Shown here: positions 1 through 64,000 of the stretch, piece after piece
Numbering within the stretch: position 1 is the first letter of the stretch
How the letters are laid out: every line of letters begins with the position of its first letter
Assembly (NCBI GenBank): GCA_947495915.1
Contig: CANMAW010000003.1
Span: forward strand, 124,001 to 188,000
Length of the DNA: 64,000 bases
Reading direction: 5' to 3'
Source of the DNA: Maribacter algarum (ex Lu et al. 2025) (nom. illeg.)
GTDB taxonomy: Bacteria > Bacteroidota > Bacteroidia > Flavobacteriales > Flavobacteriaceae
Translations under genes and position numbers: made by a program
The notes under the pieces: generated by a model
Database searches by the model: none
Told to the model about the DNA's origin: nothing
Seen by the model: the letters and a program-made list of their open reading frames with translations, nothing else

Positions 1-259
1 GTTCTTGAGCTCTTGCCATCGCCGGCATTTCTTCTATACAAGGCTTACACCAGGTAGCCCAATAATTCAACACCAACTTCTTTCCCTTAAATGATTCTAT
101 AACCACTTCATTCCCTTCTAAATCTTCATACAAAACCTCACTCACCACAGCCTTCACAACATCGTTTGCTGCTTCGTTGGTTGCGCCCGTTTTCACATCT
201 TCTTTACAACTTACAATTAAAAAAGCAAAGCTAACCCATATTAAAATTCTGCTATTCAT
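1..259 (-). CDS. TlpA-like thioredoxin-fold lipoprotein (partial, 3' end outside window)
   Basis: Reading leftward from the ATG at 257-259 gives a short hydrophobic leader ending in a lipobox (IVSC, Cys about residue 18), a polar linker, then a thioredoxin-fold start with NYWATWCKPC, the CxxC redox motif of TlpA/ResA proteins. This suggests a membrane-anchored periplasmic thiol-disulfide reductase, for example in cytochrome maturation. The C-terminal half lies beyond the window edge. Family assignment is good; the substrate cannot be told. Confidence 0.85.
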   Translation of the reverse strand, partial: MNSRILIWVSFAFLIVSCKEDVKTGATNEAANDVVKAVVSEVLYEDLEGNEVVIESFKGKKLVLNYWATWCKPCIEEMPAMARAQE

Positions 260-294
260 AAATTTAAACTTAAGGTTTATACAAAATCAACTAA

Positions 295-1059
295 CTATCT
301 CTTAGATAGATTCTTTTGATATTTTGATTGCACCACATCAATAACCACCAAAACTACAATTACAAAGTAAAAAGTAGCCTTACTCATCGGTGTGATTTCA
401 TTACCAAATAACTTCAAATGTGCCAAATGCCCACCTTCAGAAAGCAACATTATACCTACTATAAAAAGAATGAAAAGTCCGAGTACTTCATACATTCGAT
501 TCTTCTTCAAAAATTCTGAAACTTTACCTGACAAATAAATCATTAATACGCCGCCTATAATAATCGCGGTAGCCATTACCCAAAACACATCAGTTAATGC
601 CATAGCACTTAAAATAGAATCGAAAGAAAAAACCAAGTTCATTACCACTATAGAGGTAATAATCATATTAATACTCTTAACTTTTCCGTCTGTTATTTCA
701 TCATCTTTTTCTAAATGTAACATGTGCCAAATCTCTTTAACGGCAGTATACATTATAAACACGCCACCTAAGAGCACAATAACGCTATGCAAATTGAAGT
801 GTCCTTCAGCAAAACTAAATTCAAAGCCGAAAAGAGGATCTTGAAAATAGGCGATCACTCGAATCAAAACAAATAACAAGATTATGCGCAATACAATTGC
901 TAAACCAATACCCAGTGTACGTACTCGTTTTTGATCCGCTTCAGGTGCTCTTTTAGATTCTAGTGATATATACAGCAGATTATCTAGTCCTAAAACCGCC
1001 TGCAACAGGGTCAACATGGCTAACGTTATAAAATTGTCGAGCGTAAAAAGTCCTTCCAT
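295..1059 (-). CDS. TerC family integral membrane protein
   Basis: A 254-residue protein with about seven hydrophobic segments. It has the two acidic membrane motifs of the TerC superfamily: GLDNLLY near residues 24-30 and a second SFDSIL motif near the middle. Members are linked to metal ion export (manganese in the Alx/MntP-like branch) and tellurium tolerance, but the name does not prove tellurite resistance. It is shorter than the second TerC protein in this window (5989-6942) and not a close copy. It is monocistronic, with a -7 element 30 bases upstream. Confidence 0.85.
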   Translation of the reverse strand: MEGLFTLDNFITLAMLTLLQAVLGLDNLLYISLESKRAPEADQKRVRTLGIGLAIVLRIILLFVLIRVIAYFQDPLFGFEFSFAEGHFNLHSVIVLLGGVFIMYTAVKEIWHMLHLEKDDEITDGKVKSINMIITSIVVMNLVFSFDSILSAMALTDVFWVMATAIIIGGVLMIYLSGKVSEFLKKNRMYEVLGLFILFIVGIMLLSEGGHLAHLKLFGNEITPMSKATFYFVIVVLVVIDVVQSKYQKNLSKR

Positions 1060-1088
1060 AGTAAAAATTTAATATTGATGTTCGCGAA

Positions 1089-1096
1089 CAAATATA
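1089..1096 (-). promoter_or_regulatory. Bacteroidota -7 element for the TerC gene
   Basis: CAAATATA on the plus strand reads TATATTTG on the minus strand, an exact match to TAnnTTTG, 30 bases upstream of the minus-strand start at 1059. The palindrome TTCGCGAA (1081-1088) directly follows it in the transcribed direction, near the expected start of transcription. Confidence 0.6.
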
Positions 1097-1198
1097 AAGA
1101 AATCAACAGCATAAAAAATTGTTTGTAATCTTTGAGACTTTGTTTATTAAACTGTTAATTACACCTTAAGGCATATCGATTGCGTATATATTTAATAG

Positions 1199-1206
1199 TA
1201 CTTTTG
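1199..1206 (+). promoter_or_regulatory. Bacteroidota -7 element for the MFS gene, almost touching its ATG
   Basis: TACTTTTG matches TAnnTTTG exactly and ends 4 bases before the ATG at 1211. A TTG at 1180-1182 is a possible -33 element, 16 bases upstream. If this is the promoter, transcription would begin at or beside the ATG, giving a leaderless message. Confidence 0.55.
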
Positions 1207-1210
1207 CCCC

Positions 1211-2434
1211 ATGTTAAAAAAGCGCTTTCCACAGTTAGAATTTATCATTTTAATGGCGTCTTTAATGTCAATTGTAGCCTTAGCTATTGACGCCTTACTA
1301 CCTGCACTTGATATTATTGGCCGTTCGGTTGGTGTTGTAGAAATCGCCGATAACCAACTACTTATTACCATGATTTTTATCGGCTTAGGATTTGGCCCCC
1401 TGTTATTCGGACCCATTTCTGACAGTATGGGCAGAAAACCAGTGGTTTACATGGGCTTAGTACTATTCATTGGATCAAGTTTGTTATGTGTTTTCGCCAA
1501 CTCTTTAGAAGTTATGATTATAGGCAGAATTCTTCAAGGTGTATCTTTATCTGCCCCAAGAACAATCAGTATTGCAATGATACGAGACACCTATAGCGGT
1601 GACCATATGGCACGTATTATGTCGTTTATTACCGTTGTTTTCATGCTGGTTCCGATAATTGCGCCAGCCTTAGGAAAGTTGATTTTAGACGCCTATAATT
1701 GGGAAGCTATTTTCTACATACAAATCGGATTTGCTTTGCTTATCGCTTTTTGGTTTTGGAGAAGACAACCAGAAACCCTCGCTGTTGAAAACCGCATACC
1801 ACTTCAACTCAACTTATTTGTTAACGGCACCAAAGAACTCCTAAAATACAAGGCCACCATAAGCTACACGTTAATTCAAGGTTTTATTGTAGGTTCATTT
1901 TTAGTATACCTAAGCACAGCACAGCAGGTGTTTGAGGGCCAATACGGACTCAAAGAGGAGTTTCCGTATGTTTTTGCAGCCATTGCCATTGCTATTGCAA
2001 CAGCAACGTTTTTAAACGGCAGCCTAGTACTGCGTTATGGTATGGAAAAATTAATTACAGTTTCGCTAATTGTATATTTCTTAACCTCAATTACTTATGT
2101 ATTTCTTTTCTTCGGAAGGGAAAACCCGAGTATTGAAGTATTAATTGCATTCTTAGGCGTTCAATTTTTTGCCATAAGTTTTCTCTTTGGAAATTTAAGA
2201 TCGGCGGCAATGCAACCTATTGGTCATATCGCAGGTATTGGCTCAGCCATTACAGGATGCATCGCAACAATTATGTCTGTGCCTATTAGTACATTCATTG
2301 GCAGATTTGTTAATACTACTACCCTACCCTTATTTATAGGATTCTCTATTTGTTCGACACTAGCATTAGTCATTCTCCTTTATTTCAAGGTTTCGAATCA
2401 AAAAATTAGACGGCTAAACCTGAGAACGAAGTAA
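1211..2434 (+). CDS. MFS drug-resistance transporter, Bcr/CflA-like
   Basis: A 407-residue protein with about 12 membrane segments. TM1 ends in AIDALLPAL, the Bcr/CflA-type D-x-x-L-P-A motif, and the loop after TM2 carries GPISDSMGRKPV (MFS motif A). It is probably a proton-driven exporter of drugs or small metabolites; substrates cannot be predicted. The start at 1211 keeps a whole first membrane segment; the next Met (residue 15) would cut into it. It is not in an operon: the next gene is convergent and ends 18 bases away. Confidence 0.85.
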   Translation: MLKKRFPQLEFIILMASLMSIVALAIDALLPALDIIGRSVGVVEIADNQLLITMIFIGLGFGPLLFGPISDSMGRKPVVYMGLVLFIGSSLLCVFANSLEVMIIGRILQGVSLSAPRTISIAMIRDTYSGDHMARIMSFITVVFMLVPIIAPALGKLILDAYNWEAIFYIQIGFALLIAFWFWRRQPETLAVENRIPLQLNLFVNGTKELLKYKATISYTLIQGFIVGSFLVYLSTAQQVFEGQYGLKEEFPYVFAAIAIAIATATFLNGSLVLRYGMEKLITVSLIVYFLTSITYVFLFFGRENPSIEVLIAFLGVQFFAISFLFGNLRSAAMQPIGHIAGIGSAITGCIATIMSVPISTFIGRFVNTTTLPLFIGFSICSTLALVILLYFKVSNQKIRRLNLRTK

Positions 2435-2452
2435 CACTAAGCCTTTGCGCAA

Positions 2453-3307
2453 CTACGTCGCAGAAGACATATATCGCTGTTTATACCAAACATTGAGCAC
2501 CATACCACAAATAATCATAGCCATTCCACCAATACTCCACAGCGAATACGTTTCCCCAAGAAAACCTACACCTACTAGAATAGAGAACACGACCTCAATA
2601 TATTTTATTGGTGCAATAATATTAGTTTCTCCCATTTGAAATGCTTTCGTCATGAATAGTTGCCCAAAATACCCAAAAACACCCAAACTAAGCAACAACA
2701 ACAAATCAGGAACACTTGGTGTTTTCCAAGAAAAAATAGAAGCAATCCCGCCAATAATTGTAGCAATACACATAAAATAATTAACAATAACCACCGGATG
2801 CTCACGACTACCTATTTTTCGAATAACCACATATACAAGTCCGCTACAAACCGAAGCTATAAGCACTAAAGCTAAACCAATAGGCGGAATACTACCATCA
2901 AAACCTTTTAATAACAGCACCCCTAAAAATGCCAAAGCAAAAAACAGCCATTGCATAGGGCGTACTTTTTCTTTTAAAATAAATATGGCGAAAATTGCAG
3001 CAAATATGGGAGCTATATAACGTAAGGCAACAGCTGACCCAATGGGCATATAATGCAAGGCAATAAAAAAGAAAAGCATAGAAGAAGCCCCAAACAAACC
3101 TCGAGTTATAAGTAATTTTCGATGGGTACCCAGAATAGGGATGCCTTTACCAATTAAATATCCGAACGTAAATACAAGAGAGCCCATTGATCTAAAAAAT
3201 ACCAACTGCCCTCCACTATATTCGGTCAAAAATTTCAGAAGTCCGTTCATACCCGCAAATGCTAGGGTACTAAGCACCATAAAAAAGACGGCTTTTTTTA
3301 AATTCAA
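2453..3307 (-). CDS. EamA/DMT family inner-membrane transporter
   Basis: A 284-residue protein with about ten hydrophobic segments arranged as two similar halves (roughly 1-140 and 150-284), as in EamA exporters of the drug/metabolite transporter superfamily. The first half has the conserved pattern around RYIAPIFAAIFAIFILKEKV, matching the 'P-hydrophobic-E' end of an EamA repeat. It probably exports an amino acid or other metabolite. It converges with the MFS gene and has its own -7 element just upstream. Confidence 0.85.
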   Translation of the reverse strand: MNLKKAVFFMVLSTLAFAGMNGLLKFLTEYSGGQLVFFRSMGSLVFTFGYLIGKGIPILGTHRKLLITRGLFGASSMLFFFIALHYMPIGSAVALRYIAPIFAAIFAIFILKEKVRPMQWLFFALAFLGVLLLKGFDGSIPPIGLALVLIASVCSGLVYVVIRKIGSREHPVVIVNYFMCIATIIGGIASIFSWKTPSVPDLLLLLSLGVFGYFGQLFMTKAFQMGETNIIAPIKYIEVVFSILVGVGFLGETYSLWSIGGMAMIICGMVLNVWYKQRYMSSAT

Positions 3308-3329
3308 TAGCTACACTTATAAGTTGCCT

Positions 3330-3337
3330 CAAAGGTA
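3330..3337 (-). promoter_or_regulatory. Bacteroidota -7 element for the EamA gene
   Basis: CAAAGGTA on the plus strand reads TACCTTTG on the minus strand, an exact TAnnTTTG match 22 bases upstream of the start at 3307. Confidence 0.6.
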
Positions 3338-3361
3338 ATTAAACCACTACAGCTACTGCAT

Positions 3362-3391
3362 AAAAAACCACGTAAAAATACGTGGTTTTTT
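3362..3391 (-). terminator. Rho-independent terminator of the 106-residue gene
   Basis: A perfect 13-base inverted repeat (3362-3374 with 3379-3391) containing CCACGTA/TACGTGG, a 4-base A loop and A/T runs on both sides. It lies 28 bases beyond the stop codon of the minus-strand gene at 3420-3740, so it most likely ends that transcript; its symmetry would let it work on either strand. Confidence 0.8.
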
Positions 3392-3419
3392 CTATAGATT
3401 ATATGTAAATTTCACTACA

Positions 3420-3740
3420 CTAGCATTGTCGAGCACCAACAATATATTCTTCTACATTGGCCTGCAATTGGTTAAATTTAATAAACTGATCTCTAATACT
3501 ATCAATATAACCATCAGCAGCTTTCTTTTTTTCTTTGATATTTTGAAGAATCTCAATATTCGAAGCCGTGAGGTTTTCTAATCCGTTTTTTAATTGTTCT
3601 ATCCGTTCAAATAAACTTTGCGTTTTAGGTTCACAAGTATAAGCATTCAACTTGTTTTTAAGCTGATCTAAATCTCTTTGGTTTCGCTCTAAACGAATCA
3701 CCAACTTGTTTTTCTCCGTGTCTAATAAAAGTGGTTTCAT
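3420..3740 (-). CDS. Small coiled-coil protein, function unknown
   Basis: A 106-residue cytoplasmic protein with no signal peptide or membrane segment. Most of it is charged and heptad-like (around residues 15-60 and 65-100), which suggests a helical coiled-coil dimer. I recognise no family. It stands alone between the EamA gene and the ribosome-associated factor, with a strong terminator just beyond its stop. Codon use resembles its neighbours and a clean start and terminator support a real gene. Cysteines at about residue 36 and at the C-terminus are the only other notable residues. Confidence 0.65.
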   Translation of the reverse strand: MKPLLLDTEKNKLVIRLERNQRDLDQLKNKLNAYTCEPKTQSLFERIEQLKNGLENLTASNIEILQNIKEKKKAADGYIDSIRDQFIKFNQLQANVEEYIVGARQC

Positions 3741-3931
3741 AGGAATTAGGATTAAAAAATTAAGAATAGCTTTGTAGGATACTTTAATTTACAAAAAATA
3801 TCAATGCCTTTGTCGATGTAATTTTCAGAATATCAGATTTTAACAGTAATTTATACTAAAATGTAATTTTGAAAGTTGAAAAAATTTGATATTCTTGAAC
3901 AAGCTTCATAACTTAATACAAAATATATTAT

Positions 3932-4234
3932 ATGAATATAAACTTTGAATACCACGGTGTTAAGGCTAGCAACCGATTAGAAATAATGACTGCTGAAAAA
4001 TTAGACAAACTTTTAAATAAGTTTGATTTTGTGGTTCGCGCAGATGTTTTTTTTAAAACAGAGAACACTAGTGAAACAGATACTGGAATGATATGCGGTA
4101 TTCGGTTAAGCACCCCAGGACCTAGACTTTTTGCAGAATCAAGTAAATCTGTTTTTGAAGCTGCAATTTCAGACGCTATCGAAGAATTAGAGCGTCAACT
4201 ACAAAAACGAAAAGCCAAAATGAAAACGTATTAA
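3932..4234 (+). CDS. hpf: Ribosome hibernation-promoting factor, short HPF/RaiA family
   Basis: A 100-residue protein matching the short HPF/RaiA fold: an N-terminal strand (INFEYHGVKAS), a helix containing EKLDKLLNKFD, central strands, and a C-terminal basic helix (ELERQLQKRKAKMK). Family members bind the 30S subunit in stationary phase and block mRNA and tRNA sites, holding ribosomes inactive or dimeric. It lacks the long C-terminal dimerisation domain of long HPF. It is monocistronic, with a strong terminator 21 bases after the stop. Confidence 0.88.
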   Translation: MNINFEYHGVKASNRLEIMTAEKLDKLLNKFDFVVRADVFFKTENTSETDTGMICGIRLSTPGPRLFAESSKSVFEAAISDAIEELERQLQKRKAKMKTY

Positions 4235-4255
4235 AACACAATTAAGTAAAATTAT

Positions 4256-4292
4256 AACCCCTAAACTGTATAGATCAGCTTAGGGGTTTTTT
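4256..4292 (+). terminator. Rho-independent terminator of hpf
   Basis: The inverted repeat AACCCCTAA (4256-4264) and TTAGGGGTT (4280-4288), followed by a T run to 4292, lies 21 bases after the hpf stop codon. Confidence 0.8.
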
Positions 4293-4342
4293 GTATTTGC
4301 TTATTTGGATGAATAAGCGAAGGTATTACAAGTAAAATCTTT

Positions 4343-4732
4343 TTAATGATTATCTGAAGTATCTTCGAATTTCGTATCGACTAAGGTTGCATTTTGAAGG
4401 CGATCAGAATATGGAGCATACTTCAAATCTAAAAGCAGTTTTCTTTTCTTTCGGTCAGAAACATTAAGTGTATCAATAATTTTCAATTTACGTTCGGTAT
4501 CCGCTACGCGTTGTTGCTTCTTGTCCATACGTTCATCTGCAGTTACCACAAAATCAGGCTCAAAACGCTCCATAACGGTGTGTCGCTTAACTTTAATATT
4601 ACTCTTATCTATGGTTAGTGTTGGGGTCTTCTTTACTGTAGTTGGTTGCGATGCTATTTCTTGTGCCATAATTGACGCTGTACCACCGAACAAAACGCAA
4701 AGGCCAAAGGCCAAGAATTTTCTTTTTTTCAT
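4343..4732 (-). CDS. Small secreted protein, paralogue of the adjacent gene
   Basis: Starting at the ATG at 4732 gives 129 residues with a clear signal peptide (KKRKFLAFGLCVLFGG, then SIMAQ). A longer frame to 4789 exists but would bury the signal peptide, so it is rejected. The C-terminal half shares the block IDTLNVSDRK-x-x-KLL, a later S-x-RLQ-x-A and a T-x-FE ending with the protein at 4914-5243. This marks a small duplicated family of unknown function, probably periplasmic or surface-exposed. Confidence 0.7.
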   Translation of the reverse strand: MKKRKFLAFGLCVLFGGTASIMAQEIASQPTTVKKTPTLTIDKSNIKVKRHTVMERFEPDFVVTADERMDKKQQRVADTERKLKIIDTLNVSDRKKRKLLLDLKYAPYSDRLQNATLVDTKFEDTSDNH

Positions 4733-4913
4733 TTTACAAAAGGCATATAGTTCTACTTTAAATGTACAAATAATTGTGCTAACCGCCATAAATTCTTAAT
4801 AACGCGAACATGTATCGATTTTTGCCTGCATTTAATCGATGCGATACAATACATAATTACCTATTTACACCATATACCCCTCTTAAAATTTGATAATAAA
4901 ACTGACAAATACT

Positions 4914-5243
4914 TTATTGGTCTTCTTCAAAAGCAGTATGAGTCATAAGTGCTTTTTGTAATCGTTTTGAGCTTCCGTTTTTATACAGTTCTTTTAGCAG
5001 TTTCTGTCTTTTTCTGTCCGAAACGTTCAACGTATCGATCATACTACGCGTGATAGCAATTTCTTCTTTTCGAGCTTTATTTTTACTAAAATACTCTGGC
5101 TCAAACTTAAACATTAACGGCAAATCTTCTTCAAGAGAAATAGAATCTTTAACCTTATTATCAGTCTTTTCTTGTGCACTTACTGTATTCAAACTAAATA
5201 AAATGGAGCAGGCGCCGCATAAGATGATCATTGTAGTTTTCAT
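4914..5243 (-). CDS. Small secreted protein, paralogue of the adjacent gene
   Basis: Starting at the ATG at 5243 gives 109 residues: signal peptide (KTTMIILCGACSILF, cleavage near VSAQ), a short acidic linker, a FEPEY motif, then the block IDTLNVSDRKRQKLL, SKRLQKA and a final T-x-FEE. The same elements, including FEP, occur in the same order in the downstream gene at 4343-4732, so the two are tandem duplicates. I recognise no known domain. The 181-base gap between them leaves room for separate promoters. Confidence 0.7.
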   Translation of the reverse strand: MKTTMIILCGACSILFSLNTVSAQEKTDNKVKDSISLEEDLPLMFKFEPEYFSKNKARKEEIAITRSMIDTLNVSDRKRQKLLKELYKNGSSKRLQKALMTHTAFEEDQ

Positions 5244-5362
5244 TTTCAAAAGATATAGTGTTCTTCTTAAATGTAAGAAATCAATCTTAAAACTATAAAA
5301 ATGAATCTCATTTTCCCAAATCACCCTCAAAAGGAAACTGTTCACCGAACAATAATATCATT

Positions 5363-5370
5363 TAACTTTG
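5363..5370 (+). promoter_or_regulatory. Bacteroidota -7 element for the YceI gene
   Basis: TAACTTTG matches TAnnTTTG exactly, 22 bases before the ATG at 5392. This supports 5392 rather than an upstream in-frame codon at 5368 as the true start. Confidence 0.6.
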
Positions 5371-5391
5371 CAACCTAGAGAAATCATAGCC

Positions 5392-5898
5392 ATGAAAAAA
5401 ATAGTCATACTTATCTTATTCATTAACAGCATTGTAATAAACGCCCAAGAAGCAGCTACCATCAAAGGAGCGCAAATAAACTTTGTTTTTATTGACAACG
5501 ATGTTGATGGAACGTTTTCAGGATTTAACTCTTCTTCTAAAATAGATGCCACTGATATTGAAAAGTCCCTTTTTGCAGGCAGTGTTGCCGTTGAAACCAT
5601 TAGTACCGGCAATTCCCTTCGAAATTGGTCTTTACGTAGAAGCAAATATTTTGATGCTGATAGTTACCCGAAAATCACATTTTCAAGTACGAACGTTACC
5701 GGCTCAATCGATGCATTTACCGTTACTGGTAATTTAACTATTAAAAACACTACCAAAAAAATTACTTTAAACTTCACCAAAAAAGACGCTAAATTGATTG
5801 GAGAAACAAGTATTAATAGCGCTGATTACGGAATTGTAATTAAAAAAAACAAAGACCAAAACAAAGTAAACATTCAAATTTCGCTGCTGTTAGAATAA
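5392..5898 (+). CDS. YceI family secreted lipid-binding-like protein
   Basis: A 168-residue protein with a signal peptide (KKIVILILFINSIVINAQ) and a YceI-type beta-barrel: FVFIDNDVDGTFSGF near the start, then YPKITFSSTNVTG, TVTGNLTIKNTTKKITL, and a C-terminal SINSADYGI, all typical positions in the family. YceI proteins form a lipocalin-like barrel that binds isoprenoid-type lipids; the ligand here is unknown. It is monocistronic. The start is set by the signal peptide and by the upstream -7 element. Confidence 0.9.
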   Translation: MKKIVILILFINSIVINAQEAATIKGAQINFVFIDNDVDGTFSGFNSSSKIDATDIEKSLFAGSVAVETISTGNSLRNWSLRRSKYFDADSYPKITFSSTNVTGSIDAFTVTGNLTIKNTTKKITLNFTKKDAKLIGETSINSADYGIVIKKNKDQNKVNIQISLLLE

Positions 5899-5961
5899 TT
5901 TACTTTGATTTTCAACCTTAACAATTCACCCCTTCATATTAAAAACACCTAAAAGGTTACT

Positions 5962-5969
5962 TACCTTTG
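5962..5969 (+). promoter_or_regulatory. Bacteroidota -7 element for the second TerC gene
   Basis: TACCTTTG matches TAnnTTTG exactly and lies 20 bases upstream of the ATG at 5989. Confidence 0.6.
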
Positions 5970-5988
5970 CACACTTAATTTTACAACC

Positions 5989-6942
5989 ATGTGGATCTGG
6001 ATTATTTTCATTGCCTTTATTTTAGTCTTTTTAGCATTAGACTTAGGTGTATTCAATAAAGAAAATCATGTAATCAAAACCAAAGAAGCTAGTATTTGGA
6101 CCACCATTTGGGTCACCGTAGCACTAAGTTTTAGCGGCGTAATATATTGGTTATTTTCTAATGGAATGGTTGAAAACCCGACCGGGTTACAACCCAATGA
6201 TGCCGTTTTAAAGTATATAACTGGTTATTTAATTGAGCTTTCTTTAAGTATTGATAATGTGTTTGTTATAGCAGTAATATTTTCATCATTTAAGATTCCT
6301 CCATTATATCAACACCGGGTTCTATTCTGGGGAATTTTAGGCGCTATTGTCTTTAGAGCAATAATGATTTTGTTCGGCGTTGCACTGATAACCCGATTTG
6401 AATGGATTATCTATGTCTTTGGTGTTTTTCTATTGTATACCGCCTTTAAAATGCTAAAAGGTGAAGAAGACGATTTTGATCCTAAATCTTCTTTTGTATT
6501 TAGGCAAATCAAGAAAATTTACCCTATTACTGGTAGCATTCAAGGCGATCAATTCTTCGTAAAACGTATGGGGATTTCAGCAGCCACTCCCCTTTTCGTT
6601 GCCTTAATCGTCATAGAACTTACCGATATTTTATTTGCCCTTGATAGTATTCCTGCAATTCTTGCAATCACTGCAGACCCCTTTATAGTTTTTAGTTCAA
6701 ACATATTAGCCATAATGGGATTGCGTTCTATGTATTTCCTAATCTCTAGAATGTTAGAGAAATTCAGGTATATCAATTATAGCTTAGTGGTGATTTTAGC
6801 CTTCGTCGGACTCAAAATGCTATTCTCTCACCAAATACATTTACCAGAATGGGTATCGCTGACTGTTATTTCTATAGCCTTAATTGGAGGCGTAATAGCT
6901 TCACTAGCCATTCCGGAAAAGGAAGTACTTAAAGAAGACTAA
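5989..6942 (+). CDS. TerC/Alx family integral membrane protein
   Basis: A 317-residue protein with about eight to nine membrane segments. It carries the long-form TerC signatures LSLSIDNVFVIAV (Asp89, Asn90) and ELTDILFALDSIPAI in the second half, the two buried acidic motifs thought to carry metal ions. This long form resembles Alx-type proteins, associated with manganese export and pH response in other bacteria. It converges with the 143-residue membrane protein gene, ending 7 bases from it. Confidence 0.88.
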   Translation: MWIWIIFIAFILVFLALDLGVFNKENHVIKTKEASIWTTIWVTVALSFSGVIYWLFSNGMVENPTGLQPNDAVLKYITGYLIELSLSIDNVFVIAVIFSSFKIPPLYQHRVLFWGILGAIVFRAIMILFGVALITRFEWIIYVFGVFLLYTAFKMLKGEEDDFDPKSSFVFRQIKKIYPITGSIQGDQFFVKRMGISAATPLFVALIVIELTDILFALDSIPAILAITADPFIVFSSNILAIMGLRSMYFLISRMLEKFRYINYSLVVILAFVGLKMLFSHQIHLPEWVSLTVISIALIGGVIASLAIPEKEVLKED

Positions 6943-6949
6943 AAAAAAA

Positions 6950-7381
6950 TTATTTTGAAGCCTTAAATAGAAGGTGATAGATTTTTTCGACAATCCAATT
7001 TCCAGCCGGATAATACAATGCAAAGAATAAAGCCATTCCTAGCGAAAAGTTTCGCTCATTAAAAAATTGATCTAAAAGGTTATTTGGATACGCATACGAG
7101 GTTTCAAAAGCATATCCACCAAATTCAAGCAAACCCATAGCCACCAGTCCGTAAGCGTACTGCATATGAAATGGCAACTTTCGCAGCAACAATGAAATTG
7201 GCACCATATATAATAAGTAACAACTAATGACTTGCCACCAATAAGTGAATTTAGCAATCTCCATTTGAGCTCCAAACCAATTCATAAGCATGCCCCAACT
7301 AAAATATACAGCTATATAAATTACAATAAGGCGCTTGTCAACATTTAGTTTAAACCTTGCCCATGACAGAAACTCATTCAT
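6950..7381 (-). CDS. Small integral membrane protein at the end of the type III PKS operon
   Basis: A 143-residue protein with about four membrane segments and several aromatic residues in loops. No known family or catalytic motif is recognised. It lies 53 bases downstream of the acyl carrier protein gene on the same strand, so it is probably the last gene of the biosynthetic operon. A role in moving or modifying a lipid product is possible but is inference from position only. Confidence 0.65.
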   Translation of the reverse strand: MNEFLSWARFKLNVDKRLIVIYIAVYFSWGMLMNWFGAQMEIAKFTYWWQVISCYLLYMVPISLLLRKLPFHMQYAYGLVAMGLLEFGGYAFETSYAYPNNLLDQFFNERNFSLGMALFFALYYPAGNWIVEKIYHLLFKASK

Positions 7382-7434
7382 TTAAAACTTTAATTAAATC
7401 GTTATATAAAAACCCAAGGCGAAAGACACCAAAA

Positions 7435-7689
7435 TCACTTCGCTGAAACTTTACTATCAATAATCTGAAGTGCATCTTTTACCGTCTGCATTTGATCCAT
7501 ATCTTCATTTTCTAAACGAATATCAAAAGCGTCTTCAACATCTAACACAATATCTACCAAATGCGCTGAATTGATATTCAATTCATTAATGAAGTGACTA
7601 TCTTCATTGATATCGCTTGCTTTAACGTCTTCAGGTAAGTAAATCTTAATAATAGCTCTCAAACTTTCGTATCGATTGTTATCAATCAT
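7435..7689 (-). CDS. Acyl carrier protein of the type III PKS operon
   Basis: An 84-residue acidic ACP. The phosphopantetheine serine is most likely Ser41, within NINSAHLVDIVLDVEDAF; the usual DSL motif is changed to NSA. The following helix (DVEDAFDIRLENEDM) fits ACP helix II and the recognition loop. It should carry acyl chains for the ketosynthase, dehydratase and SDR encoded just upstream. A 143-base gap separates it from the ketosynthase gene and holds a possible separate -7 element. The altered motif suggests a specialised carrier rather than the housekeeping ACP. Confidence 0.85.
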   Translation of the reverse strand: MIDNNRYESLRAIIKIYLPEDVKASDINEDSHFINELNINSAHLVDIVLDVEDAFDIRLENEDMDQMQTVKDALQIIDSKVSAK

Positions 7690-7800
7690 AGCAACATTTT
7701 TATTTTAACCTTCTTTTTCTTTTCAGGTTGGTCTACATTTTAATTCATACCATACAACAGTTTTCAAACAAACCATTGTCGCACTAATTTCAAGAAAAAT

Positions 7801-7808
7801 CAAAAGTA
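7801..7808 (-). promoter_or_regulatory. Possible -7 element for the ACP gene
   Basis: CAAAAGTA on the plus strand reads TACTTTTG on the minus strand, an exact TAnnTTTG match in the 143-base gap between the ketosynthase and ACP genes. It would give a leader of about 110 bases. No -33 element is obvious, so a chance match is possible. Confidence 0.3.
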
Positions 7809-7832
7809 ATTCTCTTTCTAAATTCGAACGCC

Positions 7833-9110
7833 TTATGAAAATCGCTTAAAAATAACACATGCATTTACATCTCCAAATCCGAAACTAGCTTTTGCTATTA
7901 TTTGAGGCATGTATGCTATTGTTTCAAGTGGAACTCTAGAGGGATGTATCAACTTCTCAATTTCCGGATGCAAATCTTCACAATTAACATTACCAAAAAC
8001 CTGATCTTCTTTGAATTGTAATACCGCAGCAACGCTTTCAATACTGCCCGAGGCTGCTAAACAATGACCAAACATTCCTTTAAAAGAATTCACCAAAGGA
8101 AAATCTATGCCAGTACGACCTAAGGCCTGGGTCCAATTCTCAATTTCTGTTGCATCTTTCGTAGTAGCAGTTAAATGCCCATTAATTAGATCAATATCAG
8201 AAGGTTTAATTTTTGCACTTACTACGGCATCTTGAATACATCGCTGAACTGCTGCATTATTTGGTGCGGTCATTGAACCAGTTCCTCTTTGACCTCCGCT
8301 ATTTACTGCTCCCCCTAATACTTCTGCATATATTGTCGCTCCTCTTTGTTCGGCACTTTCTAGAGATTCTAAAACCAAAGCTCCTGCTCCACTACCCGGC
8401 ACAAAACCTGCCGCAGAAGCACTCATGGGGCGACTAGCTTTAGTTGGATTATCATTATAAGACCTTGGTAATATACGCATGGCATCAAACCCACCCCAGA
8501 CATAAGGTCCACTATCACTACAACTTCCAGTGAGTATTCGTTTCGCTTTTCCAGAAGCTATGCGATCATAACCCATTAATATTGCCTCTGTACCCGTTGC
8601 ACAGGCTGATGAGTTTGTTGTTACTTGATTACCACAACCAAGGCGACCTCCAAGATAAGCACTGATACCACTAGCCATTGTTTGAGAAACCGTAGTACTT
8701 CCCAATCGACGCACATTATAATTATCAACCAAATGTATTGATTCTCGAAACTTATCTACACCGAGTATACCAGTGCCAAATATCACTCCATTATCCCATT
8801 CAGGATCTGCATCATAGTTGATAGGTATATTAGCATTTTCCCAGGCATCTACACCTGCAATCACGCCATAAACGAGTCCGCTTGCATTCAAACCTCTACG
8901 TTGTAATGGTGTAAAATACTGACTTACCAAATTATCTTTCACCAGAGGTTCAGCAGCAATTTGACAACCAAATTTTAAATCTTTTAATTGCGAATGAAAA
9001 CGAATACCACTTTTACCTATAGCCATAGCCTCGGTAAAAGATGAAATTCCAACACCATTGGGTGCACAAACGCCAAGCCCAGTAATTACAACGCGTTTAG
9101 CCATTTTCAT
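7833..9110 (-). CDS. FabF-like beta-ketoacyl-ACP synthase
   Basis: A 425-residue condensing enzyme of the KAS I/II class. The nucleophile is Cys170 (NSSACATGTEA), the two histidines are His312 (NGHLTATT, replacing the usual NAHGTGT) and His349 (GMFGHCLAASG), with Lys344 before the latter. It should extend acyl-ACP with malonyl-ACP. It overlaps the FabZ-like gene by 14 bases and belongs to the biosynthetic operon. The altered NGHLTATT motif sets it apart from housekeeping FabF and fits a specialised secondary-metabolism ketosynthase. It is not paired with a chain-length factor. Confidence 0.88.
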   Translation of the reverse strand: MKMAKRVVITGLGVCAPNGVGISSFTEAMAIGKSGIRFHSQLKDLKFGCQIAAEPLVKDNLVSQYFTPLQRRGLNASGLVYGVIAGVDAWENANIPINYDADPEWDNGVIFGTGILGVDKFRESIHLVDNYNVRRLGSTTVSQTMASGISAYLGGRLGCGNQVTTNSSACATGTEAILMGYDRIASGKAKRILTGSCSDSGPYVWGGFDAMRILPRSYNDNPTKASRPMSASAAGFVPGSGAGALVLESLESAEQRGATIYAEVLGGAVNSGGQRGTGSMTAPNNAAVQRCIQDAVVSAKIKPSDIDLINGHLTATTKDATEIENWTQALGRTGIDFPLVNSFKGMFGHCLAASGSIESVAAVLQFKEDQVFGNVNCEDLHPEIEKLIHPSRVPLETIAYMPQIIAKASFGFGDVNACVIFKRFS

Positions 9111-9549
9111 TCATTTTTAGCATACCAGATATAACACCCTTACAGACAAGTTCTTCATTAGCATTATACATTTTCACTTTGCACTTTAATTTGTTAAATC
9201 GGAAATAAACTTTTTCAGAAACAACCAATACCTTTTCATTAGGAAAAACAGGCTCATAAAAATCCATTTGCGAACTACTTAACCCTATTTGAATACCCCC
9301 GTGAGCAATAATATCTGCGTCATTTAAAAGATAAATTCCTAAACACACCAATCCTATTTGCGCACAACACTCTGTAAGAATAACACCTGGTGTGACTGCC
9401 TTTTCTGCAAAATGCCCCTTATAAAAATCTAAATCTTCATTAAAGAGAAAGGTTCCTTTCGCTCCATTCTCATCAATGGCGGTTATCTCATCTACAAATA
9501 GAAATGGTTTTTTATAAGGCAGTTTTTGTAATAGTTCTTTTTTAGTCAT
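9097..9549 (-). CDS. FabZ-like 3-hydroxyacyl-ACP dehydratase
   Basis: A 150-residue hotdog-fold protein. His46 (YKGHFAEKAVTPGV) and Glu60 (ILTECCAQ) are spaced as in the FabZ catalytic pair. It would remove water from 3-hydroxyacyl-ACP during chain building. The stop overlaps the ketosynthase start, and its own start lies 2 bases from the SDR stop, so the three are translationally coupled. The sequence is divergent from housekeeping FabZ, as expected for a dedicated pathway. Confidence 0.85.
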   Translation of the reverse strand: MTKKELLQKLPYKKPFLFVDEITAIDENGAKGTFLFNEDLDFYKGHFAEKAVTPGVILTECCAQIGLVCLGIYLLNDADIIAHGGIQIGLSSSQMDFYEPVFPNEKVLVVSEKVYFRFNKLKCKVKMYNANEELVCKGVISGMLKMNENG

Positions 9550-9551
9550 AC

Positions 9552-10337
9552 CTATTGTAAACTTTCTCCTCCATCAACTTTAATAACGGTTCCTGAAATC
9601 CATTTTGCCTCCTTAGTAGTTAATAAATATACCACATCGGCAACATCTTCAGGCTGCGTTAAGCGATTGTTGGGGTTACGATCAATAGCATGCGCCTTTA
9701 TTGTTTCATGACCCGGAATCATAGCAAAAGATTTTGTCTCAGTGACCCCTGCCTGAATACAATTAGCTTTTATACCTATAGATGCAAATTCTAAAGCAAT
9801 ATTTCGAACCAAAGCTTCTAAAGCAACTTTTGCCACTGAAACTGCTGCATAATGTTTCCAGGTTTTTGTATTTCCTTCGCTAGTAAAAGCAATAATTCTG
9901 GTATCTGCAGCACATAATCCTGCATTGACCAGATCTTTTGTCCAATCATAAAGACTCAAAGCCATGGCATCAATAGTGATTTGAAAATCTTGATGATTTA
10001 AGGTGTTCTCATTTTTCGACTGCATAGGCTTCAGACTTCCTTTGGCAATGCTATGAACAAGTACATTAATACTACCATTATTATTTAACAACGAAGCAAT
10101 TTCTTTTAAAATGAGAGCTCGCTTAGCGGTTTTCAATGCATCAGCATTAAAAGCTTTAAACTGTATTTTAAAGGAAGATATATTTTTAAATTCTTTAGCA
10201 ATAATATCTTCATCTGCCCTTCTATCACGATGCACAATGATAATATTAAACCCATGGCGTGCTAATTTCTTAGCAGAAGCTAGTCCGAGTCCACTGCTTC
10301 CCCCTAAAATAAGTGCCCATTTAACTTCAGAAGCCAT
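9552..10337 (-). CDS. SDR oxidoreductase, enoyl-reductase-like (FabI/FabL type)
   Basis: A 261-residue Rossmann-fold short-chain dehydrogenase with nucleotide motif LGGSSGLG (11-18), a HSIAKGSL segment near 95-102, and Tyr163/Lys170 in a Y-x6-K arrangement. Ketoreductases normally have Y-x3-K; the x6 spacing is that of FabI/FabL enoyl reductases. It may therefore reduce enoyl-ACP in this pathway; no second reductase is encoded, so ketoreduction would need a housekeeping FabG or this enzyme. It lies between the type III PKS and FabZ-like genes. Confidence 0.82.
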   Translation of the reverse strand: MASEVKWALILGGSSGLGLASAKKLARHGFNIIIVHRDRRADEDIIAKEFKNISSFKIQFKAFNADALKTAKRALILKEIASLLNNNGSINVLVHSIAKGSLKPMQSKNENTLNHQDFQITIDAMALSLYDWTKDLVNAGLCAADTRIIAFTSEGNTKTWKHYAAVSVAKVALEALVRNIALEFASIGIKANCIQAGVTETKSFAMIPGHETIKAHAIDRNPNNRLTQPEDVADVVYLLTTKEAKWISGTVIKVDGGESLQ

Positions 10338-10377
10338 ATGTAAAGTTTAAATTGTTTTTTGTTGTTTCACTAAAATA

Positions 10378-11433
10378 CTACCATTCTATTAATACGCGTT
10401 GTGCTGAAAAACCAGGACCAAAACTTAATATCAATCCTTGATCACCAACAGAGATATCTTTTTCCAGAAAACGTTCTAAAACATAGAGAACCGTAGCACT
10501 ACTCATATTGCCATATTGCCGAAGCACTTCTCTAGTATCGTCAATATTTTTCCCTAAAACACCAAACAAGGCTTCTACTGTTTGAACAATTTTACGCCCG
10601 CCTGGGTGAAAGATAAGATGATCTACTTGCGAAATAGAACTACCATGCTTTTTTAAAAAGGGATGCACAATTTCTGGAAAATGATCGGCAATAGTTTCAG
10701 GTACTGCCGGATCAAGTATCATTTGCAATCCATTATTTGTGAGGTCAAACCCCATCATCTGTGTTGCATTGTTAAAATGATACATTTCTTCAGCAACAAT
10801 TCTAGGCCCCTTTGCCTCTTTTTCAGAAGAAAGTAAAACACAGGCGGCTCCATCACCAAAAATAGCAGCACTTACCATATTTGCCATCGAGTGGTCATTT
10901 AACTGAAATGTCGCGGTAGGACTTTCAACTGCAACTAGCGCAACCCTTTTACCTGGATTAGCCTTTAGAAAATTACTCGCATAAATTAATCCCGACACCC
11001 CAGCAGCACAGCCCATTTCAGTAACCGGTAACCGAACAACGTCTTGCCTAAGACCTAAATCATTAATCAAATAAGCGTCTAAAGAAGGAATCATAATACC
11101 GGTACAACTAACTGTAATAATGTAGTCGAGGGTATTTGATTGCCAACCAGATTGCTTTAACGCTTTCTGCAACACCTTTTTCCCTAAACTTTTAACCTCA
11201 CGAACATATATATTATTTTTTTCTTCAAAAGAAGTTGCAGTAAACACTTCTTCAATATTCATAATACCATAGCGCTTATCAACAGCTGCCCCTTCAAAAA
11301 TTTTTCTAACTTTTCTACGGAAACGGTCATCTTCATTCGAAAGCCACATTTCTATAAATGGCAAAATATCTTCAGTAGTACGGCTATATTTAGGAAGTTC
11401 TTTAGCAACTGTAACAATTCGTGTTTCACTCAT
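10378..11433 (-). CDS. Type III polyketide synthase (chalcone/stilbene synthase family)
   Basis: A 351-residue thiolase-fold enzyme with the complete type III PKS triad: Cys142 (VTEMGCAAGVSGL), His276 (LIFHPGGRKIV) and Asn309 (YGNMSSATVLYVLE). Such enzymes extend an acyl starter with malonyl-CoA and cyclise the chain to resorcinols, pyrones or pyrogallols. Neighbouring fatty-acid synthase genes suggest a long acyl starter, hence an alkylresorcinol or alkylpyrone. It overlaps the methyltransferase gene by 8 bases. Product identity is inferred only. Confidence 0.92.
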   Translation of the reverse strand: MSETRIVTVAKELPKYSRTTEDILPFIEMWLSNEDDRFRRKVRKIFEGAAVDKRYGIMNIEEVFTATSFEEKNNIYVREVKSLGKKVLQKALKQSGWQSNTLDYIITVSCTGIMIPSLDAYLINDLGLRQDVVRLPVTEMGCAAGVSGLIYASNFLKANPGKRVALVAVESPTATFQLNDHSMANMVSAAIFGDGAACVLLSSEKEAKGPRIVAEEMYHFNNATQMMGFDLTNNGLQMILDPAVPETIADHFPEIVHPFLKKHGSSISQVDHLIFHPGGRKIVQTVEALFGVLGKNIDDTREVLRQYGNMSSATVLYVLERFLEKDISVGDQGLILSFGPGFSAQRVLIEW

Positions 11434-12154
11434 TAATTTTAAGTCGTTTTGATTTCATAACCCATACATATCGAAAAGCCCATTTCCATTTAATTTTGTG
11501 ATGATACTCAGGAAACAAAGTTGCATAATGCTGTAATTCAGGTTTTATAAAACCTTTACTAATTGATATCAACCCATCAACCTTTGCCGTTCGTGTTCGT
11601 ATAAAAATAAGACTATAAAGCTTGAATAAATAATAAGCCCAAAGACTTCGTTGCAAATCGTTGATAACAACTGCTATACGGGCCAATTGATTGAATTTTC
11701 TCAGAAACGACACAATATCTTCATGTGCAAAATGATGCATGGCCAAAGTACTAATGATAATATCACAATGTAGGTCAGAAACACTAAGATGTAGAATATC
11801 TTTCTGCAGAAAAGATATTTCTGGATATGCCAAAGAAGCTTCTCGTGCCAATTGAATTACATCGGCATTGAGATCAATCCCTATTAATTTCACTTTAATA
11901 TTGTTCTTTCTAGTAAATTGTGCTACTTCGCGTAACATAGCTCCATCACCACAGCCCATATCTACAATACTATAGGTTTGCCTTGGGTGTTCTCGCATTA
12001 ATTTAGAAATGGCTTTTATGGTAATGGAATTTCCTCCTAAAACAGAATTTACACGGTTGATATCATCATAAACCGCTCTTAATGCTTTCATACCTTCCTT
12101 GAAATCATCCATCAATTCTGGTTGTTGACTTCTATTTTTTAAATTTTTTAGCAT
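11426..12154 (-). CDS. Class I SAM-dependent methyltransferase
   Basis: A 242-residue methyltransferase with SAM motif I VDMGCGDG (64-71), an acidic loop LIGIDLNAD after the second strand, and a UbiE-like middle region (IISTLAMHHF). It is predicted to methylate carbon or oxygen on the polyketide ring, by analogy with the methyltransferase beside alkylresorcinol synthases in Streptomyces (SrsB). It overlaps both neighbours by 7-8 bases, indicating tight coupling with the PKS and the FAD enzyme. Confidence 0.85.
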   Translation of the reverse strand: MLKNLKNRSQQPELMDDFKEGMKALRAVYDDINRVNSVLGGNSITIKAISKLMREHPRQTYSIVDMGCGDGAMLREVAQFTRKNNIKVKLIGIDLNADVIQLAREASLAYPEISFLQKDILHLSVSDLHCDIIISTLAMHHFAHEDIVSFLRKFNQLARIAVVINDLQRSLWAYYLFKLYSLIFIRTRTAKVDGLISISKGFIKPELQHYATLFPEYHHKIKWKWAFRYVWVMKSKRLKINE

Positions 12155-13275
12155 ATAATTGGTTTACCATGTGTAGCTTTTACAACGCTTCGCAACAGAA
12201 AAGGCGAACTTATTGCTGCTTTTTGAGAATATGAAGACCATTTTTCATTTAACAAAATGGACTGTAATTTACGCCCTACCCACATTCTTCGCTCAAAGGC
12301 TGTTTTCCATGCAGCCTGATAATCTACCTCTAACTGTTCACGACTATATGTTTTATTTTCAAAAAACCTAAGAATGCTCTCCGACAAAATCTTTGCTGCG
12401 TGAATCGCCATAGCCATGCCATTGCCACACAAAGGATGTATGAGACCCGCAGCGTCACCACACATTAAAATGTGATTTTCAACGATACTTTTAGGTTGAA
12501 ATGATATTTGCCCTATTGTCAAAGGCGTTGTAAATATTGGGCTTGCATTCGACAAGAATTCTTTTAAAAATGGATTTTGGGAAACTATCTGCGTATTAAA
12601 GTCACTAATGTTTTTAGTTTTTTGAAAGGAAGCGTATGATGTTAAATAACAAAAATTTATAGCTCCTGTTTCTGTTTTTGACAACCCCCCATAGCCACCA
12701 TTAAAATTATGTAATGCCACTTCATTCGAAGGAAAACCCTCATAACGGTAATGTGATTTAACGCCTAACCAAGATGATTTTTGTTTTATAAAATCACGAT
12801 TTAAATATTTATCTAAACTACTTCGTTTACCATAAGCTCCTACAACTACACCAGCATTATATACGCCATCACCAACAATATCAACCTGAAAACTTTCTTT
12901 CACCTTCTGAATTAATCTAACGGACTCAAAAACAAAAGACACTTCATTTTCTAGCGCTTTTTGATACAATAAATGATCAAGAGCATACCTACTGATTCCA
13001 AAACCTCCTAAAGGCAAATCAGTTTCAACATATTTACCTTTTTTCGTACTAATTTTTAGTCTATCAATAGTAACAGCACCACTTTCTGCTATAGGAATGT
13101 TTAGAAACTCTAAATAAGGAAGAACTTCGTTAGATACATATTCACCGCAAACCTTATGGTGCGGAAATTCTTTTTGTTCAATTAACAGCACATCAATATC
13201 TCTTTGAGATAAATGAATTGCTGCGGTTAAACCCGCCAAACCTCCACCAACAATAATTACATCATATTGACTCAC
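12148..13275 (-). CDS. FAD-dependent oxidoreductase/monooxygenase, first gene of the PKS operon
   Basis: A 375-residue flavoprotein of the geranylgeranyl-reductase/aromatic-hydroxylase superfamily. It has the dinucleotide motif GGGLAG (10-15), a HKVCGEYVS segment near 40, and the second FAD motif MCGDAAGLIHPLCGNGM in the C-terminal half. With a type III PKS and methyltransferase downstream, it may hydroxylate or oxidise the aromatic product, comparable to SrsC. A reductase role on an isoprenoid or acyl chain cannot be excluded. No exact -7 element was found upstream; GAAAGATA at 13280-13287 is one base off. Confidence 0.82.
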   Translation of the reverse strand: MSQYDVIIVGGGLAGLTAAIHLSQRDIDVLLIEQKEFPHHKVCGEYVSNEVLPYLEFLNIPIAESGAVTIDRLKISTKKGKYVETDLPLGGFGISRYALDHLLYQKALENEVSFVFESVRLIQKVKESFQVDIVGDGVYNAGVVVGAYGKRSSLDKYLNRDFIKQKSSWLGVKSHYRYEGFPSNEVALHNFNGGYGGLSKTETGAINFCYLTSYASFQKTKNISDFNTQIVSQNPFLKEFLSNASPIFTTPLTIGQISFQPKSIVENHILMCGDAAGLIHPLCGNGMAMAIHAAKILSESILRFFENKTYSREQLEVDYQAAWKTAFERRMWVGRKLQSILLNEKWSSYSQKAAISSPFLLRSVVKATHGKPIIC

Positions 13276-13379
13276 AAACGAAAGATAGTTATTTGGCAGT
13301 TAACAATAAACCACAACATATACGTCGTTGATTGTTTAAAATTCTTCCATCTGCTCTTAAAAAAACAACTACTTCTATC

Positions 13380-15356
13380 TTAGTAGGCTAGTAAATTGAG
13401 TAGTTCTATTTCGAAACGATTTTTAGGCAAGTAGTTGTTTTCTAGATTTTTAGCAAAAGGAATTGGCGTTTCTAAACTTGCCACACGACGAATTGGACCG
13501 TCTAAATTTTCAAAACAATTTTCCATTACTAAAGCAGAAATATCGCTGGCCACCCCTCCAAACAAGCTGTCTTCTTGCAAAATAATTAGTTTGCCAGTCT
13601 TTCGAACAGATTCATAAATAGAAGCTACATCTAAGGGAGCAAGGGTTCTTAAATCAATCAAATCTGCATTAATATCCGTATGCTTCCCTAAAGTCTCTAA
13701 AGCCCAATGCACACCTGCGCCATAAGTAACAATAGTAATGTCTTCTCCAGTTTTCAACAAGCATGCTTCACCAAAAGGCAGGGTATAATAATCTGTGGGC
13801 ACTTCTTGATAAACACTACGATACAACCCTTTATGTTCAAAAAATAGAACTGGATTTGGATCATTTATTGCGGTCGCTAACAAACCTTTGGCATCATATG
13901 GAAAAGCAGGATATACAACCTTCAATCCTGGGGTTTTAGTAAACCAGGCCTCATTGGTTTGCGAATGAAATGGTCCTGCTCCAACATCTCCGCCACAAGG
14001 CATACGTATAACAACATCTGCATTTTCACTCCATCGATAATGAGACTTTGCAAGATAATTCACAATAGGATTAAAGCCCGAACTCGCAAAATCAGCAAAT
14101 TGCATCTCCATCACTGCTTTCATTCCATTAATAGACAAGCCCATTGACGCGGCAACAATGGCAGATTCACAAATGGGCGTATTTCGAACACGTTCTTTGC
14201 CAAATTCATCTACAAAACCGTTTGTAATTTTAAACACACCACCATAATCAGCTACATCTTGCCCCATGATTACCAAGTTAGCATGTCTTTGCATAGATTG
14301 CTTCAAACCTTCTGAGATGGCGTCTACTAAACGTATGTTTACACGATTTTCATTTTCTTTAATATCTTTGTAATCAAACGATTTATAAACATCATTTAAT
14401 TCTTTACTTTCATCTACATCAACCTGTTGTTCATCAAAAGCTAATTTCAAATTATCATTAATCTCTGCTTCAATTTTCAACCTTAGGTCTGAAATAATTG
14501 CTTCTGTAAGAACCTCTTCTCGCAATAAAAATTTCTCATAATTAGTAATCGGATCTTTCTCTGCCCAACTTTCCATCAGTTCATCGGGTACATATTTAGT
14601 ACCACTTGCCTCTTCATGACCACGCATTCTAAAAGTTTTAAACTCTAATAACACCGGAGCTGGTTTTTGTCTAATTTTATTACAAAGATCTCTGACTTTG
14701 GTATAAACCTCTATAATGTTATTTCCATCAATAATATGAGACTCCATACCATACCCTTTACCTTTATCAGCTAAATTTTCACAACGATATTGCTCTACAG
14801 TTGGTGTTGAAAGTCCGTAGCCATTATTTTCAATACAAAACAGAACTGGTAAATTCCAAACCGCTGCCACATTCAAAGCTTCATGAAAGTCACCTTCGCT
14901 GGTTCCTCCCTCCCCAGTAAACACAGCAGTAACATGTTGCTGATTTTTCAAAAGGTTTGCTAAGGCAATACCATCGGCAACGCCCAATTGCGGACCTAAA
15001 TGAGAGATCATTCCAACAATATTGAATTCTTGAGTGCCAAAGTGAAAACTTCGATCTCTACCATTGGTAAAACCTCCTTTTTTACCTTGCCATTGTGAAA
15101 AGAGACGGTGCAAGGGTATATCTCTAGATGTAAAAACCCCTAAATTACGATGCATCGGTAAAATATACTCTTGTGGCAGCATGGCATGCGTAACCCCCAC
15201 TGAAATCGCTTCTTGCCCGATACCGCTAAACCATTTAGAAATCTTACCCTGTCGAAGCAATATCAGCATTTTTTCTTCGATCATACGCGGCTTAAGCATC
15301 TGTTCATATAGCTTAAATAGTGTTACCTTATTTACACCTGTACTTTGATATTGCAT
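13380..15356 (-). CDS. 2-oxoacid dehydrogenase E1, alpha/beta fusion (branched-chain type)
   Basis: A 658-residue thiamine-diphosphate enzyme. Residues 1 to about 310 match E1-alpha, including the ThDP motif GEGGTSEGDF...ENNGYG (148-181); residues about 335-658 match E1-beta (EMQFADF, GPFHSQTNEAWF). It decarboxylates branched-chain 2-oxoacids (or a related 2-oxoacid) and passes the acyl group to an E2 lipoyl protein encoded elsewhere. It lies 104 bases upstream of the PKS operon on the same strand and could supply branched acyl-CoA starters. A second, more divergent fusion is at 56633-59044. Confidence 0.88.
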   Translation of the reverse strand: MQYQSTGVNKVTLFKLYEQMLKPRMIEEKMLILLRQGKISKWFSGIGQEAISVGVTHAMLPQEYILPMHRNLGVFTSRDIPLHRLFSQWQGKKGGFTNGRDRSFHFGTQEFNIVGMISHLGPQLGVADGIALANLLKNQQHVTAVFTGEGGTSEGDFHEALNVAAVWNLPVLFCIENNGYGLSTPTVEQYRCENLADKGKGYGMESHIIDGNNIIEVYTKVRDLCNKIRQKPAPVLLEFKTFRMRGHEEASGTKYVPDELMESWAEKDPITNYEKFLLREEVLTEAIISDLRLKIEAEINDNLKLAFDEQQVDVDESKELNDVYKSFDYKDIKENENRVNIRLVDAISEGLKQSMQRHANLVIMGQDVADYGGVFKITNGFVDEFGKERVRNTPICESAIVAASMGLSINGMKAVMEMQFADFASSGFNPIVNYLAKSHYRWSENADVVIRMPCGGDVGAGPFHSQTNEAWFTKTPGLKVVYPAFPYDAKGLLATAINDPNPVLFFEHKGLYRSVYQEVPTDYYTLPFGEACLLKTGEDITIVTYGAGVHWALETLGKHTDINADLIDLRTLAPLDVASIYESVRKTGKLIILQEDSLFGGVASDISALVMENCFENLDGPIRRVASLETPIPFAKNLENNYLPKNRFEIELLNLLAY

Positions 15357-15454
15357 GTTATATTTTAAAGGTTTACGTTCTTAAAAGTGGATAAATTTAA
15401 CAAAAAACGACACAATTCACGATATAACTTTACAAAGGCCGCTGCATTATTTAT

Positions 15455-15462
15455 TAACTTTG
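15455..15462 (+). promoter_or_regulatory. Bacteroidota -7 element for the oxygenase gene
   Basis: TAACTTTG matches TAnnTTTG exactly and ends 24 bases before the ATG at 15487. It lies in a 130-base divergent gap; no equally good element for the leftward E1 gene is visible there. Confidence 0.6.
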
Positions 15463-15486
15463 TTTACAAAATTTTAAATAAGTATT

Positions 15487-16437
15487 ATGAGTGTAGTACC
15501 AAGTGTTGATTTAACTGATTTCACTTCAGGAGATGCAGAAAGAAAAGAGAAATTCATTAGAGAAATAGGAAGTGCTTTTGAAGATATCGGTTTTGTTGCT
15601 TTAAGTGGTCACTTTCTATCTGATGAATTGGTTGCTGATTTATATAAAGAAATAAAAGCATTCTTTAATTTAAGTCAAGAGATAAAAGACGGTTATGAAA
15701 TAGAAGGCATTGGAGGGCAACGTGGTTACACCTCCTTTGGTAAAGAACACGCTAAAGGAAGAAAAGAAGGTGATTTAAAAGAGTTTTGGCATTTCGGGCA
15801 GTATGTGAAAGATGATGAAAAGCTAAAAGCAGAATATCCGAATAATGTAATCGTAAAAGAACTTCCAAAATTCAATGTAATTGGAGAAGAAACCTATAAA
15901 ATGCTAGAGAAAACAGCAAAACATGTTTTAAGAGCATTAGCCCTACATATTGGTTTAAATGAAACTTATTTTGATCAGTTCATCAAAAATGGCAACTCCA
16001 TACTGAGACCAATTCATTACCCCCCTATTACATCAGAACCAAAGAATGCGGTTAGAGCTGCTGCTCATGGTGATATTAATTTGATTACCTTATTAATGGG
16101 TGCACATGGGCGCGGACTACAAGTACAAAACCATAAGGGTGAATGGGTTGATGCAATCGCTAAACCAGATCAATTAATGATTAATGTCGGTGATATGTTG
16201 TCTAGATTGACGAACAATAAATTAAAATCAACCATTCATCAAGTTGTAAATCCTCCTAAAGAATTGTGGGGTACATCGCGTTATTCCATTCCTTTCTTCA
16301 TGCACCCCATTAGTGAAATGCCTTTAGACTGCTTGGCCGAATGTATTGACGAAGAAAACCCGAAGGCATTTGAAGACATAACTGCAGGTGAATTTTTGAA
16401 TGAGCGTCTTATTGAACTAGGCTTAATAAAAAAATAA
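15487..16437 (+). CDS. Isopenicillin-N-synthase-like 2-oxoglutarate/Fe(II) oxygenase
   Basis: A 316-residue double-stranded beta-helix oxygenase. An N-terminal DIOX_N-type region (roughly 1-130) is followed by the catalytic domain with iron ligands His194, Asp196 (AAHGDINLITLL) and His251 (STIHQVV), and the Arg265-x-Ser267 pair (RYSIPFF) that binds 2-oxoglutarate. The substrate is unknown; bacterial relatives are widespread and few are characterised. Penicillin synthesis is not implied, because no NRPS is near. The SUI1-like gene follows after 4 bases, so the two are probably co-transcribed. Confidence 0.85.
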   Translation: MSVVPSVDLTDFTSGDAERKEKFIREIGSAFEDIGFVALSGHFLSDELVADLYKEIKAFFNLSQEIKDGYEIEGIGGQRGYTSFGKEHAKGRKEGDLKEFWHFGQYVKDDEKLKAEYPNNVIVKELPKFNVIGEETYKMLEKTAKHVLRALALHIGLNETYFDQFIKNGNSILRPIHYPPITSEPKNAVRAAAHGDINLITLLMGAHGRGLQVQNHKGEWVDAIAKPDQLMINVGDMLSRLTNNKLKSTIHQVVNPPKELWGTSRYSIPFFMHPISEMPLDCLAECIDEENPKAFEDITAGEFLNERLIELGLIKK

Positions 16438-16441
16438 CTTC

Positions 16442-16768
16442 ATGGATTTACAAGATCAATTAAAAAATCTTTTTCCTGATCATCAACCTGAAAAAGAGGA
16501 AAAACAGGTTGAGAAAAATAGTATGTGGCAACAAGAAGAGCCTATCATTTGTAAATATGAAAAAAGAAAAGGAAAGCCTATAACCATTTTAGAGGGCTAC
16601 AATGGTGCAGATACAGATTTTAAACAATTAGCAAAAGAAATCAAGACTACTTTAAGCGTGGGCGGAAGTTTTAAAAATGGCAGTATCATTATTCAAGGTG
16701 ACTACCGAGATAAAATCATGGAAATATTAAAAAGTAAAGGCTTCAACGTTAAACGAGTAGGAGGCTGA
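16442..16768 (+). CDS. SUI1/YciH family translation factor
   Basis: A 108-residue protein whose second half is a SUI1 (eIF1-like) domain: ILEGYNGADTDFKQLAKEI, LSVGGSFKNGSI and a final GFNVKRVGG. The bacterial YciH group is thought to affect start-site selection and stress-time translation. The first 45 residues are charged and low in complexity. It lies 4 bases after the oxygenase gene in the same direction. Confidence 0.88.
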   Translation: MDLQDQLKNLFPDHQPEKEEKQVEKNSMWQQEEPIICKYEKRKGKPITILEGYNGADTDFKQLAKEIKTTLSVGGSFKNGSIIIQGDYRDKIMEILKSKGFNVKRVGG

Positions 16769-16904
16769 GCAAGTTGAATACCAAATGCCATATTTAGCAT
16801 AGTCCTGTTTTTTATTAAACCAATCAGTGATTTTGTGTTAATTTTATTTTGTCAGTTTCACAGAAACCTTATTTTTATTGTTTACAACCTAAACCCAACA
16901 CTAT

Positions 16905-17837
16905 ATGAGTTCCCTTTTGCATATTACAAATGGAGATAGTTTTACAGAAAGACTCAACACCCTTAATTTAAAAGGTGAGGTTATTACATGGCGTGAAATG
17001 CTTTGTGAGGGCAAAACCTTAACTAGTGTAGGCAGCGAATCTTTTTGGAAAACTAGGTTCGAATTTTTAAATAAAAACTACAAGGTTAGTAAAAAGTGGT
17101 TTATTGAAAAAACTTTAAAAGAATACAGATCACTTTGCAATCATAAACAGCAAGATCATATTGTTCTTTGGTTTGAGTATGATCTTTTTTGCCAAGTCAA
17201 TATGCTTGCGGTAATTAGTTGGTTGAAGGCGAATCGTAAATATGCAGAAATCTCTTTGGTTTGTAGTGGCAAAGAAGATGATTCTGAACAGTTGTACGCG
17301 TTGAATGATTTAAATGACGAGCAATTACTAACGCTATATCGAAATAAAAAAGTACTGTCGCAAGATGATATTGAATATGCCGACTATGTTTGGCAGTTGT
17401 ATTGTAGTGATAATCCTATGCGATTAGAAAACCTTACCGATTTCGGAAACTACCAATTTGACTATTTGAAAGGAGCTATTTCTAGCCATTTACAACGTTT
17501 TCCTTCTATTAATAATGGACTTAACGCCATGGAAAATAACATTCTTCAATTAAGTTCAGAACAAAAACCAGCCACAAAAAAAGAATTGTTAAAACTAATC
17601 TTAAATAATCAAGGTTTATTAGGTTTTGGAGACAGTCAATATGATAGAGCAATCAATCGTTTAAAGCCTTTGTTTTCGTCTTTTAACCCTGTAAATCTTA
17701 CTAAAAAAGGGCAAGAAATTTTAAAATCTCAAACCAGTTATTATTCTTGCATTCAAGACAATGATGTTTATTTAGGAGGAGCATTAAAATATAACTTTCT
17801 TTACAACAACAATACCGACAGAATACTAAAACTTTAG
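16905..17837 (+). CDS. DUF1835 domain protein
   Basis: A 310-residue cytoplasmic protein resembling DUF1835 proteins: the N-terminal LLHITNGDSFTERL, a GEVITWREMLCEG segment near 25-37, and a central VLWFEYDLFCQVNML. No catalytic role is established for the family. It is first in a close-packed three-gene set with a nucleoside phosphorylase (1-base gap) and a PBP2-like protein (7-base gap), so it may act with them. Confidence 0.75.
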   Translation: MSSLLHITNGDSFTERLNTLNLKGEVITWREMLCEGKTLTSVGSESFWKTRFEFLNKNYKVSKKWFIEKTLKEYRSLCNHKQQDHIVLWFEYDLFCQVNMLAVISWLKANRKYAEISLVCSGKEDDSEQLYALNDLNDEQLLTLYRNKKVLSQDDIEYADYVWQLYCSDNPMRLENLTDFGNYQFDYLKGAISSHLQRFPSINNGLNAMENNILQLSSEQKPATKKELLKLILNNQGLLGFGDSQYDRAINRLKPLFSSFNPVNLTKKGQEILKSQTSYYSCIQDNDVYLGGALKYNFLYNNNTDRILKL

Positions 17838-17838
17838 T

Positions 17839-18708
17839 ATGTACCTAGAGCCATCTGAGCTTATCATAAATGCAGACGGAAGCATTTATCACCTCAACCT
17901 ATTACCTCAAGACATTGCAAATACTATTATCACCGTAGGAGACCCCGACCGGGTTTCTGATGTGTCAAAATATTTTGATACCATAGAATTAAAAAAAGGT
18001 AAACGCGAGTTTATCACACATACTGGAACGCTTCAAGGAAAAAGAATAACAGTAATATCTACAGGAATTGGCACTGATAACATTGACATTGTACTAAATG
18101 AATTAGATGCTCTTGTTAACGTCGATTTTCGAAGTAGAAAAATAAAAAACAAAATAACACAACTTGATATCATTCGCATTGGAACATCAGGAGCTATACA
18201 ATCAGACATTGCTGTAGATTCCTTTTTACTTAGTCAATACGCTATGGGCTTCGATGGTTTACTTCATTTTTATGAAAGTGAACATTTACAAAACCAAGAA
18301 ATGGCTAAGGCTTTTGTTGAAGATTGCGATTGGTCTTCGCAAAAATCAATTCCATATGTTGTTTCTTGCGATGAAGATCTCGCTCAAATGCTCATGTCAG
18401 ATCGTATACGATTTGGACTAACAGTAACCAATATAGGATTTTACGGACCTCAAAGTAGAGTTTTAAGAATTAAAACAAATGACGAAAATTTAAATCAAAA
18501 ATTAACTGATTTTAGTTTTGAAAAACTAAAAATAACCAATTTAGAGATGGAAACTTCGGGCATATATGGCTTATCAAAACTCTTAGGGCATCGTGCAGTT
18601 TCAATGAATTGCATTTTGGCAAATAGAGTTACTGGTGACTTTTCAAAAACTCCTACTGAATCTGTTGATCAATTAATTCGCTATACTCTAAATAAACTCA
18701 CAAATTAG
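17839..18708 (+). CDS. Nucleoside phosphorylase, uridine/purine phosphorylase family
   Basis: A 289-residue protein of the PNP/UDP phosphorylase family: phosphate-binding VGDPDRVSD near 33-41, STGIGTDNIDIVL near 74-86, IRIGTSGAI in the middle, and the nucleoside-ribose motif NLEMETSGIYGLS near 234-246. It would split a nucleoside with phosphate to a base and ribose-1-phosphate. The base preference cannot be fixed by eye. It starts 1 base after the DUF1835 stop codon, indicating translational coupling. Confidence 0.87.
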   Translation: MYLEPSELIINADGSIYHLNLLPQDIANTIITVGDPDRVSDVSKYFDTIELKKGKREFITHTGTLQGKRITVISTGIGTDNIDIVLNELDALVNVDFRSRKIKNKITQLDIIRIGTSGAIQSDIAVDSFLLSQYAMGFDGLLHFYESEHLQNQEMAKAFVEDCDWSSQKSIPYVVSCDEDLAQMLMSDRIRFGLTVTNIGFYGPQSRVLRIKTNDENLNQKLTDFSFEKLKITNLEMETSGIYGLSKLLGHRAVSMNCILANRVTGDFSKTPTESVDQLIRYTLNKLTN

Positions 18709-18715
18709 TTCAGTA

Positions 18716-19561
18716 ATGAAGAAAGTTCGAATTATTGGTGTACCCGAACATTTTAACCTTCCTTGGCACATGGCTATTGAGGAAGGTGCATTTTCAGAAA
18801 GAGGTATTGATTTACAGTGGACAGATATACCTGAAGGCACCGGAAGAATGTGTCAACTTCTAGATAATAAGGAAACTGACATCGCAATCATTTTAACAGA
18901 AGGCCTCATAAAAAGCATTACAGAAGGTAATAAAAGTAAAATTGTTCAAGAATATATTGCAAGTCCACTGCAATGGGGCATTCATGTTGCTGCTCAAAGT
19001 GATTACAATGAACTTGACCAACTCAAAAACACCAAAGCCGCAATCAGCCGCTTTGGAAGCGGTAGCCACCTAATGTCATATGTAAATGCTCAAAATCAAA
19101 ATTGGAATTTAGATACACTAAAATTTGAGGTTGTCAATAACTTAGAAGGAGCTGTTAAGGCACTTACCGATGGCACTGCTGATTACTTCATGTGGGAACA
19201 CTTTACAACCAAACCGCTGGTTGATAACGGAACTTTTCGAAGAATTGCTGACTGCCCTACTCCATGGCCATGTTTTGTCATTGCAGCTACTAATGCATTC
19301 ATTGATAATAATAGAAGCACCCTTTCTCATATCATAGATATCATAAATACATATTCTTCTGAATTTAAAAGTATACCAAGTATTGATAAATCTTTGGCAA
19401 ATAGATATCAGCAAAAACTAAAAGATATTCAAGAGTGGCTTTCAATTACCCAGTGGAGCCAACAACAGATTGATGAGAAAAAAGTGAATACGGTTAATAA
19501 AACACTCAAAAAACTAAACCGAATCGAAAAAGAACTTAACTACAACAAATTAGTAATATAA
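18716..19561 (+). CDS. Cytoplasmic PBP2-like protein (Ca3427-type)
   Basis: A 281-residue protein with a type 2 periplasmic-binding-protein fold (GVPEHFNLPWHMAIEEGAF at the start, then a KNTKAAISRFGSGSHLMSYV segment), similar to the NMT1/Ca3427-like group. It has no signal peptide or lipobox and no ABC transporter genes nearby, so it probably works inside the cell as an enzyme or binding protein for a small metabolite. Its place after a nucleoside phosphorylase hints at a pyrimidine-like ligand; this is inference. Confidence 0.75.
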   Translation: MKKVRIIGVPEHFNLPWHMAIEEGAFSERGIDLQWTDIPEGTGRMCQLLDNKETDIAIILTEGLIKSITEGNKSKIVQEYIASPLQWGIHVAAQSDYNELDQLKNTKAAISRFGSGSHLMSYVNAQNQNWNLDTLKFEVVNNLEGAVKALTDGTADYFMWEHFTTKPLVDNGTFRRIADCPTPWPCFVIAATNAFIDNNRSTLSHIIDIINTYSSEFKSIPSIDKSLANRYQQKLKDIQEWLSITQWSQQQIDEKKVNTVNKTLKKLNRIEKELNYNKLVI

Positions 19562-19574
19562 TAAGCGTTAAGGT

Positions 19575-20015
19575 CTATTTTAATTCTTTTTGAGTGAAGA
19601 ATTTTTTAATTAAATGTCGAAACTTCTTTTCAGAAAGTGGCTTTTGAATAAATTCTTGAATATGTGGGTTTTGCATGGCCTTAATCATATCACCTTCATC
19701 TTCACTGGTGGTTAACATTACAACAACGATGTTTTCTCTTAAAGTTGCATCTATTTTTTCTAGATAAAGTGTCATGAATTTCCAGCCATCCATTTTTGGC
19801 ATTTTAATATCTAATAAAAGTAGACAAGGTTGCTCTTTAGCCCTCTTATTTTCAACATGCGCTAAATGATCTAAATAATCAAGAGCTTCTTGACCATTAA
19901 GAAAAATATCGACCTTGACATCAAGGTTTAATTTTCCAATAAAAATCTTATTAAACAGATTACTAATTTCATCATCATCGACTAAAATGATGGACTTTAA
20001 AGAAGGAACTTTCAT
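19575..20015 (-). CDS. Stand-alone response regulator (receiver domain only)
   Basis: A 146-residue CheY-like protein: acidic pocket Asp13-Asp15 (ILVDDDE), phospho-acceptor Asp69 (LLLDIKMPKMDG), switch Thr in MLTTSED, and conserved Lys in FIQKPLSEKKF. There is no output domain, so it signals by protein contact. No histidine kinase gene lies within the window near it. It converges with the PBP2-like gene, ending 13 bases from it. Confidence 0.9.
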   Translation of the reverse strand: MKVPSLKSIILVDDDEISNLFNKIFIGKLNLDVKVDIFLNGQEALDYLDHLAHVENKRAKEQPCLLLLDIKMPKMDGWKFMTLYLEKIDATLRENIVVVMLTTSEDEGDMIKAMQNPHIQEFIQKPLSEKKFRHLIKKFFTQKELK

Positions 20016-20165
20016 AAAGTAATAAATAGTGTGTCTCGTTTTAAAAGTAGTACTTTTCTTTCTAATAAAGCAAATGAAACCAACTTTTTAGGTTTATTTA
20101 GTTAATTATAAATTGTACCATTAATAACATTCCACAGATTAAAACCGTCATAATTTAACAAAAAA

Positions 20166-20840
20166 TCACCAGACTATAGGTTGCTTACCATTTTGCTTAA
20201 GCAGTAAATTGGTTTTGCTAAAATGTCTATTTCCAAACCAAAAGCCCCTATTTGCACTTAAAGGCGAAGGATGCCCTGAGGTAAGTACATGATTTTTAGA
20301 AGTATCAATAAGCTTCTCTTTTTTTTTGGCGTAGCCTCCCCATAAAAGAAAAACTACATGTTTTTTTTCGTCTGACACTTTTTTGATAATTGCATCTGTA
20401 AACTTCTCCCAGCCCTTTCTTTGATGACTACCTGCTTCATGCGCTCTAACCGTTAATGTAGCATTTAAGAGCAAAACTCCTTGATCAGCCCAAGGTTCTA
20501 AATTTCCATCTACAAGTTGCGTCACCCCTACATCTGCATTTATTTCTTTAAAAATATTTTTTAATGAGGGTGGTATCGCGATATTATCTTTGACCGAAAA
20601 ACATAAACCATTTGCTTGCCCTACTCCATGATATGGGTCTTGCCCTATGATTACCACTTTTGTTTTTTGCAAGCTACATCGGTTTAATGCAGCAAAAATT
20701 AGGGAGCTTTCAGGGTAACAGCGCTGTTTTTGATATTCATCGCAAACTAAAGATGCTAGATCTTTAAAATATTGTTTTTGGAATTCCTCGTTAAGAATAG
20801 TTTTCCAATTGTCATTAATTAGCTCTTCCATAGCATACAA
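20166..20840 (-). CDS. ung: Uracil-DNA glycosylase, family 1
   Basis: A 224-residue enzyme with the family 1 UDG motifs: the water-activating GQDPYHG (Asp68 in this numbering), the uracil-binding region LCFSV, LLLNATLTV, and the leucine-loop motif GHPSPLSANRGF. It excises uracil from DNA in base excision repair. An internal Met at residue 4 (20831) is an equally plausible start. The gene shares its direction with the DUF6340-like gene upstream, 47 bases away. Confidence 0.93.
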   Translation of the reverse strand: MYAMEELINDNWKTILNEEFQKQYFKDLASLVCDEYQKQRCYPESSLIFAALNRCSLQKTKVVIIGQDPYHGVGQANGLCFSVKDNIAIPPSLKNIFKEINADVGVTQLVDGNLEPWADQGVLLLNATLTVRAHEAGSHQRKGWEKFTDAIIKKVSDEKKHVVFLLWGGYAKKKEKLIDTSKNHVLTSGHPSPLSANRGFWFGNRHFSKTNLLLKQNGKQPIVW

Positions 20841-20887
20841 ATGAACTTAAAAATACTTGTTCAAAAAAGAAAATAACATCGTAATTT

Positions 20888-21952
20888 CTAATAATCAAAT
20901 GTGGTGTCGGCTAATTGTAGATCTAAAATGACTGCTTGAGCCTGACGCTGCTCTAAAGCCCATATATAATCAAGAGTATTATCGTTCTGAAATATCTGGT
21001 ACGACTTTTTAGCCCAACGTAGAGCTCCAATTATATCGTTGTTGTACTCCTTTAAAATAGCCAGGTTATAGCACGCTCTAGCACTTAACTTAGCATTGGT
21101 GTTTTCAATTTCATCTTTCCATAAAGATGATGCCGCTACATATTCTCCTTTCTCAATAAACTGATGAGCCAATTTGAAATTTGGGCTGCCAATCGCGTAA
21201 TACTTTCGTTCAAGTTCTAATTCAGAAGGCTGAAGTCGTTGAGCGTATTCACTACCAACATTATTATTTTGATTTAAAAGTTGTTCTTTTCTATTATCTA
21301 CTGCTTGCATGGCTGCCAAAGGGTTTTCACCTGAAGCAATAGCAATCATTTGATCATTTAAAGAAAACTGATCTAATATCTTACGTCGAAACGGATCATA
21401 AATCCTCCATCCGTTTTCAATAAGTGTTTCTAATGTGATTTCCTGCCCTTTTATCTTAACTGCCTCGCGAAGCATGTTGTATTGATAAATCTTAGTTTTC
21501 TGTAAGGTAAAAGTTGTTTCTGTGTCGTAAGTAACTAAAGCAAAAATGGCATCCACATTATTATCAATACAAATCTTTGAAATTTTATTCCATGTTTCCA
21601 TTTCAGGATTTGCCTTAAAGTTAATCTCTTGGTAGGTCTTTTTTTCTAAAATTTTAACGGTATCAAAACGACTATCAAGACTAAGTTCATTAAAAAGGCC
21701 GGTTAAAGCGGCCTTAGCCCCGTGTTCTGTCAACCATTGTTGTTCTAAGTAAATAAGCTGTTCAATGTGGTTTGAATATTCATTGTTTAAGGTGTTAGTA
21801 CTTGAATTAAGAATCCCTATAGTTTTAATGGAAGCTGAAATATCAACTGGTGATGGTTCTATAGTCTTCACCATAAGAGTTCTGGTTGAAGTACAACTAG
21901 AAAAAACAAAAAATAAATAACAGGGAATTAAGAAACACAAACGTCTCATCAT
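20888..21952 (-). CDS. Putative lipoprotein, DUF6340-like
   Basis: Starting at the ATG at 21952 gives about 354 residues with an N-terminal lipoprotein signal (CFLIPCYLFFVFSSC). A longer in-frame start at 21973 would add seven residues and is less likely. The middle region (INFKANPEMETWNKI, VDAIFALVTYDTETTF) resembles DUF6340 outer-membrane lipoproteins of Bacteroidota, and the last third looks like TPR helices (ARACYNLAILKEYNNDIIGALRWA). Function unknown; probably anchored in the envelope. Confidence 0.75.
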   Translation of the reverse strand: MMRRLCFLIPCYLFFVFSSCTSTRTLMVKTIEPSPVDISASIKTIGILNSSTNTLNNEYSNHIEQLIYLEQQWLTEHGAKAALTGLFNELSLDSRFDTVKILEKKTYQEINFKANPEMETWNKISKICIDNNVDAIFALVTYDTETTFTLQKTKIYQYNMLREAVKIKGQEITLETLIENGWRIYDPFRRKILDQFSLNDQMIAIASGENPLAAMQAVDNRKEQLLNQNNNVGSEYAQRLQPSELELERKYYAIGSPNFKLAHQFIEKGEYVAASSLWKDEIENTNAKLSARACYNLAILKEYNNDIIGALRWAKKSYQIFQNDNTLDYIWALEQRQAQAVILDLQLADTTFDY

Positions 21953-22136
21953 AAGAAATTTTATACAGCCCACGCCCTAATAGCCTGTTTATGAATAGGT
22001 TTAACCTAAACAGCAATTTATGATCACTTATTGCATACTCATGGTGCATTTGGTCGAAAAACAGGTACTATCATGCAAAAAAAACTGATCACTAAATATC
22101 CGTTAACGTGTAGTTTTAAGTGTTAGTGGTATTCCA

Positions 22137-22144
22137 TACCTTTG
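22137..22144 (+). promoter_or_regulatory. Bacteroidota -7 element for mutS2
   Basis: TACCTTTG matches TAnnTTTG exactly, 18 bases before the ATG at 22163. It overlaps a possible upstream TTG start at 22142, which supports the ATG as the real start. Confidence 0.6.
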
Positions 22145-22162
22145 CTAACGATTCTAATAAAC

Positions 22163-24334
22163 ATGGCTTCAATACATAATAAAACGCTTCAAGACCTAGA
22201 GTTTACGACAGTTCTGCACCAATTAGCTGCACGATGTAATACGGAGTTAGGCAAGGAAAAAGCAATTGAACTAAAACCACTTGTAGATGAGGAAGTCATT
22301 CGTTTTAACCTAGGGCTTACCTCTGAGTATTTAGGCTCATTAATAAGTGAAAATAGAATTCCTAATCATGGTTTTGATCGAATTGAAACGGAATTAGGCA
22401 TATTACGTATCGAAAATACTACCCTAGAAATAGGCGCTTTTCGTAAAATCGCTAGTATTTACACAACCATTGCTACACACAAGAAGTTTTTTAAAAAATT
22501 CAAAGAATATTACCCTTTATTAAATTCCGTGGCTGAAGCTGTGGTATTAAACTCTGAAATTCCGGAAGAAATTAACGCAGTGATCGATCGCTTTGGAGAA
22601 GTAAAAGATCGCGCCTCAGACCAATTGTTTACCATTAGGAGAAACATAAACCAAGTAAAAGGAAAAATTAGTCAAAGTTTCTCATCGGCCCTAAATATAT
22701 ATCAAGGGTCTGATTATTTAGATGATATTCGGGAGTCTGTATATGAAAATCGTCGTGTTTTGGCGGTAAAAGCCATGTATCGAAGAAAAGTTAAAGGTTC
22801 TGTTTTAGGTAACTCAAAGACCGGGAGTATAGTATACATAGAACCGGAAGCTACCCTCAAATATAGTCGAGAATTAAATAATTTAGAATTTGATGAAAAG
22901 GAAGAAATTCAGCGAATACTAAAGCATCTAACCAATATTATCAGACCATTTGCCCCTGAACTAGGCTTATATCAAGAATATTTAGCAGAAATTGATATCA
23001 CAGCAGCAAAAGCTAAATATGCAACTGACACCAATTCAATCTTACCAAAAATTAACAATAACAAGAGACTCTTTTTAAGAGATGCGTACCACCCCTTACT
23101 TTTTTTAAATAATAAATTAAAAAATGAAAAGACGTATCCTCAAACCATAGAGTTGCATTCTGAAAATAGGATAATAGTAATTTCTGGGCCTAATGCCGGA
23201 GGAAAAAGTATTACTCTAAAAACAATAGGGTTGCTGCAAGTGATGCTTCAGGCTGGACTACTAATTCCGGTTCACGAACGAAGCGACGTATGTTTGTTTG
23301 ATGTTATTTTAACCGATATCGGAGACAACCAATCTATTGAAAATCATTTAAGTACGTATAGTTATCGCCTTAAAAACATGAATATGTTTTTAAAAAAGAG
23401 TAACGCCAGAACTTTATTTTTAATTGATGAATTTGGTACCGGTAGTGATCCTGAGCTTGGTGGTGCACTTGCGGAAACATTTTTAGAAGTCTTTTATGAA
23501 AGAGGAGCCTACGGTGTAATTACAACACATTACGCCAATTTGAAACTACTCGCCAATGAATTGCCGCATATCTCAAATGCCAATATGCTTTTTGATGGAA
23601 AAACTCTTGAACCGACCTTTCAATTGGTTCTAGGTGAAGCAGGAAGTTCATTTACTTTCGAAGTGGCGCAGAAGAACGGCATCCCCTACTCACTAATTAA
23701 CAAGTCAAAGAAGAAGATTGAGCGCGGAAAAGTTCGTTTTGATGCCACAATAGCTAAAATGCAAAAAGAGCGCAGCAGAATGGCTAAAACTGGCTCTAGA
23801 TTGCAAGAAGAAGAATCAAAAGCACGTGATGAAGCAGCTAGACTTGAAAAACTCAATGCAAAAATCAAGTCCAAATTAGAAAATTACCAAGAGCTATATG
23901 ATCATGACCAGCGAATGATACAACTTGGAAACAAGGTGAATAAAGCGGCTGACAAATATTTTCACGATAAAAAGAAACGTATTCTGGTTTCAGAACTCAT
24001 ACGAATCGTGGAAACTGAAAACAGTAAACGGAAAAAGAAAACTGCAAATCAAGCTAAAGTAGAACGAACAAAAAAAGCACAGGTTGCACAAGAAGTTCAA
24101 AAAGAAGTTAAAGTTATTCGAGAAAAAAAGAAAGCTGCCAAGAAAAAAGCCATTATTAAAGAAAAAAACAAACCGAGACCAGTTTTCAAAATTGGAGATC
24201 GTGTTCGTATGACTGATGGAAAAGCGGTTGGCAATATAGACAAGCTTGAAAAAGGCAAGGCAGTGGTGAATTATGGCATCTTTACTACCAATGTTAGTGT
24301 TGACCAGTTGGAATTGGTGGAGCGAAACAAATAA
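22163..24334 (+). CDS. MutS2-type ATPase without an Smr domain
   Basis: A protein of 723 residues from the ATG at 22163. It has the MutS core and clamp region, Walker A GPNAGGKSITLKT near 340-352, and Walker B LFLIDEFGTGSDPELGGALAE. It then runs through a long charged coiled coil rich in Lys and Glu to a small KOW/SH3-like end (FKIGDRVRMTDGKAVGNIDKL). The C-terminal Smr nuclease domain of classical MutS2 is absent. MutS2 proteins act on recombination structures or collided ribosomes; this form may bind but would lack Smr cleavage. Confidence 0.88.
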   Translation: MASIHNKTLQDLEFTTVLHQLAARCNTELGKEKAIELKPLVDEEVIRFNLGLTSEYLGSLISENRIPNHGFDRIETELGILRIENTTLEIGAFRKIASIYTTIATHKKFFKKFKEYYPLLNSVAEAVVLNSEIPEEINAVIDRFGEVKDRASDQLFTIRRNINQVKGKISQSFSSALNIYQGSDYLDDIRESVYENRRVLAVKAMYRRKVKGSVLGNSKTGSIVYIEPEATLKYSRELNNLEFDEKEEIQRILKHLTNIIRPFAPELGLYQEYLAEIDITAAKAKYATDTNSILPKINNNKRLFLRDAYHPLLFLNNKLKNEKTYPQTIELHSENRIIVISGPNAGGKSITLKTIGLLQVMLQAGLLIPVHERSDVCLFDVILTDIGDNQSIENHLSTYSYRLKNMNMFLKKSNARTLFLIDEFGTGSDPELGGALAETFLEVFYERGAYGVITTHYANLKLLANELPHISNANMLFDGKTLEPTFQLVLGEAGSSFTFEVAQKNGIPYSLINKSKKKIERGKVRFDATIAKMQKERSRMAKTGSRLQEEESKARDEAARLEKLNAKIKSKLENYQELYDHDQRMIQLGNKVNKAADKYFHDKKKRILVSELIRIVETENSKRKKKTANQAKVERTKKAQVAQEVQKEVKVIREKKKAAKKKAIIKEKNKPRPVFKIGDRVRMTDGKAVGNIDKLEKGKAVVNYGIFTTNVSVDQLELVERNK

Positions 24335-24371
24335 GCAGGCTACACAACTTGACTATTAGTAACTTATATGA

Positions 24372-24385
24372 AATCGTATACGATT
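24372..24385. repeat. 14-base perfect palindrome, core repeated at 24872-24883
   Basis: AATCGTATACGATT is its own reverse complement. It lies in the 231-base gap between mutS2 and the DCC1-like gene, and the 12-base core ATCGTATACGAT recurs inside that gene at 24872-24883. It may be a protein-binding site or chance; nothing else in the gap is recognised apart from the promoter at 24517. Confidence 0.4.
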
Positions 24386-24516
24386 ATCTTTCGCCTCTGC
24401 CGTATGAAACAACCGCTAACCATATCATCTTTAGCATTTGAGCGGTGGTAGTTTTTAAACAAATACATCATCATGTTTAACGTACTCATTTTCGTCTGAT
24501 TGTTTTCCTCATTTCG

Positions 24517-24524
24517 TACTTTTG
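24517..24524 (+). promoter_or_regulatory. Bacteroidota -7 element for the DCC1-like gene
   Basis: TACTTTTG matches TAnnTTTG exactly, 41 bases before the ATG at 24566. A TTG at 24500-24502 lies 14 bases upstream, slightly short for a -33 element. Confidence 0.5.
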
Positions 24525-24565
24525 TAGTAGAAGCAAAATACGTTGTTACCTCTTATCTAAAAACT

Positions 24566-24973
24566 ATGGCCTTAGGCAAAAAACTTATACTTTTTGATGG
24601 TGTTTGTAATCTGTGCAACAATTTTGTGCAGTTCGTTATTAAAAAAGATGCTGAAGACATTTTTCGCTTCGCTTCTTTACAAAGCGAGACTGGAAAACGC
24701 CTGATTGCTGAAAGGGGCATAGACACCAACACTATAGATTCTGTAGTATTAATTGAACCAGGAGTAGCCTACTATATAAAATCAGATGCCGCTTTGCAAG
24801 TTGGAAAGCACTTGAAAGGATATCGAACCATTTCAAAGGTATTAAACTTGATTCCCAATGGTTTACGTAACATCGTATACGATTTTGTTGCGAAAAATAG
24901 ATATCGCTGGTACGGTAAAAAAGACCAATGTATGATTCCTACTCCTGAATTAAAGTCAAAATTCTTAGAATAA
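24566..24973 (+). CDS. DCC1-like thiol-disulfide oxidoreductase (DUF393)
   Basis: A 135-residue protein beginning LILFDGVCNLCNNFV, the DxxCxxC signature of the DCC family, followed by FRFASLQSETGKRLI and a C-terminal YRWYGKKDQCMIPT, both typical. It is predicted to be a small cytosolic or membrane-associated thiol-redox protein; its partner is unknown. The start at 24566 is chosen because the preceding 22 codons have no family similarity and overlap the promoter region. It converges with the CPBP protease gene; the stops are adjacent. Confidence 0.87.
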   Translation: MALGKKLILFDGVCNLCNNFVQFVIKKDAEDIFRFASLQSETGKRLIAERGIDTNTIDSVVLIEPGVAYYIKSDAALQVGKHLKGYRTISKVLNLIPNGLRNIVYDFVAKNRYRWYGKKDQCMIPTPELKSKFLE

Positions 24974-24974
24974 A

Positions 24975-26834
24975 TCAAGGTGTGAATGTTGCTAATCTTG
25001 ATAAGTAGTATAATGCTACGGTTATTGTCAAATTATGTACACCATGAAAAAATATACCCGTAAGTAATCCACCACTTTTTTTCACCCAATACCCTGTTAC
25101 CATAGCGAATATGAAAAAGAAAGGAAATAGACTTAAATTATCATGGACCAAAGCAAACAATATGGCCTGAATAATGTTTGCCCCATTAAAGCCTATATAT
25201 TTTTCTACCGAACCGAGAATCACACCTCTAAAAATAATCTCCTCATAAATAGGAACAATTACCGCAACTAATAATGCAGTAATAAAAAAGCCGTTTTGAG
25301 ATATTACCGCAAGAATTTCTTCCTGTACCGTTAAAAATATGCTTGGGTCAATTACAGGAGTTTCTATTTCCACAAAGAGACCTAGAAGCTTAATGATAAT
25401 TCTATTAAAGACCACAAAAAGAATACTCAAACCAATCATTTGACGAATACTCAAATTGCTTTTAAATACATCTCTAATACCTTTATTTCGAATTACAAAC
25501 AAGGTGGAGATAGCCATTAATCCCACAAAAACAATCATACTATTTGCAATTGTTTTTTGATCAATGGTTTCTTCTACATAAGAATTACCCAAATCAAAAT
25601 AGTAGTTTAGAGTTGTTTCGTATTCAAATACAAAAATGACTACCATCTGAACCAGCAAATAAAAGAAACTAACCAACCAAAAGTGCGATATTCCCCAACT
25701 GAGATGTACTTTTTGATGAATTTTAAGGCTCTTTTTCTTTAACAGCTCTCCTAACCCATAAATGGGCAGAACCCACAAGTATGGCACTATAAAAAGAGCT
25801 AACACCAAAATCAAAAGTAATAGCAAGTGCATAAACTCGGTAAAACTCCACGGCAGCAATGGATTCTTCACTGCAATTTTCAATCTTTTAACTCCGAAAA
25901 AATCATCGTAGCTACTCTCCTTTTGTAAACTTCGGTACGTTACTAAAGCAATATTACTATCAGAATGCTCTAAATCAAATTTAAATAGTGCTTGTTTAGC
26001 ATTTAACTTACCCCATTCTTTAATAGTGTCTTTTACTAAAAATATTCGTGCGGTGGTATAATCTTCTAACCCAAGCATAGCTTGAGCCATTTCTTCATTA
26101 TCGATATATGTAGAGTCACGGCCTCTAATTACATCAAATAAATGCAAGGCTTGCTCCGGTTCTTCTAGTTTCAACAATAAGGTTGCCTTTTGGTTCATTT
26201 TCCACAAATTGGTGTCTTTTTCCAATTTCGGCAATAGGGTATTCTTCGCAAGTTCAACCCTTCCTTGCGATTCGTAGATCGTTGCGATATCTAATGAAAG
26301 GTCTAAAGAATCATTAAGTTGCTGTGCCTTTTTATAATATCTTAAAGCTTGCCAATGCTCCTCACTGTAATAATCACCCATCAATTCATAAATGGTAGCC
26401 TTCTCATCACTAAGCCAACGACTGTCATCTGTATCTATAAGTTTGATTGCGTTTTCAAGCACCTCTAATTGAGACTCCCCATAGCTATTTAAGGCCTGAT
26501 AGAGCAGTACTTTGGCGTTATTGGGGTATATTGCCACTAAAGCCTCTAAACACTGGTCTGTTTCTTCCCATTTGAGATTATAATCTTCATATTCATCGTA
26601 ATATGAATTACCGATAAACTTGCAACGTTCCACCTGCGCTACAACATTCGCTGGATGTTCAGCTATATAGGCGTCATATTTTGCAACAATTTCGTCAAAA
26701 TTCTGATCTTTAGCATTGGTAAGCTGCTTCACATAAAATTCATGACTATCGGCACTACCAAAATCAACAGTCTGTTGAGCAAATAGACTGAAACATAAGA
26801 AAAAAGAAAGTAAACAGAAGTAAAGTTTGGTCAT
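24975..26834 (-). CDS. TPR-CPBP intramembrane protease fusion
   Basis: A 619-residue protein. A signal peptide (FLCFSLFAQ) leads to a TPR-like solenoid (about 30-310), then a membrane domain of about eight segments ending in a CPBP (Abi/CAAX) protease module: Glu531-Glu532-x3-Arg536 (EEIIFRG), His564 in the second motif and His597/His600 (FFHGVHN). The membrane enzyme probably cleaves or binds a substrate presented by the exported TPR region. Fusion of a large solenoid to CPBP is less common than the bare protease. Substrate unknown. Confidence 0.85.
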   Translation of the reverse strand: MTKLYFCLLSFFLCFSLFAQQTVDFGSADSHEFYVKQLTNAKDQNFDEIVAKYDAYIAEHPANVVAQVERCKFIGNSYYDEYEDYNLKWEETDQCLEALVAIYPNNAKVLLYQALNSYGESQLEVLENAIKLIDTDDSRWLSDEKATIYELMGDYYSEEHWQALRYYKKAQQLNDSLDLSLDIATIYESQGRVELAKNTLLPKLEKDTNLWKMNQKATLLLKLEEPEQALHLFDVIRGRDSTYIDNEEMAQAMLGLEDYTTARIFLVKDTIKEWGKLNAKQALFKFDLEHSDSNIALVTYRSLQKESSYDDFFGVKRLKIAVKNPLLPWSFTEFMHLLLLLILVLALFIVPYLWVLPIYGLGELLKKKSLKIHQKVHLSWGISHFWLVSFFYLLVQMVVIFVFEYETTLNYYFDLGNSYVEETIDQKTIANSMIVFVGLMAISTLFVIRNKGIRDVFKSNLSIRQMIGLSILFVVFNRIIIKLLGLFVEIETPVIDPSIFLTVQEEILAVISQNGFFITALLVAVIVPIYEEIIFRGVILGSVEKYIGFNGANIIQAILFALVHDNLSLFPFFFIFAMVTGYWVKKSGGLLTGIFFHGVHNLTITVALYYLSRLATFTP

Positions 26835-26948
26835 TGAGATACTACATAAATTGCAGATATCTAACGATTAAAAACAATTGATAGTACAATTGCATTCTGA
26901 AACATGAAACAAATGGGCACTTCGGGGTTACCCATAATAGCTCATATG

Positions 26949-28256
26949 CTATTTAACATCATCATAGTTATCATCCCAATTTTTAGGACTAGGGTCACCT
27001 AACTTGTCTGCTGATTTGGCTACCAACATAGAAACAGAGGCGTCACCAGTAACGTTTATGACTGTTCTACACATATCTAGAGGCCTGTCGACCGCAAAAA
27101 TTAGCGCAAGACCGGCTTCGGGTATACCCGCATATCCTAAAACACCAACCAACATTACCATACCAGCACCTGGTACAGCCGCAGAACCAATAGAAGCTAG
27201 TGTTGCTGTTGCTATTATTCCCAATTGGGTACCAAAAGATAGATCTATACCAAAAGCCTGAGCAATAAAAACTGCTGCCACTGCTTGGTACAGACTAGTT
27301 CCATCCATATTTATTGTGGCGCCAATAGGAAGCACAAAACTAGAGACTTCTTCTTCTACCCCTAAATGCTCGGTTACACGTTCCATAGTCACTGGTAGTG
27401 TAGCAGCACTAGAACTCGTTGAAAATGCCAAAAGTTGCGCTGGTGCAATTCCGTTCATAAAAAATTTAGGTGATTTACCCGTAAAACCTTTGACTAAAGC
27501 TATATAAAAAACAACCATTAGCGCTAATCCTAAAATCACACAAAATGCATACATTCCTAAAGCTGCAAACAGATCAGTACTTGGCGCTTCAACAACCAAG
27601 GCGGCCATTAAGGCAAAAACCCCATAAGGAGCTGAAAGCATTATTAGATCGACCATTTTTAATATCACTTCATTAAAGCCATCAAAAAACTTTTTAACGG
27701 TCGCTCCTTTTTCTTCTGGAATCAAAATTAATGCAATTCCAAAAAATACCGCAAAAAAGATAACCTGTAACATATTACGGTTGCTTGAAGCGGCACTAAA
27801 AATATTACTAGGCACTAAATCTTCTAAGGCTTGTAACGGTCCTGCATCTTGTTGCTTCTTCGCATCTTGTCGTTTCATTTCAGCGTCGCCACCATAAGCT
27901 TCTATCAATTCTGTACGCGTATCTTCATTAATGGAACCTCCAGGTTTTACGAGACTAACTACTGTTAATCCGATAGAAACCGCCACCACTGTGGTTATAA
28001 TATATGTGGAAATTGTTCGTAACCCCATTTTTGATAAGCTAGAGATATCACGAAGATCAGACACTCCTTTTATCAAAGCTGCCAAAATAAGAGGAATTGC
28101 AATAAGCTTCAGGGAGTTAATAAAAATGGTTCCAAATGGTTTGATCCAATCACTAATAAATTGTGGACCCCAGTTGAATTGAACCATACCAAGGGCAAAT
28201 AAAATACCCAGTAACATTCCTATAAGAATTTGCCAATGCAATTCAAGTTTCTTCAT
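26949..28256 (-). CDS. Dicarboxylate/amino acid:cation symporter (DAACS family)
   Basis: A 435-residue transporter with the DAACS/glutamate-transporter fold: about eight membrane segments, the serine-rich hairpin AFSTSSSAATLPVTMERV, the INMDGTSLYQAVA motif and a C-terminal DRPLDMCRTVINVTGD that contributes substrate binding. The Asp/Arg pattern in DRPLDMCRT suggests an acidic substrate such as glutamate, aspartate or C4-dicarboxylate with Na+ or H+. It lies 66 bases downstream of aroC on the same strand. Confidence 0.9.
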   Translation of the reverse strand: MKKLELHWQILIGMLLGILFALGMVQFNWGPQFISDWIKPFGTIFINSLKLIAIPLILAALIKGVSDLRDISSLSKMGLRTISTYIITTVVAVSIGLTVVSLVKPGGSINEDTRTELIEAYGGDAEMKRQDAKKQQDAGPLQALEDLVPSNIFSAASSNRNMLQVIFFAVFFGIALILIPEEKGATVKKFFDGFNEVILKMVDLIMLSAPYGVFALMAALVVEAPSTDLFAALGMYAFCVILGLALMVVFYIALVKGFTGKSPKFFMNGIAPAQLLAFSTSSSAATLPVTMERVTEHLGVEEEVSSFVLPIGATINMDGTSLYQAVAAVFIAQAFGIDLSFGTQLGIIATATLASIGSAAVPGAGMVMLVGVLGYAGIPEAGLALIFAVDRPLDMCRTVINVTGDASVSMLVAKSADKLGDPSPKNWDDNYDDVK

Positions 28257-28322
28257 ACCTAGCGTTAGTTTAGGTCAGTAAGATACTATAATGCTTGGAA
28301 AACTTCCAAAAAAAATAAAACG

Positions 28323-29387
28323 CTATAATTTGATTGTGCGATTAAGCAAAGTATAATCTGCTAATACTAAGGCAGTCATGGCCTCAACAATAGGAACTGC
28401 TCTTGGCACAACACATGGGTCGTGGCGCCCTTTACCTTTGGTTTGAACCAATTCACCTTGTTTATTGATGGTTTCATAAGGCTGAATAACGGTAGCTACA
28501 GGTTTAAAAGCTACATTGAAGTAAATATCCATTCCATTACTAATACCGCCTTGTATACCTCCACTGTAGTTGGTTTTAGTAGTGCCATCGGTATTAAACT
28601 GATCATTGTGAGCACTACCCTTCATGGTCACGCCTTCAAATCCGCTTCCGTATTCAAAACCTTTTACGGCATTAATCGAAAGCATTGCCTTACCTAACTC
28701 TGCATGCAATTTATCAAAGACTGGTTCGCCTAATCCTATGGGCACGTTTTTAGCCACACAGGTGATAATTCCACCTATGGTATCTCCTTCTTTGCGAACC
28801 TCCTTGATATATTCTTCCATTTTTGCTGCCATTTCAGTATCAGGACATCGAACAGCATTAGATTCGGTTAAAGACAAATCTAACTCTTGATAGTTTTTAT
28901 CAAGTTTCATGGTCCCTACTTGCGATACGAAAGCATTGATAGTAATCTCTGGCAACATCTGCTTTGCAATGGCACCTGCCACTACTCTACTTGCAGTTTC
29001 ACGCGCTGAACTTCGACCACCACCTCTATAATCGCGAAAACCATACTTTTGATCATAAACATAATCAGCGTGCGATGGACGATAAGAATCTTTTATATGT
29101 GAATAATCATGAGATTTCTGATTAGTATTATGAATTGCAAAGCCTATTGGTGTTCCTGTAGTTACCCCTTCGAATACTCCGGAGTAAAAAACTACTGTGT
29201 CAGGCTCTTTACGTTGCGTAACTATTGCAGATTGCCCAGGTTTTCTTCGATCTAGCTCATTCTGAATAGCCTTAAGATCAAGGGTTACACCAGACGGACA
29301 TCCATCTAAAACCCCTCCAATTGCTACTCCGTGTGACTCCCCAAATGTTGTTAATTTAAATAGATTACCAAATGTATTACCTGCCAT
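28323..29387 (-). CDS. aroC: Chorismate synthase
   Basis: A 354-residue enzyme with all the usual AroC blocks: an N-terminal [32 protein letters not shown] near 48-64, [17 protein letters not shown] near 121-137, and the C-terminal [18 protein letters not shown]. It makes chorismate from EPSP with reduced FMN, the last step of the shikimate pathway. Its length is normal and no key segment is missing. A -7 element sits 47 bases upstream. Confidence 0.95.
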
Positions 29388-29434
29388 CGAAATAAGTGTT
29401 AATAATTCTCAAAGCCTATAAGATTTGAGAACCT

Positions 29435-29442
29435 CAAAGGTA
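29435..29442 (-). promoter_or_regulatory. Bacteroidota -7 element for aroC
   Basis: CAAAGGTA on the plus strand reads TACCTTTG on the minus strand, an exact TAnnTTTG match 47 bases upstream of the aroC start. Confidence 0.55.
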
Positions 29443-29597
29443 AATCTTAAAACCTTCTTACCAAAACTAAGGTAAAGCTATAACCAACTTTATAACAAGC
29501 CAGTTAAAAATTATTTAATGTGAAACATACAAATTGTTTACCTGAATTTCATGATTAGTTTATACTGGTTGGTTTAATTTGTAAGAAAGTTAATCCC

Positions 29598-30518
29598 TTG
29601 AAGAAAAGAAAACTTGAAGTTGTGGTAATTTCTGATGTTCATCTGGGCACCTTAGCTTGTCATGCCGAAGAATTACTCACCTATTTATATAGTATTGCTC
29701 CAAAAAAGTTAGTGCTCAATGGCAATATTGTTGATTTGCGACAATCGAAAACGCCATATTTTCCTTCTACCCACATGAAAATACTTCGTAAAATAATGGG
29801 AATGGCATCTAAAGGAACTGAAGTATACTATATAACCGGTGATCATGATGAGCGATTACGAAAACTACATAAAACATCAATGGGCAACCTTCATGTTGTA
29901 GACGAATTAGTTCTTGAATTGGATGGAAAAAAAACATGGTTTGTGCATGGAGATATATTTAATTTTCCTGAAAAATACATCACAATACTTTTTAAACTAG
30001 GAGATTTCGGATACCAATTACTGAGGTCATTACACAGATTAGGCAAATGGATTACCAAAAAAATGAGGTATCAACCGAATTCATTATCATCAAAAAACCT
30101 ACAAGCCATCATCAAACGAACAACTAATTTTGAGCGGTCTGCAACCAAAATAACTGTTGAAAAAGATTATGAATTCGTGGTTTGCGGACAAACACATCAA
30201 CCGAAAAAGGAAAATTTTCATACTAAACATGGAAAATGCACCTATCTAAATTCTGGAGATTGGGTAGAAAATCTTACAGCATTAGAATATTCTCTGAAGC
30301 GTTGGAAACTATACCGATTCAAGCAAGATAAACTTTCCCCATTTTATCTTGATGAAGACCTCAAAGAAATGGATATTCACGAGTTGGTTGCAACCATTAC
30401 CGAAAAAAGGGAACAAGAAATACAACAAGACGAAGAATCAAAAAAGAAAGCTGATTATTTAAATCGAAAAAACAATAAAAAAGGTGGCAAAGCCCCTTTA
30501 AATGAGGGCCTTCTTTAA
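29598..30518 (+). CDS. LpxH-like metallophosphoesterase with altered metal motifs
   Basis: A 306-residue calcineurin-like phosphoesterase close to the UDP-2,3-diacylglucosamine diphosphatase group. Metal motifs are SDVH (Asp13, His15), NGNIVD (Asn43 where GD-x-x-D normally has Asp), TGDHDE (Asp82 where GNHD normally has Asn), FVHGD and CGQTHQ. So Asp and Asn are exchanged between motifs II and III. Translation starts at TTG 29598; no in-frame ATG occurs before motif I. The last 21 bases overlap the convergent FAD oxidase gene. The role in lipid A synthesis is uncertain. Confidence 0.8.
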   Translation: MKKRKLEVVVISDVHLGTLACHAEELLTYLYSIAPKKLVLNGNIVDLRQSKTPYFPSTHMKILRKIMGMASKGTEVYYITGDHDERLRKLHKTSMGNLHVVDELVLELDGKKTWFVHGDIFNFPEKYITILFKLGDFGYQLLRSLHRLGKWITKKMRYQPNSLSSKNLQAIIKRTTNFERSATKITVEKDYEFVVCGQTHQPKKENFHTKHGKCTYLNSGDWVENLTALEYSLKRWKLYRFKQDKLSPFYLDEDLKEMDIHELVATITEKREQEIQQDEESKKKADYLNRKNNKKGGKAPLNEGLL

Positions 30519-33407
30519 TATACTAATAGGATGTTGCGCCTGTCGTTTAGTACCGTCATAAATTTGATGCCTACAACTTGTTCCGTTAGCAGCAATTACA
30601 ACGTCTTCAGGCGTTTTTTTTATGGAAGGAAATAGCTTTAAATTCCCCACCTGCATACTCACATCATAGTGTTCTTGCTCATAACCAAAGGATCCAGCCA
30701 TACCGCAACAACCCGAACTTATAATCGAAACCTTATAATTCTCAGGCACATTAAGCATATCAAAAGTAACTTTTTGGTTACTTAAAGCTTTTTGATGGCA
30801 ATGCCCATGAATCTTTATTGTTTTAGATTCCTTAGTAAATTGTTCTTTTGAAATTTTATTCGCTTGAATTTCATTAGCAATAAACTCTTCTATCAAAAAA
30901 GAGTTACTTGCAATCATTTGTGCACTAACCTTGTCTTCAGAAAGTCTTTTATATTCATCTCTAAAAGTTAAAACTGCAGAAGGTTCTAAACCAATAACCG
31001 GAATTCCATTTTCTGCAAACACTCTCAATTTCGGAATATTTTCCTCTGCTAATTTTTTTGCTTGCTTTAGAAAACCTTTTGACAAATATGTTCGCCCACT
31101 TTCGGCATAAAAAAGAGAAACATCATACCCTAACTGAATCAAAACATCAATAGCATCTTTACCTAGTTCGATATCGAGATACCTCGTGAATTCATCGATA
31201 TACAAAACTACTTTTTTATTTTTATTAAAATGCACTATATCAGTGCCTTGCAAGTACTTATCAAAATTAAAGCTATATACCTTTGGCAAGCTTCTTTCCT
31301 TCGCAACACCAGATGTTTTTTTTATAAAACCACTAAAGAATTTAGAGTCATAAACTCCATTCGTAATTGACGAAAACTTACTTCCTAGCTTATTTAATTT
31401 TGTATTATGAGCAAATAGCTTACTGCGTAAAGAATAACCATTCACCTCTTGATATTGATACAAAAATTCAGATTTCAATGTAGCCACATCTACATTACTA
31501 GGACACTCGCTTGCGCAGGCCTTACAGCTCAAACATAAATCAAAAACCTCTTTCAATTCCTTCTGATCAAAGCGGTTTGTATTTGAACTGGTAGTCAAAA
31601 ACTCACGCAAAGCATTAGCCCTGCCTCGTGTAGTATGTTTTTCATCGCGAGTAGCATGAAAACTCGGGCACATCGCACCAGACATGTTTTCTGTTTTTCT
31701 ACAGTCACCACTTCCATTGCACTTTTCCGCCGCTTTTAGTATACCTTGGCTATCAGAAAAATCCATCAAAGTGATTACTTCTGGCTCTTTGCGATCCACC
31801 TCGTATCGAAATGACTCATCCATGGGATATGGATTCACAATCTTACCCGGGTTAAAAATATTATAAGGATCGAAATAGGTTTTAACACGTTTCAGCAACT
31901 CATAATTTTTATCACCAATCATTAAGGGTATAAATTCCGCACGAACAATTCCATCGCCGTGCTCACCACTAAAAGACCCTTGATACTTTTTAGTCAGTTT
32001 CGCTACATCTGTAGTAATATCTCTAAACAAGGCCACATCATGCCCCTTCTTCAAATTAAGAATTGGCCTCAAATGCAATTCACCTGCACCAGCATGAGCG
32101 TAGTAGACCGCATCTTGACCGTAATGCTTCATGATGGTGGTAAATTCACCTATAAAGTCTTTCAAATCTTCTAGTGCTACCGCAGTATCTTCAATGCAAG
32201 CCACCGCTTTCTTATCACCTACCATGTTTCCAAGTAGCCCTAAACCAGCTTTACGCAAGGCCAATGCCTTACCAATATCTGCACCGTACAATACGGGGCT
32301 AGCATAACTCAATCCAGATTGTTTAATAGTAGTCGACAGCGCTTGCAGCTGTTTTTCTAATTCATTTTCAGAATCTGCTTTCACTTCAAGCATTAACAAA
32401 CCTGCAGGGTCACCATCAACAAAAAACCTGTTCTTTAATTGTTCTCGATTATTTTTGGTGCAATCTAAAATCACCTTATCCATCATTTCACAGGTGTGCA
32501 ACGAATGATTCATCGCCTGAACAACATCACTTAAACAATCTTCAAGCGTTTTATAATGCGTTACCATCATAGCAGAATACTGCGGCGGTAAATCATCAAG
32601 CTGTAGTGTAATTTCAGTGGTAAAAGCCAGAGTTCCTTCACTTCCAGCTAAAAGATTACATAGATTAATGTCTGACTTCTTTTCCCCGTAAACGTTATTA
32701 TTTAACAACTCATCAACGGCGTACCCTGTATTTCTTCTGTGTATACTATCCTTTGGAAATTCTTTGAAAATTTCTCTCTGTATATCTTTGTTTGACAACT
32801 CTTTATCAAGACTTCTATAAAGTGATCCTTCAGCTGTATTCTCATATCGTTTTACTTCATACTCCTTGGGAGTTAAGGCCTCAAAAACTACTTCACTACC
32901 ATCATACAAAATAGTCTTTAGTGATACCAATTTATCACGAGTTACCCCATATTGTATTGAAGTAATACCTGAAGAATTATTACCAACCATACCGCCAATG
33001 GTACATCTATTTGAAGTAGAAGTATTTGGGCCAAAAAACAACCCAAAAGGTTTTAGATACAGATTTAACTCATCTCTAATAATACCTGGTTGCACCGTAA
33101 TTTGTTTCTTCTCTTTATCAAAAGATAAAATCTCAGTAAAATATTTACTAATATCTACTACAATACCTTCTCCAACACATTGACCAGCAAGTGAGGTGCC
33201 AGCTGCACGAGGTATTAACCCAATTTGTTGCTCCGTAGCAAACGCAACCAAACGCTTTAGGTCATTTACTGTCTTCGGAATTGCAACCGCAGATGGTATT
33301 TTGCGATACACCGAAGCATCAGTAGCATATAATGTTTTACTTAGCGCATCAATTCTTAATTCTCCTTCTAGGCTATTTTCTAGGTCTTTTAGTAAATTTT
33401 TATCCAA
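30498..33407 (-). CDS. FAD-linked oxidase with Fe-S and CCG domains (D-lactate/2-hydroxyacid dehydrogenase-like)
   Basis: A 969-residue multi-domain protein. Order: PCMH-type FAD-binding domain (about 30-270, with PRAAGTSLAGQC), FAD-oxidase C-terminal domain (about 290-540, HAGAGELHLRP and FSGEHGDGIVRAEF), two 4Fe-4S motifs (CNGSGDCR...CPS and CLSCKACASECPSNVD), and a heterodisulfide-reductase-type CCG region (HGHCHQKAL, SGCCGMAGSFGYE). This is the YdiJ-type layout, likely oxidising a 2-hydroxyacid and passing electrons to quinone. The gene is monocistronic with its own -7 element. Confidence 0.88.
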   Translation of the reverse strand: MDKNLLKDLENSLEGELRIDALSKTLYATDASVYRKIPSAVAIPKTVNDLKRLVAFATEQQIGLIPRAAGTSLAGQCVGEGIVVDISKYFTEILSFDKEKKQITVQPGIIRDELNLYLKPFGLFFGPNTSTSNRCTIGGMVGNNSSGITSIQYGVTRDKLVSLKTILYDGSEVVFEALTPKEYEVKRYENTAEGSLYRSLDKELSNKDIQREIFKEFPKDSIHRRNTGYAVDELLNNNVYGEKKSDINLCNLLAGSEGTLAFTTEITLQLDDLPPQYSAMMVTHYKTLEDCLSDVVQAMNHSLHTCEMMDKVILDCTKNNREQLKNRFFVDGDPAGLLMLEVKADSENELEKQLQALSTTIKQSGLSYASPVLYGADIGKALALRKAGLGLLGNMVGDKKAVACIEDTAVALEDLKDFIGEFTTIMKHYGQDAVYYAHAGAGELHLRPILNLKKGHDVALFRDITTDVAKLTKKYQGSFSGEHGDGIVRAEFIPLMIGDKNYELLKRVKTYFDPYNIFNPGKIVNPYPMDESFRYEVDRKEPEVITLMDFSDSQGILKAAEKCNGSGDCRKTENMSGAMCPSFHATRDEKHTTRGRANALREFLTTSSNTNRFDQKELKEVFDLCLSCKACASECPSNVDVATLKSEFLYQYQEVNGYSLRSKLFAHNTKLNKLGSKFSSITNGVYDSKFFSGFIKKTSGVAKERSLPKVYSFNFDKYLQGTDIVHFNKNKKVVLYIDEFTRYLDIELGKDAIDVLIQLGYDVSLFYAESGRTYLSKGFLKQAKKLAEENIPKLRVFAENGIPVIGLEPSAVLTFRDEYKRLSEDKVSAQMIASNSFLIEEFIANEIQANKISKEQFTKESKTIKIHGHCHQKALSNQKVTFDMLNVPENYKVSIISSGCCGMAGSFGYEQEHYDVSMQVGNLKLFPSIKKTPEDVVIAANGTSCRHQIYDGTKRQAQHPISILKKALI

Positions 33408-33452
33408 TTCGGAACAATTTTTGGGTAATAAACAAAGTTTCTATGAATAGAA

Positions 33453-33460
33453 CAAAGATA
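33453..33460 (-). promoter_or_regulatory. Bacteroidota -7 element for the FAD/Fe-S oxidase gene
   Basis: CAAAGATA on the plus strand reads TATCTTTG on the minus strand, an exact TAnnTTTG match 45 bases upstream of the start at 33407. Confidence 0.55.
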
Positions 33461-33503
33461 TGAAGTGCCCTTTTGTAAAGTGCAATTAAAGCATAAAGAA
33501 CCT

Positions 33504-34022
33504 ATGAAAATCACAAATTTTATTTTTTTTACTTTATTTCTATTGTCAATTTCTTTAAGTGCTCAACAATTTTCAAATCAAACTATTGGACTAAGATTAG
33601 GAGATAGTGACGGTTTTGGAGCCGAAATTTCTTATCAAAAAGCAATTGGCAGGTATACGAGAGCAGAGTTAAACCTTGGTTATAGAGACAGTAGAGAATA
33701 TGACGGCGTAAAAGCAGTGTTGATGTTTCAATGGTTAGGTAATATTGGTGGAGGGTTGAACTGGTATTATGGATTTGGTGGTGGTGCCGGAAGTGCCAAA
33801 TTTGAACCAAGACCAAGTGCTAATAACCCAAACGTTGCAATTCAGCCTGATGGCGGATTGTTTGTTCTTGCTGCCGGAGACTTGGGTTTAGAGTATGACT
33901 TTGATAATTTACCTCTACTAATTTCATTCGATATACGTCCAGAAATTGGACTTTTAGGTTACGGAGATTTTGATGAAAACTTTTACTTTGATTTCGGACT
34001 CGGAATTCGATATCAATTTTAA
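33504..34022 (+). CDS. Small outer-membrane beta-barrel-like protein
   Basis: From the ATG at 33504 the product is 172 residues: signal peptide (KITNFIFFTLFLLSISLSAQ), then alternating polar/hydrophobic strands rich in Gly and aromatic residues (RAELNLGYRDS, GGGLNWYYGFGGG, FYFDFGLGIRYQF). The C-terminal Phe and strand pattern point to an eight-stranded outer-membrane barrel. Earlier in-frame codons are rejected because they would precede the signal peptide. Function unknown. A terminator follows after about 20 bases. Confidence 0.75.
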   Translation: MKITNFIFFTLFLLSISLSAQQFSNQTIGLRLGDSDGFGAEISYQKAIGRYTRAELNLGYRDSREYDGVKAVLMFQWLGNIGGGLNWYYGFGGGAGSAKFEPRPSANNPNVAIQPDGGLFVLAAGDLGLEYDFDNLPLLISFDIRPEIGLLGYGDFDENFYFDFGLGIRYQF

Positions 34023-34041
34023 ATATAACCTTCTATAAATT

Positions 34042-34075
34042 AAAGCCTTTAACTACTTATGTTAAGGGCTTTTTT
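34042..34075 (+). terminator. Rho-independent terminator after the beta-barrel gene
   Basis: An inverted repeat of 12 bases, AAAGCCTTTAAC with GTTAAGGGCTTT (one U-G pair), 7-base loop and T run to 34075, starting 20 bases after the stop codon. Confidence 0.75.
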
Positions 34076-34092
34076 AATCTTTTATATATAAG

Positions 34093-34100
34093 TACATTTG
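34093..34100 (+). promoter_or_regulatory. Bacteroidota -7 element for the TlpA/DUF4369 gene
   Basis: TACATTTG matches TAnnTTTG exactly and lies 31 bases before the ATG at 34132, just after the preceding terminator. Confidence 0.6.
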
Positions 34101-34131
34101 CGTTAGCTAAATAAATAATAAATAGCAGCTA

Positions 34132-35265
34132 ATGAAAAACTTATTTCTTGCCTTATCGATTTTAATTACAGTCATCTCGTGCAATCAAAAACCTGAAGGA
34201 TATACCATTAATGGTACTCTGACCGGAGATTTAGAAGATGGCACTGAAATTTTTCTTAGAAAACAAGGAGAAAACAATCAACCAACCGATGTAGATACAA
34301 CTACCGTTGTAAACGGTAAATTCACGTTTACCGGTATAGCTGGTGAACCAGAAATACACTATCTATTCGTTGGTCAATCTACTCAAGGTTATACGGCCAT
34401 TATTTTAGAAAACGGAGAGATTGAATTAACTGCTCAAAAAGACAGTTTAGGCCTAGCCAAAATTCAAGGTACACCGCAGAATGATATGCTTGCTGTTTAC
34501 TTTAAAAAAGCACAGGCGATGTCGCAAAAAGGAATGGCCATTCAAAAAGACATGCAAACCGCAAACACCAATAGAGATCAAGTAGTTATGAACTCCTTAA
34601 ATGATGAGATGCGTGATTTTCAAGAGGAGTATAAAACATTTGAGATTGATTTTATTAAAGAAAATCCGAATGCTTTAATTTCTGCACTTCTTCTTGAAAA
34701 AGCAATTGCGCAACGAACTGTTGAAAACAAAGATGTTCAAGGTTTATATGATTCTTTAAGTTTGCAAATAAAGGAAACCAAGGTAGGTAAAAACATAGCC
34801 AAACAACTTGAAGCTATCAAAATTAAAATAGAGAATGATAAAGCCACTGCAATAGGAATGAAAGCTCCTGAATTTATAGCTCCAGGCTTAAACGGTGAGC
34901 AATTAGCACTAAAAGACATGTTAGGTAAAATTACTTTAATTGATTTTTGGGCCGGATGGTGTAAACCCTGTCGTTTAGAAAACCCAAATGTCGTTGCGGT
35001 TTACAATAAGTACCACAAAAAGGGCTTAAATGTAGTTGGGGTTTCACTAGACAAGACTGCTGAGGCATGGAAAGCGGCAATCGAAAAAGATGGTCTAACA
35101 TGGAATCACGTATCGCACATACAGTATTTCAATGACCCAATTGCCAAATTATATAATGTTGATGCAATACCTGCAGCTTTCTTACTTGATGAGAATGGAG
35201 TAATTATTGCGAAAAACTTAAGAGGTCCGGCATTAGAAGCAAAGGTTGCTGAACTATTAAATTAA
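34132..35265 (+). CDS. TlpA family thiol-disulfide lipoprotein with DUF4369 domain
   Basis: A 377-residue lipoprotein (signal ending VISC at about residue 17). Residues 25-125 match DUF4369 (YTINGTLTGDLEDGTEIFL), a helical middle follows (130-230), and the C-terminal thioredoxin domain has FWAGWCKPCRLENP with CxxC near 281-284 and a cis-proline region AIPAAFLL. It probably reduces disulfides in the periplasm. It is unlike the first TlpA protein in the window, which lacks DUF4369. It ends at a strong bidirectional terminator. Confidence 0.9.
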   Translation: MKNLFLALSILITVISCNQKPEGYTINGTLTGDLEDGTEIFLRKQGENNQPTDVDTTTVVNGKFTFTGIAGEPEIHYLFVGQSTQGYTAIILENGEIELTAQKDSLGLAKIQGTPQNDMLAVYFKKAQAMSQKGMAIQKDMQTANTNRDQVVMNSLNDEMRDFQEEYKTFEIDFIKENPNALISALLLEKAIAQRTVENKDVQGLYDSLSLQIKETKVGKNIAKQLEAIKIKIENDKATAIGMKAPEFIAPGLNGEQLALKDMLGKITLIDFWAGWCKPCRLENPNVVAVYNKYHKKGLNVVGVSLDKTAEAWKAAIEKDGLTWNHVSHIQYFNDPIAKLYNVDAIPAAFLLDENGVIIAKNLRGPALEAKVAELLN

Positions 35266-35277
35266 AAATATTTCAAT

Positions 35278-35316
35278 AAAAAAAGCCTTGATGCTCATCG
35301 CATCAAGGCTTTTTTT
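35278..35316. terminator. Bidirectional terminator between convergent genes
   Basis: A perfect stem GCCTTGATGC (35285-35294) with GCATCAAGGC (35300-35309), a 5-base loop TCATC, flanked by an A run and a T run. It serves both the TlpA gene on the plus strand and the LVIVD-type lipoprotein gene on the minus strand. Confidence 0.88.
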
Positions 35317-35345
35317 ATTGAATATTTGTTTGTCTTTATTTGTCT

Positions 35346-36989
35346 TTAAAACTTATTTCTAACATCTCTAAATTCTCCGGTAACCGTTGCGGTTGTAGCT
35401 CTTCTAACACTTCCAAAGATATTTACAACAGAATCTTCACCTAAAAATTCAATAGTTGCACCATCGTTCAATACTAAGTCACCATAGATGGTCAAATTAC
35501 CTTCTACTGTAAATGTTGCACCTGAATTAATAGTAACATTTTTTCGTTTATTATTTCTACCAACTACATATGTGCCATTCATCGCAAAGTTGGCGTTTGC
35601 GTTAATGTTAGTTTCATTACTTACAGCCCATGAACCGCATAGCAACAAATCACCTCCTACATTTACACTATTAAATCTTTTTGAACCTCTGTAAGCTAGG
35701 TCATCCCCTTGATTTACGTTCAGATTACTGCTACCATAGTAAATATTAGCTTCAGAACATGATGCCACTAGACTATCACTTGGTTTATTTAACTTTATAA
35801 TTTGAAGTCCATCTTTACCAGCAGCTGCAAAAACATAATCACCTTGTGAAGCAACATAGTTTACAGAAGCATCTAATTCAATAATACCTACTAAATCTGT
35901 ATTATCACCCTGTTCTTCTGAAAGACACAGACCTGCACCACCATTGGCCATTAAAACAATATTATCATTCGTGGCAACCGCATTGGTAACAATATCTTGA
36001 GCATCAACACCATCAGGATTAACTAAAATCGGTATATATTCAATCAGATTACCTGTAGCAATGCTATACACTCCAGCTCCTTTAGAACCTTCAGCAACAA
36101 TAACATTTTCACCTGCAAAATCTAGTGTACGTTTAGTATTCACTCCGAAATCAGAGCTTATTGCTATTTCGCTAGTAAGATTAAAATTAGAATCTAGTAT
36201 TTTTACTCCACTACTCGCATCGAGTACAGCTATATTGCCATTTGAAATGGCTACAGAACGTAAGTCTTCAAACGGAACTTCATTTTCCATTTGAACAGTT
36301 GCCTTATTATAAGATGTTAAATAGCCTTGCTGACCACTAGTTACCAAAACATTGTTTGAGTTCATTATCAAATCTGTTGCATTATAACCTTCTTGAAAGC
36401 CATAAGTTATTCCTGCAGAAAGACTCATACGGCCATTCGAAACAGCTATTTTTGCTATAAAGGAATTTGAAGTCGCAGTTACCGATGTTTCAGAATCTAC
36501 TCCTCCTGCTACATAAATGTAGCCATTGTCATATTGTATAGAGTTGATATCTGCATTGGTATAAAAAAGTCTAGAAGTAATTCGCGGATTGGTCGGATCA
36601 TTGACGTAAATAATGTCTATGGCACCAGAATAACCGTCTTCAACGGTATTATATGACACATAAGCATAATCACCTACAACATGAACATGTGACGCTGTTA
36701 GGTTTTCAGAGCCAGAACGTGAAGGAGGATCAACTTGAGCTACAAGAGTTAAAGGGTAATCACTAGCTTCATCGTCACCAGGCATTTTTGATATTTTGCC
36801 AGAAGATCCAGAATCTTCGAACATATCTAACACCCCTGCTTTATCATAATTGATACTGCTTTCAAGGCTAGATTCACTAGTTTCTAGTATAACATCATCT
36901 TGAAGGGTTTCTTGAAAAACTGTGGTTTCATCACTACATGAGGTAGCAAATAAAACTACGGCAAAAGCCGAAAGGGAGATCTTTTTCAT
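35346..36989 (-). CDS. Secreted lipoprotein, LVIVD/beta-propeller-like, with polymer-like C-terminus
   Basis: A 547-residue lipoprotein (lipobox FATSC, Cys about 18). The bulk (about 70-430) reads as a beta-propeller of LVIVD-type repeats, with recurring 'DYAYVSY', 'GYIYVAGG', 'DYVFAAAGKDGLQIIKL' segments. The last 90 residues form short beta repeats (INANANFAMNGTYVV, VEGNLTIYGDLVLN) like surface or polymerising domains. It probably stays on the cell surface. No enzymatic motif is seen; ligand unknown. Confidence 0.75.
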   Translation of the reverse strand: MKKISLSAFAVVLFATSCSDETTVFQETLQDDVILETSESSLESSINYDKAGVLDMFEDSGSSGKISKMPGDDEASDYPLTLVAQVDPPSRSGSENLTASHVHVVGDYAYVSYNTVEDGYSGAIDIIYVNDPTNPRITSRLFYTNADINSIQYDNGYIYVAGGVDSETSVTATSNSFIAKIAVSNGRMSLSAGITYGFQEGYNATDLIMNSNNVLVTSGQQGYLTSYNKATVQMENEVPFEDLRSVAISNGNIAVLDASSGVKILDSNFNLTSEIAISSDFGVNTKRTLDFAGENVIVAEGSKGAGVYSIATGNLIEYIPILVNPDGVDAQDIVTNAVATNDNIVLMANGGAGLCLSEEQGDNTDLVGIIELDASVNYVASQGDYVFAAAGKDGLQIIKLNKPSDSLVASCSEANIYYGSSNLNVNQGDDLAYRGSKRFNSVNVGGDLLLCGSWAVSNETNINANANFAMNGTYVVGRNNKRKNVTINSGATFTVEGNLTIYGDLVLNDGATIEFLGEDSVVNIFGSVRRATTATVTGEFRDVRNKF

Positions 36990-37035
36990 TATAAGTAGGT
37001 TTATAAACTATTAGATTTGGGTTCTAACGTAACGG

Positions 37036-37043
37036 CAAAGATA
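37036..37043 (-). promoter_or_regulatory. Bacteroidota -7 element for the LVIVD-type lipoprotein gene
   Basis: CAAAGATA on the plus strand reads TATCTTTG on the minus strand, an exact TAnnTTTG match 46 bases upstream of the start at 36989. Confidence 0.55.
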
Positions 37044-37136
37044 CCGCCAGAGTGTACCACCCCATTATTTTTTCGATGAACTACACGAATCCCTGCTGTT
37101 TTATAGCATTTTACCTAATTTTATTGCATAAATGAA

Positions 37137-37784
37137 TTAAATTTTACCCATTTTTTCCATTATTAATAATATAATAATAGGTATTGCCAACAATACAACC
37201 ATCAAGGTGGAGGTAAAAATTAAACTCGAATCAAATAACAAAGTAGCTGCATAACCACCAACAGCACCTCCAAAATGTGCTGTATGCCCTATATTATCAG
37301 AGCGTTTCTTCATTCCATAAATAGAATACAATAAATATCCAATTCCTAAAACATATGCTGGTATTGGAATTGCGAAGTATAGCAACAATTGCATATCAGG
37401 TTGTAAAAGTATAGCTGAATAAAGAATACCTGTAACTGCGCCACTTGCTCCAACAGCACTATAATAAGGTTCATCTTTATGAAAAAAAAGTGCCAACAAA
37501 CTACCTGCAATAAGACTGATTAAATAAATAATTAAAAATTTACTTGGTCCGAACTCTCTGATTACTACACTTGCAAAAAAATACAAGGTTAACATATTAA
37601 ACAATAAGTGTGTAATATCTACATGCAAGAAACCAGAAGTAACCATACGATCTTTTTGACCCGCTTGTATCGGTGCGATTCCGAATTTATAACGTTCAAA
37701 AAAACTAGAGTCATTAAATCCTTTAAAAGACACTAAGGCATTAATTACTATTATTGCCAAAGTAGCCATGTGTATGTCGTTCAT
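37137..37784 (-). CDS. Rhomboid family intramembrane serine protease
   Basis: A 215-residue protein with six membrane segments and the rhomboid catalytic dyad: Ser114 (VGASGAVTG) and His170 (GHTAHFGGAVGG), plus the HLLFNM motif (Asn63) that helps form the oxyanion hole. It would cut membrane proteins within the bilayer; substrates are unknown. It is divergent from the acyltransferase gene, sharing a palindromic promoter. Confidence 0.92.
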   Translation of the reverse strand: MNDIHMATLAIIVINALVSFKGFNDSSFFERYKFGIAPIQAGQKDRMVTSGFLHVDITHLLFNMLTLYFFASVVIREFGPSKFLIIYLISLIAGSLLALFFHKDEPYYSAVGASGAVTGILYSAILLQPDMQLLLYFAIPIPAYVLGIGYLLYSIYGMKKRSDNIGHTAHFGGAVGGYAATLLFDSSLIFTSTLMVVLLAIPIIILLIMEKMGKI

Positions 37785-37807
37785 TAATCAAAGCTTACGA
37801 TTCGATT

Positions 37808-37825
37808 CAAATATAGCTATATTTG
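37808..37825. promoter_or_regulatory. Perfect palindrome holding two back-to-back -7 elements
   Basis: CAAATATAGCTATATTTG is a perfect 18-base palindrome. Its right half is TATATTTG (37818-37825), the -7 element for the acyltransferase gene (ATG 37844); its left half is the same element on the minus strand (37808-37815) for the rhomboid gene (start 37784). The two promoters are separated by two bases (GC), so RNA polymerase probably can use only one at a time. Confidence 0.6.
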
Positions 37826-37843
37826 CACTATATTATTTCGTGC

Positions 37844-38731
37844 ATGCAGCTTCTTGTTTTTGTTTTAGCATATCCAATACTTTGGATAATCTCTATTCTA
37901 CCATATCGCCTTTTTTATCTTTTTTCTGACTTTGTCTTTTTCTTGGTATATCATGTATTTGGCTATAGAAAAAAAGTTGTGAAAGATAACTTACAATTGG
38001 TTTTTCCTGAGAAATCAACAAAAGAAATTCTACGAATAAGAAAAGAGTTTTTTAAGCATATGTGCGATACTTTTCTTGAAATGGTGAAAACAATGAATTT
38101 TTCTAAGGAAGAGATTAGTAAACGATACAAAATTAAAAACATAGAAGTTATTCAAGAACTTGAGAAAGAGAATTCTATTCTTGTACCCTGCTCACATTAT
38201 GCCAATTGGGAATGGAATGTTAGCATAAATCTTCACATAAAAGGAAAGGGCTATGCTGTTTATCAAAAAATAGCGAACAAATATTTCGACAAGCTAATTA
38301 AAGATTTTAGATCACGTTGGAACACAACGCTGATTACCACACATGAAACCGTTAAAACTGTGATGCGAAATAAAAAAGACGGCATTAAGTCTATATATGG
38401 CATTGTAAGTGATCAATCACCGATGGTTGTTCATGCCCATTATTGGCATGATTTTATGGGCATCAAAGTACCTGTTTACATAGGCACAGAGACCTTAGCC
38501 AGAAAACTAGACTTGGCCGTAGTTTTTTTAAAAGTTTCTAAAGTAAAAAGAGGCTATTATGAAGCCGAATTTATTCCAATTACGACCTCAGGTAAACAAA
38601 CCGAAAAATATGAAATCACCAAAACATTTTTAACGCTAACAGAAAACCAAATAAAAGAGAAACCTGAGCACTATTTATGGAGCCACAAACGGTGGAAACA
38701 TAGAGATAAGGTTCCTCTTGAATTTCAATAA
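37844..38731 (+). CDS. LpxL/HtrB-like lipid A acyltransferase
   Basis: A 295-residue membrane-anchored acyltransferase: one N-terminal hydrophobic helix (LLVFVLAYPILWIISIL), then the H-x4-D/E motif HYANWEW that places the catalytic His and Glu, and the later DQSP motif. Such enzymes add a secondary acyl chain to lipid A from acyl-ACP; other lysophospholipid or ornithine lipid substrates are possible. A TTG at 37823 in the same frame lies inside the -7 element, so the ATG at 37844 is taken as the start. Confidence 0.88.
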   Translation: MQLLVFVLAYPILWIISILPYRLFYLFSDFVFFLVYHVFGYRKKVVKDNLQLVFPEKSTKEILRIRKEFFKHMCDTFLEMVKTMNFSKEEISKRYKIKNIEVIQELEKENSILVPCSHYANWEWNVSINLHIKGKGYAVYQKIANKYFDKLIKDFRSRWNTTLITTHETVKTVMRNKKDGIKSIYGIVSDQSPMVVHAHYWHDFMGIKVPVYIGTETLARKLDLAVVFLKVSKVKRGYYEAEFIPITTSGKQTEKYEITKTFLTLTENQIKEKPEHYLWSHKRWKHRDKVPLEFQ

Positions 38732-38757
38732 TATTTTTCTAAAAACGTTCAGATTGA

Positions 38758-40146
38758 TTATAAACCAGCAACTGCTTTGATTTCACTGATAATCTGATCT
38801 GCCAATTCATCGGCTTCGCTTTGGCTTTTGGCTTCCGTATAAATTCGTATAATTGGTTCTGTATTAGATTTTCTCAAATGCACCCAATTTTCTGCGAAAT
38901 CAATCTTCACACCGTCAATGGTTGAAATATCTTCATTTTTATATTTTTCAGCCATTTTCTTTAAAATGCCATCCACATCTAAACCGGGAGTTAACTGAAT
39001 TTTCTTTTTACTCATAAAGTATGAAGGATAACTCGAGCGAAGCTCTGCCACTGTACCTTCGTATTCTGACATAAGCATTAAGAATAGTGCACTTCCAACT
39101 AATGAATCACGCCCATAATGACTCTCAGGATAAATAATACCTCCATTACCCTCACCACCAATGACAGCGTTATTTGCTTTCATTTTAGTAACAACATTAA
39201 CCTCTCCAACAGCTGCAGCTTCATAAGAACCTCCATGTTTTTCAGAAATGTCACGTAATGCTCTTGAAGAAGAAAGGTTAGATACGGTATTACCTTTAGT
39301 TTTGCTTAAAACATAATCAGCACAAGCCACCAATGTATATTCTTCACCAAACATTTCACCATCGTTACTAATAAATGCTAAACGGTCAACATCAGGGTCT
39401 ACTACAATTCCAAAATCCGCTTTTTCTTGAACAACTAAGTCACAAATATCTTTTAAATGTTCTTTTAGGGGTTCAGGGTTATGCGGAAAATGCCCTGTAG
39501 GGTCGCAGTATAGTTCTACAACTTCAACCCCTAACTCTTTTAATAATTTAGGAATTGCTATACCGCCTGTAGAATTCACTCCGTCAACAACAACCTTAAA
39601 TTTTTTCGCTCGTATGGTATCAGCATCAACTAGAGCTAAATTTAACACTTCATCAATGTGAATATCAATATAAGAATCATTTCTGGTTATGGTACCTAAG
39701 TCATCTACCTGTGCGAAATCAAAATCTTCTTGTTCAGCAATTTCTAAAATCAAAGCTCCTTCTGCTGCATTTAAAAATTCTCCTTTTTCATTCAATAATT
39801 TTAAAGCATTCCATTGTTTGGGGTTGTGACTTGCAGTTAAGATAATTCCTCCATCAGCTTTTTCTAAAGGCACTGCAATTTCGACGGTTGGCGTAGTAGA
39901 CAAATCGAGATCAACAACATCGATTCCTAGTCCCACTAAAGTCGATACCACTAAGTTTTGAATCATTTCACCAGATAATCGGGCGTCACGACCAATCACT
40001 ACTTTTAAATCATCTTTTTTAGAATATCCTTTAAGCCATTTTCCATAAGCTGCCGCAAACTTCACAGCGTCAATAGGGGTTAAATTATCACCTGGCTGTC
40101 CTCCAATGGTTCCACGAATTCCTGAAATTGATTTTATTAGTGTCAT
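38758..40146 (-). CDS. glmM: Phosphoglucosamine mutase
   Basis: A 462-residue alpha-D-phosphohexomutase: phosphoserine loop TASHNP (Ser106), metal loop DPDVDRLAF, sugar-binding loop GEGNGGIIYP, and phosphate-binding loop RKSNTEPIIRIYTEA. It interconverts glucosamine-6-phosphate and glucosamine-1-phosphate for peptidoglycan and lipopolysaccharide precursors. Phosphomannomutase/phosphoglucomutase activity cannot be ruled out by eye, but the Bacteroidota version of this type is usually called GlmM. It has a clear -7 element upstream. Confidence 0.88.
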   Translation of the reverse strand: MTLIKSISGIRGTIGGQPGDNLTPIDAVKFAAAYGKWLKGYSKKDDLKVVIGRDARLSGEMIQNLVVSTLVGLGIDVVDLDLSTTPTVEIAVPLEKADGGIILTASHNPKQWNALKLLNEKGEFLNAAEGALILEIAEQEDFDFAQVDDLGTITRNDSYIDIHIDEVLNLALVDADTIRAKKFKVVVDGVNSTGGIAIPKLLKELGVEVVELYCDPTGHFPHNPEPLKEHLKDICDLVVQEKADFGIVVDPDVDRLAFISNDGEMFGEEYTLVACADYVLSKTKGNTVSNLSSSRALRDISEKHGGSYEAAAVGEVNVVTKMKANNAVIGGEGNGGIIYPESHYGRDSLVGSALFLMLMSEYEGTVAELRSSYPSYFMSKKKIQLTPGLDVDGILKKMAEKYKNEDISTIDGVKIDFAENWVHLRKSNTEPIIRIYTEAKSQSEADELADQIISEIKAVAGL

Positions 40147-40165
40147 ATATTTTAATAAGTTTTTG

Positions 40166-40173
40166 CAAATATA
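40166..40173 (-). promoter_or_regulatory. Bacteroidota -7 element for glmM
   Basis: CAAATATA on the plus strand reads TATATTTG on the minus strand, an exact TAnnTTTG match 20 bases upstream of the glmM start at 40146. Confidence 0.6.
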
Positions 40174-40239
40174 AACGGTTCCGATGGAAAGCTATTGCGC
40201 TTCTTTGTAAATTCGGAGTTAACAACTTGCGATGTACTT

Positions 40240-40842
40240 ATGAATTTTTTAGCACATATTTATTTATCATTTGGCGATGAAGAAATCACCATTGGTAATT
40301 TTATAGCTGATAGTATTAGGGGTAATAAATTTAAACATTTACCAAAACGCATACAAAATGGCATCGCGCTACACCGTGCGATAGATTCATTTACCGATGC
40401 TCATCTAACGGTTCGAAAAAGCACCAAAAGACTACACAAGAGTTATGGACATTATAGCGGAATCATAGTAGACATTTTCTATGATCACTATTTAGCAAAA
40501 AATTGGAGCACCTATTGCGAAACTCCTTTAGATCAATTTGTAGATAATTTTTATGATTTATTAGAAGATAATTATGAATTATTGCCCGTTGGCGTTCATC
40601 GAATGATGCCATATATGATTGCAGATAATTGGATTTTCAATTACTCAAAAATGGACGGTATCGCCAAGGTATTACAAGGCATGAACCGTAGAACCAAAAA
40701 CAAATCAAAAATGAATTTTGCCATACATGATTTGGAAGAACATTATGAAAAATTCGAAACTGAATTCACTTCTTTTTTTGAAGAATTGATTACCTTTTCT
40801 CGGCAAAAATTTAATGAGCTAGAAGATTCAGAGCAAGACTAA
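40240..40842 (+). CDS. Acyl carrier protein phosphodiesterase-like (AcpH/DUF479)
   Basis: From the ATG at 40240 a 200-residue protein begins MNFLAHIYLSFGDEEITIGNF, the hallmark of AcpH, followed by GIALHRAIDSFTD and the histidine-aspartate region IVDIFYDHYLA of an HD-like site. AcpH removes phosphopantetheine from ACP. An in-frame TTG at 40195 is rejected, because family similarity starts at MNFLAH. It is first in a rightward group with ggt (23 bases apart). Confidence 0.88.
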   Translation: MNFLAHIYLSFGDEEITIGNFIADSIRGNKFKHLPKRIQNGIALHRAIDSFTDAHLTVRKSTKRLHKSYGHYSGIIVDIFYDHYLAKNWSTYCETPLDQFVDNFYDLLEDNYELLPVGVHRMMPYMIADNWIFNYSKMDGIAKVLQGMNRRTKNKSKMNFAIHDLEEHYEKFETEFTSFFEELITFSRQKFNELEDSEQD

Positions 40843-40865
40843 TTTAAAAACCAATTCCTAGTTAT

Positions 40866-42551
40866 ATGAAAAAAATAGCAATACTCACTTTCACGCTTCT
40901 CCTTTTCATCAATTGCAGAAAACAACCGGCTTCACCTACCGGGCTTGTTACCGAAAAAGCAATGGTAGTTTCAGCTCGTGAAGAAGCTTCTAAAATTGGC
41001 ATCGAGATCATGAAAAAAGGGGGTAATGCGTTTGATGCTATGGTCGCTACTGAAATGGCATTAGTGGTTGCTTATCCGTTTGCTGGCAACTTAGGTGGTG
41101 GTGGTTTTATGGTTTATCGCAAGTCAAGTGGTGAAATTGGTAGTATTGACTACCGCGAAAAAGCACCCTTAGCGGGACACAAAGACATGTATTTAGATTC
41201 ATTAGGTAATGTAATACCTGAGATGAGCACTAAAGGAGCTACCGCTGTTGGTGTACCAGGTACGGTTGCTGGTATCATTGAAGTACATAAAAAATTCGGG
41301 AAATTAAGTTTAAAAGAAATTTTTGAGCCCGTAATTGCCTTGGCTGAAAACGGTGTTGTAGTCACAGAAAACCAAGAAAATAGACTTTCACGAACACGTG
41401 AGGCCTTTATTGAGGTGAATGGAGATAGCACCTTTTTCGCAAAAGAGTTTAAAGCAGGAGATATTATTAAATATCCGGCTTTAGCAAATACATTTAGAAG
41501 TATTGCCGAACATGGTCGTGATGGTTTTTATAAAGGTGAGGTTGCAAAAAAACTAGCAAGTTTTATTCAAGAAAAAGGAGGATTTGTAACCGAAGAAGAT
41601 CTTGAAAAATATGAAGCCAAATGGCGCGAACCGGTTGTTTTCAATTACAAAGACCTACGCATCATTTCTATGAGTCCACCAAGTAGTGGCGGAGTTACTA
41701 TTAATCAGATTTTTAAAATGATTGAACCTCATGATATTGCTTCTTTCGGGCATAATTCTGCAAAAACAGTTCAGCTTTTTACTGAAGCGTCAAGACGCGC
41801 GTATGCAGATAGAAATTTCTATTTAGGAGATCCTGACTTTGTTGATATTCCTTTAGATGTTTTGCTTAGTGAATCTTATTTAAAAGAAAGAATGGATAGC
41901 TTTTCTTGGGATAAAGCAACCCCATCATCTGACGTAGAAAGAGGAAACGTTGAAATTGTAGAAAGTATGGAAACTACGCACTATTCTATTATTGATGAAG
42001 ATGGCAACGCTGTTTCAGTAACCACTACTTTAAATGGAGCTTATGGCTCTAAGTTATATACTGATGAACTCGGGTTTTTCTTAAATAATGAAATGGACGA
42101 TTTTAGTGCCAAACCTGGTGTACCAAATATGTTTGGTCTTATTGGTGCGGAAGCTAATAGCATTGCCCCCGAAAAGCGTATGTTAAGTAGTATGACCCCA
42201 ACCATAGTAGAAAAAGACGGACAACTATATATGGTAGTGGGCACCCCTGGTGGTTCAACAATAATTACGGCTGTTGCCCAAACCATCTTAAATAGCTACG
42301 AATATAATATGAGCATGCAAGATGCAGTTAACGCACCTCGTTTTCATCATCAATGGCTACCAGACATGGTCATCTTTGAACCAGAAGGATTTTCAGAAAC
42401 ATTGAAAGAAGAATTGAAAGGAAAAGGTTATATCATCAATGAAGACCGAACTCCTATTATCGGAAAAGTTGATGCCATTCGGGTTTTACCTGATGGTAAA
42501 TTAGAAGGTGGTGCCGATAAACGCGGAGATGATACCGCAGTTGGATTTTAA
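40866..42551 (+). CDS. ggt: Gamma-glutamyltransferase (lipoprotein)
   Basis: A 561-residue N-terminal-nucleophile hydrolase. A lipobox (FINC, Cys about 17) anchors it in the envelope. The proenzyme cleavage site and nucleophile Thr lie in ETTHYSIIDEDGNAVSVTTT near 375, and the substrate-binding GGSTIITAV and SMTPTI motifs follow. It splits glutathione and transfers gamma-glutamyl groups in the periplasm. Length is normal and both subunits are intact. The next gene starts 19 bases downstream. Confidence 0.92.
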   Translation: MKKIAILTFTLLLFINCRKQPASPTGLVTEKAMVVSAREEASKIGIEIMKKGGNAFDAMVATEMALVVAYPFAGNLGGGGFMVYRKSSGEIGSIDYREKAPLAGHKDMYLDSLGNVIPEMSTKGATAVGVPGTVAGIIEVHKKFGKLSLKEIFEPVIALAENGVVVTENQENRLSRTREAFIEVNGDSTFFAKEFKAGDIIKYPALANTFRSIAEHGRDGFYKGEVAKKLASFIQEKGGFVTEEDLEKYEAKWREPVVFNYKDLRIISMSPPSSGGVTINQIFKMIEPHDIASFGHNSAKTVQLFTEASRRAYADRNFYLGDPDFVDIPLDVLLSESYLKERMDSFSWDKATPSSDVERGNVEIVESMETTHYSIIDEDGNAVSVTTTLNGAYGSKLYTDELGFFLNNEMDDFSAKPGVPNMFGLIGAEANSIAPEKRMLSSMTPTIVEKDGQLYMVVGTPGGSTIITAVAQTILNSYEYNMSMQDAVNAPRFHHQWLPDMVIFEPEGFSETLKEELKGKGYIINEDRTPIIGKVDAIRVLPDGKLEGGADKRGDDTAVGF

Positions 42552-42570
42552 TTAGCCACTCCTATTCATT

Positions 42571-43284
42571 ATGCGAAAAATACTCAAAATAACTTTAAAA
42601 ATTGTTGGTGCTCTTTTAGTACTATTTACCATAATTGGTGTTGTACTTTATTTAATTTACAACCAACCCCTACCCCAAGGAAAATCGGGCCAAGAAGCAG
42701 AAGCCTTAGCTGAAAAAATGGTCAACGCCATCAATATTGAAGCATACCAAAACACGCAATTTTTAGATTGGAGTTTTAACAATGGCGCTCATACCTATAC
42801 TTGGGATAAAACCAACGGAAAAGTTATTGTAAAGTGGAGTGATTACTTGGTCAACCTAAATTTAAACGACAATTCAAAAAGTATTGTTCTTGAGAAGAAC
42901 AATCAACTATCATACGAAGAAAGTAAAGCTATAATTAAAACGGCACGAGATTATTTCAATAATGATTCATTTTGGCTTGTTGCGCCTTTTAAAGTTTTAG
43001 ATCAAGGCACAGAGCGAAGCATTGTAGAATTTGACGATGGCACCAAAGGTCTTATGGTTACGTATAGCTCTGGCGGAAGTACTCCCGGAGATTCTTACCT
43101 CTGGAAGCTTCAAGATAACGGATTTCCGATTTCATATCAGATGTGGGTCTCCATTATTCCAATTGGTGGAATTGAAGCGAGTTGGGACGATTGGCAAATT
43201 ATGGAAAGTGGCGTTTTCTTACCTACTACACATAAAATAGGACCCGCAACCTTAGATATGGGTGCAATTAAAGCATATAATTAA
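42571..43284 (+). CDS. Membrane-anchored protein of unknown function
   Basis: A 237-residue protein with one N-terminal membrane helix (residues about 10-32), then a soluble domain that probably sits in the periplasm. The soluble part is rich in Trp and has the recurring pattern DWSFNN, TYTWDKTNG, VKWSDYLVNL. I do not recognise a family. It begins 19 bases after ggt in the same direction, so it may belong to the same transcript. Confidence 0.7.
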   Translation: MRKILKITLKIVGALLVLFTIIGVVLYLIYNQPLPQGKSGQEAEALAEKMVNAINIEAYQNTQFLDWSFNNGAHTYTWDKTNGKVIVKWSDYLVNLNLNDNSKSIVLEKNNQLSYEESKAIIKTARDYFNNDSFWLVAPFKVLDQGTERSIVEFDDGTKGLMVTYSSGGSTPGDSYLWKLQDNGFPISYQMWVSIIPIGGIEASWDDWQIMESGVFLPTTHKIGPATLDMGAIKAYN

Positions 43285-43361
43285 CTGTAAAAGAGAACAC
43301 TCTTGGCAATATTTAAATGTGATGGCGTTATGGTATAAGCTATTATCCTTAAACCAAAATA

Positions 43362-43958
43362 ATGCAAGATTTTCAGTTTCCTATCGACTTTACTTTTAAT
43401 ATTGGAACGCTTTCTAACGATTTTACCGCTGTAGATGCTCAACAAAAAACCGTTGCCTATGTAAAACAAAAGCTATTTAAATTTAAAGAGGATGTCAGTG
43501 TTTTTGAAAATGAAAATAAAACCAAAGTACTTTATAAAATAAAAGCTGATCGGTGGATCGATTTTTCAGCGTGCTACGCTTTCACCGATGCCGAGGGGAA
43601 AGAGTTGGGAAAAATTGGCCGTAAGGGCTGGGCATCACTTTGGAAGGCTCATTATGAAATCTTTGACAATAAACAACAATTAAAATTTACTATTCGTGAA
43701 GAAAATGCTTGGGTAAAGGTACTTGACGGCTTGGTAGGTCAAATTCCGATAATCAATCTTTTTACAGGAATGTTCTTAAACCCTGCTTACTTAGTAATCA
43801 ACAATAGAAATGAAACAGTAGTTCGTTTATCTAAAGAAAAATCATTGGTTGGCCGTCGTTTTAAAGTAAGTGAGATAAAAAAACTAGATGGCTTAGATGA
43901 TGATATAATAATTTTAGGATTAATGATGATGGTTCTTTTAGAACGAAGAAAAGGCTAA
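43362..43958 (+). CDS. LURP1-related / scramblase-like beta-barrel protein
   Basis: A 198-residue protein resembling the LURP-one-related (tubby-like, phospholipid scramblase fold) family: YVKQKLFKFKEDVSVF, LYKIKADRWIDFSACY, DAEGKELGKIGRKGW strands and a C-terminal helix (IIILGLMMMVLLERRKG). The family binds membranes or lipids; a biochemical role is not established in bacteria. It lies 77 bases after the preceding gene and overlaps the convergent channel gene by 4 bases. Confidence 0.75.
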   Translation: MQDFQFPIDFTFNIGTLSNDFTAVDAQQKTVAYVKQKLFKFKEDVSVFENENKTKVLYKIKADRWIDFSACYAFTDAEGKELGKIGRKGWASLWKAHYEIFDNKQQLKFTIREENAWVKVLDGLVGQIPIINLFTGMFLNPAYLVINNRNETVVRLSKEKSLVGRRFKVSEIKKLDGLDDDIIILGLMMMVLLERRKG

Positions 43959-45034
43959 AGCTCCGTTAAACCATATTCATTTAAAACAAGTTGCCACTCT
44001 TGTGTTTCCATAATTTCTAAAATACGTTGAGATACCATTTGTTCTAATGCGGTATTATGTTTTGCCAATCCGAAGGCATAAAATTGAACATCAAACCGAA
44101 CTGGCAGTAATTGCAACTTTGCCAATGTCGAATCTTCTTGAATTCGATATTTCATTATGGGTTCGTCATACATGAAAGCCTCTATTTCTCCATCTCGCAA
44201 TTGATTCAAACCTGGCACTACGGCTTCAAATAATTGAATATCTTTAAAAAAGTGTTCATTTAAAAAACTGTTAGAACTTGAGTTCTTTATCGTACCAATA
44301 GAACGCTCTTTAAAAGCATGAAAACCATCAGGATTACTATTTAATTGGGTCACCGTTAAACTTGATGCGATACTTGCTGTTAACCCTGAAATAAAAAGTA
44401 GTCCCCCAAACATTAAAACTAAAGCTGCAATTTTACCCATTCTTGTTTTTGGCGTTTTGTCACCATATCCTACCGTTGTTAACGTCACTGCCGACCACCA
44501 CACGCCATCCCAAATACCTCGATATCCTTTACGAAATTGTTGATCTTCTTTACGTTCGAAATACCAACCTATCAAACCAAAAAGAAAAATTATCAGTAAC
44601 AATACCAATAATCCTTTCAAAAAATTTTGATTAAAAAATCCTTTCAAATAAGACAAGAGTTTTTGATAAGAAGATCGCTCAGCAACTGCAATGGTAGAAT
44701 TTGAAGCATAAAACGAATGTGTAAACTCCATCACCTTACTTCTTTTACTCGTAATAGTCAACGGATTTATACTGACATCAACTCCCCCACTTTCTAAAGA
44801 ATCTAACATATCAGAAAATGCCATTGGCACTAATCTATAGTTTAAGTCGAGATCATCTGCTACTTTTTTCCAGAGCCAAACATTGATTCCTGACAAAGAA
44901 GAATCATTTTCAACTATAAAAGGTGGTGCTGAAGTATAACCAACGCTTAAAGTATCTTGCATGGTTTGGTGCTACTGAGAAAAGGCAGTAAAACAACCGA
45001 AAAGTATTAAACCAAGTAGTATTTTATGAAGCAT
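43955..45034 (-). pseudogene. Glutamate-receptor-like K+ channel, signal peptide cut off by an in-frame TAG
   Basis: Residues from the ATG at 44962 give 335 amino acids: half of a ligand-binding domain, a membrane segment, pore loop and the K+ selectivity filter TTVGYGD, another membrane segment, then the second half of the ligand domain. This is the prokaryotic ionotropic glutamate receptor (GluR0) layout. Upstream, in the same frame, an ATG at 45034 encodes a good signal peptide ending TAFSQ; a single TAG at 44972-44974 then stops translation before HQTMQDTL. If this stop is real, the product lacks its signal peptide. Confidence 0.75.
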
Positions 45035-45132
45035 TTCTAGAGAAAAATGAACCTTTTAAATATACAATAAATATGGTCGTTATTATTTAGATATAGTTAT
45101 ATAACTTTAGTTAGAATTTACAAATAGTAATT

Positions 45133-45564
45133 ATGAGCATTCGTATACTTAAGGCCAGTGAAATCAATGATGAAGTACAGATTCGCATTGCTGACCTTTA
45201 CCGACAATTAAATCCAGATAACAAGCAACGTACACTGAAAGAAATTATTACTGTACAAAATAATGTACTTGTTTTGATTTATCAAATCGATCACAAGATT
45301 GTTGGTATTGCGTTACTATCAACGTATAAGGTAATTTCGGGTTACCGTGGAATGGTAGATGATGTAGTTGTAGACATTAACCAGCGCGGTAAAGGAATTG
45401 GAAGAAAACTTATGGTTCGCCTTATTGAAGAGGGTGAAAAAATGAAACTTGATGAAATTCTATTATTTACTGGCCATCATCGAGCACCGGCTAAGGCTTT
45501 ATATGAAAGTTTAGGTTTTAAGTTAAGAGATAGTGGTTTATACAACCTTAAAATGGCAAACTAA
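45133..45564 (+). CDS. GNAT family N-acetyltransferase
   Basis: A 143-residue protein with the GNAT fold: central VVDINQRGKGIGRKLMVRL, the acetyl-CoA pyrophosphate-binding R/Q-x-x-G-x-G/A motif, and a C-terminal ALYESLGFKLRDSGLYNL, typical of the family. It transfers acetyl to an amine; the substrate is unknown. TAACTTTA near 45107 is one base off a -7 element. It is alone on its strand between two leftward genes. Confidence 0.88.
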   Translation: MSIRILKASEINDEVQIRIADLYRQLNPDNKQRTLKEIITVQNNVLVLIYQIDHKIVGIALLSTYKVISGYRGMVDDVVVDINQRGKGIGRKLMVRLIEEGEKMKLDEILLFTGHHRAPAKALYESLGFKLRDSGLYNLKMAN

Positions 45565-45613
45565 AATCTTTCCATATATAAATTTTAAGAATAGACACTA
45601 ATTACCATCCCTT

Positions 45614-46378
45614 TTAACTTGCCTGTTGTTTATTAAACTGTCTTTTTAAATCATCCATTGATTCTTGAAGTTGTTTTAACAAACCAGTTTCCGTTGTGGC
45701 ATCAACACCAAAAGTAATTTTACTACTCACTTCCCATATTTCCTGAATCTGAAAAGGCTTTATTTCATAAGGAGGATAGGTCTCATTTAAAGAAACTAAA
45801 TTAACATTATTAGAATTAGGCTTTCGAATTACCTTTTTGACCAATACAGCATCTTCTAAAACAACCACATACATTTTGTTTGCGCTAACCTGGTCAATAT
45901 GTTCGGTAGCTCTTGCCAATACCCATTCGCCAGGTTTTAAATTAGGAAGCATACTATCACCCTCAACCTGAAACCCTCTATAAGTGGCGTTTCTAAATTC
46001 AGGTAACGGCAAATCAAAGGCAGGTAACTCTTTGTACCAAGAGGTATCTTGAATGTTCTGAGGGTATCCGGCTGCTGCCTTCGCATTTACAAGAACCATA
46101 TTATCGCGCTCTTCTGAATCAACAGTCACCACCTTAGGTATTACACTCGTATTTGAAGTTGCTAAATTTTTACTATCACTTTCTCCAAATAACCATAAAG
46201 GATTAATCTTAAATTGTTTAAATAACTCAACGACTACCTTGCCCGACAGCTTGGTGCGACCTCTTTCAATATCAGCTGTGGTACTTGAAACACCAAGTAA
46301 CTTAGCAAACTCAGCTTGAGTATACCCTAGTTCTCTTCGTATTTCAATAAATCGTTTTAAGGTTATTTCATTTTCCAT
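45614..46378 (-). CDS. LexA-like repressor: HTH plus self-cleaving S24 peptidase
   Basis: A 254-residue regulator from the ATG at 46378. Residues 5-65 form a Cro/XRE-type helix-turn-helix (YTQAEFAKLLGVSSTTADIERG). The C-terminal S24 domain has a probable Ala103-Gly104 cleavage bond (KAAAGYP), nucleophile Ser142 (EGDSMLPNL) and base Lys181 (AVLVKKVI), with LexA-like spacing. It probably represses in undamaged cells and cuts itself on RecA activation. It is divergent from the radical SAM gene, with an operator array between. Codons back to 46405 are in frame but unneeded. Confidence 0.88.
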   Translation of the reverse strand: MENEITLKRFIEIRRELGYTQAEFAKLLGVSSTTADIERGRTKLSGKVVVELFKQFKINPLWLFGESDSKNLATSNTSVIPKVVTVDSEERDNMVLVNAKAAAGYPQNIQDTSWYKELPAFDLPLPEFRNATYRGFQVEGDSMLPNLKPGEWVLARATEHIDQVSANKMYVVVLEDAVLVKKVIRKPNSNNVNLVSLNETYPPYEIKPFQIQEIWEVSSKITFGVDATTETGLLKQLQESMDDLKRQFNKQQAS

Positions 46379-46469
46379 ATGATGTTGAAGTTTAAAAAAG
46401 ACCATTGAGGTATTTTACAATCAAGCTATTACCCATTCAAATACCTTAAAGAGTCCATTAAATCATTCT

Positions 46470-46477
46470 CAAATATA
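46470..46477 (-). promoter_or_regulatory. -7 element of the LexA-like repressor gene
   Basis: CAAATATA on the plus strand reads TATATTTG on the minus strand, an exact TAnnTTTG match 92 bases upstream of the ATG at 46378. The first operator-like site (46486-46496) lies just upstream of it, where a bound repressor would block the -33 region. Confidence 0.6.
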
Positions 46478-46485
46478 CTCAATTA

Positions 46486-46556
46486 GGAATAATTCCAAAA
46501 ATAATTGTGGATTATTTCCATAATATGGATTATTTCCATAATTTTGGAATAATTAC
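46486..46556. promoter_or_regulatory. Array of four operator-like near-palindromes between the repressor and radical SAM genes
   Basis: Site 1 GGAATAATTCC (46486-46496) is a perfect palindrome. Sites 2 and 3 are identical TGGATTATTTCCA (46508-46520 and 46526-46538), spaced exactly 18 bases. Site 4 GGAATAATTAC (46546-46556) differs from site 1 by one base. All share half-sites of the form GGAwT. They lie between divergent -7 elements, and site 4 overlaps the plus-strand element. The simplest reading is that they bind the adjacent LexA-like repressor. Confidence 0.65.
46539..46546 (+). promoter_or_regulatory. -7 element of the radical SAM gene
   Basis: TAATTTTG matches TAnnTTTG exactly, 29 bases before the ATG at 46576. 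It overlaps the fourth operator-like site, so repressor binding would directly block transcription. It also places an in-frame upstream ATG at 46507 outside the transcript. Confidence 0.6.
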
Positions 46557-46575
46557 ACATAAACAAATTATTCGT

Positions 46576-47838
46576 ATGTCTTTTGAAAGAGTAAGAGAAA
46601 AACTTAACATACTTGCTGATGCTGCCAAATACGATGTATCATGTTCAAGTAGCGGAAGCTCTAGAACAAACACATCAAACGGATTAGGAAACAGTACTGG
46701 CATGGGTATATGTCACAGTTATACTGAAGATGGTCGTTGTGTGTCATTGTTAAAAATTTTACTCACCAATCATTGCATTTTTGACTGTGCATATTGTGTA
46801 ACAAGAAAAAGTAATGACATCAAACGTGCTGCATTTAAAATTCAAGAAGTCGTTGATCTTACGATTAACTTTTATAGAAGAAACTATATTGAAGGACTCT
46901 TTTTAAGCTCAGGGATATTTAAAAGTGCTGATTACACCATGGAGCGTTTAATTGCAGTAGCCAAGAAATTACGTTTAGAAGAAAATTTTAATGGTTATAT
47001 ACATCTAAAATCTATTCCAGGAGCGAGTGATGATCTTATGCGTGAAGCCGGGTTATGGGCTGATAGACTTTCTGTAAACATTGAAATTCCGACGATATCG
47101 GGACTAAAACTTCTTGCACCCGACAAGCGTCATGATGATTTCATCAAACCTATGTTAAAAGTGAAGAATGAAATCATTCAATATAAAGCTGAAAAAAAAC
47201 TAATAAAAAGTACCCCTAAATATGCTCCAGCGGGTCAAAGCACACAAATGATCATTGGAGCCACTGGTGAATCTGATAAAGACATCATGTATTCAGCAAC
47301 CTACTATTATAAAAACTATAATATGAAACGCGTATACTATTCTGGATATGTGCCAGTAGCTGAAGATGCGCGATTACCGTCACTTGGCACTCAAGTACCA
47401 ATGTTACGTGAAAACCGCTTATATCAGACAGATTGGCTGTTACGGTTTTATGGTTTTTCAGTAGGTGAAATTTTGACTGAAAAACAACCAAATTTAGATA
47501 TAACAGTCGACCCCAAATTAAGTTGGGCATTGCGAAACTATCATCAGTTTCCTGTCAATATTAATACCGCTGATAGAAGAACCTTAGCTAGAGTGCCTGG
47601 TATTGGCATGCGTTCGGTTTCAAAAATTATAAATGCACGCCGCTTTCGAAAACTTAACTGGGAGCATTTAAAAAAAATAGGAATAGCACTAAACCGAGCT
47701 AAGTACTTTGTCATCTGTGAATCAAAAGAATGGTTACGTGATGACCTAGAACCAGAACTAATTAAAAATTTAATTATAAAAAATAGTCAAAGCAAATTTA
47801 GAGGAAACTATAGCAGTCAACTATCGTTATTTAACTAA
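46576..47838 (+). CDS. Radical SAM protein, putative DNA repair/modification, with HhH domain
   Basis: From the ATG at 46576 a 420-residue protein with the radical SAM cluster Cys67-x3-Cys71-x2-Cys74 (NHCIFDCAYC). After the barrel it ends in a helix-hairpin-helix DNA-binding motif (INTADRRTLARVPGIGMRSV). This matches the radical SAM family known beside UDG-linked/DUF4130 proteins and thought to repair or modify DNA. The chemistry is not known. Its partner DUF4130 gene is downstream, and its promoter overlaps LexA-like operators. Confidence 0.85.
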   Translation: MSFERVREKLNILADAAKYDVSCSSSGSSRTNTSNGLGNSTGMGICHSYTEDGRCVSLLKILLTNHCIFDCAYCVTRKSNDIKRAAFKIQEVVDLTINFYRRNYIEGLFLSSGIFKSADYTMERLIAVAKKLRLEENFNGYIHLKSIPGASDDLMREAGLWADRLSVNIEIPTISGLKLLAPDKRHDDFIKPMLKVKNEIIQYKAEKKLIKSTPKYAPAGQSTQMIIGATGESDKDIMYSATYYYKNYNMKRVYYSGYVPVAEDARLPSLGTQVPMLRENRLYQTDWLLRFYGFSVGEILTEKQPNLDITVDPKLSWALRNYHQFPVNINTADRRTLARVPGIGMRSVSKIINARRFRKLNWEHLKKIGIALNRAKYFVICESKEWLRDDLEPELIKNLIIKNSQSKFRGNYSSQLSLFN

Positions 47839-47851
47839 TACCAACACTACT

Positions 47852-48001
47852 ATGAATAATCACATGAAATTAAAATCAGAACAAAACTCTCTTTACTCTT
47901 TTAGTCGCACTGCGATTTTGAATTTAGGCTATCGCTACTTGGTTTGGAAGATAGATACTAAGAAAAAATGGAAATATTCATTATTACGAGCGACACAATA
48001 A
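47852..48001 (+). CDS. Possible 49-residue protein between the radical SAM and DUF4130 genes
   Basis: A short frame opens 13 bases after the radical SAM stop and runs 49 codons (MNNHMKLKSEQNSLYSFSRT..., basic, no signal peptide). It could be a small protein of the same operon, or a chance frame in a 291-base gap. No family similarity is seen, and the ribosome-binding site is weak. Confidence 0.3.
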   Translation: MNNHMKLKSEQNSLYSFSRTAILNLGYRYLVWKIDTKKKWKYSLLRATQ

Positions 48002-48129
48002 AAAAAGGAACAACTAGTCGTGTAAACAGCTTAAGCTTAAAATGAAAGTCGCCTTTTAAATATTTAAAAATTAATGTCAAAAAAACATTAATCCTATAAA
48101 AAAGAACTAGTCCTTTAACAAGCAAACTT

Positions 48130-48906
48130 ATGAAAGAAGCAACAATTTTGATTTATGACGGAAGTTTTAATGGGTTTTTGACTTCGATATTTAAAGCATT
48201 TGATGAGCAAATATGTATCGCAGATATTCAGAAAAACAAGGTGGCACAAAGAGGTCTATTTTCTCAAAACGAAACCGTATTCACTAATGTGAGTCAGGCT
48301 AAAAGAGTATGGAATGGTATTCAAAAGAAAAGTAATACCGCTATTAAAAATGTTTATTTCGCTTTTCTTAGTGAGCACAGCGGTATTGAAATGAACTTAT
48401 ATTATTATATCAGAAAACTGTTTGCAACCAACCAAAAAGTTTATACTGACTATACCGATGAAACCATGTTGAAGATAACACAACTGGCAAAATCTGTTGG
48501 GCGTGAAAAACATAGAATGGAAGCCTTCGTAAGGTTTCAAAAAACCAAAGATGATATTTACTTTGCTAATATAGAGCCAGACTTTGATGTACTTCCGTTA
48601 ATTTCCAAACATTTTAGATCTCGCTATGCAGATCAGCAATGGTTAATATATGATGTAAAGCGTAAGTACGGTATTTTCTATGATCTAAATTCAGTACAAA
48701 TTATTTCATTAGATCTCAGCGAAATCCATACCAACAAATTACAGAGAAATGATATTTTCACTAGCGATGAATATGAATATCAAAACATGTGGAATAATTA
48801 CTTTAAAAATACCAATATTAAATCGCGCATTAACCGAAAACTTCACACCCAACATGTACCAAAAAGATATTGGAAATATTTAAGTGAAAAAAAAGAAGCT
48901 GTCTAA
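48130..48906 (+). CDS. DUF4130 (TIGR03915-like) DNA metabolism protein
   Basis: A 258-residue protein resembling the DUF4130 family: IYDGSFNGFLTSIFKAF at the start, VGREKHRMEAFVRFQKTKDD in the middle, and PDFDVLPLISKHFRSRYADQQWLIYD. In other bacteria this domain occurs beside, or fused with, a uracil-DNA-glycosylase-like domain and next to the radical SAM partner seen here. The gene follows 291 bases after its partner, and the pair probably shares the damage-controlled promoter. Enzymatic role unknown. Confidence 0.85.
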   Translation: MKEATILIYDGSFNGFLTSIFKAFDEQICIADIQKNKVAQRGLFSQNETVFTNVSQAKRVWNGIQKKSNTAIKNVYFAFLSEHSGIEMNLYYYIRKLFATNQKVYTDYTDETMLKITQLAKSVGREKHRMEAFVRFQKTKDDIYFANIEPDFDVLPLISKHFRSRYADQQWLIYDVKRKYGIFYDLNSVQIISLDLSEIHTNKLQRNDIFTSDEYEYQNMWNNYFKNTNIKSRINRKLHTQHVPKRYWKYLSEKKEAV

Positions 48907-48959
48907 ATTGTAACTTTTTGTTAGACCTTGACACCTATGAAAAAACAAAACCATATAAA

Positions 48960-49820
48960 ATGAAAAAAACACTATCTATTCTAGTTTTAAGTATATTAAG
49001 CTTCTCGTTTTCATGGAGCCAAGACCTTGAAAATTCTCTTCTGTGGGAGATTTCTGGAAATGGCTTAGAACATTCTTCATACATTTTTGGCACTATTCAC
49101 ATGACCTGCGACGCAAGTCTAGATGATAAAGTCAAAGTAGCACTTGATCACACAAGCTTGCTCGTTCTTGAATTAGATATGGATGATCCGAACATGAATG
49201 CCTCCATGATGCAAAATATGGCCATGAAGGATAATCAAAATATGCAGTCGCTACTTACTGACGAAGAATATGCCGAACTTGATGCCTTTGTTAAATCAAA
49301 ATTTGGCGCGCCTTTAGATGCTTTTCAAACTTTCAAACCTTTCTTTTTATCTGCAATGGTAGCTACTAAATTTCTTGATTGCCCAGTACAGTCGTTTGAA
49401 GCTGAGTTAATGAAAGTGACCAAAGAACAAAATGAAGAAGTACTTGGCTTAGAAAGCGTTGAAGATCAGTTAAGTATTTTTGATGAAATTCCCTATCAAG
49501 TTCAAATTGATGACTTAATGGAGTCAATATCTGATGATTTGGCTAAAGACAAGGTTAAATTTCTGAAAATTACTGAGTATTATAACACAAGTAACCTGGC
49601 AGGAATTAAACAATTAACTGATGAAGATGATACCCAGACTATGAGCAAGTATAAAAATTTATTGCTAACGAATCGAAATAAAAACTGGATTAGCAAAATA
49701 GAGAACTATGCTAAAGAGCAACCTACTTTTTTCGGGGTTGGCGCAGCGCACTTGATTGGTAATGAAGGTGTTATTCAATTATTACGAAAGCAAGGTTTTA
49801 AGGTTACACCAGTAAAATAG
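48960..49820 (+). CDS. TraB/GumN family secreted protein
   Basis: From the ATG at 48960 a 286-residue protein: signal peptide (KKTLSILVLSILSFSFSWSQ), then YIFGTIHMTCD, the first TraB/GumN metal-site motif, LVLELDMDD, and a C-terminal FFGVGAAHLIGNEGVI that gives the second His motif. Related proteins (Tiki-like) are metal-dependent proteases. It probably acts in the periplasm; substrates are unknown. An in-frame start at 48918 lies before the signal peptide and is rejected. Confidence 0.88.
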   Translation: MKKTLSILVLSILSFSFSWSQDLENSLLWEISGNGLEHSSYIFGTIHMTCDASLDDKVKVALDHTSLLVLELDMDDPNMNASMMQNMAMKDNQNMQSLLTDEEYAELDAFVKSKFGAPLDAFQTFKPFFLSAMVATKFLDCPVQSFEAELMKVTKEQNEEVLGLESVEDQLSIFDEIPYQVQIDDLMESISDDLAKDKVKFLKITEYYNTSNLAGIKQLTDEDDTQTMSKYKNLLLTNRNKNWISKIENYAKEQPTFFGVGAAHLIGNEGVIQLLRKQGFKVTPVK

Positions 49821-49842
49821 ATTTTAATTAACAATTCTTATA

Positions 49843-49880
49843 GCGTACTCAGATGTCAATTTGAGTACGCTTTTCTTTTC
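49843..49880 (+). terminator. Rho-independent terminator after the TraB gene
   Basis: A perfect 9-base stem GCGTACTCA (49843-49851) with TGAGTACGC (49862-49870), a 10-base loop and the T-rich tail TTTTCTTTTC. It begins 22 bases after the stop codon. Confidence 0.8.
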
Positions 49881-50003
49881 TAAAATATTTGTATAACTCA
49901 AAATTAAAAGATGATTTTCACATAAGATTATACCTTTTCAACCGCTAAACTGTAAATAACAAAAAGGAATTTATAGGGCTTCTCTTTTTAGAAGCCAAAA
50001 TTG

Positions 50004-50011
50004 TACTTTTG
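50004..50011 (+). promoter_or_regulatory. Bacteroidota -7 element for uvrA, with upstream hairpin
   Basis: TACTTTTG matches TAnnTTTG exactly, 19 bases before the ATG at 50031. Just upstream (49977-49996) a perfect 7-base stem GGCTTCT/AGAAGCC encloses CTTTTT and covers the -33 region. No copy of the GGAwT operator is seen here, so LexA-like control of uvrA is not supported. Confidence 0.55.
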
Positions 50012-50030
50012 CAATCTTGCTATAGAAAAA

Positions 50031-52862
50031 ATGATTAGTTACGAAGAAAATATTGAGGTTAAAGGAGCTCGAGTTCATAACCTAAAAAACATTGACGTGA
50101 CCATACCTCGTGAGAAACTGGTGGTCATTACTGGTTTATCGGGCAGTGGTAAATCATCACTGGCATTTGACACCATATATGCGGAGGGGCAACGAAGGTA
50201 TATCGAAACATTTTCTGCCTATGCCCGACAGTTTTTAGGAGGATTAGAAAGACCTGATGTTGATAAAATTGATGGCCTATCACCAGTAATCGCAATTGAA
50301 CAAAAAACCACCTCAAAATCTCCCCGAAGTACGGTTGGCACCATCACTGAAATATATGATTTTTTACGATTACTGTTTGCTAGAGCTGGTGATGCCTATA
50401 GTTATAACACCGGTGAAAAAATGGTCAGTTATAGCGACGATCAGATTAAGCAACTTATAAAAAAAGACTTTTTAAACAAAAAGGTTAATATCCTCTCCCC
50501 CATTATAAAATCTAGAAAAGGTCATTACCGTGAGCTTTTCGAACAAATTGGGAAACAAGGATTTGTAAAAGTACGGGTTGATGGTGAAATTTTAGATATT
50601 ACTAAGGGCATGAAAGTTGATCGTTACAAAACTCATGATATTGAGATTGTAATTGATCGTCTGAAAATAAATGAAACCGAAGATAATGATAAAAGACTTT
50701 CTGAATCAATAAACACCGCCATGTACAGTGGCGATGATGTTTTGATGGTTTTAGAAGAAGGAGTTTCCGATGCGCGTTATTTTAGTCGTAATCTTATGTG
50801 CCCGTCAACTGGAATTTCATATCCGAACCCTGAACCTAATACATTTTCTTTCAATTCCCCAAAAGGAATGTGTCCGCACTGTAATGGCTTGGGTCATGTA
50901 TTTGAAGTCAATGAGCAAAAAATTTTTCCAGATAAAAAGCTCTCCATAAAATCTGGAGGCATTGCTCCTTTAGGAGAATACAAAAAATCATGGGCCTTCA
51001 AACAAATAGAAACTATCGCACAACGCTATGGTTTTGAAATCACAGATGCGATTTCAAAAATTCCTAAAGAAGCTATTGATGTACTTTTAAATGGTGGAGT
51101 AGAAAATTTTGAGGTTGATTCTAAAACCTTAGGCGTCAAACGCACTTATAAAATTGATTACGAAGGCATTTCTAATTTTATAAAAAACCAGTTTGATGAA
51201 GCAGCTTCTACCTCTATTAAAAGATGGGCAAAAGAATATATGGATCAAATTACGTGTCCGACATGTGATGGTTCTCGATTGCGAAAAGAGTCGTTAAACT
51301 TCAAGATTAATGAGTGTAACATTGCTGAGCTAGCTCATTTAGATATTGCTGAACTGGCTGGTTTTTTCGCAAAACTAGAAAATAGTCTAGAAGGAAATCA
51401 ATTAAAGATCGCAGAAGAAATCATTAAAGAAATTAAAACCAGAATTCAGTTTTTGCTTGACGTTGGCTTAGACTATTTGTCGCTTAATCGTAGTTCAAAA
51501 TCACTTTCTGGTGGAGAAGCCCAGCGAATTCGATTAGCCACACAAATTGGCTCACAGTTAGTTGGTGTACTATATATTTTAGATGAACCAAGTATTGGGC
51601 TTCATCAACGAGATAATGATCGCTTGATCAAATCTTTAGAATCGCTTCGAGATATTGGAAATTCTGTTATCGTAGTTGAACATGATCGTGATATGATCGA
51701 ACGAGCAGATCACGTTATTGATATCGGACCAAAAGCGGGACGACATGGTGGAGAAATAATTTCTCAAGGGCTTCCAAAAGATTTGGTAAAAGAAAACACC
51801 CTTACCGCTGATTACATCACTGGTAAAAAGGAAATTTCGGTTCCGCTTAAACGAAGAAAAGGTAATGGTAAAAAAATTACATTATCTGGGTGTACAGGTA
51901 ACAATCTTAAAAACGTAACCATTGAGCTCCCTTTGGGCAAAATGATTGGTGTTACAGGTGTTTCGGGTAGTGGCAAATCCACATTAATTAATGAAACCCT
52001 ATACCCCATCATGAATGCTTACTACTTCAATGGGGTTAAAAAACCGATGCCCTATAAAAAAATCAAGGGCCTTGAGCATATTGATAAAGTTATAGATATT
52101 AATCAGAGTCCTATAGGGCGAACACCTCGATCTAACCCCGCAACTTACACCGGTGTGTTTAGTGAAATCCGTTCGTTGTTTACTAAAACTCCTGAAGCTG
52201 CTATTCGTGGTTACAAACCCGGAAGGTTCAGTTTTAATGTTAAAGGAGGACGTTGTGAAACCTGCCAAGGTGGTGGCTTACGCGTGATAGAAATGAACTT
52301 TTTACCAGATGTTTATGTAGAATGTGAAACATGTAATGGTAAACGTTTTAATCGCGAAACACTTGAAATAAGGTACAAAGGCAAGTCAATTGCCGATGTT
52401 TTAGAAATGACTATTAATGAAGCTGTTGATTTTTTTGAACTTATTCCTAAAATTCATCGTAAGTTAAAAACCATACAAGATGTCGGTCTAGGTTATATTT
52501 CGTTAGGGCAACAATCGACTACTCTTTCTGGTGGAGAAGCTCAACGTATTAAACTTGCAACCGAATTATCAAAACGTGATACTGGTAATACCTTTTATAT
52601 TTTAGATGAACCTACCACTGGCCTACATTTTGAAGATATTAGGGTACTAATGGAAGTTTTGAACCGTTTGGTAGACAAAGGAAATACCATATTAGTAATT
52701 GAACACAATATGGATGTAATTAAAATGGCTGATTATCTAATTGATATTGGTTACGAAGGTGGTCGCGGTGGCGGCATGGTTGTTGCTAAAGGCACGCCAG
52801 AAGAAGTGAGTAAAGACAAGAAAAGCTATACTGCAAAATTTTTGATTAAAGAATTGGTTTAG
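50031..52862 (+). CDS. uvrA: Excinuclease ABC subunit A
   Basis: A 943-residue protein from the ATG at 50031. It has two ABC-type ATPase halves (Walker A GLSGSGKS and GVSGSGKS; signature LSGGEAQRI in each), zinc-binding motifs [19 protein letters not shown] and CETCQGGGL...CETCNGKRF, and the UvrB-contacting insert. It recognises bulky DNA lesions and loads UvrB in nucleotide excision repair. A TTG frame opening at 50001 lies in the promoter and is rejected. It lies 2 kb from the radical SAM/LexA-like module. Confidence 0.95.
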
Positions 52863-52925
52863 TTTAAATATAAAAATAGCTTGTTGTTATGGCGAGTTTT
52901 CATTTAGTGTATTGAATAAAATTTT

Positions 52926-53612
52926 ATGAGAAAAGAACAACATCACAAAGGTTGGAATCAAATTAAAACAAACGATTCTTGGGCCCTTTTTAAAATAATG
53001 GGTGAATTTGTAAATGGTTTTGAGAGAATGAGCCTTATTGGACCATGTGTGTCCATTTTCGGATCAGCAAGAACTAAACCTAATGAAAAATATTATCAAC
53101 TTTCGGTTAGTATAGCAAAAAGTATTGCCGAAGCTGGCTATGGAGTTATTACTGGAGGTGGTCCAGGAATAATGGAGGCAGGTAATAAGGGGGCAAATTT
53201 GGCTGGAGGAACCTCTGTTGGATTGAATATTGACCTTCCTTTTGAACAACATGACAACCCATATATCGATAACGATAAAAGTTTAGACTTTGATTATTTT
53301 TTCGTTAGAAAAGTCATGTTCGTAAAATATTCTCAAGGCTTTGTAGTGATGCCAGGAGGGTTCGGGACATTAGATGAACTTTTTGAAGCGATTACCTTAA
53401 TTCAAACTAGTAAGATTGAAAAATTTCCTATCATACTAGTGGGGTCAGAATTTTGGAAAGGACTTATCGATTGGGTTAAAAACACCATGTTAGAAGCAGG
53501 TAATATTAGTCCGCATGATTTAGATTTAATTCACGTTGTTGATACCGAAGAAGAAGTGGTAAGCATTATTGACGCTTTTTACAAAGGTCGTTCGTTGAGC
53601 CCTAACTTCTAA
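52926..53612 (+). CDS. LOG family nucleotide phosphoribohydrolase-like protein
   Basis: A 228-residue Rossmann-fold protein of the LOG/TIGR00730 family: SIFGSARTKPNEKYY near 47-61, ITGGGPGIMEAGNKGA near 78-93, and the active-site motif MPGGFGTLDELFEA near 141-154. Family enzymes cleave nucleoside monophosphates to base and ribose-5-phosphate; in some organisms this activates cytokinin-like adenine derivatives. It starts 63 bases after uvrA and precedes the M1-like gene by 20 bases. Confidence 0.9.
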   Translation: MRKEQHHKGWNQIKTNDSWALFKIMGEFVNGFERMSLIGPCVSIFGSARTKPNEKYYQLSVSIAKSIAEAGYGVITGGGPGIMEAGNKGANLAGGTSVGLNIDLPFEQHDNPYIDNDKSLDFDYFFVRKVMFVKYSQGFVVMPGGFGTLDELFEAITLIQTSKIEKFPIILVGSEFWKGLIDWVKNTMLEAGNISPHDLDLIHVVDTEEEVVSIIDAFYKGRSLSPNF

Positions 53613-53632
53613 GTATAGAATATACCAACAAT

Positions 53633-56470
53633 ATGTGTAAAAAAGGAATCCTTTTTTTGATAATGTCTTTTCTCTTTTTAGAGATAGGATATACGCAACA
53701 TATTAATATTCTTACTGCTAACTTAGATCAAGAGTCTAAAGAAATACAAATTCAGCAAGAGTTTACCTATGTAAACAATTCTAAAAACGCCTTATCATCT
53801 TTATATTTTAATGATTGGGCAAATGCGTACTCTGATAAAAATACAGCCTTAGCGAAAAGCTTTGCACAACAATTTAAAAAAAGTCTACATCTTGCTAAAC
53901 CTGAAGAGCGTGGTTTTACAAATATATTAACAGTTGTAGATGATGAATATCGCGGTATTACCTGGGAAAGAACCGCAGGAAAAGACATCATAAAACTATT
54001 TTTGAATTCCCCCATTAAACCACAAGAGTCTACCAAAATTTTTATTACTTATACGGTACAACTTCCTCCAAATAAATACACGCCCTACGGTTATAGCAAT
54101 AAAAATGAATACTATCTTAAAGATTGGTATTTAACACCTGCCGTTTATGATGGTAAGTGGCATTTATACTCTAATAAAAATTTGGAAGATCTGTATACTG
54201 ATATTACCGAAACTGCGATCAACTTTAAATATCCAGACAGCCTTCATATTACTTCTAACTTTAGAGTTTTAGGAAATACTAAATTTCCGAAAGGTCAGCT
54301 TGCACAATTAACTGGTGACCGGCAAAAAAGCTGTGAATTGATAATTTCTCCAGTGAAAAATTTTGTTACCCATGTGACACCGCACATGACAATTAAAACG
54401 GACATAAAAGCTGTAAAATACGACCCGATATTTCAAGCACTTTCAATTGATAGAGTAACCGAGTTTATTTATAAGAGTTTGGGTAAAAACCCACATCCAG
54501 ATTTACTAGTAAGTACTATTGATTACAATAAAAGTCCGCTATATGGTATCAATCAGCTTCCTAAGTTTGTAAGACCGTATGAAGAGAAGTTTCAGTTTGA
54601 AATGAAAATTCTTAAAACGGCCTTAATTAATATACTTGAAGAATCAGTTTATCTAAATCCAAGAAAAGATCATTGGCTAAATGATGCAATCGCTAATTAT
54701 CTAATGATTGCATACGTTGAGGAGTTTTACCCTGATCAGAAGTTACTAGGTAAACTGTCAAACATTTGGGGTATTCGAAGCTTCAACATGGCGAAAATGG
54801 GATTCAATGAGCAATATCCGTTTTTATATATGCTAATGGCTCGTAAAAACTTAGATCAGCCCTTAACCACCTCAAATGACTCCCTTATAAAGTTCAATCA
54901 AAAAATTGGTAATAAATATAAAGCCGGTCTGGGTCTTTCATATTTAGCCAGTTATGTTGGCAAAGAGAAGGTAGATGAAAGTATCAAGACATTTTTTAAA
55001 TTTTATCAATTAAATAAGGTTAGTGTTATTGATTTTAAATCGATTTTAAAAAGATCTGCTGATCTTGATATCGATTGGTTTTTCAATAATTATGTGGAAA
55101 CAGACCGAAAGATTGACTTTAAAATCAAGAAAATTGTAAAAACAAAAGACTCGCTTGAAGTCACTATAAAGAATAAGGAGTCAACGGTTGTACCTATATC
55201 GTTATTCGGACTTAACAAAGATTCAGTGGTATCAAAATATTGGATTCCTAATATTGAGACCGAAAAAACAATTACATTACCTAGAACCAGTGAACAGCGC
55301 TTGGTTCTTAATTATGATCAAAAAATACCAGAGTTTAATCAAAGAGATAACTGGAAATCTTTAGGTGGTTTCTTATCAAGCAATAAGAAGTTAAAATTCA
55401 CCTTTTTCAAAGATTCTGAGAACCCATACTACAATCAAGTCTTTTATGTACCTGTTGTTAATTTTAATATTTATGATGGGTGGACCCCTGGTATGCGGCT
55501 TTATAACAAAACCTTTTTAGAGCGACCATTTGTATATGATATATCACCTACATATTCGTTTAGAGAAAAGGCATTAGTTGGTAGTGCAAAGTTTTCTTAT
55601 CGTAAATATTTGAGTAAAACAGGCTTATACGTAGCAAACTATGGTATTAGAGGATCTTCGTCTCATTTTAATGTTAACTCTAGGTTCGCAACCATTACCC
55701 CTTCAGTAAGTTTTGGCTGGCGCCCAGAAGACCTCATTTCAAATAGAAGGCAATTTTTATCCTTTAGATATTTAAATATTTTTAGAGATATCGATGAAAG
55801 CCTTATTGATTTAAGAAACGATCCTGAAAATCCTGATTATAGCGTGTTTAATGCGAGATATATTGATGTTGACAATAACATCCTTAACTACAAATCATGG
55901 TACTTAGATTTTCAACAAGCAGGTAATTTCACAAAATTGGCAGCAGAATTTGAATACCGTAAACTATTTGATAACAACCGACAATTTAACCTAAGACTTT
56001 ATGCAGGTAAATTCTTGTGGAATAATACAGATTCAAACTATTTCAGTTTTGCCCTAGACCGTCCAACCGATTATTTGTTTGATTATGGATATTTAGGAAG
56101 ATCAGAAGATTCAGGAATTTATAGCCAGCAATTAATAATTGCAGAGGGTGGCTTTAAATCATTTTTAGATCAACGCTATCGATTTTCTAATGATTGGATA
56201 GCCACTGCAAACGCCAGTGTTAACCTTTGGAAATGGATTGAACTTTATGGAGATCTAGGTGTTGTTAAAAATAGAGGGTTAAAACAAAAGTTTGTTTATG
56301 ATTCAGGGATACGCTTAAATCTCGTTACCGATTATTTTGAGTTATACTTCCCCTTATACTCTAATAATGGCTGGGAAATTTCAGAAAGAGATTATGGTGA
56401 AAGAATTCGATTTATTGTGACGGTTAGCCCAAAAACACTAACTGGGTTGTTTACCCGAAAATGGTTTTAA
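53633..56470 (+). CDS. M1-peptidase-like protein without HExxH, fused to an outer-membrane barrel
   Basis: A 945-residue secreted protein. Signal peptide (residues 1-21, ending YTQ), then an M1 aminopeptidase-like N-domain (FTYVNNSKNALSSLYFNDW) and peptidase-like core (about 260-500). The HExxH zinc motif is missing: residues 326-337 read ILKTALINILEE, although the following WLNDAIANYL still matches the M1 helix, with Asp351 for the usual Glu. From about 590 the sequence forms Tyr/Phe-rich strands ending in Phe, an outer-membrane barrel. It may bind or scaffold peptides rather than cut them. Confidence 0.75.
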   Translation: MCKKGILFLIMSFLFLEIGYTQHINILTANLDQESKEIQIQQEFTYVNNSKNALSSLYFNDWANAYSDKNTALAKSFAQQFKKSLHLAKPEERGFTNILTVVDDEYRGITWERTAGKDIIKLFLNSPIKPQESTKIFITYTVQLPPNKYTPYGYSNKNEYYLKDWYLTPAVYDGKWHLYSNKNLEDLYTDITETAINFKYPDSLHITSNFRVLGNTKFPKGQLAQLTGDRQKSCELIISPVKNFVTHVTPHMTIKTDIKAVKYDPIFQALSIDRVTEFIYKSLGKNPHPDLLVSTIDYNKSPLYGINQLPKFVRPYEEKFQFEMKILKTALINILEESVYLNPRKDHWLNDAIANYLMIAYVEEFYPDQKLLGKLSNIWGIRSFNMAKMGFNEQYPFLYMLMARKNLDQPLTTSNDSLIKFNQKIGNKYKAGLGLSYLASYVGKEKVDESIKTFFKFYQLNKVSVIDFKSILKRSADLDIDWFFNNYVETDRKIDFKIKKIVKTKDSLEVTIKNKESTVVPISLFGLNKDSVVSKYWIPNIETEKTITLPRTSEQRLVLNYDQKIPEFNQRDNWKSLGGFLSSNKKLKFTFFKDSENPYYNQVFYVPVVNFNIYDGWTPGMRLYNKTFLERPFVYDISPTYSFREKALVGSAKFSYRKYLSKTGLYVANYGIRGSSSHFNVNSRFATITPSVSFGWRPEDLISNRRQFLSFRYLNIFRDIDESLIDLRNDPENPDYSVFNARYIDVDNNILNYKSWYLDFQQAGNFTKLAAEFEYRKLFDNNRQFNLRLYAGKFLWNNTDSNYFSFALDRPTDYLFDYGYLGRSEDSGIYSQQLIIAEGGFKSFLDQRYRFSNDWIATANASVNLWKWIELYGDLGVVKNRGLKQKFVYDSGIRLNLVTDYFELYFPLYSNNGWEISERDYGERIRFIVTVSPKTLTGLFTRKWF

Positions 56471-56604
56471 TATTTTAACAAATTCGCAATCCGTTGATGT
56501 AAATTTATTCTTTTTATGTCAAAACGTTAATTTTTAACCTAATTTATTATCAAATATTTAATACAGCAATGATATTTAGGGTTGCATTAATCAGGTCTAT
56601 GAAT

Positions 56605-56612
56605 TACTTTTG
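56605..56612 (+). promoter_or_regulatory. Bacteroidota promoter of the second E1 fusion gene
   Basis: TACTTTTG matches TAnnTTTG exactly, 20 bases before the ATG at 56633. A TTG at 56582-56584 is a -33 candidate at 20 bases spacing, within the normal range. Confidence 0.65.
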
Positions 56613-56632
56613 TTAAAACCAAGAAAATATCT

Positions 56633-59044
56633 ATGAACATTTCGCAAAAAACCAGTAATGACATTTCTTTTGATGATTTTAGAGAACAAATTCTCAAAGA
56701 TTACCAAACCGCCTTTTTAAGCCGCACTTGCAGCTTAATGGGACGAAAAGAAGTCTTAACAGGAAAAGCGAAATTTGGAATTTTTGGAGATGGAAAAGAG
56801 CTCCCGCAGCTTGCAATGGCGCGCTCGTTTAAAGATGGCGATTTCAGAAGCGGTTATTATAGAGACCAAACTTTCATGATGGCGCTTGATTTATTAACTC
56901 CTAAAGCAATGTTTCATGCCCTATACGCTACAACTGATTTAGAAAAAGAGCCCATGAGCGCCGGCCGCCAAATGATAGGCCATTATTTAACGTATAGTTT
57001 AAATGAAGACGGCACTTGGAAAGACTTAACGAAACAAAAGAATACGAGTCCTGATATTTCTTGTACTGCAGGTCAGATGCCGCGACTATTAGGATTAGCT
57101 CAAGCCTCAAAAATCTATAGAAATGTTGCCAACATAAATGCTGATAAATTTTCTAACAAAGGAAATGAAGTAGCATGGGGAACAATTGGTAATGCGAGTA
57201 CAAGTGAAGGGTTGTTTTTTGAAACTATCAATGCCGGAGGGGTGTTGCAAGTACCAATGGTGATCAGTATTTGGGACGATGAATATGGAATTTCAGTACC
57301 TCAAAAATACCATACCACCAAAGAAAGTATTTCAGAAGTACTCAAAGGTTTTCAAAGGGATGAAAAAAATGAAGGGTATGAAATTTTAAAAGTAAAGGGA
57401 TGGGACTATACTGCCCTCATGCATGCTTATGAAAATGCCTCTGACATTGCTCGTGAAAAACACGTACCTGTGATCATTCATGTTACCGAATTAACACAAC
57501 CGCAAGGACATTCAACTTCAGGCTCTCATGAACGATACAAAGATGCTGACCGATTAGCTTGGGAGGTTGAAAATGACTGTAACAAACGCTTTAAGGAATG
57601 GATTATTGAATCAGGTATTTCTACTTCTGCTGAACTTAATGCACTTGAGTTAAAAATAAAAAAGCAAGTTAGAACCGCCAAAAAAGAAGCGTGGGCAGAA
57701 TATCTAGAGAAACATCTTCAAGACAAAAAAACCTTATCACGACTTTTGAATGATGCTGCTGAAAGTAGTCAAAACAAAGCTTTTATTTCAAAACTTAAGA
57801 ATGACCTCATTGCAATTGATGAGCCTATAAAGCGAGACCTAGCTGCAATTGCCAGAAAGGCTTTACGTTATCTTTTAGGAGATACAAGCCCCGCTAAAAA
57901 TGCTTTATTAAAGTGGGTTGATGATTTTCTAGAAACAGAACAGCCGAAGTATAGTGAACACCTATATAGCGAGCATGATACAAAGGCAACAAACATTACC
58001 GAAATAAAACCAACTTATGATTCTAATTCTGAAAGTGTTGATGGCAGGGTTATATTAAGAGACAATTTTGACAAAATATTTGATACGTACCCTGAGGCAT
58101 TAATTTTTGGAGAAGATACAGGAGCTATTGGTGATGTTAATCAAGGTCTTGAAGGATTGCAAGAAAAACACGGTAAATTAAGAATTGCAGATACTGGCAT
58201 ACGAGAATCTACAATAATTGGTCAAGGCTTAGGAATGGCCCTTAGAGGACTACGACCTATAGCAGAAATTCAATATTTAGATTATATTTTTTATGCTATG
58301 CCAACCTTAACTGATGATGTCGCAACGATAAGATATCGAACTGTTGGCAAACAAAAAGCCCCTTTAATTGTTAGAACTCGTGGCCATAGACTCGAGGGTA
58401 TCTGGCACTCGGGCTCACCTATGGGAGGCCTTATTCATTTGCTGCGTGGCATGTATATATTATCGCCAAGAAATATGACGCAAGCAGCTGGTTTTTATAA
58501 CACACTGATGAAAAGTGATGAACCTGCATTGGTCATCGAAAGTTTAAATGGATACCGATTAAAAGAAACAATGCCAACAAATTTAGGTGAGTTTTGCACA
58601 CCAATAGGCGTTGTTGAAACTATAAAAAAAGGAACTGACATCACCCTTGTTTCCTATGGTTCCACATTAAGAATTGTAATGCAAGCCGCAAAAGAATTAC
58701 AAGAAGTTGGTGTTAATGCAGAAGTAATTGATGCACAGTCATTACTACCCTTTGATATTAATCATGACGTTGTAAAAAGTGTTCAAAAAACCAATCGACT
58801 ACTCGTCATTGACGAAGATGTACCCGGTGGTTGTTCTGCATACCTTTTAAATGAGATTATAGAAAAACAAGGGGCATACAATTATCTAGATAGTGCACCC
58901 CAAACGCTGTGTGCCAAAGCGCATCGGCCAGCTTATGGCTCTGATGGAGACTATTTCTCTAAACCTAATGCAGAAGATATTTTTGAGAAAGTTTATGCAA
59001 TTATAAGAGAAGCAAACCCTGAAGATTATCCCAAATTAAGATAA
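56633..59044 (+). CDS. Divergent 2-oxoacid dehydrogenase E1 alpha/beta fusion
   Basis: An 803-residue thiamine-diphosphate enzyme with an E1-alpha-like first half and an E1-beta-like second half (about 470-803: EDTGAIGDVNQGLEGL, EIQYLDYIFYAMPTL, WHSGSPMGGLIHLLRG). The ThDP motif in the first half is GNASTSEGLFFE...WDDEYGISVP, with Asp-Glu in place of the usual Asn pair. It is longer than the fusion at 13380-15356 and not a close copy. The substrate is uncertain; it might be a 2-oxoacid outside the branched-chain group. Confidence 0.82.
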   Translation: MNISQKTSNDISFDDFREQILKDYQTAFLSRTCSLMGRKEVLTGKAKFGIFGDGKELPQLAMARSFKDGDFRSGYYRDQTFMMALDLLTPKAMFHALYATTDLEKEPMSAGRQMIGHYLTYSLNEDGTWKDLTKQKNTSPDISCTAGQMPRLLGLAQASKIYRNVANINADKFSNKGNEVAWGTIGNASTSEGLFFETINAGGVLQVPMVISIWDDEYGISVPQKYHTTKESISEVLKGFQRDEKNEGYEILKVKGWDYTALMHAYENASDIAREKHVPVIIHVTELTQPQGHSTSGSHERYKDADRLAWEVENDCNKRFKEWIIESGISTSAELNALELKIKKQVRTAKKEAWAEYLEKHLQDKKTLSRLLNDAAESSQNKAFISKLKNDLIAIDEPIKRDLAAIARKALRYLLGDTSPAKNALLKWVDDFLETEQPKYSEHLYSEHDTKATNITEIKPTYDSNSESVDGRVILRDNFDKIFDTYPEALIFGEDTGAIGDVNQGLEGLQEKHGKLRIADTGIRESTIIGQGLGMALRGLRPIAEIQYLDYIFYAMPTLTDDVATIRYRTVGKQKAPLIVRTRGHRLEGIWHSGSPMGGLIHLLRGMYILSPRNMTQAAGFYNTLMKSDEPALVIESLNGYRLKETMPTNLGEFCTPIGVVETIKKGTDITLVSYGSTLRIVMQAAKELQEVGVNAEVIDAQSLLPFDINHDVVKSVQKTNRLLVIDEDVPGGCSAYLLNEIIEKQGAYNYLDSAPQTLCAKAHRPAYGSDGDYFSKPNAEDIFEKVYAIIREANPEDYPKLR

Positions 59045-59129
59045 CAGGCATTATAATTGGCTTAATATTTTAAAACCCTTCATTTTACTGTTCAGACATT
59101 TGCTTAAGTTTATGGTCTAATAGTAGACT

Positions 59130-61388
59130 ATGGAAATTCACCAAATTCTTCAAAAACACTATCAACTATCAAATTGTTCAATTTCTAGTTTAGAAGGTTA
59201 TGACAGTACAAACTACAAAGTAGCTAGTGACCAAGGTGATTTCGTACTTAAAAAATACCAATACACCGCTCAAACCTACACTATTCTTGAAAATGAAAAT
59301 CAAATTCTTAAAACTCTTTGTCAAATTAAAGAATATGACTTTCCAAAGATAATAGCCACCTCCGAAGATGTTTATAGTCTAATTCACAATGGTCATATTT
59401 TTCGACTATTGACTTTTGTTCAAGGCGAATTTTTAGGTGATGTAGTGCACTCTGATCAACTAGTTTATGATTTCGGAGCTTTTCTTGCAAAACTTGATAA
59501 GCAATTATCAGACCTGTATCTACCAGCAATTGCCGCGAAACAGATTAATTGGGATTTACAACACTTCAAGTTAAACCACAAACTAATTGAATATATTGAA
59601 GATATTGCTGATAGAAGTTTAGTCAATTATTTTTTTATGCAATTTGACGAAAATGTTTATCCGCATAGTTATGATTTTCGAAAAGGTTTAATTCATAATG
59701 ATGGTAATGATTGGAATGTGCTTACATCTGATCAAAATGTTTCTGGTATTATTGATTTTGGAGACAGTTGTTATTCTTGGTTAGTTAATGAAATTGCCGT
59801 CGCTTTGACTTACGTAATGATGGGTAAAATAAAACCATTAGACACTGCAAGTCAACTTATTAAAGGCTACAACAACATCATTCCTTTAAAAGAGTCTGAA
59901 CTTGACGTCTTGTACTATTTAATTGCCGCTAGACTATGTATTAGCGTTTGTAACTCGGCCTATGCCAAAACCCTAAAACCAGACTCTGAATACATAACAG
60001 TAAGTGAAAAACCCGCTTGGGATTTATTAAGGCATTGGCTATCTATTAATCCCATAAAGGCAAAAGATACATTTCGATCTGCTGTTGGCCTACCTCCTAC
60101 TATTAAAATTGAAACAAATCATTTATTAGATCTAAGAAAAAAGGTAATTAGTAATGCATTATCGCTGAGCTACAAACAACCGATACCAATGAATCAATCA
60201 GCTTTTCAGTACATGTATGACGCCCATGGAAATACATTCTTAGATGCTTATAATAATATTATGTTGGTAGGACATAGTCATCCTAAAGTTGTACATGCAA
60301 ACCAAAAGCAATCTGCCAAACTAAATACCAATACTCGGTACCTTTATCAAAACTTGCTTTCCTACAGTGAAAAACTCTTAGCTACTTTTCCAAGGCAACT
60401 TAACAAAATTTTCTTTGTTAACTCCGGTAGTGCAGCCAGTGATCTTGCTGTGCGATTAGCCGTAAATCACACCAAAAGACAAAAAGTGATGGTAGTAGAA
60501 CATGGGTACCACGGTAATACCAGTATCGGGATTGATATCAGTTCATACAAATACAATCAAACGGGCGGTAAAGGCAAGCAATCGTTTGTTGTAGAAACTG
60601 CTATGCCTAAGGCATTTAATTCAAATTTTACAGATGACGGTACAGCAGGTGAGCATTTTTCCAATCAAACTCGAAAGCAAATACTTGAAAACACCAATGA
60701 AGTTGCAGCATTTATTGCAGAACCAATAGTTGGCTGTGGCGGTCAAGTACCACTTGCCAAAGGATATTTAAAATCAGTTTATAAAACCCTTAAATCGCAA
60801 GGAGTCGTTTGCATCAGTGATGAAGTGCAAGTAGGTTTTGGTCGATTAGGAGATTTTTTCTGGGGGTTTGAAATGCACGAGGTAATTCCGGATATGGTTA
60901 TTATCGGAAAGCCAATGGGCAACGGGCACCCTATTGCCGCAGTAATAACAACTTCAGAAATTGCGAAAAGCTTTGAAAATGGTCTCGAGTTTTTTAGCTC
61001 TTTCGGCGGGAACCCAGTTTCATGCGCCATTGCTGAAGCCGTTTTAGATGTTATTCAAGAGGAAGGGTTACAACAAAAGGCGAAGTCAGTTGGAGATTAT
61101 TTAATGAACGCTTTAAATAATTTAAAAACCGATTTTAAGGAAGTTGCAGATGTACGTGGTAGCGGTTTGTTTATAGGCGTTGAAATTCTCGATCAGTCAG
61201 GTAATGCGCATACAGTACTTGCACAAACTATAAAAAATAGTCTTCGTGAAAATCATATTTTAATTGGTACAGATGGCCCTAACGATAATGTTCTTAAAAT
61301 CAAACCTCCTTTAAGCTTTAATAAGACGAATGCAGATACCTTAGTTGCAGCAATTCGTAAGGTTTTGTTGCAGTTTGAAAAAAAATAG
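59130..61388 (+). CDS. Kinase/PLP phospho-lyase fusion (APH domain plus class III aminotransferase)
   Basis: A 752-residue two-domain protein. Residues 1 to about 310 are an aminoglycoside-phosphotransferase-type kinase with His189-Asn-Asp191...Asn196 (HNDGNDWN) and IDFGD (209-212). Residues about 330-752 are a class III PLP enzyme with SGSAASDLA, Asp564 ([11 protein letters not shown]) and Lys594 (GKPMGNGHP). The same pair, as separate enzymes, makes and splits phosphohydroxylysine in animals; ethanolamine-phosphate lyases are relatives. It probably degrades a hydroxylated amine in two steps. Confidence 0.8.
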
Positions 61389-61417
61389 ATATTTTAGAGT
61401 TTTTAACCCCCACTATT

Positions 61418-61795
61418 ATGAACAATTCCATTTTAAGAAACATTGGATTAGCAATACTCCGTATTCTTCCTTCATTAATGATGCTAACCCATGGCTACCC
61501 TAAATTTCAAAAACTAATTAGCGGGAATTTTGAATTTGGCGATCCGTTAGGTATTGGCGCCGCTCCATCGCTTTTTCTTGCGGTTATTGGAGAATTCGTT
61601 GCTCCAATACTAATCATTATCGGATTTAAAACTCGCCTAGTTGCCATTCCTGCGGCTATTACGATGATTGTAGCTGCATTTATTGTACATGGTGAAGACC
61701 CCTTCGCAACTAAAGAAAAAGCTTTACTATATCTTGTTTTTTTCGTGGTCATTATACTGTTAGGACCTGGTAAGTACAGTATTGACAAAAAATAA
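61418..61795 (+). CDS. DoxX family membrane protein
   Basis: A 125-residue protein with four membrane segments, an N-terminal LAILRILPSLMMLTHGYPKF, and the internal FLAVIGEFVAPILIIIGFKTRL typical of DoxX/SURF4-like proteins. Family roles include thiosulfate oxidation and redox homeostasis, but most members are uncharacterised. It lies 29 bases after the kinase/lyase gene and converges with holA, with stops touching. Confidence 0.85.
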   Translation: MNNSILRNIGLAILRILPSLMMLTHGYPKFQKLISGNFEFGDPLGIGAAPSLFLAVIGEFVAPILIIIGFKTRLVAIPAAITMIVAAFIVHGEDPFATKEKALLYLVFFVVIILLGPGKYSIDKK

Positions 61796-62797
61796 TCAAA
61801 TAATTTTCACCAAAAGTTCTTTTAAAAGATCTGCCTGTGTAATGTTTGTAGCTCCTACTCCCTTTCCTTTTAGATCTAGTTCTCTAAGATTTGCAATTAT
61901 GTTACTCACTTTGCGCATAGGGTAGTTTTTTGCTGCAATCTGATACTCACTCACAAAATAAGGATTAATACCTAAGGTACTGGCGACACTTTTCGGATTA
62001 TGATCTTTCATGCCATGATATTTGAGTAACTGGGTAAAAAAAGTATTTAATAAAGTAATGGTAACTACAAAAGGATTGTCTTTGGGGTTTTGAGCAAAAT
62101 AATTTAAAATACGTGTAGCTTTGATCACGTTGCGTTCTCCAATAGCTTTTTTAAGTTCAAAATTATTGTAGTCTTTACTAATACCAATATTTTCTTCAAT
62201 ATCCATCGGAGATATTTCTTTCTCTTTTGAAACCACTAACTGTAATTTCTCGAGCTCATTATTTATTTTACTAAGATCGGTACCTAAAAACTCAACTAAC
62301 ATGCTGGCCGCCTTTGGAGCTATTTTATACCCTTTACCAGACAGCACCTTTCTAATCCAATCAGCTACTTTATTTTCGTACAGTTTTTTACTTTCGAAAC
62401 AAACACCGGTTTTCTTAATTTCTTTATAGACCGCCTTTCGTTTATCAACTTTACCATATTTATAACATAAGACCAAAACAGTAGTAGGCTGTGGGTTTTT
62501 AGCATAATCAACCAACTTATCTATTGTTCGAGCTAAATGCTGTGCTTCTTTGACAATAACAACCTGTTTATCGGCCATCATAGGGTACCTCTTGGCATTA
62601 CTTACAATATCTTCAATAGTAACATCTTTACCATATAAAACCATTTGATTGAAACCTCTCTCAGCTTCAGACAAAACATTATCTTCAATAAATTCGGCAA
62701 TTTTATCGATGTAATATGGTTCTTCACCAGTCAACAAATAAATCGGCTTTATTTGACCATTTTTAATATCGCTTACAATTTGTTTTACTTCATCCAT
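61796..62797 (-). CDS. holA: DNA polymerase III subunit delta
   Basis: A 333-residue protein with the delta-subunit layout: an N-terminal VSDIKNGQIKPIYLLTGEEPYYIDKIAEFIE, the middle NINNELEKLQL-like helix and a C-terminal helical clamp-loader collar ending KELLVKII. It opens the sliding clamp and binds the other clamp-loader subunits. Normal length; divergent from the HsdR-N gene with 26 bases between starts. Confidence 0.9.
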   Translation of the reverse strand: MDEVKQIVSDIKNGQIKPIYLLTGEEPYYIDKIAEFIEDNVLSEAERGFNQMVLYGKDVTIEDIVSNAKRYPMMADKQVVIVKEAQHLARTIDKLVDYAKNPQPTTVLVLCYKYGKVDKRKAVYKEIKKTGVCFESKKLYENKVADWIRKVLSGKGYKIAPKAASMLVEFLGTDLSKINNELEKLQLVVSKEKEISPMDIEENIGISKDYNNFELKKAIGERNVIKATRILNYFAQNPKDNPFVVTITLLNTFFTQLLKYHGMKDHNPKSVASTLGINPYFVSEYQIAAKNYPMRKVSNIIANLRELDLKGKGVGATNITQADLLKELLVKII

Positions 62798-62823
62798 CCA
62801 AAAAAAATCATCAAATTTGCGGT

Positions 62824-63270
62824 ATGACTACATTGAATTTTCCCGCTAGTAACTTTCGTTTCAAAAATAGCGAAAATAAAGTGCTAATTTTCGATGTTAT
62901 TCGTAAAAAATTTGTGGTTTTACAACCAGAGGAATGGGTAAGACAGCATTTAGTACATTACCTTATTTCGATTAAAAAGTATCCAAAAAGTCTTATTAAT
63001 GTTGAAAAGCAACTCTCCGTAAACGGACTCAAAAAAAGATATGATGTTGTTATTTTTAAGCCAAATGGGGCTATAAATATACTTTGTGAATGTAAAGCAC
63101 CAAGCATTACCATTAACCAAAATACTTTTGATCAAATTGCGCAATACAACATGAATCTTGAAGCAGATTATCTTCTTGTTACTAATGGCTTAAACCATTA
63201 TTACTGTAAAATGGACTTTGACAAAGAAAAGTATTCGTTTCTAAGTGATATTCCTGATTTTAGCCGTTAA
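62824..63270 (+). CDS. Orphan HsdR N-terminal (type I restriction nuclease-like) domain protein
   Basis: A 148-residue protein matching the nuclease part of HsdR: VLIFDVIRKKFVVLQPEEWVRQ near the start and the PD-(D/E)xK core RYDVVIFKPNGAINILCECKA (Asp76-ish and Glu-x-Lys). It keeps the catalytic residues, but no helicase, HsdM or HsdS gene is near. It may be a stand-alone nuclease or a DNA-repair helper next to holA; similar free domains are widespread in Bacteroidota. The glycosyltransferase start follows after 12 bases. Confidence 0.82.
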   Translation: MTTLNFPASNFRFKNSENKVLIFDVIRKKFVVLQPEEWVRQHLVHYLISIKKYPKSLINVEKQLSVNGLKKRYDVVIFKPNGAINILCECKAPSITINQNTFDQIAQYNMNLEADYLLVTNGLNHYYCKMDFDKEKYSFLSDIPDFSR

Positions 63271-63282
63271 TTTGCCTTCGAT

Positions 63283-64000
63283 TTGCGAATTGCTATAGTC
63301 ATATTAAACTGGAATGGAAAAGGTCTTTTAGAAAGCTACCTGCCTTCGGTTGTGCGTTATTCTGATGCAGCAGATATCTATGTTGCAGACAACGCTTCAA
63401 CCGATACTTCCATACAATTCGTAAAATCTAAATACCCGAACATTCAAATAATTGAGAATGAAATTAATGGAGGTTTTGCCAAAGGATATAATGACGCATT
63501 AAAGCATGTGAACGCTGATGTTTATTGCCTTTTAAACTCTGATGTAGAAGTAACAGAAGGTTGGCTAAAACCCATCGTTAAAACATTTCAAGAAATACCA
63601 GAAGCTGCAATAATACAGCCGAAAATACTAGATTTAAAAAGAAAGAACTATTTTGAATACGCCGGTGCAGCGGGCGGTTTCATTGACCAATTAGGATATC
63701 CTTTTTGCAGAGGCCGAGTATTTCAAGCTCTCGAAGAAGATAAAGGCCAATATGATGATATTTGCGAAATATTCTGGGCAACTGGTGCTTGTATGTTCAT
63801 TAAAAGTAAGTTATTTCATGATTTGGGTGGCTTTGATGAAGACTATTTTGCACATCAAGAAGAAATAGATTTATGTTGGCGCGCAAAAAATTCAAAACAT
63901 AAGGTTTTCTATGTAGGTACTTCAAAAATATATCATTTAGGAGGGTCAACATTAAGTAATATGAATCCTAAAAAGACCTTTCTTAATTTCAGAAACTCTC
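63283..64000 (+). CDS. Family 2 glycosyltransferase (partial, runs off window)
   Basis: A frame from a TTG at 63283 stays open to the window edge (239 codons). It begins LRIAIVILNWNG, then ADNASTDTS, an NSDVEV metal motif (DxD-like), and ends in a region with IFWATGACMFIKSKLFHDLGGFDEDYFAHQEE, a GT2 signature. It probably transfers a sugar in cell-surface polysaccharide synthesis. TTG is the only plausible start near the first conserved strand; the 3' end is outside. Confidence 0.82.
   Translation, partial: MRIAIVILNWNGKGLLESYLPSVVRYSDAADIYVADNASTDTSIQFVKSKYPNIQIIENEINGGFAKGYNDALKHVNADVYCLLNSDVEVTEGWLKPIVKTFQEIPEAAIIQPKILDLKRKNYFEYAGAAGGFIDQLGYPFCRGRVFQALEEDKGQYDDICEIFWATGACMFIKSKLFHDLGGFDEDYFAHQEEIDLCWRAKNSKHKVFYVGTSKIYHLGGSTLSNMNPKKTFLNFRNS

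Follow-up and report, generated by a model that had tools for sequence, protein, structure and literature searches.

The closest described system is the non-canonical LexA of Bacteroidetes, whose GGA-N5-TCC group occurs mainly in Flavobacteriaceae (Sanchez-Osuna et al. 2021; PMC8565304). In that study, the GGA-N5-TCC motif was tested by EMSA with binding shown in relatives of the present organism, induction by mitomycin C was likewise documented in relatives, and a phage origin was proposed for the non-canonical LexA family. The inferred regulon given in the same study comprises polymerase, SRAP, SplB-like and COG4277 genes, with no recA induction seen in the GGA-N5-TCC species, and the COG4277 operon is described as involving a uracil-DNA glycosylase, COG1573 (PMC8565304). 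A second relevant system is the TIGR03916 (rSAM_link_UDG)/TIGR03915 pair, a radical SAM protein and a DUF4130 protein. The literature searched held no description of the chemistry of this pair and nothing on a link between UdgX and a radical SAM protein. We take COG4277 to be the TIGR03916 radical SAM family of the locus described below.

The DNA analysed here (the window) is a stretch of 64,000 nucleotides from Maribacter algarum, in which an earlier note had flagged a damage-inducible module. Open reading frames and profile searches confirmed the flagged genes and the operator array at exact positions, as follows.

45617-46378, minus strand: repressor gene, HTH_3 + Peptidase_S24, 254 aa, conserved start at 46378
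46477-46470, minus strand: repressor-promoter -7 element, TATATTTG; TTG at 46498-46496
46486-46496: operator 1, GGAATAATTCC, exact GGA-N5-TCC, within the repressor promoter
46503-46496, minus strand: second minus-strand element, TATTTTTG
46509-46519: operator 2, GGATTATTTCC, exact GGA-N5-TCC
46527-46537: operator 3, GGATTATTTCC, exact GGA-N5-TCC, adjoining the radical SAM -7 element
46539-46546, plus strand: -7 element TAATTTTG of the radical SAM/DUF4130 promoter
46546-46556: imperfect fourth site, GGAATAATTAC; GGA-N5-TAC stands here in 53/80 loci
46576 (ATG)-47838 (stop), plus strand: TIGR03916 radical SAM gene, 420 aa, profile match
48130-48906, plus strand: TIGR03915/DUF4130 gene, 258 aa, profile match

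The repressor open reading frame spans 45614-46405 on the minus strand. The radical SAM protein scored 671 bits against TIGR03916 (cut-off 343.5), its sole match in the NCBIfam search; it contains the CX3CX2C motif (C67, C71, C74) and, near its C-terminus, a helix-hairpin-helix-like region at 26.2 bits, below the cut-off of 27. The DUF4130 protein scored 271 bits against TIGR03915 (cut-off 112.25), and a Pfam search of it gave no further domain; thus it is not fused to a uracil-DNA glycosylase, whereas the published COG4277 operon involves such an enzyme (COG1573). The two genes are adjacent and on the same strand, as in the TIGR03916/TIGR03915 pair, and both proteins are far over the family cut-offs. 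When solved structures were searched by sequence, the radical SAM protein gave weak RuvA matches only and the repressor a single weak HTH match; an AlphaFold prediction for the radical SAM protein reached a pLDDT of 46 and was set aside. Rfam gave no match within the window at gathering scores, and in PADLOC the pair was unmatched, the repressor giving two weak matches of the HTH type.

Four near-palindromes had been proposed between the divergent genes; the array at 46486-46556 stands, with three exact GGA-N5-TCC sites and an imperfect fourth. Exact -7 elements on both strands, one of them overlapped by an operator, were confirmed in the form TAnnTTTG, TAATTTTG and the fourth site having one base in common. 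Because the TTG lies 18 nt upstream of TATATTTG, operator 1 sits in the spacer of the repressor promoter; for the plus-strand -7 element, no TTG was seen at the usual upstream distance. Relatives that keep the same genes also keep the sites. All 80 loci listed, of 480 relatives, have exactly one operator triple (22/23 + 18 bp spacing), located 20-637 bases upstream of the repressor start, and in all of them TAnnTTTG lies exactly 12 bases past the start of operator 3, while CAAAnnTA stands directly left of operator 1 in 78. At least one GGA-N5-TCC site was also present upstream of the repressor in 30/30 genomes (the best 30 of 56 with a repressor match), and the background density of such sites in the rest of the related loci was 0.18 per kb. 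The operator array is more than chance.

The repressor carries the LexA-like self-cleavage residues that the earlier note had recognized: the Ala103-Gly104 bond and the dyad of Ser142 and Lys181, as well as Lys182, are invariant across the aligned repressors (81/81). It was the sole match of its kind in a genome search. A search by S24 domain found two proteins, the repressor and one further match, which was considered as UmuD and rejected, the protein being part of a GIY-YIG/Schlafen-type helicase fusion. Like the published GGA-N5-TCC LexA, the repressor combines HTH_3 (CI-type HTH, PF01381) with S24, has the Ala-Gly bond and the Ser-Lys dyad, is preceded by GGA-N5-TCC sites at its own gene, and shares its genome with such sites at polymerase, SRAP, SplB-like and COG4277 genes; the match to the published S. 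agarivorans protein was judged by architecture, residues and sites. What the present analysis adds is the constant spacing of the three operators (22/23 + 18 bp) and the position of the -7 element. The repressor fits the general SOS repressor described for Flavobacteriaceae (PMC8565304), and since the circuit itself is published biology, the module as first flagged is mostly a confirmation.

Across the genome, GGA-W5-TCC occurs at 60 sites, against 41 for the control pattern. Context was assigned for 55 of the 60: 42 lie inside predicted open reading frames, which were defined by any ATG/GTG/TTG start and a length of at least 60 aa, such that start-proximal sites (for example C1:47854) may really be upstream, and 13 are intergenic. 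Nine of these 13 group into four clusters, located as follows.

upstream of the divergent repressor/radical SAM pair
upstream of a Y-family polymerase gene (PF00817)
upstream of a SRAP gene (PF02586)
upstream of a PA0069 family radical SAM gene (NF033668)

The PA0069 family (SplB-like) protein has a radical SAM core in common with the window protein, and one such protein is encoded downstream of the same kind of sites in this genome, but the family has a separate model (NF033668), the window radical SAM protein belonging to TIGR03916. A longer pattern with flanking bases was dropped as too loose (145 forward matches, the controls giving 104 and 89). Two genes were rejected as members: recA, with no GGA-N5-TCC in the 3.8 kb examined, and the principal dinB, located on contig 1, which also has none; the regulon is therefore partial. 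Because the repressor is the sole one of its kind and at least three further SOS-type genes are preceded by its sites, it fits a general SOS repressor, and the 'local SOS-type circuit' of the earlier note is not upheld.

Our preferred reading, to which we give a probability of about 0.8, is that the repressor is a general SOS repressor (a GGA-N5-TCC non-canonical LexA) and that the pair is a two-subunit repair enzyme with a 19-residue partner surface. The repressor would occupy the operator array and block both divergent promoters, its own included, and DNA damage would lead to its self-cleavage in this organism as well. Cleavage would then release the repressor gene and the radical SAM/DUF4130 pair, together with at least three further operons, those of the DinB-like polymerase, SRAP and the PA0069 family (SplB-like) radical SAM protein. 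The radical SAM and DUF4130 proteins most likely act as one DNA-repair enzyme; about 19 residues may give DUF4130 a surface or pocket for joint action with the radical SAM subunit, and a second part of DUF4130 (D10, G15, T52 and others) probably has a duty that outlasts the absence of its partner, as evolutionary comparison suggests.

The interest lies in the pair, and the new part is DUF4130, for which comparison with relatives lacking the radical SAM gene suggests partner-dependent regions. DUF4130 was found in 15/15 radical SAM-bearing genomes of the first set; unlike the described pair, however, many Flavobacteriaceae genomes have DUF4130 without the radical SAM gene (orphans). The latter was missing genome-wide in 23/23 orphan genomes searched and in 6/6 orphan genomes of the first set, two of which overlap with the 23. 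Well-supported tree branches force at least 11 changes of radical SAM presence, gain and loss being indistinguishable on the tree, with DUF4130 kept behind the same operators; the presence label was hardly clustered, with 50/500 shuffles as low. A few genomes depart from the usual arrangement: in G010 the pair lies ~6 kb from the repressor, in G063 pair and repressor are on different contigs, and in L257 the pair is located elsewhere, with no site in the 4.2 kb examined and a stop in the radical SAM frame. That DUF4130 was retained where the radical SAM gene is repeatedly absent amounts to a natural experiment, which names residues to mutate and indicates which part of DUF4130 accompanies the partner.

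These partner-linked residues, defined in this analysis and a further difference from the described pair, are H128, R129, M130, R135, D151, R165, Q169, E214, W221, F225, I230, R233, N235, P244, Y247, W248, K249, E253 and K254. All 19 are present in 66/66 paired family proteins and in 1/28 orphans (30 open reading frames examined, two duplicates dropped), a loss that is partly by construction since the signature was picked with the orphans in view. Phylum-wide, where DUF4130 matched in 82 of 247 genomes and 29 loci were read, 27/29 proteins have the full set, one of the 29 (L185) coming from the genome of L242, itself in the paired set. Independent pairs went the same way in 10 cases, the opposite way in none and showed no difference in one (p 0.002). 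The orphan L278 retains 19/19 and L283 17/19; either the radical SAM gene was lost recently in both, or it was missed in their assemblies. The independent parts of the evidence are the phylum-wide conservation and a permutation test, in which 25 columns were conserved in 95% or more of the orphans, compared with at most 1 such column over 2000 permutations. The orphan-retained residues include D10, G15, T52, E126, P150, W171, D175 and R178.

It could be argued that orphan DUF4130 is merely decaying and that the residue pattern reflects ordinary loss of constraint with no split of functions. In agreement with this, 9/28 orphan proteins are shorter (200-239 aa), and residues 201-258 have a dN/dS of 0.11-0.23 in the 3/6 orphan pairs computable, against 0-0.06 in 7/8 paired sisters. 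We nevertheless consider decay unlikely. None of the 30 orphan open reading frames has an internal stop and all reach the normal end, the operator triple and its -7 element are kept in 24/24 orphan loci, and random placement of losses does not reproduce the 25 retained columns. In addition, whole-gene dN/dS is low (0.05-0.10 in 5/6 orphan pairs, those computable), with the reservation that many dS values are saturated and that two of the six pairs are near neighbours rather than sisters. Retention of this kind suggests that DUF4130 does something by itself without the radical SAM protein.

Although DUF4130 has no relative by sequence among solved structures, its predicted fold offers a possible structural hypothesis. 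Over residues 1-234 this fold weakly resembles DHH proteins (RecJ, Cdc45, PAP phosphatase, PggH), with no Foldseek match at E <= 0.001 and an rmsd of 8-11 A for the first six matches listed. At the sequence level no match to the DHH superfamily was found: a single-sequence search of solved structures returned nothing, a profile search only one de novo protein (E 0.64), and the metal-binding motifs expected of DHH proteins were not visible among the invariant residues of the alignment. Tentatively, and at somewhat less than even odds, DUF4130 could be a RecJ/Cdc45-like (DHH-fold) DNA-handling subunit under SOS control with separable roles. The radical SAM-dependent role would reside in the 19-residue signature of the interdomain helix, second domain and C-terminal tail, the tail probably folding onto the radical SAM subunit, and the independent role would have been retained through repeated, independent absence of the partner.

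A dedicated local circuit, with the repressor governing only itself and the pair and responding to exactly the lesion repaired by that pair, would account for the divergent layout seen in 13/15 radical SAM-bearing genomes of the first set and in 55/80 named loci listed. It is nonetheless very improbable. Like tandem sites precede the polymerase, SRAP and PA0069 radical SAM genes of the same genome, and elsewhere in the family the repressor, by reading, faces a gene of DinB-like or SRAP-like type. Repressors of the LexA type cleave in response to RecA filaments formed on single-stranded DNA, a trigger that is not lesion-specific; for this reason, the suggestion that the lesion triggering cleavage may be the one repaired does not follow. 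SOS control being general, it does not reveal the substrate of the pair. A global regulon is, moreover, published (PMC8565304).

That the repressor is instead the CI repressor of a resident prophage, with the pair as phage cargo, is barely credible despite its CI-type HTH_3 domain and the phage origin proposed for its family (PMC8565304), because no phage genes were recognized by eye among the open reading frames at 42-53 kb (five of them domain-searched), the arrangement occurs in many named genera, including Maribacter, Zobellia, Cellulophaga, Pricia and Flagellimonas, and a full-length uvrA match flanks it in 40/81 rows.

The circuit at the paired radical SAM (TIGR03916) and DUF4130 (TIGR03915) genes is of an already known kind; what is new is a set of DUF4130 residues that depends on the radical SAM gene, and the survival of DUF4130 without it. 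The observation in the earlier note of a repressor, an operator array and the radical SAM/DUF4130 genes was confirmed by domain searches and sequence reading, and its array coordinates proved exact. The features are as follows.

45617-46378, minus strand: repressor, HTH_3 plus Peptidase_S24 by domain search
46477-46470, minus strand: -7 element TATATTTG
46486, between the repressor and radical SAM genes: operator 1, GGAATAATTCC
46509, same region: operator 2, GGATTATTTCC
46527, same region: operator 3, GGATTATTTCC
46539-46546, plus strand: -7 element TAATTTTG
46546, same region: imperfect fourth site, GGAATAATTAC
46576-47838, plus strand: radical SAM gene, TIGR03916, 671 bits against a cut-off of 343.5
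48130-48906, plus strand: DUF4130 gene, TIGR03915, 271 bits against a cut-off of 112.25
50001-52862, plus strand: uvrA (named by eye), downstream of the locus

Repressor residues Ala103-Gly104, Ser142 and Lys181 (with Lys182) are invariant in all 81 aligned repressors, and the genome holds no second match of this kind. The radical SAM protein, whose family we take to be COG4277, also gives a helix-hairpin-helix match (26.2 bits) slightly below the cut-off of 27. Bacteroidota promoters have an established consensus of a -7 element and a TTG; on the minus strand a TTG lies 18 nt upstream of the -7 element, which places operator 1 within the spacer of the repressor promoter, and no TTG was found at the usual distance from the plus-strand -7 element.

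According to the sections of Sanchez-Osuna et al. (2021; PMC8565304) drawn on here, the non-canonical LexA of Bacteroidetes combines a CI-type HTH with S24, and one group, mainly from Flavobacteriaceae, binds GGA-N5-TCC, with specific binding demonstrated by EMSA. In the same sections, mitomycin C induces several genes, the exception being recA of the GGA-N5-TCC species, and DinB, SplB, SRAP and a COG1573-COG4277 operon are among the members of the inferred regulon. Compared by description with those sections, the present repressor agrees with the GGA-N5-TCC LexA on each feature tested.

The repressor's own genome contains 60 GGA-W5-TCC sites, compared with 41 matches to a control pattern. Among the 55 sites whose context was examined, 42 lie within predicted ORFs and 13 are intergenic, and nine of the latter form four clusters: the three operators of the window and three pairs spaced 19 bp. 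These pairs precede a Y-family polymerase (contig C9, 9457/9476; PF00817), a SRAP gene (C2, 247857/247876; PF02586, 98.9 bits) and a PA0069 family radical SAM gene (C1, 343619/343638; NF033668, 467.9 bits), one of the last two sites lying in a TTG-extended frame and being scored as intergenic. The other four are single: GGAAAAATTCC (C1:904627, or L044:1501-1511 in the locus as read), 101 bases ahead of a DUF3127 gene (PF11325); one each ahead of a cobalamin-adenosyltransferase-like and a dihydrodipicolinate-synthase-like gene, both named by eye; and C1:1155206, 332 bases upstream of an unnamed gene. No site was found at recA or the other dinB in the regions of this genome examined. Rather than the local SOS-type circuit that the earlier note proposed, these genome-wide sites point to a putative general, though partial, SOS regulon.

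A check for loss of the sites in relatives found them retained. In all 80 named loci (the best 80 of 480), there is one and only one GGA-N5-TCC triple with 22/23 and 18 bp spacing, 20-637 bases upstream of the repressor start, and TAnnTTTG begins exactly 12 bases past the start of operator 3; the opposite -7 element near operator 1 is found in 78 of these loci and GGA-N5-TAC at the fourth-site position in 53, while the motif rate outside the array is 0.18 per kb. A repressor match was present in 56 of 80 family genomes, and the best 30 of these 56 all carry at least one site ahead of the repressor. Among these 30, radical SAM occurs in 15 and DUF4130 in 21; in 13 of these 15 the repressor is divergent to radical SAM followed by DUF4130, and in six genomes it is divergent to DUF4130 alone. 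In the remaining 11 the pair is not adjacent to the repressor, whose neighbour was read as a DinB-like polymerase in two genomes and as a SRAP-like gene and uvrA in one genome each. The best 80 of 480 comprise 55 loci with both genes, 24 with DUF4130 alone and one (L257) with neither, the pair of that genome lying elsewhere, with a stop in the radical SAM frame and no site in the 4.2 kb examined.

The radical SAM gene was absent genome-wide from all 23 genomes searched that carry DUF4130 without it adjacent (orphans; L280 was left out, and L257, which has radical SAM, was not counted). On a quick tree built from the repressor, plus uvrA where a full-length match was present in the flank (40 of 81 rows), there are 19 changes in radical SAM presence, and supported branches require at least 11 of these; the label hardly clusters, and the tree does not distinguish gain from loss. 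Remnants of the residue signature described below persist in orphans, which leads us to interpret the changes chiefly as losses. All 30 orphan ORFs (two being duplicates) reach the normal end, nine of 28 proteins being shorter (200-239 aa), and all 24 orphan named loci among the best 80 of 480 retain the operator triple and -7 element. Orphan dN/dS is 0.05-0.10 in the five of six pairs that were computable, and over residues 201-258 it is 0.11-0.23 in the three of six orphan pairs computable there, versus 0-0.06 in seven of eight paired sisters, the pairs being hand-picked, many dS values near saturation and two orphan pairs neighbours, not sisters.

Sixty-eight columns are conserved in at least 97% of the 66 paired proteins, of which 25 are retained in at least 95% of 28 orphans (23 with 16 separate-lineage orphans) and 34 in at most 65%; when the same losses were placed randomly, 2000 permutations retained at most one. 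Nineteen of the lost columns (H128, R129, M130, R135, D151, R165, Q169, E214, W221, F225, I230, R233, N235, P244, Y247, W248, K249, E253 and K254) carry, in addition, the same residue in 28 or more of 29 DUF4130 proteins phylum-wide; 27 of these 29 have a radical SAM match, some partial, in a short flank, and one of the 29, L185, comes from the same genome as L242. All 19 are present in 66/66 paired Flavobacteriaceae proteins, 27/29 phylum-wide and 1/28 orphans, the orphan count being partly by construction since orphans were in view when the set was chosen; this does not apply to the phylum-wide conservation, the permutation result or the recurrence across lineages. By contrast, the eight-residue core D10, G15, T52, E126, P150, W171, D175 and R178 is complete in 64/66, 29/29 and 26/28, respectively. 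With an intact signature taken as 18 or more residues, signature and radical SAM went together in ten independent tree pairs and oppositely in none, with no difference in one (p 0.002). The least-changed orphans, L278 (19/19) and L283 (17/19), are consistent with a recent loss or with a gene that was overlooked.

We propose that DNA damage would generate RecA filaments that promote repressor cleavage, opening both promoters, and that the pair would be co-produced with the translesion polymerase, SRAP and the PA0069 radical SAM protein. The pair is probably a two-subunit enzyme acting on damaged DNA, in which the radical SAM subunit would perform the chemistry and DUF4130 would hold or present the substrate. 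The earlier note saw in the triggering lesion a route to that substrate; SOS control does not reveal it.

Several further observations concern the surroundings. In several relatives lacking radical SAM, uvrA comes after DUF4130, and in Maribacter sp. ACAM166 (L257, L286) the operator array is retained ahead of the repressor although the pair sits elsewhere. A 739-aa protein (L109:4432-6651, minus strand; C1 ~1155431-1157650 of this genome) combines GIY-YIG nuclease, Schlafen-group-3 helicase and C-terminal S24 peptidase domains, the S24 part scoring 23.5 bits against a PF00717 cut-off of 23.3. At 43955-44962 on the minus strand of the window, a solute-binding domain is split by an ion-channel core (PF00497, PF07885, PF00060), and the product resembles a prokaryotic ionotropic glutamate receptor.
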